Shown here: positions 1 to 39,643 of the stretch, one piece after another
Position numbering within the stretch: position 1 is the first letter of the stretch
Layout: each line of letters starts with the position of its first letter
Assembly (NCBI GenBank): GCA_016937995.1
Contig: JAFGVM010000040.1
Location: 1 to 39,643, forward strand
Source of the DNA: Candidatus Delongbacteria bacterium
GTDB taxonomy: Bacteria > UBA4055
Reading direction: 5' to 3'
Length of the DNA stretch: 39,643 nucleotides
Made by a program: the position numbers and the translations under genes
The notes under the pieces: model-generated
Database searches by the model: none
What the model was told of the DNA's origin: nothing
What the model saw: the letters and a program-made list of their open reading frames with translations, nothing else

Positions 1-429
1 AAGCTGCTTGAAAAGATCTTTCGAGTATACTTTTTTCAATATATTTTCTATGATACCAGTTGTAAGTGTTATCGTCATTCTTTCATGACCATCTCTGCCG
101 ATACTCATACCTATATCATGCAGAAAAGATGCTATTAGCACTACGATCATACTGTCCTCGAACGAACCGATCTTCTCAGTTTCCAGATTGAATTTTATTC
201 CTGATTCATCCATCAGTTTTATAATTTTTACAGCATTGATAGCTACCTGTCTCATATGAACAGGTCCGTGATCATTAAAATTCAGTCTTGTGATAGATAC
301 ATTATTTGCATAGTCCTGCAGTATTGCTATATCTTTATCAGCAAGTAAAAGCTCTGCAGTCATTAGAACTTTGCCTTCAATACCTTTTAAAAGTGCTTTG
401 TCCAGTGCTGTCTGTTTTGGTGATGTCAT
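1..429 (-). CDS. HD-domain phosphohydrolase (3' end beyond window)
   Basis: Reading the minus strand from an ATG at 429 gives an open frame to the window edge, 143 codons, starting MTSPKQTALDKALLKG. An AAGAGGT ribosome site lies just upstream. The HD-type metal motif is visible as NDHGPVHMRQV near residue 59, followed by FLHDIGMSIGRDGHER near residue 105, the usual H...HD...H pattern of HD metal-dependent phosphohydrolases. The substrate cannot be told from this part. The protein continues off the left end, so its C-terminal domains are unknown. Confidence 0.75.
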   Translation of the reverse strand, partial: MTSPKQTALDKALLKGIEGKVLMTAELLLADKDIAILQDYANNVSITRLNFNDHGPVHMRQVAINAVKIIKLMDESGIKFNLETEKIGSFEDSMIVVLIASFLHDIGMSIGRDGHERMTITLTTGIIENILKKVYSKDLFKQL

Positions 430-440
430 ATAATTACCTC

Positions 441-475
441 TTGTCATTGCGAACACCTTTGGTGTGTGGCAATCT
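441..475. repeat. Dispersed GTCATTGCGAAC...GGCAATCT palindromic repeat
   Basis: The spacer between the HD gene and the GNAT gene is almost entirely an imperfect hairpin: ATTGC...ACACC-ttt-GGTGT...GCAAT. The same GTCATTGCGAACAC and GGCAATCT blocks recur, inverted, at 24496-24570. It is an intergenic repeat of a type common in FCB genomes. Confidence 0.6.
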
Positions 476-478
476 ATT

Positions 479-1315
479 TTAATTGAATTTTATCATAACA
501 GAATCAGCGATCGGTTTATATCCTATCTTCTGATAGATGCTATTCGATGTTGGATTTGAAAGGTCTGTATACAATGTACAATATTTATAACCTTCATCCA
601 GAAGAATCTTACTTGCCTGAGCTACACATGATGTTGCATAACCTTTCCTTCTGAATTTTTCCGGAGTATAAACTCCACTAACAGTGATCCCGTTAAATGT
701 TTCTCTTAATCCCAGGCACATCGATACTGGTTCATTATCTACCCAGATATAAGCTCTTTGTTTACTTATAAGGTTTTGAATACTTTTTCGAGCTCTTTCT
801 TTATCAACATCTTCATTTATATAATCATTGAATGCTATCATCCATTCAGTAAGAAGTTCAGCATCATTTTCATCTGCAATTTTGAAATGACCTTCTGTTG
901 ATAGGACACTTTCAACTTTATCAAGTCTGTATATCCTCTGATCCATTGCAGTTTCACTTTTACAATCTGTTTGTTCTGTCCATATTTTTTCAAAAATTCT
1001 GCATAGTTCTTTTCTGCCAATGATACCCGGTATAGAGATGTTTGCTTTCAATAATCCTTCTACTGCTGTTTCAATCGCAATTTTTTCCCCAATAAGCTGA
1101 AGATTATAAGGTGGTGTCATAAGAAGGACAAGTAAAACAATACCCTTATCATCAATTATGGCTGTAAAAGGATCTGAATCACTATAATTGTTTTTATTTA
1201 TTACCAGCTTTTTCAATATTCCTATAGCCAGATTATTTTTATCTTCATTCTTTTCAAGAAAAGGCATTACTTTTGATTTAAATTCTTTAATCTCAAAGTA
1301 TTGGACGAATTTCAT
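479..1315 (-). CDS. GNAT-family N-acetyltransferase
   Basis: A 278-residue protein with a GNAT fold in the C-terminal half. The acetyl-CoA pyrophosphate loop is RRKGYAT at 222-228, and the typical motif-B segment NPTSNSIYQKIGY lies at 254-266. The N-terminal ~130 residues resemble the extra domain of two-domain GNAT proteins rather than a second catalytic domain. The acceptor substrate is unknown. It starts with ATG at 1315 and ends against the 441-475 repeat. The HD-domain gene lies downstream on the same strand, and the permease upstream; the 83-bp gap to the permease carries a GACGA/TCGTC hairpin repeat, so co-transcription is uncertain. Confidence 0.85.
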   Translation of the reverse strand: MKFVQYFEIKEFKSKVMPFLEKNEDKNNLAIGILKKLVINKNNYSDSDPFTAIIDDKGIVLLVLLMTPPYNLQLIGEKIAIETAVEGLLKANISIPGIIGRKELCRIFEKIWTEQTDCKSETAMDQRIYRLDKVESVLSTEGHFKIADENDAELLTEWMIAFNDYINEDVDKERARKSIQNLISKQRAYIWVDNEPVSMCLGLRETFNGITVSGVYTPEKFRRKGYATSCVAQASKILLDEGYKYCTLYTDLSNPTSNSIYQKIGYKPIADSVMIKFN

Positions 1316-1335
1316 TTTATTTCCTTTATTTAAAA

Positions 1336-1364
1336 GAGGTGACGAAAAGAAATCGTCCCCTACA
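1336..1364. repeat. Hairpin repeat ending CCCCTACA
   Basis: GGTGACGA-aaagaaa-TCGTCCCC followed by TACA forms an imperfect hairpin between the permease and GNAT genes. It is nearly identical to 28179-28207 and related to 6941-6968. It could act as a weak terminator, but the multiple copies point to a dispersed element. Confidence 0.6.
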
Positions 1365-1398
1365 TTTTTCTTTGTGCCTTTGTGCCTTTGTGTGAACC

Positions 1399-3249
1399 CT
1401 ACATTCTAACTCTTTTCCCCAATAATATTACATCACGTAAATTTTCGGGATTTTTTGCATCCATCCATCTTTTCTCAAAATCTGGATCTCTGACTATCTG
1501 AGCTATCGCAGATATTACTCTCAGATGAAAATTACGTTCATCTTTAGTACCCAGCAGAACAAATATTGCCTTGATATCTTTATGATCTTCAGAAAGCTCA
1601 ATACCTTTCTTAGCTCTGATAATAAGCATCTCAAAAGTTTTTTCACCTTCAATGATTATATGCGGGATCGCTAGAAATTCAGTTAAAGCTGTGCTGCTTT
1701 CTGCTTCTCTGGCAGTTAACAGATCGTAAATTGTTTGATCTGTAATATCTAATTTCTCGGAGACCTTTTTTGCAATGATCTTGAAAAGCTCTTCCTTATT
1801 CACTTTTTGCTCAATATCAAGCACACATCTGTCTTCCACCAGATTATCAAATCTGTCTTTTACAATATCGTCTCTTTCTCTGATAATATCTTTCAGCTCG
1901 GATTCAAGTTCTCCTGTGAGAAACTGTTTGTTCGTGATCCTTTCTATCAGGTGGAGAAGTGCATATTCACTCTCTGTTTTCTTTTTTCCGTAGAACCAGT
2001 ATGTTAGGAACCCAAGGAAACCAAGACCCAGGCTGACCAATATTGCTTCAAGACCCATTTCATAGACTAATATCAAAAAGCCCCCGATACCAATTATCTG
2101 TACCCAGGGATAAAGCGGACTTTTAAATTTTGGTTGATAATTCTGCACTCTGCTTTCTCGAAGGATTATAACTGCCAGGCATGAAAAGATATATGTAAAT
2201 ATTATCACGGTCGAAGCTGCTTTCACAAGTATATCCAGCTTGAGCATAAATGACAACATTATAAAAGCACCAGTGAAAAGAATTGAAATATATGGAGTTT
2301 TGGATCTTTTACTTAATTTTCCGAAGAAAGAAGGAATAAGTTTATCTCTGCTTAATGCCAATGGATATCTTGAAGCAGATAATACTCCTGCGTTTGCTGT
2401 AGATACAAATGCCAAAATTGCTGCAATTGTCAAAGCTATCACTCCCAAATCACCCATAAATACTGCAGCCCCGTCAGTAATTGGTGTTAAAGATGCATTT
2501 TCTACTGTCGTTCCTAATTCATTACCCAAGACACCTGTTGTAACAAAAACTACAAGTGCATACAGTATACCAACAACAACAAATGATAATATCATACCTA
2601 ATGGAAGATTTCTAGTAGGATTTTTTGTTTCTTCAGAAATACTTCCTATTTTTAATAGTCCACCATAAGAAACAAATACCAGGCCGGCTGTGGAAAATAT
2701 CGAAACTGATCCCTTTGGAGCAAACGGGGTAAAATTATTAACATCAATATGGATCAGTCCATCAAAAATGTAGAAGATCAATAGTCCTATCAGGACGAAT
2801 ACTATGACAATTTGGAATCTTCCGGTCTCTTTTGCACCGATAATATTCAATGCAAGAAATATTAAGCAGAATAAGACAGCTATAACATGAATATCAACAT
2901 CTATTATCAGTCTGGTGAAAGCAGCCATACCGATCAATGCAAAAGCACTTTTCAAAGAAATTGAGAACCACTCGATCAGACCATCGATTGTCCCGACACC
3001 CGGACCCATACTTCTTGCAACAAAGAAATATGTTCCTCCGGCTTTTGGCATTGCGGAAATTAATTCTGACTGGCTCAACATTCCTGTAGCGGCCAGTAAA
3101 CCTGCCAGCATATAAGCTAATATCATACCCGGTCCGGCTTGTACATAAGCTAATCCCGGCAAAATGAATAAACCGGAACTTATCATTGCACCTGATGCTA
3201 TGCTGAAAACATCAAGTAAACCAAGTTCCTTTTTTAATGATCGACTCAA
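1399..3249 (-). CDS. APC-family amino-acid permease with C-terminal PTS EIIA-like domain
   Basis: The first ~430 of 616 residues form a polytopic APC-superfamily transporter with the helix-1 motif GAMISSGLFILPG at 20-32 and about twelve hydrophobic segments. The last ~150 residues look like a fructose/mannitol-type PTS EIIA domain, with the candidate phospho-acceptor His530 in EFLAIPHIII and a conserved-looking IRAKKGI and FVLLGT core. Such permease-EIIA fusions are known among APC proteins of unclear substrate. The start is a TTG at 3249, preceded by AGGA eight bases upstream; that site overlaps the stop of the upstream gene (3254), so the two are probably translationally coupled. Transport of an amino acid regulated through the EIIA-like domain is inference. 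Confidence 0.85.
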   Translation of the reverse strand: MSRSLKKELGLLDVFSIASGAMISSGLFILPGLAYVQAGPGMILAYMLAGLLAATGMLSQSELISAMPKAGGTYFFVARSMGPGVGTIDGLIEWFSISLKSAFALIGMAAFTRLIIDVDIHVIAVLFCLIFLALNIIGAKETGRFQIVIVFVLIGLLIFYIFDGLIHIDVNNFTPFAPKGSVSIFSTAGLVFVSYGGLLKIGSISEETKNPTRNLPLGMILSFVVVGILYALVVFVTTGVLGNELGTTVENASLTPITDGAAVFMGDLGVIALTIAAILAFVSTANAGVLSASRYPLALSRDKLIPSFFGKLSKRSKTPYISILFTGAFIMLSFMLKLDILVKAASTVIIFTYIFSCLAVIILRESRVQNYQPKFKSPLYPWVQIIGIGGFLILVYEMGLEAILVSLGLGFLGFLTYWFYGKKKTESEYALLHLIERITNKQFLTGELESELKDIIRERDDIVKDRFDNLVEDRCVLDIEQKVNKEELFKIIAKKVSEKLDITDQTIYDLLTAREAESSTALTEFLAIPHIIIEGEKTFEMLIIRAKKGIELSEDHKDIKAIFVLLGTKDERNFHLRVISAIAQIVRDPDFEKRWMDAKNPENLRDVILLGKRVRM

Positions 3250-3253
3250 ATTA

Positions 3254-3892
3254 TTATTCCTGTTGTTTTATTTTTTCTACTTGTACCCAAACGATGAAAG
3301 GAATAGGAATATCTTTTATATCTTTTTCCTTGTATTTCAAACCATATTTATCGATGATTTTCTGAGTTGCAAATCCGATCTTTTCAATAGAAAAACCTTT
3401 GATCTTATAACCGAACTTTACAAGTAGCTCATCAAGAGAACTATACACATTACCTTCCATCATTATAGTTTCGATAAGTTCGTGATCAATATCCCATGAT
3501 GGTTTATTGTTGTTTTTTCTATAAACAGTATACTTTTGCCATTTAGGATCATTGCTGAACACTTCTATCTGCTTGAGAAGTATATCCTTATATTGCGAAG
3601 GGTAACCAACAGAAACAGACTTCAGATCAATGTTTATACTATCTTTACCTTCATTCCACAGAAATTCGATTACTTTGATCTCTTCCTTAAGTTCTCTGAC
3701 CTTTTCAGACCCGTAGTTCAGGTCCTGATAGTTAAAATTTGTAAAGATATCCATCTGTAATTCTTTAGAAAATCTTAGATTCTTATTATTTTCATCTTTA
3801 ATGCTAAAGTCCACCTGACCTCTTATGAATTGTGCAGCATATAGCGACAAACTTAGTATAATAAAAATAAATAATGCATAAAATTTTCTCAT
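3254..3892 (-). CDS. Secreted protein of unknown function
   Basis: A 212-residue protein with a clear Sec signal peptide (MRKFYALFIFIILSLSLYAAQ, the last Ala region giving a cleavage site). I recognise no family. The mature part is charged and mixed alpha/beta, without cysteines or a lipobox. It is the first gene of a pair with the permease, four bases apart, and its stop overlaps the permease ribosome-binding site. A periplasmic role linked to the permease is possible but unsupported by any motif. Confidence 0.7.
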   Translation of the reverse strand: MRKFYALFIFIILSLSLYAAQFIRGQVDFSIKDENNKNLRFSKELQMDIFTNFNYQDLNYGSEKVRELKEEIKVIEFLWNEGKDSINIDLKSVSVGYPSQYKDILLKQIEVFSNDPKWQKYTVYRKNNNKPSWDIDHELIETIMMEGNVYSSLDELLVKFGYKIKGFSIEKIGFATQKIIDKYGLKYKEKDIKDIPIPFIVWVQVEKIKQQE

Positions 3893-4052
3893 ATAAACTC
3901 TCTTGATATTTTTTTAAAGTACATATGTCTTATGTTGATAAAGTACATAATATACTATGCCTAAATCAAGGCAAATATTTAAATATTTTTATTTAAACGA
4001 TTAAAAGACCACTATTTGACCGGGTGCGTGTTTTATATTAGGGTTTAGAGGA

Positions 4053-4360
4053 AAGGGATTAGGGGTTAGTTAGAAGATAAAAAAACAAAAGGAGATTTAT
4101 AATGAATGTCAAATTGTACAAAGAATTAGTAGTTTGGCAGAAAGCAATGTTAATAACCGAGGAAATTTACTTAATAACAAAACTTTTCCCTAAAGAAGAA
4201 AAGTTCGGTTTGACTTCTCAGATAAAGAGAGCAGTTATCAGTATTCATTGATAAATCAAATCATGAGATAATAAATAATAAGTGTAATGAGATAGGTAAA
4301 ATGTTAAGAAGTCTAATTGCAGCTTTAAACTAACCCCTAGTTTTTAACCCCTAATCCCTT
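4053..4360. repeat. 16-bp perfect inverted repeat bracketing a degraded gene
   Basis: AAGGGATTAGGGGTTA at 4053-4068 is the exact reverse complement of TAACCCCTAATCCCTT at 4345-4360. Further TTAGGG/AACCCCTA fragments lie just outside and inside each arm. The arms enclose the four-helix-bundle gene remnant at 4102-4333, so the ~308-bp unit looks like an inserted cassette rather than chance. Confidence 0.65.
4102..4333 (+). pseudogene. Degraded four-helix-bundle (23S rRNA intervening-sequence type) protein
   Basis: A well-placed ribosome site (AAAGGAG) precedes ATG 4102, which reads MNVKLYKELVVWQKAM...LFPKEEKFGLTSQIKRAVISIH and stops at 4249-4251 after 49 residues. This matches the N-terminal half of S23/IVP-like four-helix-bundle proteins, usually about 120 residues, where SQIRRAAVSI is normally followed by PSNIAEG. 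A second frame downstream reads NNKCNEIGKMLRSLIAALN and stops at 4331-4333, which is the usual C-terminus of the same family. The central ~50 residues and the frame are lost, so it is an internal-deletion pseudogene. Confidence 0.75.
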
Positions 4361-4423
4361 GCCCCTTGCTAATTAAAAATATTATTTATACTTTTCTATA
4401 ACATTAATAATTCGGGAAACACA

Positions 4424-5002
4424 ATGGATAAATTTATCAGGCACTTTATGATCAGAACCATTATTTCAATATTTTTTCTGATTATTATCGCTATGGCCTT
4501 CGGTGTTATAGGTGGTGACATCCTTCAACTTTCAGGAAGTAAGAACAACGTAAAAGAGGTTGATTTTACTATAAGAAGAAGTAAGCTTTTTTTTTACACT
4601 ACTTACAAAGCGGAATTCAATAATGTAACAAAAGTACAACACCGAACTGAAAATAATGCAGAAAGATCACTTGTAAGTACGGTTTACATGATAAACAATT
4701 CTGGAAAGATCTCTCTCTTTGGAGAACTTTCGAATGACAATGATAAACTTAAAAGAGAAATTTACAATGATCTGAGTTTTTTTATTGATGACGATTCTCG
4801 CAAAATGTATTCAAAAATGTATTTTAAAATAAATAAATTCGGTTGGATCGGGATCGGTTTATTTATAATTGCTATAATCTGGTTGTTAAATCTTCCAAAG
4901 ATCAGAAAACGTCTTATTGAAGAAAAACTGGAAGAAGAGAAGAAAACAAGGATAGCAAAATTACATGAAGAAAGAGTTCATGGACTAAAAAGCTGCAATT
5001 GA
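4424..5002 (+). CDS. Membrane protein of unknown function, two TM segments
   Basis: A 192-residue protein. It has a hydrophobic helix at about residues 10-33 (IRTIISIFFLIIIAMAFGVIGG) and a second at about 140-156 (GWIGIGLFIIAIIWLL), separated by a soluble ~100-residue region. After the second helix comes a strongly charged, probably coiled-coil tail with KRLIEEKLEEEKK. The soluble part would face the periplasm if the charged tail is cytoplasmic. No family is recognised. It is convergent with the small membrane gene that ends at 5005. Confidence 0.65.
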   Translation: MDKFIRHFMIRTIISIFFLIIIAMAFGVIGGDILQLSGSKNNVKEVDFTIRRSKLFFYTTYKAEFNNVTKVQHRTENNAERSLVSTVYMINNSGKISLFGELSNDNDKLKREIYNDLSFFIDDDSRKMYSKMYFKINKFGWIGIGLFIIAIIWLLNLPKIRKRLIEEKLEEEKKTRIAKLHEERVHGLKSCN

Positions 5003-5004
5003 TC

Positions 5005-5157
5005 TTAGAAATTTATTTTATTTACAAAAAAATAGATCGAAATAAGAAATGTTGTTGAGATAGCAAATAAAACTATAGCGATCAGTTTGAGTTGCTTTTT
5101 TTTTGTAAATACAGCCAAAAATAAAGACAGTCCACTTACCAATGCCAGGATTTCCAA
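5005..5157 (-). CDS. 50-residue two-TM membrane protein, TTG start
   Basis: Starting at TTG 5157 the minus strand reads MEILALVSGLSLFLAVFTKK and goes on through a second hydrophobic stretch (LIAIVLFAISTTFLISIYFF) to a TAA at 5005-5007. The GAGGAG ribosome site sits five bases before the TTG and overlaps the stop of the upstream 99-residue membrane gene (TGAGGAG), a classic coupling arrangement. The family is unknown. The coupling and clean two-helix composition are the evidence that it is real. Confidence 0.55.
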   Translation of the reverse strand: MEILALVSGLSLFLAVFTKKKQLKLIAIVLFAISTTFLISIYFFVNKINF

Positions 5158-5166
5158 CTTAACTCC

Positions 5167-5466
5167 TCATTTATTTTTATATTTACATATATATTCTGCA
5201 AATGATTTCAACATTAACAGGATCATAAAACTTATCCCTCCGACAAACGGAAAAGAAATTAACATCCACATAAATACTTCTGCAGGTGAATCAAATAAAG
5301 CAATAACATGTATTATTATGGTAGTTATTACTGCGGAATATATCATTTTATGTGGTTTTTCCTGCGCCCAGTTCCTAGGGTGACTTACGATCGAAAAGAC
5401 GATCATGTTTAGTATCGTAATAATTCCCCATACTAGAACACCAAAATATGTTGATCCAGTATCCAT
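5167..5466 (-). CDS. Small multi-pass membrane protein, unknown function
   Basis: A 99-residue protein with three hydrophobic segments: about 7-29 (FGVLVWGIITILNMIVFSIV), 43-59 (IYSAVITTIIIHVIALF) and 64-90 (VFMWMLISFPFVGGISFMIL). It ends in the basic tail CKYKNK. No motif or family is recognised. Its stop codon overlaps the ribosome site of the 50-residue membrane gene downstream, so the two probably form a small operon. Confidence 0.6.
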   Translation of the reverse strand: MDTGSTYFGVLVWGIITILNMIVFSIVSHPRNWAQEKPHKMIYSAVITTIIIHVIALFDSPAEVFMWMLISFPFVGGISFMILLMLKSFAEYICKYKNK

Positions 5467-5552
5467 AATATAAGTCCTTTATTTTTACTTACTGTATACA
5501 ATATACGAAAATATTCAAAAGTAATGTAAGTAATTGAAAACACATTTAGAAA

Positions 5553-5585
5553 TAAAAAAAGACACCTGTATGGTGTCTTAAAAAA
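5553..5585 (-). terminator. Rho-independent terminator, downstream of aminotransferase
   Basis: The stem AAGACACC (5559-5566) pairs with GGTGTCTT (5572-5579) across a 5-base loop. On the minus strand the stem is followed by a run of seven T, 31 bases or more past the end of the aminotransferase gene at 5617. A tract of A on the other side also allows some function on the plus strand. Confidence 0.8.
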
Positions 5586-5616
5586 CAATAAGTAAAGACA
5601 TAGCAGTGCTACGTCT

Positions 5617-6840
5617 CTACTTATGATCTTTTATACACTTTGCAAGTCGTTTAATGGCCTCTACAAGATGTTCTTTGCTTGAGTATGAAAAATTCAGTCT
5701 CATATGATTGTTTGATGGATTTTCTCCATAGAACTGCCAACCCGGCACAAAAGCAACTTTATACTTCAAAGCCTCTATGAATAACTTATCAGTATCAATA
5801 TGCTCAGGAACGGTAGCCCAAAGGAATAAACCTCCCTCAGGAACAGTCCAGCTGACTCCGGATCCTTCAGGAAAATTCTCTTTCATAGTATCTAAGAACA
5901 AGTTAAGCTTTTCTCTGTAGTAATTCCTACAGTTCTCCAGATGCTGCTCAAGTCCCATGTCATTCAGATAAGCAGTACAAATGTCCTGATTATACTTTGG
6001 AGTGTTCAGGATGTTTCCTTCTTTGATATTACACATCTTCTCTATAACTTCAGCAGGACCGATATTAAAACCAACTCTCATACCTGGGCAGAAGATCTTT
6101 GAGAATGTATAAAGACCGATTACATTGGTTCCTTCTCTTTTCTGATCAAGAGAATAAATTGAAGGTATGTTCTCACCATAATATCTCAGGTCTCTGTATG
6201 GACTGTCTTCGATGATAGGCACACCGTATTCATAGCTGATATCAAGAAGTGCCTCTCTTTTCTCCAAGCTCATGGTTATACCTGTAGGATTCTGAAAATC
6301 AGGAACAACATAGATAAACTTAGGCATTACTCCTTTAGCCTTACATTCTTCAAGTTTAGCTCTGAATCCAGTAACATTAGAACCATCCTCCTGAATGTCA
6401 ACACCGATGTACTGAGGTCTGTTAAGATCAAAAGCAACTACTGAACCAGCAAATGTAGGTCTATCAACCATTACAATATCGCCTGGATTTAAGAATAATC
6501 TACCAGTTAGATCAAGACCATTCTGACCTGATGTTGTGATAAGTAAATTTTCTTCTTTAATATTGATATTATCTCTTTTTAGAAAATTTATCACTGCATC
6601 GATCAAACTTGCTTCACCCGGTATAGATGAATACTGCATTACCTTATTAATATTTTCGCTACTTAAAATCCCTTCAGTAGCTTTGATCATCTCACTTTTC
6701 TGGAAGACATCCGGGGAAGGTAAACCACCTGCCAGTGAAATTATTTCAGGGTCAGTCAAAAGCTTCAGGGTCTTCCCTATTGGGTAACCTTCGTAATCTC
6801 TACTATTCTCTGAGAATCTTTCTTTCCAATTATTTATCAT
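5617..6840 (-). CDS. PLP-dependent aminotransferase, class I/II (2-aminoadipate/aromatic type)
   Basis: A 407-residue fold-type I aminotransferase of the LysN/2-aminoadipate group related to MocR C-terminal domains. Visible residues are the QNPTG motif with Asn184, EDSPYR with Asp212 and Tyr215 contacting PLP, the Schiff-base Lys248 in TFSKIFCPGMR, and a substrate-carboxylate Arg in the C-terminal NNHMRLNFSYS segment. The N-terminal ISLAGGLPSPDVF motif is typical of this group. The amino-acid substrate (aromatic, branched, aminoadipate) cannot be settled from sequence. The gene ends at a strong terminator and is preceded by a repeat-filled spacer, so it is probably monocistronic. Confidence 0.9.
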   Translation of the reverse strand: MINNWKERFSENSRDYEGYPIGKTLKLLTDPEIISLAGGLPSPDVFQKSEMIKATEGILSSENINKVMQYSSIPGEASLIDAVINFLKRDNINIKEENLLITTSGQNGLDLTGRLFLNPGDIVMVDRPTFAGSVVAFDLNRPQYIGVDIQEDGSNVTGFRAKLEECKAKGVMPKFIYVVPDFQNPTGITMSLEKREALLDISYEYGVPIIEDSPYRDLRYYGENIPSIYSLDQKREGTNVIGLYTFSKIFCPGMRVGFNIGPAEVIEKMCNIKEGNILNTPKYNQDICTAYLNDMGLEQHLENCRNYYREKLNLFLDTMKENFPEGSGVSWTVPEGGLFLWATVPEHIDTDKLFIEALKYKVAFVPGWQFYGENPSNNHMRLNFSYSSKEHLVEAIKRLAKCIKDHK

Positions 6841-6868
6841 AATAAAATCCTAAATTATATACTTTGCT

Positions 6869-6968
6869 GTCATTCTCGGACTTGATCCGGGAATCTACTG
6901 TTTTAGATATCCGTGTCAAGCACGAATATGACAAAAATACAGGGGACGACTGGTAGGCGTCCCCTACA
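6869..6968. repeat. Composite palindromic intergenic repeats (GTCAT and CCCCTACA types)
   Basis: 6869-6933 is a GTCATTCTCGGACTTGATCC...ATCCGTGTCAAGCACGAATATGACA element with matching ends GTCAT/ATGAC. 6941-6968 is a GGGGACG...CGTCCCC hairpin followed by TACA. The first matches 23502-23570 and half of 28099-28207; the second matches 1336-1364 and 28179-28207. Confidence 0.65.
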
Positions 6969-6997
6969 TTAATTATCCATTGTAAATTGTCAATTGA

Positions 6998-8227
6998 TTA
7001 CAGTGTTGCTTTTCCGAATAATGTATTGATCCCCTTCTTCATAAAGTCCTTACCATCTTGAGTAGCTTTTAAAGATTTGTAATAAATAACCTCTCCGATC
7101 TTGTCAGCAAGTTCATTTCTTTCTGCATCAGAAATAAAATAAGCAGCCATAGTATCCATATCTCTGGCATTACCGTCACTCTCGTATTTATAAGTGATAT
7201 TCGCTCCGCTTTCTAATACTTTATGAGCATTTTCAGTCCAGTCAAAGTTTGGCATACCAAGATCAGGGTTAATTCTCATGTGAGCTGCTAAAGTAATTCC
7301 TTTGATTCCACTTTCTTTAAGTTCTTTTTCACATTGAATGAAAGTATCTGAATCAGCACCGTTACCAATGTTGATCTCATATATTGGAGTTGTTCCGTCT
7401 TCTCTGATGTATTCGTTGATTATGTTAAGTAACATTCTGAACTGCATAGTAGTTTGTGTTGAAAGTAACATTGAAACTTTAAATGTAAGATTTGGAATGT
7501 CTTTAGCATAGTAACATGCAGCAACAATAGAACTCCAGCTTGGGTTCAGGTAGAAATCTCCACCAGTTTCTAAAGCTGTTCTTGTAACACCATCCAAATA
7601 TACAAGATGATTGCTGTTTGCTACTTCAATACCACCGAAGTTTCCAAAGAAAGTTCCCTGATTCTTAAGGATCAATGCTGAATTTTCTGCATCAACAGCA
7701 GTTCTTTCGAATTTTTCACCTGTTACTTCTTCAAGCTTCTTAAATCTTGCTTCAGGTTGAGGAATACCTATCAGGTTGGTTGAACAATACTTTGAAGTTC
7801 CCATGATATTTTCAGTCATAGCTAAAGTAGCCATTAGATCACCACTGTAAACATACTCATCAGTTAAACCTACAACTGAGATCATTTCTACAGGTACATA
7901 GCATGGATCTGTTTCAGCAGTTTCAACAACTCTTTTCATAAAATTGTGAGTAACTCTTGCACCCTGAAAACCTGAAACTTGGCTTCTAGCAGTACCGTAT
8001 GCATTATTAACTTCATAAGCAGGAAGCTTAGGAAATTTCTGAACAAGTTCTTCTGCTTCTTCAACAAGTTTCAACCAGTCTCCACCTTTTTCAGCTAGAA
8101 TTGCTTTTCTGTTCTCTAATTTTTTCTTAAACGCGATAGTTTCGTTGATCTTCTGTGCACCACCGTGAAATTCTTTTAAGGCATCCATTGCCTTCATGTC
8201 TCTTTCTGAAAGTAATTTGAACTTCAT
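6998..8227 (-). CDS. 409-residue protein of unknown function
   Basis: The ORF is long, starts at ATG 8227 behind a good AGGAGAG site, and has the codon style of its neighbours, so it is clearly expressed. It has no signal peptide or membrane segment. The middle is rich in small-residue stretches (GTFFGNFGGIEVAN at about 189-202, YEINIGNGADSDTF at about 283-296, GITLAAHMRINPD at about 309-321) that suggest a cytoplasmic alpha/beta, perhaps TIM-barrel, enzyme. I recognise no family and assign no activity. It lies upstream of the aminotransferase on the same strand, but a 157-base repeat-filled spacer separates them, so a shared pathway is only a guess. Confidence 0.6.
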   Translation of the reverse strand: MKFKLLSERDMKAMDALKEFHGGAQKINETIAFKKKLENRKAILAEKGGDWLKLVEEAEELVQKFPKLPAYEVNNAYGTARSQVSGFQGARVTHNFMKRVVETAETDPCYVPVEMISVVGLTDEYVYSGDLMATLAMTENIMGTSKYCSTNLIGIPQPEARFKKLEEVTGEKFERTAVDAENSALILKNQGTFFGNFGGIEVANSNHLVYLDGVTRTALETGGDFYLNPSWSSIVAACYYAKDIPNLTFKVSMLLSTQTTMQFRMLLNIINEYIREDGTTPIYEINIGNGADSDTFIQCEKELKESGIKGITLAAHMRINPDLGMPNFDWTENAHKVLESGANITYKYESDGNARDMDTMAAYFISDAERNELADKIGEVIYYKSLKATQDGKDFMKKGINTLFGKATL

Positions 8228-8357
8228 TTTCTCTCCTGTGTTTTATATTTTAAATCTTTTGTTTGTGTCTTTTGTTTGTGCGATTTTTGCTTAGCTTTTC
8301 ATTTTAAACAGAAATTTGGATTAATTCAAGAAAATATTTTAGAATAAATTTAGATGA

Positions 8358-8430
8358 AGATATTTTCTTAAATAGTACACGAAGGGAAATATTTTACAGA
8401 TATTTTCTTCAATAGTTCGTGAGAGAAATT
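8358..8430. repeat. Imperfect 40-bp direct repeat upstream of lipoprotein genes
   Basis: AGATATTTTCTT at 8358-8369 and again at 8398-8409 begins two imperfect copies of about 33 bases, 40 bases apart. An inverted copy, AAGAAAATAT, lies at about 8329-8338. They fill the otherwise gene-free 8228-8546 stretch just before the promoter at 8459 and could be regulator sites. Confidence 0.45.
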
Positions 8431-8458
8431 AAATTGCAAAATCTAAGAAATTACATAG

Positions 8459-8487
8459 TTGCATAATAGTGTACTTTCCGTTATAAT
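8459..8487 (+). promoter_or_regulatory. Sigma70-like promoter for lipoprotein pair
   Basis: TTGCAT (8459-8464), a 17-base spacer and TATAAT (8482-8487) lie about 60 bases before the start at 8547. The match to a housekeeping promoter is good. No alternative of similar quality is seen in the spacer. Confidence 0.6.
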
Positions 8488-8546
8488 TTCTTGATAACAT
8501 AACACTGAAACAAATATTTACTCGTTTAATAAAAGGAGAATGTATC

Positions 8547-9035
8547 ATGAGAAAATTTACATTATTATTGATCGTAGTTCTATCGTTGTCATTTTTGGGT
8601 TGTGGTGGAAAGACAGCTGAAAAAGAAGCAATTAAGACTAATGACACCCCAGATCCTGCTACTGAGACAGTAGAGAAGAAGTTACCTGAAGGTTATCCTG
8701 AAGAATTGGTTATTCCATTTGACCTTGGAAAGAGAATGACAACCGGTGATGGTACCGGAAAACAAACTATTACTAAAGATGGAGAAATGTCTTTCGGGAA
8801 AGAGCGTAATTTTAAATCTTTCAATGTATGGCAAAGTATGCCAAAACAAGTACCTGAGATAATCAGTCATTTTAAAAAACTTTTTACTGATCTTCAGTAT
8901 GAAGGTGTATGGAAAGGTGAAGAAAATAATGCATACGGTGTTTTCAAGAAAGATGATAACGAAATTGAGATCCATATTTCTGAAGACCAATTTAAATTTG
9001 GTTTGAAGATCTGGGATGTTCAAGTCTTAAAATAA
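8547..9035 (+). CDS. Small lipoprotein of unknown function
   Basis: A 162-residue protein with a lipoprotein signal peptide: MRKFTLLLIVVLSLSFLGC, lipobox LSFLGC, lipidated Cys at 19. A low-complexity charged linker follows, then a ~100-residue domain beginning LPEGYPEELVIPFDLGKRM. No family is assigned with confidence. An AAAGGAG site precedes the ATG. It is 17 bases upstream of another lipoprotein gene on the same strand, and both probably use the promoter at 8459. Confidence 0.7.
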   Translation: MRKFTLLLIVVLSLSFLGCGGKTAEKEAIKTNDTPDPATETVEKKLPEGYPEELVIPFDLGKRMTTGDGTGKQTITKDGEMSFGKERNFKSFNVWQSMPKQVPEIISHFKKLFTDLQYEGVWKGEENNAYGVFKKDDNEIEIHISEDQFKFGLKIWDVQVLK

Positions 9036-9052
9036 AAATTGAGAGGGATAAA

Positions 9053-10144
9053 ATGAAATCTTTTTTGGTTGTTGTATTAATCATTTTGCTTTGCTTATTC
9101 AGTTGTTCTAAAAATGAACAATATCAGAAAAAAAATATAAATGGTGTTGAAGCAATATTTAATAAAAATATCCCTTCTGATAAAAACTTTAAAATTGATC
9201 TTAAAGACGAAGTCATATTGGATTTATCAAAACAGGATACTCTTAACCAAAATTTCTCTTTATCCAGAATGTCAGATGTAATACTGGATAAAGTTGGCAA
9301 CATCTATGTCCTTGATGATAGAAAATCTAAAATATTCAAGTTTGATTCAACAGGAGAATTTAAGAAAGAATTTGGGAACAAAGGAAGTGGACCTGGGGAA
9401 TTTATTAATACATATCCTGGTAGAATAGCTATCATCGACAATACACTATATGTTACATCCAGAGATCATCAAAAAGTAGTAAAATTTGATCTTGATGGTA
9501 ATAGTATCGGAGAAAAAAGATTTGATAGTCAAAGAAAATTTCCAAGAACGTTCAAAAAAACTGGTAAATATATTTGCGGTAACATATTTACATTTATAAG
9601 TGATACCGAACTTGAGAGGGAATTAGGATTGTTTGATTCAAACTTTGATTTGATCCAAACTTTCTACAAAGACATTTATGATATGAGAGAAAAAAACCTA
9701 AGTGTACCAGAAGAAGTATCATTAGCTGTTTCAAGCACTAATGATGTTTATGTGCCTGAATATAGTACTAATTCATATAAAATTAATGTATTCGATATGA
9801 AAGGTAACAAAAAAAGCATTATACAAAAGAATTACAGAGCAGTACCGTATTCACAGAAGGAATTAGATGACCTAAAAGATCTTTATGGTCAGTATCAAAT
9901 GAACGTTACAGGTAAAATGAAAAATGCAATTGAATATATACAACTTGATAAATTTGATCGTTTATGGGTTTTAACAGCAATGTGCGAAAAATCTAACACT
10001 TCAACTTTTGATGTCTTTAAAGACGGGATATTTCTTAATTCTGTCGAACTGGGTAATGACAGCACAACATTTGCATATTTCATGGAAGATAAACTAATGT
10101 TCATTGATTTTGAAAACACGATCATAAAATTCTACAATTATTAG
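9053..10144 (+). CDS. 6-bladed beta-propeller lipoprotein (NHL-like)
   Basis: A 363-residue protein with a lipobox near residue 18 (LLCLFSCSKN), so it is probably an envelope lipoprotein. The body shows repeated propeller blades: DVILDKVGNIYVLDDRKSKIFKFDSTGEF, then a KEFGNKGSGPGEF signature typical of the 6-blade/NHL families, then NTLYVTSRDHQKVVKFDLDGN and DKFDRLWVLTAMCE. Such proteins are abundant in Bacteroidetes and relatives; their ligands are mostly unknown. GAGAGGG lies before the ATG. It is downstream of and close to the 162-residue lipoprotein gene, probably the same operon. Confidence 0.8.
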   Translation: MKSFLVVVLIILLCLFSCSKNEQYQKKNINGVEAIFNKNIPSDKNFKIDLKDEVILDLSKQDTLNQNFSLSRMSDVILDKVGNIYVLDDRKSKIFKFDSTGEFKKEFGNKGSGPGEFINTYPGRIAIIDNTLYVTSRDHQKVVKFDLDGNSIGEKRFDSQRKFPRTFKKTGKYICGNIFTFISDTELERELGLFDSNFDLIQTFYKDIYDMREKNLSVPEEVSLAVSSTNDVYVPEYSTNSYKINVFDMKGNKKSIIQKNYRAVPYSQKELDDLKDLYGQYQMNVTGKMKNAIEYIQLDKFDRLWVLTAMCEKSNTSTFDVFKDGIFLNSVELGNDSTTFAYFMEDKLMFIDFENTIIKFYNY

Positions 10145-10166
10145 GATTATTCAGCGGCTTGCTGGG

Positions 10167-11108
10167 TTATAGAGTTTGAACATATTCAATAGTGATCTGA
10201 GTATATGAATCTAAAGGTAATTTATAAATATCTTTAGCATTATTATAGCTAATGTAACAATTTATAAAAAGTTTTGACAAGGTTGATAGATCACATTCTA
10301 CATTAATACAATTACCATTCTTGTCATATGTGTATTCTGTCTTATATTTTGCTTTTCCAATTTCATCTTCCTGGTACAACAGTATCCCGGAACCATCATA
10401 AATAAAATTTGTTTTATGCCTTCTACTATTCTCTCCGCTTCCTCCGACCTCTTATGAGTTTATTAATCTCTTATTATGATCGTAAGTATCTGTTTTTATA
10501 TAATCGGACTTCCATGATGGTTTATCCCATTTAACCTTCATATAATAATCCCATACAAACTTCTTAAAAGATTGCAAATTCCCATCATTATCGTAGGTAT
10601 ATTCTGTTTTAATACTATTGGTCCATTTGTCATTATTGAACTGTTCTGAAGTTTCGATCAGCAGTTTTCCATCATTATTCAGAGTACAATTAGTTCTTGT
10701 AGAATCCTTCCATGAGTCATCTGTCCATATTTCGTATATTTCTTTTATCCTGTTTCCTTTGTAGTCGAGAGTATAATTTGTCCGAGCACTGTTTGCCCAT
10801 TCATTTCCGATCCATAACTGCCAAAGAACTTTCAGTATATTTCCGTTATCATCAAGAAGATATCTTATTTTATTAGTATTTTCCCAGGCATTGTTATTCC
10901 AGGTTTGGTATAGTTCATTCAGCAGATTTCCATTACTGTCGTATTCGTATTCTACCCTGTTATCATTAAATAAATTAGCCTTGAAAGGATAAAGTTTCTC
11001 TGATATATATTTTTCTTTTATATTGCAAATTTCTTTATCCGAATTGTCATAGGTAAATGTTATTCTACTTGAGTTTTCGATCTGTATTATAGAAGGTTTG
11101 TATGTCAT
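10167..11108 (-). pseudogene. YD-repeat-like protein, interrupted by in-frame stop and lacking a signal peptide
   Basis: The minus strand from 11108 reads 218 residues containing four or five ~34-residue repeats of the form YEYDSNGN..-W-x-N-x-W, as in RHS/YD-type secreted proteins of FCB bacteria. A TAA at 10452-10454 interrupts it. The same frame then stays open for another 94 codons with recognisable repeat sequence (TNFIYDGSG, TEYTYDKNGN) to a stop at 10167. One base change (for example CAA to TAA) would explain the break. The frame has no ribosome site or signal peptide, and an in-frame stop lies just upstream, so the 5' part also appears lost. Confidence 0.65.
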
Positions 11109-11173
11109 TGGTTTGTGTTCAGTTTGTATTTATGTGTTGCCATTAAAAAATTGCAAGTCGGTTATTTAGCAAA

Positions 11174-11770
11174 TTAACTTCGTGCAAATTTTAGTAATGG
11201 TTTTATATCATCCTGATCGGCTGCTTTTACAGCATCAATGTATACTTTTCTTGTATCGCTTTGAGGAGTTAAATTGGTTTTACTCCAGGTAAACACTTTG
11301 CCGTTAAACCCATGTGAGATCAATATATCACCACATAATCTAGAATGTCTACCGTTACCATTAGGAAATGGATGTATCTTGACCATTCTGTGTTTGAATC
11401 TAACTGCAATCTCATCCTCTGAATATGTTTTATTTCTTATCCAATATCTACAATCATCAATTAAATATTTTAATTCTGTTGCGATCTGAAATTTATCTAC
11501 ACCTATATTTTTATTGGTTTTCCTAAATTTACCTGCCCATCCCCAAACATCACAGAACATTTTTTTATGGACATCGCAAATAAATTTTTCTGATAAAATT
11601 TCATCAAGCTTGAATTTTCTTTTAAAAGTCCAGGCAACAGCATCTTCAATATTGTTTTGTTCAAATTCGTCCAGTTCACCCTTGGAGGATATTGTTTTGA
11701 TCAACAGTCCTTCTCTCTCCTCCTCCGATATCGGAGTCTGTCCGTTTTCATAAATAAGTTCTAATCCCAT
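11174..11770 (-). CDS. Mobile mystery protein B (Fic/Doc family)
   Basis: A 198-residue Fic-domain protein. The catalytic motif HPFPNGNGRHSR is complete at 133-144, with His133, so AMP- or other nucleotide-transfer activity onto a target protein is plausible. The N-terminal MGLELIYENGQTPISEEEREGL and overall length fit the mobile mystery protein B family, which is always found beside mobile mystery protein A. An N-terminal S-E-E-E-R-E-G stretch is near, but does not exactly match, the S/TxxxE(G/N) inhibitory motif. The start overlaps the A gene by 10 bases, so the two are co-translated. Confidence 0.85.
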   Translation of the reverse strand: MGLELIYENGQTPISEEEREGLLIKTISSKGELDEFEQNNIEDAVAWTFKRKFKLDEILSEKFICDVHKKMFCDVWGWAGKFRKTNKNIGVDKFQIATELKYLIDDCRYWIRNKTYSEDEIAVRFKHRMVKIHPFPNGNGRHSRLCGDILISHGFNGKVFTWSKTNLTPQSDTRKVYIDAVKAADQDDIKPLLKFARS

Positions 11771-12219
11771 AGATACTTCGGCATCTCCCTTTTGATCTCT
11801 TCAGCTCTTTCTTTTACAGCCTTTTTTAATCTTGCTTCAGAATTTTTCTGATCTTCTAGACTCATATTCACCGACGTACGGTTCACTATATCCTTTGCGA
11901 TCTCATAAGCTCTCTTTTCGATCATGTTTTCAAGTGATCCTTCGTTTGGAATAAATCCGTAAACGAATTTCATGTTCATTACCTCAGCATACTTTTTCAG
12001 ACCACTAAGAGTAATTGAACCTTCTACTTCTCTTTGCTCAATCTGATTAGCCGCTTGCTTAGACATTCCTAATTTTTTACTTAATTGGCTCAAAGACATA
12101 TTCAAGGCTGATCTTATCGCATTAATCCAACCACTTTTAGGCACAGTAACACCTTTCGCTTTTTTTAAATAATTTATTTTTTGATCAGTTTGATGTAATA
12201 ATAGTTTTGTTTTTTTCAT
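11761..12219 (-). CDS. Mobile mystery protein A (HTH DNA-binding protein)
   Basis: A 152-residue protein with an XRE-type helix-turn-helix at about 41-62 (MSLSQLSKKLGMSKQAANQI), preceded by a WINAIRSALN segment typical of this family. The C-terminal half is a charged helical region. By family, it is the upstream partner of the Fic protein and sits on mobile or accessory DNA more often than not. It probably represses its own promoter through the palindromes at 12279-12361. The ATG at 12219 follows CTAGGAATGATTACTT. A toxin-antitoxin-like role for the pair is inference. Confidence 0.85.
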   Translation of the reverse strand: MKKTKLLLHQTDQKINYLKKAKGVTVPKSGWINAIRSALNMSLSQLSKKLGMSKQAANQIEQREVEGSITLSGLKKYAEVMNMKFVYGFIPNEGSLENMIEKRAYEIAKDIVNRTSVNMSLEDQKNSEARLKKAVKERAEEIKREMPKYLWD

Positions 12220-12253
12220 AAGTAATCATTCCTAGCTATATTTTATCAAATAC

Positions 12254-12283
12254 AATATAACTATACAATCATATCTTTGTCAA
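12254..12283 (-). promoter_or_regulatory. Promoter of mobile mystery A/B genes, -35 inside an operator
   Basis: On the minus strand TTGACA (12278-12283) is followed by an 18-base spacer and TATATT (12254-12259), about 35 bases before the start at 12219. The -35 hexamer lies inside the first palindrome (12279-12296), which would let a bound repressor block RNA polymerase. Confidence 0.5.
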
Positions 12284-12361
12284 GCAATAACTTGACATAC
12301 ATGGAATTTTGTCAAGTAATATCTTGACGTATACGACTATTTTATCAAGCAATAACTTGAC
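12279..12361. promoter_or_regulatory. Three palindromic operator-like sites GTCAAG-N6-CTTGAC
   Basis: Copies lie at 12279-12296 (GTCAAGCAATAACTTGAC), 12311-12328 (GTCAAGTAATATCTTGAC) and 12344-12361 (ATCAAGCAATAACTTGAC). Start-to-start spacing is 32 and 33 bases, about three DNA turns, so all sites lie on one face. They sit between the divergent mobile mystery A and threonine synthase genes. The symmetry fits a dimeric HTH protein. Confidence 0.75.
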
Positions 12362-12508
12362 GTTTAATCTTGTTTTATTCTTTAAATATGAGCTTTTGTA
12401 TCAACCTTGCCCCTATCCCCTAAAAAAATTCCTTGCAAATAAATCCTCATTCTCTTATCATTTAACTTCTCAAGAATGATATAATTAATTAAAATAAAAG
12501 GGTAAAAA

Positions 12509-13873
12509 ATGCAAAAACCTATCACTTACTACTCAACAAATCTCAAAGCTGAACCTGTATCATTCAAGGATGCACTCTTAAAAGGTATCGCACCTGACAA
12601 AGGTCTTTATATGCCTTTTGACATTCCTCAGTTCACTAAAGATGAGATAAATGCTTTTGCTGATAAGGAATATTACGAAATAGCTTATGAAGTCATTCAT
12701 AAATTTCTTAAAGACGACATTCCTGCTGATGACCTGAAAGAACTTGTAAAAGATGCTTATAACTATGAAGTTCCTTTGGAAAAAGGTTATGACAGAAAGT
12801 ATGTTCTCAGACTTGATCAGGGACCTACTGCTTCATTCAAGGATTTCGCTGCAAGAATGATGGGTAGACTGATGAATTATTATCTGCAGAGACAACATAG
12901 AAAATTATTGATACTAACAGCTACATCAGGTGATACCGGAAGTGCAATAGCAAATGCTTTTTACGGTTTAAATAATATAAAAGTTGTCGTGCTATTCCCT
13001 GAGAATGAAGTTACGAACAGACAAAGAAAACAAATGACCACTTTAGGTGATAATGTTCAGATCATTTCTCTTGATGGAAAATTCGATGATTGCCAGGCTC
13101 TTGTGAAAGAAGCCTTTGTAGATATTGAACTTGACCATCTGGGACTTTCTTCTGCAAACTCTATCAATATTGGAAGATTGATACCTCAGACAGTTTATTA
13201 CTTCTATGCTTACGCTAAATTAAAGCAGAGTAATGACGAAAAAGTCATCTTTTCAGTTCCTTCAGGTAACTTTGGTGATATGATGGGTGGTGTTATAGCT
13301 ATGAAAATGGGACTTCCTGTAGAAAAATTCATTATTGCAACCAATGAAAATGATGAATTCCCTAAATATCTTAATACTGATAAATATGAACTTGTGGTAC
13401 CTTCAAAGAATTGTATCTCAAGTGCTATGAACGTTGGGCATCCAAGTAATATGTCCAGACTTGTAGCTTTATACAGCGGAATAATGAATGAAAAAGGCGA
13501 AGTTCTTAAAGCTGCGGATATGGATCTGATGAGAAAAGAAATATGGTCTGTAAGTATTGACGATGCTCATACAAAAGAAACTATAGTTGATGCGTGGAAT
13601 AAGCATCAATTACTACTGGAACCTCACGGTTCTGTAGGTTGGGCAGGTCTTCATAAGTATTTAGATGAAACCGGTGATGACAAAGACCAGCTTTATGTAT
13701 CTCTGGAAACTGCACATCCTGCAAAATTCCCTGAAGAGATCACAAGATTATTGAACATAGATCCTGATCTTCCAAAAAGCCTTGAAGGAATTGAAGAAAA
13801 AGAAGAGCAGTATGACACGATCACAACGAAATACGAAGATTTCAAAGCATATTTGCTGAAGAATTATAAGTAA
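12509..13873 (+). CDS. thrC: Threonine synthase
   Basis: A 454-residue PLP enzyme converting O-phosphohomoserine to threonine. The N-terminus ITYYSTNLKAEPVSFKDALLKGIAPDKGLYMP is characteristic of the long (E. coli/yeast type) threonine synthases. The PLP lysine is Lys111 in GPTASFKDFAARM, and the phosphate-binding TATSGDTGSAIANAF motif follows at about 137. The C-terminal HGSVGWAGL and ETAHPAKFPEEI segments are also family hallmarks. The ribosome site is AAAGGGT. It is followed at 171 bases by the ApgM-like gene, which may supply its substrate. A composite palindrome lies in the gap. Confidence 0.95.
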   Translation: MQKPITYYSTNLKAEPVSFKDALLKGIAPDKGLYMPFDIPQFTKDEINAFADKEYYEIAYEVIHKFLKDDIPADDLKELVKDAYNYEVPLEKGYDRKYVLRLDQGPTASFKDFAARMMGRLMNYYLQRQHRKLLILTATSGDTGSAIANAFYGLNNIKVVVLFPENEVTNRQRKQMTTLGDNVQIISLDGKFDDCQALVKEAFVDIELDHLGLSSANSINIGRLIPQTVYYFYAYAKLKQSNDEKVIFSVPSGNFGDMMGGVIAMKMGLPVEKFIIATNENDEFPKYLNTDKYELVVPSKNCISSAMNVGHPSNMSRLVALYSGIMNEKGEVLKAADMDLMRKEIWSVSIDDAHTKETIVDAWNKHQLLLEPHGSVGWAGLHKYLDETGDDKDQLYVSLETAHPAKFPEEITRLLNIDPDLPKSLEGIEEKEEQYDTITTKYEDFKAYLLKNYK

Positions 13874-13883
13874 TCTGAGAGAC

Positions 13884-13972
13884 AATCCCAACGGGATGTA
13901 ACTCCCATAACCACAGGTTTTAACCTGTGGGACAACCCCTGGATCCCTCCCGATAAATCGGGAAGGATGACG
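13884..13972. repeat. Composite three-palindrome intergenic element, copy 1
   Basis: Three small palindromes follow one another: ATCCCAACGGGAT, CAGGTTTTAACCTG, and TCCCGATAAATCGGGA, ending GGATGACG. The reverse complement of the whole ~85-base unit matches 26398-26481 almost throughout, so it is a dispersed element present in both orientations. Confidence 0.7.
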
Positions 13973-14043
13973 AACATAAGGAACGCAGGAATGCGTTCTT
14001 TAACCATCAACCAACAACCAGTAACCTGTAAGGAACTCACACA

Positions 14044-15249
14044 ATGAAATATATAATAATCCTCGGCGACGGAATGAGCGACTACCCGATAGAAAAAATT
14101 GGAAATAAAACCCCGTTGATGGCAGCTAACATTCCGAACATCGATAAACTTGCAAAAATGGGCCGTACCGGCAAATTCCAGACAGTACCAATGGAACTGC
14201 CTCCGGGAAGTGAAGTGGCGAATATGGCCGTCTTAGGGTATGATGTGAGAAAACTTTATCAGGGTCGTGGTGTACTAGAAGCTGCAAGTATGGGAGTTGA
14301 GCTTGATAATAACGATCTTGCTATGAGATGTAATCTTATTTGCATAGAAGATGGAAATATAAAGAATCACTCTGCAGGTCATATCGACTCTGAAGAATCT
14401 CATCAGCTTATTGATGCTCTGAATAAAGAACTCGGTGATGATCTTGTAAAATTCCATAAGGGTGTCAGCTACAGACATCTGCTTGTTCTGAAGAACGGAA
14501 GAAAGGAAGTAAAGCTGACCCCGCCTCATGATGTACCTGGAACTCCTTTCATGGATGTACTTCCTGTATCTGAGAAAAGAGATGCTGACGGTACTACAAA
14601 ATTACTTACTGATCTTATCATGAGATCCCAGGATATTTTAAATGCTCATCCTATCAATATCAAAAGAGTTGCAGAAGGTAAAGATCCTGCAAATTCAGTA
14701 TGGTTCTGGTCAGCCGGGTACAAACCTGAGATGAAAACTCTTCAAGAGTTGTATGGAAAGACAGGAGCAGTTATTTCAGCAGTAGATCTACTTTACGGAA
14801 TTGGTGTATATGCAGGCATGGAAGTTATCCATGTAGAAGGTGCAACTGGTTTGTACACTACAAATTACGAGGGTAAAGCTAAAGCAGCTGTTGATGCTTT
14901 AAAAAGACACGATCTTGTTTATTTACATATAGAAGCTACTGATGAGGCAGGTCATGAGGGGAATGTCGATCTTAAAATAAAAGCTCTGGAATACTTGGAC
15001 AGCAGAGCAGTAAAATATATCATGGAAGAAACCGCAAAAATGGACGAACCTGTAGCTATCGCTATTACTCCGGACCATGCAACTCCATGTGCTCTGAGAA
15101 CTCATACTCACGATCCTGTTCCGTTTATTATCTACAGACCTAATGAAGAACCTGATGAAGTAACAGAGTACAATGAAGTTTCTGTTGAGAAAGGATTTTA
15201 CGGTACTATAAAAGATGATCAGTTCATTAAAGCTTTATTGGGAATATAG
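14044..15249 (+). CDS. ApgM-like alkaline-phosphatase-superfamily enzyme; proposed homoserine kinase
   Basis: A 401-residue member of the archaeal-type 2,3-bisphosphoglycerate-independent phosphoglycerate mutase family. Metal and nucleophile residues are visible: Asp9 in ILGDGMSD, the nucleophile candidate Ser56 in PPGSEVANMAVLGYD, HIEATDEAGHEG and the C-terminal ITPDHATP...THTHDPVP. A subfamily of these proteins, found beside threonine synthase in genomes without ThrB, has been proposed to be the homoserine kinase. Its position directly after thrC supports that reading over glycolysis. Phosphoglycerate mutase activity remains possible. AAGGA precedes the ATG. Confidence 0.85.
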   Translation: MKYIIILGDGMSDYPIEKIGNKTPLMAANIPNIDKLAKMGRTGKFQTVPMELPPGSEVANMAVLGYDVRKLYQGRGVLEAASMGVELDNNDLAMRCNLICIEDGNIKNHSAGHIDSEESHQLIDALNKELGDDLVKFHKGVSYRHLLVLKNGRKEVKLTPPHDVPGTPFMDVLPVSEKRDADGTTKLLTDLIMRSQDILNAHPINIKRVAEGKDPANSVWFWSAGYKPEMKTLQELYGKTGAVISAVDLLYGIGVYAGMEVIHVEGATGLYTTNYEGKAKAAVDALKRHDLVYLHIEATDEAGHEGNVDLKIKALEYLDSRAVKYIMEETAKMDEPVAIAITPDHATPCALRTHTHDPVPFIIYRPNEEPDEVTEYNEVSVEKGFYGTIKDDQFIKALLGI

Positions 15250-15588
15250 TTATTGTAAAATACCTGAACAAAAGAATATTGTAGTTAAGATAAATACATA
15301 AGAGTGGTACTTCATTTTCACCCTTTTGGTAAGGCGTGGAAGCCTTCCCCTACGGTCATTGGTGTGCTCGTGTATTATCGGGTGGTAATCTTTTGATTTA
15401 AATAATTAACTATTCATTGTTAATTATTAATTGAAAAAGGGTCGCAGATCTGCGACCCCTACTTCATAATTGGACATTCCGTGTTGAATATTCATGGCGT
15501 AATAAATTACGCCGCAACGCCTTCCACTAACACCTCTACAAACTCCCTCATCTTTTGATAATTTTCTACAAAACAAACATTATTTCAT
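15250..15588. other. Gene-free repeat-rich spacer
   Basis: No convincing coding sequence was seen on either strand. It holds an AAGGCGTGGAAGCCTT hairpin with a CCCCTAC tail (about 15331-15352), a 20-base perfect palindrome GGGTCGCAGA/TCTGCGACCC at 15440-15459 with CCTAC after it, and GGCGTAAT-aa-ATTACGCC at 15496-15513. A stretch before the last (TTGGACATTCC...) is shared with 26507-26560. These are intergenic palindromic elements; the first could also terminate the upstream gene. Confidence 0.6.
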
Positions 15589-15617
15589 TTGCTTTATGCC
15601 CATTATTTCGTTATATT
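15589..15617 (+). promoter_or_regulatory. Sigma70-like promoter for secreted TPR-like protein
   Basis: TTGCTT (15589-15594), a 17-base spacer and TATATT (15612-15617) lie 50 bases before the start at 15667. It is the best promoter match in this spacer. Confidence 0.55.
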
Positions 15618-15666
15618 CAAGTTATAGACTTTACTTTTTTTAAAATAAAATATCGGGAGGTCCAAA

Positions 15667-16704
15667 ATGTTAAAAAGATTATTTTTTTTGATTCCTCTGG
15701 TCTTTTACATGCTGTTATTTGCAAAAAATGCAAATGACAAAACAAACACATCGGGAACTAGTAAATCAGAGTTGAACAACACCGCCAACACGGTAGAATT
15801 AAGTAGAAGTGTTTACACGGATTATGTACCGAATGATGAAGAAAGGGTTTACAAAGAGATCCAGTACGCAAAAAAACTGTATCGCAGCGGAGATCATGTA
15901 AAGGCAAAGGCCATCCTTAAACAATTAAAGAAAGATGATAACAAAGAATTATCAGAACAGGCACACTACCTCTGCTTAAAATGGTATAACAGCCTTTTCA
16001 TACCGATCGATGCCACAGATAACACTAAATATGTTGTGGATACCCAGGAGCTGGACAGCTTTAAAGAAAAATTTCCTAACAGTAAATACCTGGATGAACT
16101 GGAATATTTTTTTAACAAAGATCTTTCCATTTTTAATAAGAACATCCAAAGATCTCAAAATTCAAAGAGGATCGAACTTAACGACAGTTGCACATTCAGG
16201 TATAAGAACGATTCTACATATCTTTGTACATTCCATAAGAAATACAGATCGAAAGACGGGAACGAACATGACCTGATAGTAAAAGTATCCGGAAAGATTA
16301 AAAAATATGAACCATGGGGAAACATGCAGGATGAATGGGAAACCAAAGGACTTTTGATCGATGACGATTCCAGAATTTCGATTAAAATTGATAACGAGGA
16401 AAAGATCATCATCAAAGATTATGTCGAGTTTAAACAGCAGCCTAAATATGAACTTAAAAAAGTTGAAGAATACGGTATTGAATCCGAAAAAAGATCAATA
16501 AAAGAAGATAATGCTGAAAACACAACTCAGTTAGCAACTTATCTGACAGATGATCTTATAATGCCGAACTTTAAAGTTCAGTTCATTTACGGAAAGATGA
16601 ATGAACTTATCCCTGAAAAGATCCGGAGAGCTGATGATCTTCTGAATGAGAGATTCCACTCAAAATGTTATGTTGATCTGAGGCTGAACGAATTCGGGAA
16701 ATAA
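15667..16704 (+). CDS. Secreted TPR-like protein, paralogue 1
   Basis: A 345-residue protein with a signal peptide (MLKRLFFLIPLVFYMLLFAK) and a GGGAGG site before the ATG. Residues ~60-110 (EIQYAKKLYRSGDHVKAKAIL...LSEQAHYLCLKWYNSLF) look like a tetratricopeptide-type helical pair. The C-terminal half carries LNDSCTFRYKNDSTYLCTFHKKY and DEWETKGLLIDDDS. The same blocks in the same order occur in the 393-residue product of 17268-18449, so the two are paralogues. No named family is recognised. Single Cys residues in the shared SCT/LCT strands could form a disulfide. It ends at a strong terminator. Confidence 0.7.
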   Translation: MLKRLFFLIPLVFYMLLFAKNANDKTNTSGTSKSELNNTANTVELSRSVYTDYVPNDEERVYKEIQYAKKLYRSGDHVKAKAILKQLKKDDNKELSEQAHYLCLKWYNSLFIPIDATDNTKYVVDTQELDSFKEKFPNSKYLDELEYFFNKDLSIFNKNIQRSQNSKRIELNDSCTFRYKNDSTYLCTFHKKYRSKDGNEHDLIVKVSGKIKKYEPWGNMQDEWETKGLLIDDDSRISIKIDNEEKIIIKDYVEFKQQPKYELKKVEEYGIESEKRSIKEDNAENTTQLATYLTDDLIMPNFKVQFIYGKMNELIPEKIRRADDLLNERFHSKCYVDLRLNEFGK

Positions 16705-16710
16705 AAAAAT

Positions 16711-16742
16711 GAAAAAATGGGCATTGAAATGCCCATTTTTTC
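16711..16742 (+). terminator. Strong bidirectional Rho-independent terminator
   Basis: GAAAAAATGGGCATT (16711-16725) pairs perfectly with AATGCCCATTTTTTC (16728-16742), giving a tight GC core and T tracts on both strands. It sits seven bases after the stop of the secreted protein at 16704 and 30 bases past the end of the convergent RRM gene. Confidence 0.85.
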
Positions 16743-16771
16743 ATACTGATAATGACTCGGTATGACGAAAT

Positions 16772-17143
16772 TTAAGATCCTCTGTTACTGCTTCTGTTAC
16801 CTATTTTACTTCCACTCCTTGAACCACCCTGAGGTCCGTTGAAGTTTCCGCCTCTTCCGCCTTGAAAACCTGCTCTGCTGTTACCGTGAAAACCTTTTTC
16901 AGTTTTTGGTTTAGCTTCATTAACTTTTACAGGTCTTCCTTTTATTTCTGCTCCATGCATCTTTTCGATCGCTGCTTCAGCTTCCGCCTGATTTGTCATC
17001 TCAACAAATCCAAATCCTTTTGACCTGCCGCTTAGCTTATCCTTAAGAACAAAAGCTTCAGCTACTTCACCAAACGGTGAAAATGCATTTTTCAGATCCT
17101 CGTCAACCACATCATATGATAGATTCCCTACATAGATCTTCAC
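16772..17143 (-). CDS. RRM-type RNA-binding protein
   Basis: A 123-residue protein with a single RNA recognition motif at 1-80 and a Gly/Arg/Ser/Asn-rich tail. RNP2 is KIYVGNLSYD at 2-11 and RNP1 is RSKGFGFVEM at about 40-49, both with the aromatic residues that stack on RNA. Small bacterial RRM proteins of this form are common in cyanobacteria and FCB bacteria and are often cold-induced; a role in RNA chaperoning is likely. The start is GTG at 17143, four bases after AGGAGG. It is monocistronic and convergent with the secreted protein gene ending at 16704. Confidence 0.9.
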   Translation of the reverse strand: MKIYVGNLSYDVVDEDLKNAFSPFGEVAEAFVLKDKLSGRSKGFGFVEMTNQAEAEAAIEKMHGAEIKGRPVKVNEAKPKTEKGFHGNSRAGFQGGRGGNFNGPQGGSRSGSKIGNRSSNRGS

Positions 17144-17267
17144 AATTCCTCCTATTTATGACTTTTATACCTTTGTTAATTCCAATATACAAAGTTTTGT
17201 GTAGATTTACTATTATTTTTAATTTAAATTAACTGTAACAAAAAATAACATACCGGAGAATATCATT

Positions 17268-18449
17268 ATGAGGAATATGTTTTTTATTCTTTCCTTGCTT
17301 CTTGTTTTAGTATTATTTGGTCAGAGTGCACCGGCTGCTGATAAGCAAGAACTGGGAATAAAGAGAACTTCTGAAGCAATGGATCTGCAGAAGATGAGTA
17401 GCGAGGATATTGAAAAAGAGATCCAGCGAAGAGTAGATGAAGAAGTTAAAAAAATCACAGAAGAGGAAATTCAGCGAAGAGTAGATGAAGAACTTAAAAA
17501 AATGACCGTTAAAAATGAGATCTCCCCTCCGGCGAAAAAAGAGCCTGTCAAGAAAAACTATTTCAGTTCATTTAAAGAAATTCAGTATGCAGAAGAATTG
17601 TATGATAGCGGAAGCAGGATAAAAGCAAGATCGGTTCTGGGAGTATTAAAAAATGACAGTGATAAAAAACTTGCTGAGGAAGCTCATTTCCTGTATATAA
17701 AATGGTTCAGTAATATATATTTACCTGTTATACAAAGATCTGAAAATTATAACAAGGTCCTCAGCTACAACAATGATCTTAAAGAATGTGATGATTTTAA
17801 GAAGACGTATCCCAAAAGTAAATATTTAAAAGAACTGCAGGATATAATGAAAAAAAAAGTAACTTCATTCAATTCGGTCAACAAGGTCCGGAACATGAAT
17901 CTGCTTGATCTTAAGGACAGCTGTTCTGTTGAGTATAAAGGAGATTCAACTTATTCCTGCACGCTTAACAAGACCTTTAAGGACATGGCCGGTAAAGAGC
18001 ATGATCTAAACATAAATATTTCCGGGAAGATCACAAAATATGACCCTTATGGAGATATGCAGGACGAGTGGGATACTTCAGGTTTACTGATCGATGATAA
18101 TTCTGTTATCACAATAATACTTGATAAAGAGAATGAGATCAAATACAAACATCCGATCAGACACAAGCAGTCACCTGAATATGAACTTAGAAGGGTGGAA
18201 GAATACGGTTTCTCCCAGAATAAGACCTGTGTAAAAGAACATAAAGTCGAAAATATTATAAATATAGCCACATATTTATCAGATAATTTAATAATTTCCA
18301 ACCTTGAGGTAAAAACAAAATTCGGCAGGATGGATCAGCTTGCTTCTATGGATGTTATCTATGCTGCAAAGCCTAACGGAAATTTCTTTTCTGACAGATT
18401 TAAATCGAAATGTTATATAGAATTAACAATTGACGAGGTACAAAAATGA
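17268..18449 (+). CDS. Secreted TPR-like protein with coiled-coil insert, paralogue 2
   Basis: A 393-residue protein with a signal peptide (MRNMFFILSLLLVLVLFGQSAPA) behind a CGGAG site. Residues ~45-85 are a coiled coil built from a 16-residue tandem repeat, EEIQRRVDEEVKKIT then EEIQRRVDEELKKMT. The rest aligns with the 345-residue secreted protein at 15667-16704: FKEIQYAEELYDSGSRIKARSVL, LKDSCSVEYKGDSTYSCTLNK, DEWDTSGLLIDDNS and YELRRVEEYG. It overlaps the following barrel gene by ATGA, so the two are coupled. An envelope complex with the barrel is inference. Confidence 0.7.
   Translation: MRNMFFILSLLLVLVLFGQSAPAADKQELGIKRTSEAMDLQKMSSEDIEKEIQRRVDEEVKKITEEEIQRRVDEELKKMTVKNEISPPAKKEPVKKNYFSSFKEIQYAEELYDSGSRIKARSVLGVLKNDSDKKLAEEAHFLYIKWFSNIYLPVIQRSENYNKVLSYNNDLKECDDFKKTYPKSKYLKELQDIMKKKVTSFNSVNKVRNMNLLDLKDSCSVEYKGDSTYSCTLNKTFKDMAGKEHDLNINISGKITKYDPYGDMQDEWDTSGLLIDDNSVITIILDKENEIKYKHPIRHKQSPEYELRRVEEYGFSQNKTCVKEHKVENIINIATYLSDNLIISNLEVKTKFGRMDQLASMDVIYAAKPNGNFFSDRFKSKCYIELTIDEVQK
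17418..17507 (+). repeat. 48-bp in-frame tandem repeat
   Basis: A 42-base block (CAGCGAAGAGTAGATGAAGA core) occurs at 17418-17459 and again at 17466-17507, period 48 bases, which is 16 codons. It encodes the coiled-coil repeat of the secreted paralogue and could vary in copy number. Confidence 0.7.
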
Positions 18450-19171
18450 TAAGAATTCTAATACTGGTCTTTGTTTTAGTTAACGTTGTTTTCAGTCAAT
18501 TTTCAATAGATGCTGAAAGTGGAGTTGCAGGAACTACTTATAACGACATCAGAATTCCTGGAGACACAGGAACTTCATTCTCACTGACAGATGATCTAAA
18601 GGATGAAAGCTTTATATTTTTCAGAGGCAGGTTAAATTATACTTTTGCAAAGAAGCACACACTATCTCTTCTTTATGCCCCATTGAAAATTGAATCTCAC
18701 GGAACTTTAAATGATTCTATCATTTACAGAGATGAAGTATTCATTGCAGGAGAACCCATTGAATCAGTATACCAATTCAATTCATATAGATTAACATACA
18801 GATACATGTGGATACAAAAGGATAAATTCGATTTCGGCATTGGTTTTACTGCAAAGATAAGAGATGCTTACATTAAACTGGAGAACGATGACACTAAAGC
18901 CGGGAAAGAAAATATTGGTTTTGTGCCTATTATAAATTTCTGGTTCGATTACAGGTTCAATGACAGACTTTCTTTCTTGATCGAAGGTGATGCTCTGGCA
19001 GCCCCACAAGGAAGAGCTGAAGATGTTCTCACAGCTTTAACATATAATATTTCTGAAAAGTATAAATTTAAGGCGGGATACAGAATACTTGAGGGCGGAG
19101 CCGATAATGACGAAGTTTATACATTTTCATTGATAAATTACTTCGTAATGGGATTCATTGCGGAATTCTAA
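18446..19171 (+). CDS. Probable outer-membrane beta-barrel protein
   Basis: A 241-residue protein with a short signal peptide (MIRILILVFVLVNVVFSQF). The mature part alternates hydrophobic and polar residues in strand-like stretches (FFRGRLNYTFAKKHTLSLLYAP, SYRLTYRYMWI, FDFGIGFTAKIRD, YKFKAGYRILEGG) and ends in phenylalanine after FVMGFIAEF, the usual C-terminal signature of outer-membrane barrels. About 8-10 strands seem likely. Start ATG overlaps the upstream stop as ATGA. Its 3' end overlaps the convergent dehydrogenase gene by four bases. No specific family is recognised. Confidence 0.65.
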   Translation: MIRILILVFVLVNVVFSQFSIDAESGVAGTTYNDIRIPGDTGTSFSLTDDLKDESFIFFRGRLNYTFAKKHTLSLLYAPLKIESHGTLNDSIIYRDEVFIAGEPIESVYQFNSYRLTYRYMWIQKDKFDFGIGFTAKIRDAYIKLENDDTKAGKENIGFVPIINFWFDYRFNDRLSFLIEGDALAAPQGRAEDVLTALTYNISEKYKFKAGYRILEGGADNDEVYTFSLINYFVMGFIAEF

Positions 19172-20172
19172 TAACCCTCATCAGTATTTACAATATTCTT
19201 AAAATCGGTTCTCCCGGCGGAGAACCTTTTTATATTCTCAATAACTTCACTCCAGCGTTTCAAGTCACTGAATGGTGATGCGGCACGATGAGGAGAAAGA
19301 AGAACATTTTCAAGTTCATTGAACGGGAAGTTGAATGGATACCTCTTCCCTGCTTCATCAGGTTCACATTGATAATCATACCAGACATCAATTGCTGCAG
19401 CTGAGATCTGCTTTTCTTTTAAAGCTTCATAAAGGGCTTTCTCCTCGATAACAGGGCCACGACCGACATTCACTATAATTCCTTCTTTACCAAGCAATTC
19501 AAGCTCTTTCTGACCTATTATACCGGTCGTCTTCTCTGTCAATGGAACTGCAGTTATTAAAATATCAATATCAGTTAGAAATTTATTAAGATCTCTATAC
19601 TCTGTGATCTCTGAAGGATATTCGTATCTTTTTTCTTCAGTCCTTTTTAAAACTGAGAATTGAATATCAAAACCGGAAAGAAATTTGTGAACATTATGAT
19701 TCACATGCCCGTAGCCTAAAAATCCTACATTCCTGTCTCTTAGCGGAATGGATGCAGCTTCACTGTCTCCAAGTCTCCATTTACCGTCCACCATTGCATT
19801 GTGATGAAAATTAACTTTATTCATCAATGATAAAAGTATAGCTACAGTATGCTGAGCTGTGAAATAAGCATTTCCATGTCCGTTAGCTACTGTGATATTC
19901 TGTTCCTTGAAAATATCTATAAAAACTTTAAGATGCTGTACACCTGCACCGGGATTTATAAACAGAGAAAGCCTCTTTGCTTTGCTCAGCAGGTCATCTG
20001 TTGGTCTCCAACCTACCAGAATGTCCATTTCAGGTATAATATCTTCGATCTCACTTTCACTGAGTTCATCTTTAAAATAAAGTTCTGTTTCAATACCGTA
20101 AAGCCCTGACCTTAAAAAGTCTTTCAGATCTGCTCCTGCTTCCCACATAAAATATACTTTAGGTACGATCAT
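19168..20172 (-). CDS. D-isomer-specific 2-hydroxyacid dehydrogenase family protein
   Basis: A 334-residue NAD(P)-dependent oxidoreductase. The Rossmann nucleotide loop is GFLGYGHVN near residues 150-158, where the usual third Gly is Asn. The catalytic Arg lies in GIIVNVGRGPVIEEKAL, and the catalytic His in LLSPHRAASP. A frame-matched TTG precedes the ATG, but the ATG at 20172 has better spacing to GGA, so it was chosen. The substrate 2-oxoacid cannot be told. The gene starts immediately after the stop of the 80-residue membrane gene (20176), so the two are probably one operon. Confidence 0.85.
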   Translation of the reverse strand: MIVPKVYFMWEAGADLKDFLRSGLYGIETELYFKDELSESEIEDIIPEMDILVGWRPTDDLLSKAKRLSLFINPGAGVQHLKVFIDIFKEQNITVANGHGNAYFTAQHTVAILLSLMNKVNFHHNAMVDGKWRLGDSEAASIPLRDRNVGFLGYGHVNHNVHKFLSGFDIQFSVLKRTEEKRYEYPSEITEYRDLNKFLTDIDILITAVPLTEKTTGIIGQKELELLGKEGIIVNVGRGPVIEEKALYEALKEKQISAAAIDVWYDYQCEPDEAGKRYPFNFPFNELENVLLSPHRAASPFSDLKRWSEVIENIKRFSAGRTDFKNIVNTDEGY

Positions 20173-20175
20173 CAA

Positions 20176-20418
20176 CTATCCAATTATTAATAATGAAATG
20201 TAAGGTATCAGGTTGAAGACCAGAAACAAGATCTTGAAATAGGCAATGAACTTGTAAAATATCACAGTAAACTGTTCCTCAGGTATAGGAAAGAACTTGC
20301 TTTGAGTTTTGTAAACTAACTTTGGAGCGAACCAGAATATCAACGACCACAACGTTAAAAGCCCTCCATTGATAATTGAACACCACATGAAAAATTCTGT
20401 CAGCATTTCGATATTCAT
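20176..20418 (-). CDS. Small two-TM membrane protein (DUF6868-like)
   Basis: An 80-residue protein with helices at about 12-33 and 58-79, a basic connecting segment (KLVYKTQSKFFPI), and the ending YFKILFLVFNLIPYISLLIIG. The layout, including WCSIIN at the start and FNLIPYISL at the end, resembles the DUF6868 family of small membrane proteins, from memory. The function is unknown. It is directly upstream of the dehydrogenase with no gap and has an AGGAGG-like site (CAGGAGGATATC) before its ATG. Confidence 0.65.
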   Translation of the reverse strand: MNIEMLTEFFMWCSIINGGLLTLWSLIFWFAPKLVYKTQSKFFPIPEEQFTVIFYKFIAYFKILFLVFNLIPYISLLIIG

Positions 20419-20503
20419 GATATCCTCCTGTAAAAGAATTATTTTCGTATATTCAAATTAACACAAATCAGGCTTAAATGCAATGATATTTGTTTTCAAA
20501 ATC

Positions 20504-20530
20504 AAAAAGACGCGAATTATCGCGTCTTTT
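20504..20530 (-). terminator. Rho-independent terminator
   Basis: AAAAGACGCGA (20505-20515) pairs with TCGCGTCTTTT (20520-20530) across ATTA. The minus strand has a T tract after the stem. It lies 22 bases past the end of the fn3 protein gene at 20552. Confidence 0.75.
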
Positions 20531-20551
20531 CTGTATCTATAGCAGACCTAA

Positions 20552-21421
20552 TTACTTCGAGTTATCAGCTGTCACATAATAGAAATATTTATTACCTGCA
20601 GATACTCCTGTATCAGTAAAACTATTCGTAGCTGAAGTAGCAACTTGAGTAAAAGTTCCGTATGGATCTGTTGACCTGTATATATGATATCCAGTTGCTC
20701 CCGCAGCAACATTCCATGAAAGCTCACACTGAGATGAAGTTACATTTACAGTAATAAGATTCTGTGGAACAGCTAATGGGATACCACCTGAAATGACAAT
20801 ATTATCAATTGCAAATACTTCCTGACTGCTGCTGTTATAAATATTAAATCTGAGTTTTAAAGTATTTCCGGAAGTAGGAATATTATAAAGGAACTGCCTT
20901 AAGCTGTCATCCAGAGCTACTCCGTCACCAACTCCATTTAAGTTGGAATCTTCTGATATTATACTCTCTTCAGAAGTACTGTTCCCTGTAAATTGAAGAA
21001 ATTTAGTCCAGTCTACTCCATTAAAACTATATTCACCAATAACATAATCACTACCAAAGTTACTGGCAATTGATTCATATTCATTCGCTGGCTTAGCACC
21101 CACACTCAAGATCACATCAACAGCATCTAATCCGGAAACATTTATGTCAACGATGTTCAGTGTGGCAGCGGAATCTATACCTGTCTGCCCATGAATATCT
21201 CTTCCTGCCAAATAATAAGTGCCTTGAATACCTTTGAAATCGATGTGTTCTGCTTCAGGGTCTCCGTTAAAACTTCTAGTTATATAATCTTCCGTTGAAA
21301 ATATTCCACCGTTTGAAATGGTATAATTTTGATCTTGAGTCTCAAAATCAACTGATAGTATCGTTTGTGCATAGGACGTAATAGAAAACGTAAATATCAA
21401 AAAATAAATTATATTTTTCAT
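20552..21421 (-). CDS. Secreted fibronectin-type III domain protein
   Basis: A 289-residue exported protein with signal peptide MKNIIYFLIFTFSITSYAQ. The ~200-residue N-terminal domain begins SVDFETQDQNYTISNGG and resembles jelly-roll/lectin-like domains seen in FCB exoproteins. The last ~80 residues are a fibronectin type III fold: PQNLITVNVTSSQCELSWNV then GYHIYRSTDPYGTFT and FYYVTADNSK. It ends right after the fn3 domain without a Por sorting tail, so the protein may be incomplete or use another route. A terminator follows. It lies 21 bases downstream of the broken collar gene. Confidence 0.7.
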   Translation of the reverse strand: MKNIIYFLIFTFSITSYAQTILSVDFETQDQNYTISNGGIFSTEDYITRSFNGDPEAEHIDFKGIQGTYYLAGRDIHGQTGIDSAATLNIVDINVSGLDAVDVILSVGAKPANEYESIASNFGSDYVIGEYSFNGVDWTKFLQFTGNSTSEESIISEDSNLNGVGDGVALDDSLRQFLYNIPTSGNTLKLRFNIYNSSSQEVFAIDNIVISGGIPLAVPQNLITVNVTSSQCELSWNVAAGATGYHIYRSTDPYGTFTQVATSATNSFTDTGVSAGNKYFYYVTADNSK

Positions 21422-21441
21422 AATGTTCCTTAAATTTAATT

Positions 21442-22097
21442 TTACTTTTTCTCTTCTTTACTTCTAGGTGGGTATAATCCTTCTACGCAAATACAGTATC
21501 TGATAGTCAAAAAAGGCTGCATATTTTCATGTGGAGTATTACCACCTGATGCATCAGTAATGAAAGTTCCTGATGTCTGAACAGTACCACTTTTCATTGG
21601 TGTAGTAGCAGAATTAGTTGAGTATACATCTATCTCTGCCCTTGAGGGTGAATTTCCACTTGGAGAATCATCATTTGCCGTACCTGTATCACACATTATA
21701 GTTCCTGTTGAGGTTACTGATCCAGTGTGAGTATGAGAGGGTATCTGAGTTGTGGCCAAATTAACAGTCTCATAACCACCCTGTTGCCCATATTTCTTGG
21801 TGATGTAGAAGATCCATCACCATATCCTATTGGTGCTCTTCCCCTTAAGTCAGGCAATGCAAATGTAGTAATACCATCTCCACCAAACTGATTCGTGATT
21901 ACAGAAAAAAGGGTTTCATTACCTGATATTGGTAACAAACTACCATCACAATCCATATAATCCCTGGGAGCGAAATTACCAGCAAATAGTATTATCTCCC
22001 CAATATAATCACCATCACCTTTAACTTCATTTTCTTCCTGTGCAAACATTGTTCCAATGAACAAGCATAATAAAACAGCTACGATCATTTTTTTCAT
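21442..22097 (-). pseudogene. Signal-peptide-bearing phage tail-collar domain protein, frameshifted
   Basis: Frame one from ATG 22097 gives a signal peptide (MKKMIVAVLLCLFIGTMFAQ) and a tail-collar domain: GEIILFAGNFAPRDYMDCDG and TFALPDLRGRAPIGYGDG. It then derails at about 21790. Frame two continues with GQQGGYETVNLATTQIPSHTHTG to a stop at 21442. The family consensus (RNLGxxGGxETV) shows that one G has been lost from a GGG run (plus-strand CCC at 21787-21789). Tail-collar (MdpB-like) proteins are usually phage or cytoplasmic; here the domain is exported. The break could be a mutation, sequencing error, or slippage at the G run. Confidence 0.75.
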
Positions 22098-22165
22098 AAT
22101 TCCTCCTAAATAATTTTAAATTTTTTTTATAACATAACCCAATTCATATTACTAAGCAATATGAA

Positions 22166-23452
22166 TTAAATTTCAAAGAATATCTTTGCAAATATCAATG
22201 ATGCTGTTATCCCTGCGAGATCAGCCAGTAATGCTGCTTTGATCACATGCCTTGTTTTCACGATCCCAACTGCACCGAAATATACCGCTACAACATAAAA
22301 TGTTGTCTCTGTAGATCCCTGCATAATTGAAGCCAGATATGATGAGAAACTGTTAGGATCATTATTAATTATTTCAGACATTATACCAAATGAGCCACTA
22401 CCCGAAAGCGGTCTTATGATAGCTAAAGGAAGAACATCAGCAGGCATTCCGATAAAATCAGTTACAGGACTTATTACCATAGCAAAAATATCCAGAGCAC
22501 CAGAAGATCTGAACATACCTATTGCAACGAAGATAGCTACCATGAACGGAATTATCCTTACAGCAGTGTTAAAACCCTCTTTTGCCCCGTCGGTAAGAAC
22601 TTCATATACCTTCACATTTTTGATATAGCCTACCAGCAGGAATACTGCTATCAGCAACGGCACCAGCCAGTTCGAGAATCCTTTAAAGAAAGTGTCGAAA
22701 GTAATTGTCTCGACCTTGGTCATATTTATCGCAATAGAAACAGCTATCAGTACAGAGAAAATAACAAAGATGATCACTTTATAAAGCTGAGATCTGTCCT
22801 TAGGTTCTTTGACCTCTTCTGATGTTTCTTTTACTGGTTCAGCTTTTACGTTCTCAACATTAGACTTATCTGAGAAGAATTTACAGGCAAGGATCGCAAC
22901 CGTTGTCGAAACTATAGTTGCCAGTATAGCAGGTATTATGATATTAGCTGGAGAATCTGCACCGGCAACGGCCCTGATAGTTATCACACCGAGAGGAAGT
23001 ATAGTTACACTTGAGGTATTTATAGCAAGAAAAAGTACCATAGAATCAGTTGCTGTACCTTTCTTAGGATTGATCTCATCAAGCTCTTTCATTGCTTTGA
23101 TACCTATCGGTGTTGCTGCATTACCAAGACCAAGCATATTAGCCGAAACATTCATTATTATAGCTGAAAGTGCTGCATGACCTTCCGGGATGTGGGGAAA
23201 TAATCTTTTCATTACTGGATAGATAAGTTTTGATATAAAATTCAGAGCACCAGCAGCCTCAAGCACCTTCATAAGTCCAAGCCATAAAGCCATTGCACCT
23301 ATCAAACCGATCGCAAGTGTTACAGCTGATTTTGCAGAATCGAAACTTGCTTTCGTTATCTCTTCCATATGACCCGTATAAGCTGCTACCACAACTGAGA
23401 TCAGGATCATACCGAGCCATATAGTATTTATCGGTGATGTCTTTTCTTTCAT
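22166..23452 (-). CDS. Nucleoside-recognition (Gate) domain membrane protein, SpmA/SpmB fusion type
   Basis: A 428-residue polytopic protein in which two Gate modules are joined. The N-terminal half corresponds to SpmA (NTIWLGMILISVVVAAYTGH, NASANMLGLGNAATPIGIKAM-like segment at about 107-126), the C-terminal half to SpmB (GAKEGFNTAVRIIPFMVAIFVAIGMFR, RPLSGSGSFGIMSEI, GSTETTFYVVAVYFGAVG). A hydrophilic Lys/Glu-rich linker (about 195-220) separates them. Family members are thought to be transporters of nucleosides or other small molecules; the substrate is unknown here. It is preceded by a repeat-rich spacer and the LysO genes. Confidence 0.8.
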   Translation of the reverse strand: MKEKTSPINTIWLGMILISVVVAAYTGHMEEITKASFDSAKSAVTLAIGLIGAMALWLGLMKVLEAAGALNFISKLIYPVMKRLFPHIPEGHAALSAIIMNVSANMLGLGNAATPIGIKAMKELDEINPKKGTATDSMVLFLAINTSSVTILPLGVITIRAVAGADSPANIIIPAILATIVSTTVAILACKFFSDKSNVENVKAEPVKETSEEVKEPKDRSQLYKVIIFVIFSVLIAVSIAINMTKVETITFDTFFKGFSNWLVPLLIAVFLLVGYIKNVKVYEVLTDGAKEGFNTAVRIIPFMVAIFVAIGMFRSSGALDIFAMVISPVTDFIGMPADVLPLAIIRPLSGSGSFGIMSEIINNDPNSFSSYLASIMQGSTETTFYVVAVYFGAVGIVKTRHVIKAALLADLAGITASLIFAKIFFEI

Positions 23453-23501
23453 GTTTTATTTCCTTATTTTTTTGGGACATGTTGTTGAACCCTAGACCCC
23501 T

Positions 23502-23570
23502 GTCATCCTCGGACAATATCCGGGGATCCATTTTTTTTTGTGGATATCCGTGTCATGCACGAATATGACA
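23502..23570. repeat. Dispersed GTCAT...ATGACA palindromic repeat
   Basis: GTCATCCTCGGACAATATCC...GGATATCCGTGTCATGCACGAATATGACA fills most of the gap before the Gate gene. It is closely related to 6869-6933, and its right half is present inverted at 28099-28127. Confidence 0.65.
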
Positions 23571-23587
23571 TTAATAATTCATTTCCA

Positions 23588-24184
23588 TTACAGAAACATT
23601 GTGACCATGAACGGTACTATGATCGTAAGCACTGTTCCGCTGAATACAGAAATCACAGCGAATTCTTTACCTGAGTAACGGGTTATGATCGGTAATGTCG
23701 TATCCATTGATGTTGCACCACCGGAAGCTATAGGTGCAAGCTTACCGAAATATTTCACCAGTACCGGTGAAGCGACCAGAGTAATTATCTCTCTGATTAT
23801 ATTTGAAAGTAAAGCTATTACTCCCAGCACTTCCCCGCTGATCTTTGTGATATAAATACTTGAAAGACTGTAATAACCGAATCCTGATCCGATCGCCAGA
23901 CATTCATTCAAAGTTATATCTTCGAACAGTACTGAAACTGCTGCAACTCCAAGAAGTGTTCCAACTATCACAGCAAGAGGTACAAATAATATTTTTACAT
24001 GTAGTTTTTTAATAATTCTGAATACTTTCAGATCACAGCCTATGCTTATACCAATCAAAAAGAGAAGAAAATGTAATGCATAAGTGCTTAGATCATCACT
24101 CACAAAGATGATACTTTCATCTATGAAATATCCAAGGAAAATACCCAAAGCAAAAAATATTACAATGATAATACTACTTTTCAT
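23588..24184 (-). CDS. lysO: LysO-family lysine exporter, C-terminal part
   Basis: A 198-residue polytopic protein matching the C-terminal half of the LysO/YbjE family: SIGCDLKVFR at about 48-57, LNECLAIGSGFGYYSLSSIYITK at about 92-114, and IREIITLVASPVLVKYFGKLAPIASGGATSMDTTLPII near 125-165. In E. coli LysO is one ~300-residue chain that exports lysine. Here the N-terminal part is the separate gene at 24174-24461, overlapping by 11 bases, so the two polypeptides probably form one transporter. ATG 24184 sits within the end of the upstream gene. Confidence 0.8.
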   Translation of the reverse strand: MKSSIIIVIFFALGIFLGYFIDESIIFVSDDLSTYALHFLLFLIGISIGCDLKVFRIIKKLHVKILFVPLAVIVGTLLGVAAVSVLFEDITLNECLAIGSGFGYYSLSSIYITKISGEVLGVIALLSNIIREIITLVASPVLVKYFGKLAPIASGGATSMDTTLPIITRYSGKEFAVISVFSGTVLTIIVPFMVTMFL

Positions 24185-24461
24185 CTGCTTTGATATCCTT
24201 GAAGAATAATTTATAGACTATGAAAGAAACTATCGCTGATCCCAGAATTGCTGCTACACTGAGTATCAATGCCTGTAATCCGAGATTATGAAGATTCCTG
24301 ATTATTACTGGATCTTTCCCTACGGAAAATCCAAGAAGAAATAATAAAGCAAGAACAGAGAAGAAAGTGATCTTATCAAGATGTTTTAAGAAATTTTTCT
24401 TTTCTCTTATTATGTAGCCCAGCAGGCTACCCAGTATTAGACATATAAGAACTGTGTTCAT
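24174..24461 (-). CDS. LysO-family N-terminal subunit (DUF340-like)
   Basis: A 95-residue protein with three hydrophobic segments; LILGSLLGYIIREKK at about 8-22 and LALLFLLGFSVGKDPVIIRNL at about 37-57 match the N-terminal third of LysO. It lacks the conserved C-terminal segments, which are supplied by the overlapping 198-residue product downstream. Splitting of LysO into two genes is known in Bacteroidetes and Clostridia, so this is not a fresh break. A frame-shift explanation is unlikely because each frame has its own start. Confidence 0.75.
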   Translation of the reverse strand: MNTVLICLILGSLLGYIIREKKNFLKHLDKITFFSVLALLFLLGFSVGKDPVIIRNLHNLGLQALILSVAAILGSAIVSFIVYKLFFKDIKADEK

Positions 24462-24495
24462 TTGCAGGTTACAGGTTATAGGTTATAGTTCGTTT

Positions 24496-24570
24496 GTCAT
24501 AGCGAGGAATATAATGACGAAGCAATCTAAACTTCTCTAAGATTGCCACACACATTGTGTTCGCAATGAC
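24496..24570. repeat. Nested inverted repeat of the GTCAT...GCAATCT family
   Basis: GTCATAGCGA...GCAATCT and its inverse AGATTGC...TCGCAATGAC face each other across about 10 bases, filling the spacer between aminopeptidase P and LysO genes. The right arm is the inverse of the repeat at 441-475. Confidence 0.65.
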
Positions 24571-24585
24571 CTTATTACTCTGTGG

Positions 24586-26361
24586 TTATATCTTCTTCGT
24601 CTTCTTCTTCAACCAATTTTTCTCAGCAGTTGAAAGATGCTTTTCTAATGTTTTATAAACCATTCCATGATATTTATTCAGCCAGTCGATCTCAGCTTTA
24701 TCCATCAGTGTCATATCAATTGGTTTTGTATCTATCGGTACATAAGTAATACTTTCATGACCGTAGAATTCACCTGATTCAGTCACTTTAACTGATTTGG
24801 TCAGGTACATATTCTCAATTCTGATACCGTGCTTATCCTTCTTGTAGATCCCAGGTTCAACGGTCGTTATCATTCCCGGTTGTAAAGCTACTTTGGACGG
24901 CCACTGACTGAAGCTTTGAGGTCCTTCATGAACATTTATAAATGCACCTACTCCGTGTCCCGTACCGCATTTATAATCATATAGATCATTCCATATAGGC
25001 TGTCTTGCTAGCACATCCAATGCCTGACCGGTCGTTCCTTTCAGAAAGAGTGTTCTTGCAAGGTTTATATGCCCTTTAAGGACTAGAGTGTAGTCTTTCT
25101 TTTCTTCTGCTGAAAGTTTTCCGACAGCATAAGTTCTCGTAGTATCAGTGGTTCCTTCGTAGTAGTTTCCACCGGTATCTACAAGCAGAAATCCTTCCGG
25201 TTTGATCGTAGCCTGTGTTTTTTTCTGAAGAGCATAATGCATTAATGCTGCATTAGCTTTGTACGCTGAAATAGTGTTGAAGCTGTTATCAAAAAATCCT
25301 TTCTGTTCTTTTCTAAGTTCAGTGATCTTTTCTGCAATATCAAGTTCCTTTAATTTTTTGTTTAGATTCTTCTCAAACCACATTTGAAATTTTACAAGTA
25401 CAACACCTTCTTTGACCATTGCTTTCTTCATGTTCTTAATTTCGATTTTATCCTTAATGCTTTTCATTAAAGGTATAGGATCTGCTTTCTCAATGATCTC
25501 AGCTTTATCTGAAATAGAAATGAATACATCTTTACTTATTCTTCCCTGATCAAGAAGAACTTTAGAACCTTTTTTTAGCTTAGACAGGAATGAGTTAATA
25601 TCATTATAATCTTTAATTTTAACTTTATTAGCTTTGAAATATTCTGTAGTAGCTTTGGTAAGTTTCTTCTTATCTACGAAATAATAAACATCCTTATCTG
25701 AGATTATCAAATGTGAAATTACTACCGGAGAATAAGGTATATCATCTCCTCTGACATTTAAAATCCATGCTATATTATCCAAAGCTGATTCTATGAAATA
25801 ATTACAATTCTCAGCTATCATTTTCTCTCTGATATTTGATATTTTCTCAGACATACTTGTACCTGTATACTTATCCTGAAGAAATAACTTCTCACAAGGG
25901 ATCGCAGGTCTGTCCTTCCAGATCTTATCTACGAGATCTTCTGTTCTGAACTCAACAGAGAGATCTTTCATGTCTTTTTCAATAGATCTGGTCGTAGCAA
26001 TAGACACAACTTTACCATCTACTCCGATCGTGATCTTTTTCTTATTCTTAAATTGTTCTTTCATCCAATCAATTGGTGTTTTAGCATTTGGAAAATTTGT
26101 AATAATAAAATCTATGGAACTTCCTTTCAGCTGCTTTTCCACCTGAATATCATATCTTCCGTCAGTGAAAACACAGGCTTTCTTCTGAGTCAGCATGACA
26201 CTTCCTGCGGAACCTGTAAAACCTGACATCCATGCTCTTGATTGCCATCTCTCAGCTACATATTCACTCTGATGTGGATCCGAACTTGGAATACAGTAAA
26301 CATCTACCTTATTCTTTTTCATCAGATCTCTTAATACTTTCAATTTATCGTTTGTCTTCAT
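24586..26361 (-). CDS. Xaa-Pro aminopeptidase (M24B, aminopeptidase P)
   Basis: A 591-residue metallopeptidase removing N-terminal residues before proline, in the three-domain long form. The first two creatinase-like domains precede the pita-bread domain at about 310-590. All metal ligands are present: Asp395 and Asp406 in VDTGGNYYEGTTDTTRT, His469 in CGTGHGVG, Glu502 in TTVEPGIY and Glu516 in GIRIENMY. The N-terminal IPSSDPHQSEYVAERW motif is also typical. No signal peptide, so cytoplasmic. Flanked by repeat-filled spacers and probably alone in its transcript. Confidence 0.93.
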   Translation of the reverse strand: MKTNDKLKVLRDLMKKNKVDVYCIPSSDPHQSEYVAERWQSRAWMSGFTGSAGSVMLTQKKACVFTDGRYDIQVEKQLKGSSIDFIITNFPNAKTPIDWMKEQFKNKKKITIGVDGKVVSIATTRSIEKDMKDLSVEFRTEDLVDKIWKDRPAIPCEKLFLQDKYTGTSMSEKISNIREKMIAENCNYFIESALDNIAWILNVRGDDIPYSPVVISHLIISDKDVYYFVDKKKLTKATTEYFKANKVKIKDYNDINSFLSKLKKGSKVLLDQGRISKDVFISISDKAEIIEKADPIPLMKSIKDKIEIKNMKKAMVKEGVVLVKFQMWFEKNLNKKLKELDIAEKITELRKEQKGFFDNSFNTISAYKANAALMHYALQKKTQATIKPEGFLLVDTGGNYYEGTTDTTRTYAVGKLSAEEKKDYTLVLKGHINLARTLFLKGTTGQALDVLARQPIWNDLYDYKCGTGHGVGAFINVHEGPQSFSQWPSKVALQPGMITTVEPGIYKKDKHGIRIENMYLTKSVKVTESGEFYGHESITYVPIDTKPIDMTLMDKAEIDWLNKYHGMVYKTLEKHLSTAEKNWLKKKTKKI

Positions 26362-26397
26362 ATTTGTTTTCCTCTAAGTTGTTAAATCATTCCAGCT

Positions 26398-26481
26398 GTC
26401 ATCCTTCCCGATTCATCGGGAGGGATCCTTTTATCCCACAGGTTGAAACCTGCGGTTAGGGGTGTTATATCCCGTTGGGAT
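26398..26481. repeat. Composite three-palindrome intergenic element, copy 2
   Basis: GTCATCCTTCCCGATTCATCGGGAGGGATCC, then CAGGTTGAAACCTG, then ATCCCGTTGGGAT, in the reverse order and orientation of 13884-13972. A TTGGACATTCC...AATAAATTACGCCCCTACA segment follows at about 26507-26564, related to 15470-15513. No gene lies in 26362-26652. Confidence 0.7.
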
Positions 26482-26583
26482 AGCGTTTTAGAATTCCCCT
26501 TGGAGATTGGACATTCCTTGTTGGTTGTTGGATACTCAGGGACATAATAAATTACGCCCCTACATTATCAATTGCCCATTGAA

Positions 26584-26622
26584 GAAAAGTCTTAGTCTTC
26601 GATTAACTCAGACTGACTTTTC
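26584..26622 (-). terminator. Possible terminator hairpin after histidinol phosphatase
   Basis: GAAAAGTC...AGTCT pairs with AGACT...GACTTTTC with a two-base bulge and a ten-base loop. The hairpin is 31 bases past the end of the hisJ-like gene on the minus strand. The T run after it is short, so this is a weak call. Confidence 0.35.
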
Positions 26623-26652
26623 ACCTCATACCTTATACTTCATACCTCATAC

Positions 26653-27483
26653 CTAAATGGGAACTGGAACCCAGTTACCATCTTTTATTATCATTTTCTC
26701 TGTATAACCACATTCTTTTAATATCTTTGATACATTCTCGAATTTGCCGTCAATATGTTCAGGCCTGTGTGCGTCTGAATTCAATACTACCGGGATCTTC
26801 AGCTTTGCAGCTTCTTTTAAAGCCCAGGGACTAGGATATGGTACAGTCATAAACCCTCTGGTAATTCCACCGGTATTTACATCAAGCATTGTTCCCTTGT
26901 CTGAGATGAATCTAAAAACACGCATTATCTCTTCCCTGTACCTGGGATCAGACTCAGAAAAATACATCTCATTGAAATTATTTATCTTTATCAGATCAAA
27001 GTGACCGATGATATCCGGTTTGAATTTATCAACCATATCAATGATCCTGTCACAGAATTCTTTCACGAAAGCTTTGACATCACCTTTGAAAAATTCATGA
27101 ATTGTTCTGTGAAAATCCTCCGGCTTACAATCTATACCGAAGATATTACCTTCTTTATCAGGAAAGTAATGAATTGATCCTATAACATAGTCCAGATCGT
27201 ACTTTGAAAATGAATTTTCTTCGAGACCGGTATAATAATCAAGTTCCATACCGATATAAATTTCGATCTTATCTTTATATTTATCCTTCAGTCTGTTTAT
27301 TTCTGCGAAGTATTCATCAACTTTATTTTCAGGAAGTTCCCAGTGTTTATTAAATGGTGTTGGTCCATGTTCTGAAAAACCGATAGACTTAAAACCCTTT
27401 TCTATAGCTATGAGAACATACTCTTCAGGAAAAGCTGTTCCGTCACTGAATGAACTGTGCATGTGGTAATTTGTTAAGATCAT
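26653..27483 (-). CDS. hisJ: PHP-type histidinol-phosphatase (HisJ/HisK-like)
   Basis: A 276-residue PHP-fold phosphatase. Metal-binding motifs are in order: NYHMHSSFSDGT at 5-16, GFSEHGPTPF near 36, GMELDYY near 79, GSIHYFPD near 101, GHFDLIK near 161, and VLNSDAHRPEHI near 236. This set fits PHP histidinol-phosphatases (L-histidinol-phosphate to histidinol), but no other his genes lie nearby, so the substrate could be different. Its start overlaps the stop of the lipocalin gene as ATGA, so the pair is co-translated. Confidence 0.85.
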   Translation of the reverse strand: MILTNYHMHSSFSDGTAFPEEYVLIAIEKGFKSIGFSEHGPTPFNKHWELPENKVDEYFAEINRLKDKYKDKIEIYIGMELDYYTGLEENSFSKYDLDYVIGSIHYFPDKEGNIFGIDCKPEDFHRTIHEFFKGDVKAFVKEFCDRIIDMVDKFKPDIIGHFDLIKINNFNEMYFSESDPRYREEIMRVFRFISDKGTMLDVNTGGITRGFMTVPYPSPWALKEAAKLKIPVVLNSDAHRPEHIDGKFENVSKILKECGYTEKMIIKDGNWVPVPI

Positions 27484-27995
27484 CTGCAGTTCTGTGGTAC
27501 CATTTTAAGTTTAGAAGTATCAAAACCGTTCTCTTGAGCGATCTTTACAAGCTTGTCATATATTTTATCATCCAGCTTTTCAAGTCTGCTCAATATCCAT
27601 AAATATTCTCTGTTCGGAGCACCGACAAGAACATACTGATAGTTATCGTCCAGATGGATAATGTAATAATCTCCTGCGAAAGGCCAGAAGAAAGATACTT
27701 TTAATCTACCGGGATATTTTTCGTCAGGAACCCATGCTACTCCTTCTGCTTTTTTACCGGAAAGATCAGATTCTTTAACACCTTTGTTGACTACTGTTAT
27801 CTTACCATCTTCCCTGAGTGTATAATTTGCTGTCACACATTTCAAACCTTTTTCAAAACTGTGATCGAACCTTGCTATCTCGCACCATAGACCAGAATAT
27901 TTATCAAGATCAACATTATCGACGGTCTTTAGAAATTTATTGGATGAACAGGACGCTAAAATAAATCCTAAAAACATACATATATATTTTTTCAT
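27480..27995 (-). CDS. blc: Bacterial lipocalin (Blc-like) lipoprotein
   Basis: A 171-residue outer-membrane-type lipocalin. The lipoprotein signal MKKYICMFLGFILASC ends with lipobox LASC, Cys16. The lipocalin first structural motif is YSGLWCEIARFDHSFEKGL, an aromatic-rich calyx follows (SFFWPFAGDYYIIHLD), and the third motif is GAPNREYLWILSR. Members bind small hydrophobic molecules or lysophospholipids in the envelope. It precedes the histidinol-phosphatase gene with a four-base overlap, a coupling with no obvious biochemical link. Confidence 0.9.
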   Translation of the reverse strand: MKKYICMFLGFILASCSSNKFLKTVDNVDLDKYSGLWCEIARFDHSFEKGLKCVTANYTLREDGKITVVNKGVKESDLSGKKAEGVAWVPDEKYPGRLKVSFFWPFAGDYYIIHLDDNYQYVLVGAPNREYLWILSRLEKLDDKIYDKLVKIAQENGFDTSKLKMVPQNCR

Positions 27996-28098
27996 AACAG
28001 TTCCTCAATTAAGATTTAAATAAATATATGTATAGTATGTGTGATTATCAAATGAATATAGAAATAAAAATGGAAAGCATTTTGCGATCCATACGATT

Positions 28099-28207
28099 GT
28101 CATACTCGTGCTTGACACGGGTATCCATATGTAATCTAAAACCTGTCATCCTGAATTCATTTCAGGATCTTTTTAAAAGTGGGGACGAAAAGAAATCGTC
28201 CCCTACA
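28099..28207. repeat. Mosaic of three dispersed repeats
   Basis: 28099-28127 (TGTCATACTCGTGCTTGACA...) is the inverse of half of 23502-23570. 28143-28170 is a GTCATCCTGAATTCATTTCAGGATC palindrome, a pattern seen across many FCB genomes. 28179-28207 is a GGGGACGA...TCGTCCCCTACA hairpin like 1336-1364. They fill the gap between T9SS gene and lipocalin. Confidence 0.65.
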
Positions 28208-28224
28208 GTTTTTCAATTCTACAT

Positions 28225-29526
28225 TTACCTCAGATACAACATTTTCCTCGCTCCATGCTTTACACCATCAACCATCATTTGATAGTAATAAACCCCACTA
28301 TTCAAATCTTCCGCATTAAAATTGATTTTATGGTTTCCTTTCTCCATTTTTCTACTAACAAGATTCTTAACAAACTGACCCTGTGAATTGAATACGGACA
28401 CTTTGACTAATCCTGAATTTTTTAAAGAATACTCTATTTCGGTTGAAGGATTAAAAGGATTCGGATAGTTCTGCTGTAGTGTATAATTTTCAATTCTCAA
28501 TTCTCCATTCTCAATTGAAGTTGAATCACCATCAAATCTATATAATGCGTTATCATCACCAAAAAAATAACCCGTATCACCAAAAAATTGTATTTTAAAT
28601 ATATAGTCAGAATCAATAGTTTGGTAAATGCTAAATGTATCACCACCATCAATACTTCTGTATACCTTACCCGGTTGACCTGCAATCCAGATAGTCGAAT
28701 CATTTTGAAAATAAATTGCTGATGTCAAAATATCCCAATCATAATTTATTGAATTATCCGCGATGAAATTATCTTCAGTAAGAATTACAGAAGGACCCCA
28801 TGAATAACCAACTGCTCCTCCGGTATTATGATCAATAAAATGAACATCAAAGATATCTCCCGGACCTGGTTCAATTCCAACTTGCCATGTTTCACCACCG
28901 TCAACAGTATAGATTAGCATACCAGTATCAGTTAGGCAAGAACATCCTGCCCACCCATGGTCATCATCAAGAAAGAAGAGCTTATTAACCGAGTAATTCA
29001 CCACATAAGGATGAGGTTGATAAACTACTGGTGTTTCAACCAAATGCCAATTATATCCCCCATTGATAGTCTTGTAAATTATTGGATTATATGTTGAATC
29101 GTTATATCCACATTGTATAAATCCTGTAGTGCGGTTAATAAAAAACAATGACCTGTAACTTCCTATTGGCAAATCATTTGTCATATCTTCCCAATTGTAT
29201 CCACCATCAACTGTTTTTAAGTAATAATAATTACCTCCCCTTATTTCTTTCATCCAGCCATATTTTGAGTCTATCATTTCTAATGATATTATTATAACTA
29301 AAGAATCTTCTGGGACATATATTTCTTTCCAGGTGTCTCCCCCATTATCAGTATGAAAAATCACATCAGTACCAAGACTGGTTCCCTTATGAACCCAGCC
29401 TTCTTTTTCAGATATGAAGTCTCCCGGAACACCATAATTACTATCTGGAAAAGGTGAAATATTTACCCATTGCTGTGCGTTTAAAAAAAATGATACAGCA
29501 AAGATAATAATAATTATATTTCTCAT
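28225..29526 (-). CDS. T9SS-exported beta-propeller protein (Ycf48/BNR-like)
   Basis: A 433-residue secreted protein with signal peptide MRNIIIIIFAVSFFLNAQQ. The body has repeated Asp-box/BNR-type blades: FHTDNGGDTWKEI, LKTVDGGYNWEDM, YKTINGGYNWHLV, YTVDGGETWQVG, YRSIDGGDTFSIY. That is a sialidase-like or photosystem-stability-factor propeller without visible catalytic residues. The C-terminus NYPNPFNPSTEIEYSL...GVYYYQMMVDG...KKMLYLR-like tail is a type-A Por secretion sorting domain, so it is probably a surface or released protein. It is nine bases downstream of the other T9SS cargo gene. Confidence 0.85.
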   Translation of the reverse strand: MRNIIIIIFAVSFFLNAQQWVNISPFPDSNYGVPGDFISEKEGWVHKGTSLGTDVIFHTDNGGDTWKEIYVPEDSLVIIISLEMIDSKYGWMKEIRGGNYYYLKTVDGGYNWEDMTNDLPIGSYRSLFFINRTTGFIQCGYNDSTYNPIIYKTINGGYNWHLVETPVVYQPHPYVVNYSVNKLFFLDDDHGWAGCSCLTDTGMLIYTVDGGETWQVGIEPGPGDIFDVHFIDHNTGGAVGYSWGPSVILTEDNFIADNSINYDWDILTSAIYFQNDSTIWIAGQPGKVYRSIDGGDTFSIYQTIDSDYIFKIQFFGDTGYFFGDDNALYRFDGDSTSIENGELRIENYTLQQNYPNPFNPSTEIEYSLKNSGLVKVSVFNSQGQFVKNLVSRKMEKGNHKINFNAEDLNSGVYYYQMMVDGVKHGARKMLYLR

Positions 29527-29535
29527 TATTCTCTC

Positions 29536-30822
29536 CTACCTTAAATACAACATCTTCTTCCTTCCTGCAACTTCACCGTTTATGCTCAGAGTATAAAAAT
29601 ATTGCCCTGCACTAAAATTCTCAGTAGACAGCTTATATTCATGAGTTCCTTTATTCATCTTTCCAAGAGAGATCTGCTTAACCTGTTCCCCGTTCGAATT
29701 AAATATATTTATCTTAACATCAGAGTCGGCTTGCAGTTCATAAGGAATAACAGTCTCATTATTAAACGGATTCGGGTAATTCTGCTGTAGTTTATAATTC
29801 TCAATTCTCCATTCTCCATTCTCAATTGAAGTAGTCCCTGTTGCCATAAAAACACCTTTATCAGTACCGATTAAGAAATTTGGCGTATAAATTGGATACC
29901 CCCTTGAAATACAGTAAATATTATTTATATCCAAACCATGAACATGCTGTCTTGCAATTCCAGTGCTAAATGGTACAATATACATATCAGCTGAATTTTT
30001 ACAGGTAACAATATATGAATCAATATGTTCAGTTATAAGATTTGCTTCAGGAATATAGTCGATCAGTTCAAAACCGATTATTGTACTATCATTGTACAGG
30101 ATCCTGTAAAGACCGTCAGAATATGATCCGTCACCTACAGAAAATAGAATATCATTACCATTCGGAGTAGTTCTTTTATAAAGATCATTAATACCCGTCA
30201 TTCCGGTATTCAATGAATCCAAAATATCACCGTTCTTCATGAACATCACTTCATTAGTAACTCTGGGTATTTTTGAAGAAGTGAATAATATACCCTGTGT
30301 GTTTTCAACAATATCGCTCACAGGTGAATCATCCATTGTTGAAAATTCATCCATTACCTGCCAATATGTTCCATCTTCTGAATGATATACCTGCCCCCAA
30401 CTACCTAAATAGAAACCAGAATTCAAATATTTTATAAATTTCGGCATAAAAGCCCATGATTTTCTAGTCGATGTTCCTGTTATCATATCGTATTTTGAAT
30501 GACCGTCACTACCAGACAAGTATCCATAAGCAATATAAACACTATCTGTAACATGGTTGTCAAATGCTATTGATTTAACAGGAAGCCCGTTATAACCGGA
30601 AACGAACTCCAACTGCTGGCTATAATTATAATAAGCCATCTTTGAAGGTGTTGAATCATTTACGCAGAATACATAACCATAATTTCCTACATTAGTAATT
30701 GATCCTTGTTTTATTTCAGTCACTCTGTATGAATTCAACTCAGGGAACATTTGCTCCCACTGCAATCCGAAAACACTGAACATAAAAACAAGAGATATTA
30801 GTATATAATAACTTTTTTTCAT
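29536..30822 (-). CDS. T9SS-exported secreted protein
   Basis: From ATG 30822 the protein is 428 residues, with signal peptide MKKSYYILISLVFMFSVFG; the upstream TTG frame extension is rejected because GGAGAG sits before this ATG. The body is a probable beta-propeller (repeated short strands such as YGYVFCVNDSTP, NGNDILFSVGDGSYSDGLYRI) without clear Asp-boxes. The C-terminal LQQNYPNPFNNETVIPYELQ...GQYFYTLSINGEVAGRKKMLYLR is a Por sorting domain. It is upstream of the second T9SS gene and shares the promoter at 30871. The function beyond surface display or secretion is unknown. Confidence 0.8.
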   Translation of the reverse strand: MKKSYYILISLVFMFSVFGLQWEQMFPELNSYRVTEIKQGSITNVGNYGYVFCVNDSTPSKMAYYNYSQQLEFVSGYNGLPVKSIAFDNHVTDSVYIAYGYLSGSDGHSKYDMITGTSTRKSWAFMPKFIKYLNSGFYLGSWGQVYHSEDGTYWQVMDEFSTMDDSPVSDIVENTQGILFTSSKIPRVTNEVMFMKNGDILDSLNTGMTGINDLYKRTTPNGNDILFSVGDGSYSDGLYRILYNDSTIIGFELIDYIPEANLITEHIDSYIVTCKNSADMYIVPFSTGIARQHVHGLDINNIYCISRGYPIYTPNFLIGTDKGVFMATGTTSIENGEWRIENYKLQQNYPNPFNNETVIPYELQADSDVKINIFNSNGEQVKQISLGKMNKGTHEYKLSTENFSAGQYFYTLSINGEVAGRKKMLYLR

Positions 30823-30870
30823 TATTCTCTCCTGCAATATTTAAACATTTAGAATACTTGACACATTACT

Positions 30871-30899
30871 ATATTAATAATAAATTAGCGTTATTGCAA
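30871..30899 (-). promoter_or_regulatory. Sigma70-like promoter for the T9SS gene pair
   Basis: On the minus strand TTGCAA (30894-30899), a 17-base spacer and TAATAT (30871-30876) lie about 50 bases before the start at 30822. Confidence 0.5.
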
Positions 30900-31010
30900 G
30901 AAAAATAAAACAACTTTTGATTTCAATATATAATTACTTTTCCATTTGTATTCAGTGTTGATTTTTTATAACTTACTCAGGTAACTATTTTGAGAAGGAA
31001 AATAAAACAA

Positions 31011-31988
31011 ATGAAAAACATCTTAATAATACTATTGCTCTTTATCTCAATTACTTTCTCAATGCAGATAGAAGATCTCGAAAAAGATAGAATAAACCAT
31101 GCCATAGATCAGATGTATAAAGAAAATTTTGCTGTAACTGAGTCAATCTTTTTTAAGATTAGAGACAAATATCCCGACCACCCTATCGGTGATTTCATGA
31201 TGGGAACATACTACAATTATCTTGCTGTATTTTACGAAACTGATAAATTTGACTCAAAGATAGCAATTTACTACAGGAATTCAGAAAATAAAGCGAGATT
31301 CCATATTGATCACGGAAATAATGACCCATGGTTCAAATTTTATCTTGGAGCAAGTCTTGTGAACAAAGGGTATCTGCTAGGAAGAAATAAAAGCTATTTC
31401 AGCGGCTTCAGGCATACCTCAAACGGTATCGGTTACATTGAGGACAGTGTCAAAGAGAATAAGAATATCGGTGACGGGTTGCTCCTTCTGGGCAGTTACA
31501 CCTATTATAAAAGCTCACTGCTAAGCTGGATATTTGATAAAAGAAAAAGCGGGATCGCAATGTTAAAGAAATCCATTGATACTTCATACTTCAGTAAATA
31601 TCTTGCAATTTCAACTCTGGGATGGGTATACATTGATTATGAGAAATTTGAAGAAGCTGAGGATACAGCTGATCTGGCATTAAAGGAATATCCTGATTCA
31701 CATTTTTTTATTTTTATTAAGGCACGTGCACTTTTTGAACAAAAAAAATATGCTTTAGCTATAGATCATTATCAGGATATAATTAATAAGATAATGAAAA
31801 TGTACGAAAGATATTCAAACGTTGATCTTTTTAATTCATACTATTTTTTGGCTGTCAGTTTCAAAAATCTCGGGAATCAGGTTAAAGCAAGATCTTACTA
31901 TGATCTTGCTAAGAATTGTGAGCTAACTGTAAATGAAAAAGACAGACTTGAGGATCGTCTTGATGACTTAGAAGATTTGTTTGAATAA
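31011..31988 (+). CDS. Secreted TPR protein
   Basis: A 325-residue exported protein; ATG 31011 is chosen over an upstream in-frame TTG because it gives a clean signal peptide, MKNILIILLLFISITFS. The AAGGA site lies slightly far upstream. Tetratricopeptide-type helices run through the protein: INHAIDQMYKENFAVTESIFFKI at about 19-41, FEEAEDTADLALKEYPDSHFFIFIKARALFEQKKYALAIDHYQDI at about 205-250, and YYFLAVSFKNLGNQVKARSYYDLA near 280-303. It is probably a periplasmic or outer-membrane-facing scaffold; no partner is evident nearby. Confidence 0.7.
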   Translation: MKNILIILLLFISITFSMQIEDLEKDRINHAIDQMYKENFAVTESIFFKIRDKYPDHPIGDFMMGTYYNYLAVFYETDKFDSKIAIYYRNSENKARFHIDHGNNDPWFKFYLGASLVNKGYLLGRNKSYFSGFRHTSNGIGYIEDSVKENKNIGDGLLLLGSYTYYKSSLLSWIFDKRKSGIAMLKKSIDTSYFSKYLAISTLGWVYIDYEKFEEAEDTADLALKEYPDSHFFIFIKARALFEQKKYALAIDHYQDIINKIMKMYERYSNVDLFNSYYFLAVSFKNLGNQVKARSYYDLAKNCELTVNEKDRLEDRLDDLEDLFE

Positions 31989-32035
31989 ATTGCTTAATAT
32001 GTACGGGTGTTATTTATAATGCCCTATTTAATAAA

Positions 32036-32063
32036 AAAGTAAAAGTATTTCTACGTTTACTTT
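32036..32063. terminator. Possible bidirectional terminator between convergent genes
   Basis: AAAGTAAAAGTA (32036-32047) pairs with TACGTTTACTTT (32052-32063) with one mismatch, flanked by A/T runs. It lies between the convergent TPR gene (ends 31988) and PfkB gene (ends 32100). AT-rich stem, so only moderate support. Confidence 0.4.
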
Positions 32064-32099
32064 GAATTTTGGATGTATATCGATACGCCCCTGCAGAAA

Positions 32100-33008
32100 C
32101 TAAAATTTAATCACTTCCATCATCACTTTGTAAGCATCCTGAATATCTCCGTCATCAAAATCTTTCAGACCGTCCACAGAAAAATTATTTACTGAGAATG
32201 ACGCAGTAATTGTTCCATAGACCACAGCTTTTTTAATATCATTAAAATCATAACTTCCTTTCAAAGCTAAATATCCAGCAAAACCACCGGCAAAACTATC
32301 ACCGCCCCCGGTAGGATCAACAACTTTTCTCAAAGGGTACGCAGGTAAAAAGAATTCTTTACTTCCATCTGTTACGTAAGCCCCGTATTTACCCAGTTTA
32401 ACAACAGCAGCCAGCAATTTTGGACAATCCTCAATAAATTTATCTGCAGCTTTCAAAAAATTGCTTTCGCCTGTCAATAAGCATATCTCAGAGTCATTCA
32501 TAATAAAAATATCAGATCTCTTAGCTACCTCCCAAACCTCTGATCTGTCACCATCTATCCAGAAATTCATGGTATCAGAGATTACAAGTTCAGGTTTTGT
32601 TACTTCATTAAGAACCTGCAATTGAAGTTTTGGGTGTATATTAGCTAAAAACACTATCTCACTTTCTTTATAATTACCCGGTAATTTTGGAGAGAAATTC
32701 TCAAAAACGTTCAATTCAGTTAAAAGACTGTCTCTGTCATCCATATTACTATGGTATTTTCCTGACCATCTGAAAGTTTTACCTTCTACTATCTCAAAAC
32801 CATTAAGATCGATCTGTCTTACTCTCATCAGATCAATTATCTCCTGGGGAAAATCTCTACCTGCTATACCTACGAAATTAATATCTGCAAAAGCTGATGC
32901 TGCAAGGCTGAAATATATTGCTGAACCACCCGGAACCCCTTCCACTTTACCGGCAGGGGTCTCTATATCATCGATCCCCACCGACCCCACTACTAATATT
33001 TTCTTCAT
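32100..33008 (-). CDS. PfkB-family sugar/nucleoside kinase
   Basis: From ATG 33008, behind AAAGGAAAAATTA, the protein is 302 residues; the longer frame start is rejected. The N-terminal KKILVVGSVGIDDIETPAGK and GGSAIYFSLAASAFA segments and the ATP/anion-hole signature DPTGGGDSFAGGFAGYLA (catalytic Asp in GGD) place it in the ribokinase/PfkB family, closest in look to adenosine-kinase-like members. The acceptor sugar or nucleoside is uncertain. The start lies 41 bases inside the 3' end of the response-regulator gene, so the two are translationally coupled. Confidence 0.88.
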   Translation of the reverse strand: MKKILVVGSVGIDDIETPAGKVEGVPGGSAIYFSLAASAFADINFVGIAGRDFPQEIIDLMRVRQIDLNGFEIVEGKTFRWSGKYHSNMDDRDSLLTELNVFENFSPKLPGNYKESEIVFLANIHPKLQLQVLNEVTKPELVISDTMNFWIDGDRSEVWEVAKRSDIFIMNDSEICLLTGESNFLKAADKFIEDCPKLLAAVVKLGKYGAYVTDGSKEFFLPAYPLRKVVDPTGGGDSFAGGFAGYLALKGSYDFNDIKKAVVYGTITASFSVNNFSVDGLKDFDDGDIQDAYKVMMEVIKF

Positions 33009-33837
33009 TAATTTTTCCTTTGTGATTTTCTTTATAATACTCATAAATATCATTGATCAAACCCATCATGATCTCCATCTGATGTTTAAGCTTTCTGGCC
33101 ATACATTTTGGATTGATATTCACACAAACATTTCCTCTGCAATAGACTTCGTCATAATTACAGCCCACTTTCTGCATATAATCTTTATTATTAAGAAAAA
33201 GGCTTGTTATATTCTCTCTTTCATATTGTTTTTTGAGAAGTAAACCCGACAACATGATACAGCGGTTTAATATCTCACGGTGAAGTACGAGTAACTGATA
33301 CGGTTCCAATGCACTCATCGTTCTTTCTAATGCACCTTTATCCAGAACATTGAATTTTATATTCGACAATGAGTCATTTATAAATAAGTATATTCTGTTC
33401 TGAAAATCCTTAAGGTCAAAAGGTTTGTCTATAAATTGGAAATAGCCTTCAGTGAACTGTTTTTCAAACTTGGCGACCATTTGTTTTTGACTTAGCCAGC
33501 TGCTCACAAAAAATATTTTCTGCTGAGGATTAAGTTTTATGATACTTTCCGCCATCTCAATTCCTGTCAACTCATCCATCATTACATCAGTGATCACAAT
33601 ATCATGTCTTTTCTCATGATATTTTTCTAAACCACGTCTGCCGTTCTCAGCTGTATCAATCTTATATACATCGGTCGTTTCAAGAATTTCTTTTAACAGC
33701 TCTCTGAACGAACTCTCATCCTCGACTATGAGGAGATCAATTCTCTCATCAGGTTGCAACTTAAGATCATTCCATTCAATCTTATCGAAATCGATCACAA
33801 AAAGTTTCTCAAAATCTTTAATATTATACGATCTCAT
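32968..33837 (-). CDS. Orphan response regulator with four-cysteine C-terminal domain
   Basis: A 289-residue protein with an N-terminal extension, then a CheY-like receiver at about 32-155: acidic pair Glu39/Asp40, phospho-acceptor Asp84 in DIVITDVMMDELTG, Ser112/113 and Lys138 in FIDKPFD. The C-terminal region is not a usual DNA-binding output. It holds a helical segment and then Cys226, Cys233, Cys238 and Cys245, spacing C-x6-C-x4-C-x6-C, which could hold a metal or Fe-S cluster. No histidine kinase lies in the window. It overlaps the PfkB gene start by 41 bases and follows the protease gene by 55. Confidence 0.8.
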   Translation of the reverse strand: MRSYNIKDFEKLFVIDFDKIEWNDLKLQPDERIDLLIVEDESSFRELLKEILETTDVYKIDTAENGRRGLEKYHEKRHDIVITDVMMDELTGIEMAESIIKLNPQQKIFFVSSWLSQKQMVAKFEKQFTEGYFQFIDKPFDLKDFQNRIYLFINDSLSNIKFNVLDKGALERTMSALEPYQLLVLHREILNRCIMLSGLLLKKQYERENITSLFLNNKDYMQKVGCNYDEVYCRGNVCVNINPKCMARKLKHQMEIMMGLINDIYEYYKENHKGKINEENISSGVGGDR

Positions 33838-33892
33838 TATTCCTCTCTCTTTATAACATCGGGTGTTTCATGATACTGCCCTGCTTTGATAA

Positions 33893-35557
33893 TTATTTTA
33901 TATCTGCTAATTTCTTCGCATCTTCGAACATCGTTAAAGCTTTCTTAACGAACTTATCGTTCATAGCCTTGATCCTAGGATACAAACTTCTGTCTTTAAA
34001 ATACTGTCTTGCGATACTTGATTTGATCTCAATCCTGATCTTTTCTTTATCTTTTTCAAAATCAGCATTCGTATAATACAGTTCATCTTTCGGTATATCC
34101 TTTTTCTCAGGAAGTTTGTCTACAAAGAAAAGCTTATTCTTATTTGCTACTTTTTTAAATTCATTCAGCATATTATCATCAACTACAAATTCATTGTAAA
34201 ATACCTCAAAATCATCTTTCCACTTATGGTCGATATCTTTTTGCTCATTAAAGTAGTTGATAGAGTTATCATTGTATACCCTCATACGTAAAAGATCTAT
34301 CATCAGATCAGATAACAGGTCATACGTTATAAGTGAATCCGGCGTAATTCCTCCTCCTCCGTAAACTACTCTGTGTTTTCTGAGAGTATAGAATGTTTCC
34401 GCATTCTTTATTGAGTCCCTTTTTGCTTTTTCTTTATCGGTCAGATCATCATCATTTTTAAATCTGTCGTAAATATAGCTTTCAGTTCCATTATCATAAG
34501 GTCTCTGTATCAACCTGCCGGTAGGGGTATAATATCTTGCGATAGTAATTCTTGCTACAGAACCATCACCAAGTTCGAAAGGCCTTTGGACTAAACCTTT
34601 ACCGAAAGATTTTGCACCTAAAATTAATGCTCTGTCATGATCCTGAAGAGCACCGCTAACTATCTCTGAAGCTGAAGCTGAACCGGCATCGATCAGTATT
34701 ACTATAGGTACTTTTTGATGAGTAGCCCCTTTTGTGGAAAAGTATTCATCATCAAACTCTTTAAATCTTCCTTTTGTGTAAACTATCATCTTTCCTGCAT
34801 CTAAAAATTTATCTGAAATATCTATGGCCTGATCCATCAGACCACCGGGATTGCCCCTTAGATCCAATATCAATTGGGTCATTCCTCTTGACTCTAAATT
34901 TTGTAAAGCCTCTTCAAGTTCTGATGCGGTTTTGTAAGCGAATCTGTTGACAGAAATATAACCTGTTTTTTTATCATCCAGCATACATTTTGCTATAACA
35001 CTGTAAACTGGGATTGCAGCTCTGTTAATTTCAAATTCCAAAGGTTTGTCAACACCTGTCCTTGCAACAGTGATCTTGACTTTTGTACCTATCTTACCTT
35101 TGAGCCTTTTGAAAACTTCATTGGTTGTGATACCCACAGCTGTTTTATCATCAATACTTATGATTCTGTCTCCGGGCTGAAGTCCCAGCCTGTCTGATGG
35201 AGTATCCGGGATAGGAGAAACAACTGTAAGGTATTTATGCTTTATCTCGAACTCTATTCCGATACCGCCGAATTCACCTTTAAAGTCCTCTTCCACCTCT
35301 TTCTGTTCTTCTGCAGGAATATAAACTGAATGAGGGTCCAAACCTTCAAGCATACCTTCTATCGCACCTTCCATCATCTTTTCGTTATCAGGTTCATCAA
35401 CGTAAACATTATCCACGATCCTGAGAATATAGTTCATTTTCTTAAAATACTGCATAGTATCATTTGTTGATGCTTCAGTATCCTCATATCTATAGCTTAA
35501 AAGAATAGCACTTACCAATACGATCATTGCGAACAGATAAAATTTTTTGTCTGACAT
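33893..35557 (-). CDS. ctpA: C-terminal processing protease (S41)
   Basis: A 554-residue serine protease of the CtpA/Prc family. A single N-terminal membrane anchor (YLFAMIVLVSAILLSY, about 7-22) places the body in the periplasm. A PDZ domain at about 95-170 carries GGIGIEFE and LGLQPGDRIISIDD. The protease core has RGNPGGLMDQAI at about 234-245, the Ser in GSASASEIVSGAL (292-304) and Lys320 in SFGKGLVQ, the Ser-Lys dyad. The C-terminal ~170 residues extend beyond the core. It may process envelope proteins. It is 10 bases from the GlmU-like gene upstream. Confidence 0.93.
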   Translation of the reverse strand: MSDKKFYLFAMIVLVSAILLSYRYEDTEASTNDTMQYFKKMNYILRIVDNVYVDEPDNEKMMEGAIEGMLEGLDPHSVYIPAEEQKEVEEDFKGEFGGIGIEFEIKHKYLTVVSPIPDTPSDRLGLQPGDRIISIDDKTAVGITTNEVFKRLKGKIGTKVKITVARTGVDKPLEFEINRAAIPVYSVIAKCMLDDKKTGYISVNRFAYKTASELEEALQNLESRGMTQLILDLRGNPGGLMDQAIDISDKFLDAGKMIVYTKGRFKEFDDEYFSTKGATHQKVPIVILIDAGSASASEIVSGALQDHDRALILGAKSFGKGLVQRPFELGDGSVARITIARYYTPTGRLIQRPYDNGTESYIYDRFKNDDDLTDKEKAKRDSIKNAETFYTLRKHRVVYGGGGITPDSLITYDLLSDLMIDLLRMRVYNDNSINYFNEQKDIDHKWKDDFEVFYNEFVVDDNMLNEFKKVANKNKLFFVDKLPEKKDIPKDELYYTNADFEKDKEKIRIEIKSSIARQYFKDRSLYPRIKAMNDKFVKKALTMFEDAKKLADIK

Positions 35558-35567
35558 TTCGACTCCG

Positions 35568-36767
35568 TTATTTACAATTTAAATATATTTTTTCAAGGAT
35601 CTTCAGATCGTTCTTACTCAGATCTTTATTGCGTCTCTTCATAACTGTTTCCATTGTTGCAATTGTTCTTTTAAATGGATACCTGGTAAGTTTACCCTTT
35701 CCGCCCCAGTGAAAATCAGGAATGTTCCTTTCAGGAAATCCCTCTCCGTATACATTACATCCCACACCGACAACAGTTCCCGTGTTGAACATAGTATTGA
35801 TACCTGTTTTAGAGTGATCACCCATGATTAATCCGACGAACATCGATCCTGTATCTATTAATTTACCGTTTATTTCTACTTTAACATTAGAGTAATTGTT
35901 CTTAAGGTCTGAATTATTTGTATCAGCTCCCAGATTGCACCATTCTGCAATATATGCATGACCTAAAAATCCGTCATGCTGTTTATTGCTGTAACCATGT
36001 ATAATGGATCCCTCAATTTCACCACCCACTTTACATACTTCACCAACTGAAGTGTTCTCATATATCTTTGATCCAATTTTCACGACTGATCCCCTGCCAA
36101 TGTAAGCAGGTCCGATTATAACGCTATTATGCATTATATCAGCATTTTCATCGATAACAACCGGGCCTTCGGAAGCATCAATTATGACTCCTGCCCTTAT
36201 TTTCGCACTTTTTTTTATGTAAATATTATTTCTGCCGGTCAGGATAACGTTTTCAGGATCTTTATTTATCCATCCTTGCTCAGCAGTTTTATATTTAAGA
36301 TCTGATACTATTTCACTTCCGTTATAGTTGACAAGGTCCCAGGGATAACAGATCATTTTGAATTTGGGAACGATAGTATTTGAAATTTTCTTGGTATACG
36401 TAGTTTTGAACTGTTTTTTATTTTGGAATATTCCGCATAGAAGGTTGTTTTCTTCATCCTTAGAGTATTTGGCCTTATTATTCTTCATCAGTTCGATATA
36501 TTTGACAAGATTATTATCAGGTATGATCCTGGAATTGACAGCTACGAATTCTTCATCATCCATAGCCCTGAACAATTCCAAATTCTCTTCTTTGTATCTT
36601 GAGTTGAATTTTGCTCTATGATAAAAATAAAAATTATCATCCGGCATAAGTTTCTGGTATTTCTGCAAAATACTATAGATGCCTGTTCGCAATTCATGAA
36701 CCGGTCTTAATTTTGTCAAAGGTCCAAAATTTTTATAATTGTTATCCTCAAAGAGTAAAATATTCAT
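35568..36767 (-). CDS. GlmU-family sugar nucleotidyltransferase/acetyltransferase (Bacteroidetes type)
   Basis: A 399-residue protein matching the alternative bacterial GlmU family. The N-terminus FEDNNYKNFGPLTKLRPVHELRTGI is its signature nucleotidyltransferase start, distinct from the classic GxG pyrophosphorylase loop. The C-terminal ~200 residues form a left-handed beta-helix of hexapeptide repeats (IRAGVIIDASEGPVVIDENADI, NSVIIGPAYIGRGSVVKIGS), as in acetyltransferases. The expected role is synthesis of UDP-N-acetylglucosamine or a similar activated sugar for the envelope. It is one base from the TPR gene upstream and 10 from the protease downstream. Confidence 0.85.
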   Translation of the reverse strand: MNILLFEDNNYKNFGPLTKLRPVHELRTGIYSILQKYQKLMPDDNFYFYHRAKFNSRYKEENLELFRAMDDEEFVAVNSRIIPDNNLVKYIELMKNNKAKYSKDEENNLLCGIFQNKKQFKTTYTKKISNTIVPKFKMICYPWDLVNYNGSEIVSDLKYKTAEQGWINKDPENVILTGRNNIYIKKSAKIRAGVIIDASEGPVVIDENADIMHNSVIIGPAYIGRGSVVKIGSKIYENTSVGEVCKVGGEIEGSIIHGYSNKQHDGFLGHAYIAEWCNLGADTNNSDLKNNYSNVKVEINGKLIDTGSMFVGLIMGDHSKTGINTMFNTGTVVGVGCNVYGEGFPERNIPDFHWGGKGKLTRYPFKRTIATMETVMKRRNKDLSKNDLKILEKIYLNCK

Positions 36768-36768
36768 T

Positions 36769-37215
36769 CTATTTCCCGGTATTACTTAATTTTTGCTCTA
36801 TTATCTTCAATTGTTTATTCGATTCCTTAACGTTTTTTACATCCTTAGGATACATTTTAATAATTCTTTCATATGTATTCTTAGCGTTCTCATATTCTCC
36901 AAGTTTCATATATGCACTTCCTACACCTATCATTGCATCTGAATACTTCCATATGTTCTCACATGTCATTACCTGCTCGAAATTGAATAATGCACCTGTA
37001 TAGTCCTTCTGCTTTAAATTTATCATTCCCAGCCAGTAGAAACAATTCGCAACATAGAAATGTTCAGGATTATTTTTAATAAAATCACTGAATATCTTCT
37101 CAGATTTTGCATATTCTTTTTTATTGAACAGCTCATAAGCCTGAGTATATTCTTCAGGAGCAGCTGCAAATATCGTGATCCCGAGGACCAGTAAGATCAT
37201 AATAAATTTCTTCAA
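36769..37215 (-). CDS. Periplasmic TPR protein (YbgF-like)
   Basis: A 148-residue exported protein with signal peptide MKKFIMILLVLGITIFAAA. Three tetratricopeptide units follow: EYTQAYELFNKKEYAKSEKIFSDFIKNNP at about 22-50, NCFYWLGMINLKQKDYTGALFNFEQV at about 57-82, and MIGVGSAYMKLGEYENAKNTYERIIKMYP at about 94-122. This resembles the TPR part of YbgF/CpoB, a partner of the Tol-Pal and peptidoglycan machinery, which would suit its place beside rodA. The start is TTG at 37215, after AAGGGA. Confidence 0.75.
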   Translation of the reverse strand: MKKFIMILLVLGITIFAAAPEEYTQAYELFNKKEYAKSEKIFSDFIKNNPEHFYVANCFYWLGMINLKQKDYTGALFNFEQVMTCENIWKYSDAMIGVGSAYMKLGEYENAKNTYERIIKMYPKDVKNVKESNKQLKIIEQKLSNTGK

Positions 37216-37267
37216 TTTTTATCCCTTCATATTTTTAATTTTGCAGTTCATAATTCATAGTTTAAAG

Positions 37268-38482
37268 TTAAATAACCTTTTTTTCTCTGTTTATGCTTAT
37301 TATCACACCAACCATGATCATGTTCACCAGCATGGCTGATCCACCATAACTTAGGAACGGCAGAGTTAGACCGGTAACAGGCATTATACCTATTGCAATT
37401 CCTATATTAAGTGAGATCTGAAATATGAACAAAGCCGTTATTCCTGAACTGACCAGATATAGAAATTTATTATGTGTTTCTATAGTGATCTTTATCATTC
37501 TGTAAATGAACAAAGAAAATAATCCCAGTAATATGATTATTCCGATCAATCCGAACTCTTCCGATATCACACTGAATATAAAATCAGTATGCCCCTCTGG
37601 AAGAAATCTCAATTGCACCTGACTGCCGTTCAAAAAACCTTCTCCTGTCAAATTACCATTGCTGACCGCAACTTTTGACTGTACGACCTGCCATCCCCCC
37701 TCTCTTGAAAATTTTTCAGGATCAAGAAAAGTCAGAAGTCTCATTTTCTGGTAGGGTTTCAATCTGCTCCATATCAGAGAAGAGCCGATTCCGGTAAAGA
37801 AACAAACAAACCATATTATTGCAGCCTTAATGTAGTTTTTTGAAAATTTATAAAGAATAAGAGCGTAAATTATCAGCGAAGTCACAAAAAACTGAATACC
37901 GACCCCTTTTGCTATGACAAATAATAATATTGCGAACATGTTAAGAAGGTAGTAATATGGAACACCCGCAGCGAAAATTATTGAAACAAATAGGAATATA
38001 TATACTAGAGATGTGCCTAGATCAGGTTGCTTGAAAACCAATATTGCAGGTAACAAAGTTATAGCCAGTCCAGTTATAAGATATCTTTTATCGTTCCAGA
38101 ATATTTTTCCGTTACTGTAATAGCTTGCTAGAGCACAGATCATAATAAATTTACCGATCTCAGAAGGTTGAAATTGAAATATTCCTAAATTAAACCACCT
38201 TTTTGCTCCCATTTTTACACTGCCAAAAAAGAATATCAGGATAAGTAACAATACAAGAAAACCATAGATCACGTTACTCATGACCTCTAGGTATCTTAAA
38301 GAAATGAATTGTATCAAAATGACCAGACCGATACCTGTAGCGAACCATACAAGCTGTTTGAATATTAATCCTTCCTCTCCTGTTGGTCTACTTGCACTGT
38401 ATATACCGAGAAGTCCCATAGAAAAAAGCATTATGACACTCAATATCAAAAAGTAATCAATATTTCTTGTTAGTTTTTTCAT
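37268..38482 (-). CDS. rodA: Rod-shape-determining peptidoglycan polymerase RodA
   Basis: A 404-residue SEDS-family protein with about ten membrane helices that polymerises peptidoglycan glycan strands during elongation. Family motifs are visible: GLLGIYSAS at the end of helix 1, GAKRWFNLGIFQFQPSEIGKF near 94-114, FKQPDLGTSLVY near 146-157, and the C-terminal MPVTGLTLPFLSYGGSAMLVNM near 368-389. Length and the SEIGKF motif favour RodA over FtsW. It starts three bases after the SpoIID-like gene, so the two are in one operon. Its usual partner transpeptidase is not in the window. Confidence 0.93.
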   Translation of the reverse strand: MKKLTRNIDYFLILSVIMLFSMGLLGIYSASRPTGEEGLIFKQLVWFATGIGLVILIQFISLRYLEVMSNVIYGFLVLLLILIFFFGSVKMGAKRWFNLGIFQFQPSEIGKFIMICALASYYSNGKIFWNDKRYLITGLAITLLPAILVFKQPDLGTSLVYIFLFVSIIFAAGVPYYYLLNMFAILLFVIAKGVGIQFFVTSLIIYALILYKFSKNYIKAAIIWFVCFFTGIGSSLIWSRLKPYQKMRLLTFLDPEKFSREGGWQVVQSKVAVSNGNLTGEGFLNGSQVQLRFLPEGHTDFIFSVISEEFGLIGIIILLGLFSLFIYRMIKITIETHNKFLYLVSSGITALFIFQISLNIGIAIGIMPVTGLTLPFLSYGGSAMLVNMIMVGVIISINREKKVI

Positions 38483-38485
38483 AAC

Positions 38486-39643
38486 TTATGGACCTGAATT
38501 TATTTCAGGAACTATCTTTTTTAAGACCGAACCTTTGTAATAATGTTTTAAAATATCCTTGTAGCTGATTCCCTGCTCACCCATGATCTGAGCTCCGATC
38601 TGACAAAGACCCACTCCGTGACCCCATCCAGCACCTTTAAGAATATATTTGTTACCGGTTTTTCGAATTATAAATGCAGAACTAGGAAGATGTGAAGCAG
38701 AAAGAAGCCTACGAATGTTTAATTCTTTTGAAATAATGGTTTCACCATCAGTTCCGACCACATTCAGCTTACTTATTCTTCCGGAATAACCTCTTTCCAT
38801 TGGTATTATATCCAGGATATCACCAATGTTCCTGTCAAATTTCCTGAGCAGATTATCTTTTATTTCCACTGATGCTATCTCTTCTTCCCACCTGAAAAGG
38901 TCTTTTGAAAATTTAAGAGATCCGGGAAGTTTGTATTTATATGTATTGCAATAGCATTCCAAGTCATTATTTTTTATGAATTTCTCTGCCTCTATCTCAT
39001 CCATAGGTTTTCTGAATATTGTTTTATCGCAATCGTCGCTTATAGCAGGAAGGTAAGGAAAATCCATATCCTCCCAGCATGTGGAATATTTCTCTGTAAT
39101 ACCACCGCATATCTTAGAATACCTTGTATCGCAAAATTTATTGTCGAACATCAGCACCTCTCCTTCAGTGGTCTCAGTTACTATATTAGAGATATCTGTA
39201 ATTCGTTTTGTCCCCTGATAACACTGACAGTGATCATCTGCACATAGGTCATATCCATCTGAAAAATGATGCTTCCCCATTGTAGCCAACACAGTTCCTC
39301 TGGCAGCCACGGTCTGTGCTTTTAACATTTCAATATTATTATCATTTCTCATCTCAGATGAATTAACACTTTTCAGGTATGATTCTATATCGATAATATT
39401 TACAGAGGTAAGAAGTCCGCTATTGCCGATCATAACTTCAAGCTCACCTTTGTATTCCAGTTCCTCTGAGTGACTCCAATGGAAATCTATTCCTACCGGA
39501 ACTTCTTTTACAATAAAACTGCAATTGTTGTCGTTATCCGGTACGAATTTTATACATTTTGCTGAAAATGGTCCTTTATCTGAGATTATTTCACCCGTAG
39601 AATCTTTTTTGATAATTTTTTTATATTTAAAATCTCCTGAAGG
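38486..39643 (-). CDS. SpoIID/LytB-domain protein (5' end beyond window)
   Basis: The frame is open past the internal Met at 39433 to the window edge, 385 codons seen, so the gene starts outside. The SpoIID domain shows YLKSVNSSEMRND, IEMLKAQTVAARGTVLAT, a Cys-rich DDHCQCYQG segment and the C-terminal GAGWGHGVGLCQIGAQIMGEQG signature. SpoIID proteins are lytic transglycosylases acting on denuded peptidoglycan; outside sporulators they serve envelope remodelling. The glycan-binding acidic residue is probably the Glu in SSEM. It is three bases upstream of rodA. Confidence 0.88.
   Translation of the reverse strand, partial: PSGDFKYKKIIKKDSTGEIISDKGPFSAKCIKFVPDNDNNCSFIVKEVPVGIDFHWSHSEELEYKGELEVMIGNSGLLTSVNIIDIESYLKSVNSSEMRNDNNIEMLKAQTVAARGTVLATMGKHHFSDGYDLCADDHCQCYQGTKRITDISNIVTETTEGEVLMFDNKFCDTRYSKICGGITEKYSTCWEDMDFPYLPAISDDCDKTIFRKPMDEIEAEKFIKNNDLECYCNTYKYKLPGSLKFSKDLFRWEEEIASVEIKDNLLRKFDRNIGDILDIIPMERGYSGRISKLNVVGTDGETIISKELNIRRLLSASHLPSSAFIIRKTGNKYILKGAGWGHGVGLCQIGAQIMGEQGISYKDILKHYYKGSVLKKIVPEINSGP

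What the first reader, a model, noticed from the sequence alone, without database searches (positions are those of the whole stretch)
12254..12361. Triple palindromic operator between a mobile mystery A/B pair and thrC
Seen: three GTCAAG-N6-CTTGAC palindromes spaced 32 and 33 bases, the first covering the -35 of the mobile mystery A promoter. The third also places TTGACG pointing toward thrC. Known: mobile mystery protein A is an HTH protein always paired with the Fic protein B. Inference: A represses its own operon cooperatively and may touch thrC expression. The control circuit of this family is, to my knowledge, not described.
Basis: partly seen in the sequence, partly recalled or inferred. 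Interest (0 to 1): 0.65.

Follow-up and report, generated by a model that had tools for sequence, protein, structure and literature searches.

The report
Self-addressed triple operator of Fic pair
A widespread pair of bacterial genes (a DNA-binding protein and a Fic-type toxin-like enzyme) carries in front of it three evenly spaced copies of a mirror-image DNA address which, by comparison of about 150 relatives, is almost certainly the landing pad of its own DNA-binding protein: the address changes between relatives in step with the protein's DNA-reading helix while the spacing of 32-33 bases stays fixed.

Summary
The palindromes are real: 12279-12296 and 12311-12328 are exact, 12344-12361 has one mismatch, spacing 32 and 33 bp. 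The first covers the -35 box of the mobile mystery A promoter. A search of 124 non-redundant mobile mystery A loci (Bacteroidota, Delongbacteria, Marinimicrobia, alpha- and gammaproteobacterial plasmids) found the same architecture, at least three palindromes at 32/33 bp, in 105, against 1 of 620 control windows from the same loci. A further 31 loci gave 29. The palindrome sequence differs between clades and follows the recognition helix of protein A. A simple residue-to-base code, fixed beforehand, predicted the operator in new loci (19/21 at position -4, 26/28 at -5). So protein A very probably binds these arrays before its own operon, as an autorepressing HTH antitoxin would. The array stays when the Fic partner is replaced by a fused nucleotidyltransferase. 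The thrC part is not supported: a same-genus genome lacks the cassette, and thrC keeps its own conserved promoter there. The general mechanism (HipB-like autoregulation) is known; this family's operator design and specificity code were not found in the held literature. DNA binding, repression and toxicity are inferred, not shown.

The parts
12279..12296 (.). Operator 1 (proximal to mmA), GTCAAGCAATAACTTGAC; covers the -35 box of the mmA promoter
12311..12328 (.). Operator 2, GTCAAGTAATATCTTGAC, 32 bp from operator 1
12344..12361 (.). Operator 3 (distal), ATCAAGCAATAACTTGAC (one mismatch), 33 bp from operator 2
12254..12283 (-). Predicted mmA promoter: -35 TTGACA (12283-12278), 18-nt spacer, -10 TATATT (12259-12254)
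   Evidence: 11 of 12 consensus matches
11761..12219 (-). mobile mystery protein A, 152 aa, Cro/C1-type HTH (recognition helix about residues 53-64, SKQAANQIEQRE), long C-terminal helices; proposed repressor/antitoxin
   Evidence: TIGR02612 E=8.8e-43, HTH_3, AF2 mean pLDDT 92
11174..11770 (-). mobile mystery protein B, 198 aa, Fic domain with HPFPNGNGRHSR motif; proposed AMP-transferring toxin, overlaps the end of mmA
   Evidence: TIGR02613 E=2e-73, Fic PF02661, PDB relatives NmFic/FICD/VbhT
12433..12461 (+). thrC's own promoter (TTGCAA-17-TATCAT), conserved in a same-genus genome without the array; not part of the operator system
9037..12423 (.). Segment absent between the homologous neighbours in same-genus genome G011 (mmAB, its array, an RHS-repeat-like ORF and a beta-propeller ORF); outer limits approximate

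Best explanation
The three palindromes are the operators of mobile mystery protein A, the HTH partner (proposed antitoxin/repressor) of a Fic enzyme. Dimers of A read each palindrome with the N-terminal half of the recognition helix (residues 54, 55, 56 and 59 reading positions -9, -6, -5 and -4 from the dyad). Occupancy of the site on the promoter blocks transcription of mmAB. The two further sites, three helical turns apart on the same DNA face, let A dimers (alone, or bridged by B or by the long C-terminal helices) bind cooperatively, so that repression is steep and is released when free A falls. Shown by comparison: the array, its fixed spacing, its register with the promoter, and the co-variation of operator and helix. 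Inferred: binding itself, repression, cooperativity, and the toxin-antitoxin role.
For: Three-site chains at 32/33 bp lie upstream of 105 of 124 non-redundant A genes (score over the 99th percentile of shuffles; 86 beat every one of 372 shuffles), against 1 of 620 control windows from the same loci and 1-17 of 124 for unrelated spacings; 29 of 31 in a second sample. An unbiased mutual-information scan of the aligned columns of A against nine operator positions puts recognition-helix residues K54, A56, Q59 and Q55 among its top six couplings. Operator distance follows helix distance after removal of the distance of the rest of the protein (partial r 0.384; best of 2000 random column sets 0.217; other HTH columns 0.049). 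The code written down predicted new loci: residue 59 19/21 (permutation p 0.0014), residue 56 26/28 (0 of 5000 permutations). L176, helix SKQAAQK, has GTCAACTTA against SKQAANQ and GTCAAGTTA in the window, while its nearest relative in the first set (56% identical) has TTAAGGCTA. The Bacteroidota -7 box TAnnTTTG starts exactly 6 nt from a site centre in 36 of 57 loci that have the box. B follows A in 125 of 141 loci, 99 in the same close overlap register.
Against: No binding, footprint or expression data. Phylogenetically independent pairs on supported branches are few (2-5 per trait) and not significant, although nearly all agree in direction. About 15% of loci in the first set show no array by this score. 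Residues 55 and 54 could not be tested out of sample (too little variation). The canonical Fic-inhibiting motif [S/T]xxxE[G/N] is not conserved in A or B, so how A would neutralise B, or whether it does, is open.
Confidence: 0.87

Rival explanations
1. The array regulates both divergent operons: A also controls thrC, with TTGACG of the third palindrome as a thrC -35.
For: The array lies between the divergent genes and TTGACG at 12357-12362 points toward thrC.
Against: No acceptable -10 follows. thrC in same-genus genome G011 (92% identical protein) has the same promoter, aligned from window position 12424 on, with no array and no mmAB. The three other relatives whose thrC upstream region was printed also lack this array.
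Confidence: 0.05
2. The palindromes are bound by a host regulator or by a partition or replication protein, and A has nothing to do with them.
For: Tandem palindromes also occur as partition and replication sites (own knowledge); many homologues are on plasmids.
Against: The palindrome differs between relatives within one phylum and follows the recognition helix of A, which a host factor's site would not; in the own genome no second cluster exists.
Confidence: 0.04
3. A binds the array but as an activator or as a switch (different sites repressing and activating), not as a plain repressor.
For: Sites lie both on the promoter and up to two spacings upstream of it; HTH controllers of restriction systems do both (own knowledge).
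Against: In Bacteroidota a site occupies the spacer between the -33 and -7 boxes and in the window the -35 box itself, positions expected of a repressor.
Confidence: 0.12
4. The three palindromes are a chance cluster or a recombination remnant at the edge of an inserted segment.
For: The array lies within about 65 bp of the point where similarity to the empty site resumes.
Against: Same layout upstream of 105 of 124 and 29 of 31 homologues in unrelated contexts; 1 of 620 in control windows.
Confidence: 0.01

Closest known systems
E. coli HipB/HipA operator array
   Same: Cro/C1-type HTH antitoxin, several palindromic operators (four, TATCC-N8-GGATA) over its own promoter, cooperative binding, toxin as co-repressor (review PMC3920265). 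HipB-DNA structures are among the Foldseek matches of the A model's HTH.
   Different: Toxin is a kinase, not Fic; A has long extra helices outside the HTH that matched no solved structure here; the array is conserved at 32/33 bp over several phyla with a diverging palindrome, for which no HipB counterpart was looked for here.
Phd/Doc, YhfG-Fic and VbhA/VbhT (Fic-family toxin-antitoxin modules)
   Same: Small two-gene module with a Fic-fold enzyme (B is related in sequence to NmFic, FICD and VbhT).
   Different: Antitoxins are not Cro/C1 HTH proteins (own knowledge; YhfG per PMC2701414); the inhibition motif [S/T]xxxE[G/N] of VbhA-like antitoxins is not conserved here.
434 repressor/Cro recognition of ACAA-type operators
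   Same: Helix of the same type; the coupled residues 55, 56 and 59 fall where 434 repressor has Gln29, Ser30 and Gln33 (own knowledge) and couple to neighbouring bases in order.
   Different: Palindromes are longer (18 bp with coupling out to -9) and spaced 32-33 bp.
MntA/HepT (MNT-HEPN) modules
   Same: In a Delongbacteria relative A is fused to an MNT nucleotidyltransferase and followed by HepT, with an operator array upstream.
   Different: The window's own module has Fic, not MNT/HEPN.

Membership tests
mobile mystery protein A (TIGR02612) / B (TIGR02613) | Scores over the curated model cut-off | tested here: met
   A 145.8 bits (cut-off 122.6), B 246.3 (124.4)
mobile mystery protein A (TIGR02612) / B (TIGR02613) | A and B encoded together, A first | tested here: met
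   Overlapping genes in the window; B downstream in 125 of 141 homologous loci
Type II toxin-antitoxin module of the Fic/Doc kind | Fic catalytic motif HPFx[D/N]GNGRxxR in the toxin | tested here: met
   HPFPNGNGRHSR in window B; 115 of 125 relatives keep HxFx[D/N]GNGRxxR, though most have Cys instead of Pro at position 2
Type II toxin-antitoxin module of the Fic/Doc kind | Fic inhibition motif [S/T]xxxE[G/N] in antitoxin or toxin | tested here: not met
   Found in 15 of 124 A C-terminal parts and 5 of 125 B N-terminal parts, not conserved
Type II toxin-antitoxin module of the Fic/Doc kind | B is toxic and A neutralises it | not testable with these tools
   No experiment; earlier papers assume it from neighbourhood (PMC3936711; PMC8649781)
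HTH-antitoxin autoregulated operon (HipB-like) | Antitoxin-specific palindromic operators over its own promoter | tested here: met
   By comparison only: array with promoter overlap and helix-operator co-variation
HTH-antitoxin autoregulated operon (HipB-like) | Measured repression and cooperative binding | not testable with these tools
   Phasing on one DNA face only suggests it
HipB family proper | HipA kinase as partner | tested here: not met
   Partner is Fic; A hits TIGR02612 as its only NCBIfam family

The most novel reading that the evidence does not exclude
Mobile mystery A is a partner-independent control cassette (HTH protein plus its own three-site address) that is combined with different AMP-transferring systems (Fic, or MNT with HepT), and whose operator specificity diversifies by a readable residue-to-base code while the 32/33-bp lattice stays fixed because a higher-order A (or A-B) assembly requires it. 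This would give many mutually insulated copies of one regulatory circuit.
Probability: 0.45. Interest if true: 0.72.

Novelty: new variant of a known kind. Interest (0 to 1): 0.62.

Why it matters
A family met in about one in ten sampled Bacteroidota genomes and on many rhizobial and Vibrio plasmids still bears the name 'mystery'. The comparison gives it a concrete, testable circuit, says which protein reads which DNA, and supplies a natural set of well over a hundred repressor-operator pairs with the same geometry and different specificity, useful for studying how antitoxin operators diverge and stay insulated. It also makes a precise guess about the family (autoregulated Fic toxin-antitoxin) open to simple tests.

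Tried and rejected
Exact GTCAAG palindrome as a family signature: absent from close relatives L003-L005, which first looked like a refutation until other palindromes with the same spacing were seen. Phage origin: no match in 50,697 phage records and one locus in viral contigs. thrC co-regulation: rejected by the empty site in G011. Fic inhibition motif as support for a VbhA-like antitoxin: not conserved. Fold search of A: only the HTH part (residues about 24-91) matches solved structures, Z below 8; no match for the C-terminal helices was listed, which is no evidence that their fold is new. Independent-pairs test: too few supported pairs to decide. A claim for Actinomycetota would rest on one locus (L142) that did not pass the score.

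Full report
Observation. The region 12254-12361 was read directly. Three 18-bp palindromes lie at 12279-12296, 12311-12328 and 12344-12361, 32 and 33 bp apart; the third has one mismatch. The gene on the minus strand next to them is mobile mystery A (11761-12219, TIGR02612), followed by mobile mystery B (11174-11770, TIGR02613, a Fic protein); on the other side lies thrC (12509-13873). A strong sigma-70-type promoter for mmA (TTGACA-18-TATATT, 11 of 12) has its -35 box in the first palindrome. In the whole genome the core TCAAG-N6-CTTGA occurs 11 times, the same as its control; three of these 11 are this cluster, the others are scattered. Nearest relatives are Candidatus Delongbacteria.

Homologues. 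Close relatives in the same phylum lack this palindrome, although their A proteins are 62-68% identical. Their recognition helices differ, which suggested that the operator might differ too. Eighty A loci from public genomes, more from whole-genome searches and 18 plasmid loci were collected; 124 remained after removal of near-duplicates. A blind search for the best repeated palindrome pair upstream of each start codon gave spacings of 32 or 33 bp in 77 of 124, where shuffles are flat. With three sites required at 32/33 bp, 105 of 124 pass the 99th percentile of shuffles and 86 beat all 372 shuffles. The same search on 620 other windows of the same loci passes once; unrelated spacings pass in 1-17 of 124. 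Most loci have three sites, some four to six. Proteobacterial plasmids of Vibrio, Shewanella, Thiothrix, Agrobacterium, Bradyrhizobium and Megaera have the array too.

Who binds. The palindrome differs between clades: AAGGYTATARCCTT-like in many Bacteroidia, GTAAAGTAATAGCTTTAC in Sediminibacterium, GTATACATA half-sites in marine Flavobacteriaceae, GTAAACATA in others, GTATCTAAA in Vibrio and Shewanella, GTCAAGTTA here. A scan of the aligned columns of A against all nine half-site positions puts the recognition-helix residues 54, 56, 59 and 55 among its top six couplings. Residue 59 Lys/Arg goes with C at -4 and Glu with G; residue 56 Ser/Thr with G at -5 and Gly/Ala with A; residue 55 Gln with A at -6 and Gly with T; residue 54 Lys/Arg with G at -9. 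The link survives correction for the rest of the protein (partial Mantel r 0.384; 0 of 2000 random column sets reach it). On supported branches of a tree built without the HTH, independent contrasts are few but nearly all agree in direction. The code was written down and then tested on 31 new loci from two further searches: 29 of 31 have arrays, residue 59 predicts 19 of 21 and residue 56 26 of 28. One of them, L176, has nearly the window's helix (SKQAAQK against SKQAANQ) and nearly the window's operator (GTCAACTTA against GTCAAGTTA), although its closest relative in the first set has TTAAGGCTA; the single base that differs is the one that residue 59 (Lys for Gln) predicts.

How it probably works. 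In Bacteroidota the -7 box TAnnTTTG starts exactly 6 nt after a site centre in 36 of 57 loci that have the box, so an operator sits in the promoter spacer. In the window an operator covers the -35 box. Spacing of 32-33 bp is close to three turns of B-DNA, so the dimers stand on one face. This points to cooperative autorepression by A. The AlphaFold2 model of A (mean pLDDT 92) has an HTH domain like those of HipB, HigA, SinR and DdrO plus long helices outside it, which may join dimers or hold B; that is inference. mll2066 of Mesorhizobium loti, annotated as mobile mystery B, is listed with a value of 4.02 among heat-shock responsive genes (PMC3989490), which would fit a derepressible operon but does not test it.

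Partner swap. In two Delongbacteria A is fused to an MNT nucleotidyltransferase domain (PF01909), in one followed by HepT (PF01934), with no Fic gene found downstream; arrays remain upstream, with modest scores (6.83 and 7.00). Of the A genes without any partner in view several have no array; the numbers are small.

thrC. A same-genus genome has thrC (92% identical) directly behind a homologue of the gene at 8547-9035. The alignment resumes at window position 12424, includes the promoter at 12433-12461, and contains neither mmAB nor the array. The array belongs to the cassette, and thrC needs no part of it.

Relation to known systems. HTH antitoxins that repress their own operons from several palindromes are known, HipB being the closest. 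Fic toxin-antitoxin modules are known, but with non-HTH antitoxins (and own knowledge). TIGR02612 has been called an antitoxin in passing because it lies next to Fic (PMC3936711), and TIGR02613 is counted as Fic/Doc cargo of Tn7-like elements (PMC8649781). No paper in the held library describes operators or regulation of this family; subscription papers are mostly not held.

Noticed in passing
L012:2336-3434 and L014:741-1520: Mobile mystery A fused to an MNT nucleotidyltransferase domain instead of paired with Fic; in L012 a HepT gene follows. The control module seems to change partners between AMP-transferring systems.
   Followed up: partly
window 9037-12423: About 3.4 kb (beta-propeller DUF5128 ORF, RHS-repeat-like ORF, mmB, mmA, array) absent between homologous neighbours in same-genus genome G011 (L149): a gained or lost segment.
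   Followed up: partly
window 13980-13998; L003:1250-1268: Palindromic element GGAACGCAGGAATGCGTTC shared, near CCCGATAAATCGGGA, by two Delongbacteria genomes, possibly an interspersed repeat family.
   Followed up: no
mmB of relatives: Most mobile mystery B proteins have HCFPNGNGRHSR, with Cys instead of the usual Pro in the Fic motif; the window has the usual HPF.
   Followed up: no
L014:241-573: C-terminal part of an AbiEii-type nucleotidyltransferase directly upstream of the A-MNT fusion.
   Followed up: no
L137:1-1967 (Shewanella sp. ANA-3 plasmid): mmAB directly downstream of the Qat anti-phage gene qatD; window B also matches the PADLOC candidate defence family PDC-S04.
   Followed up: no
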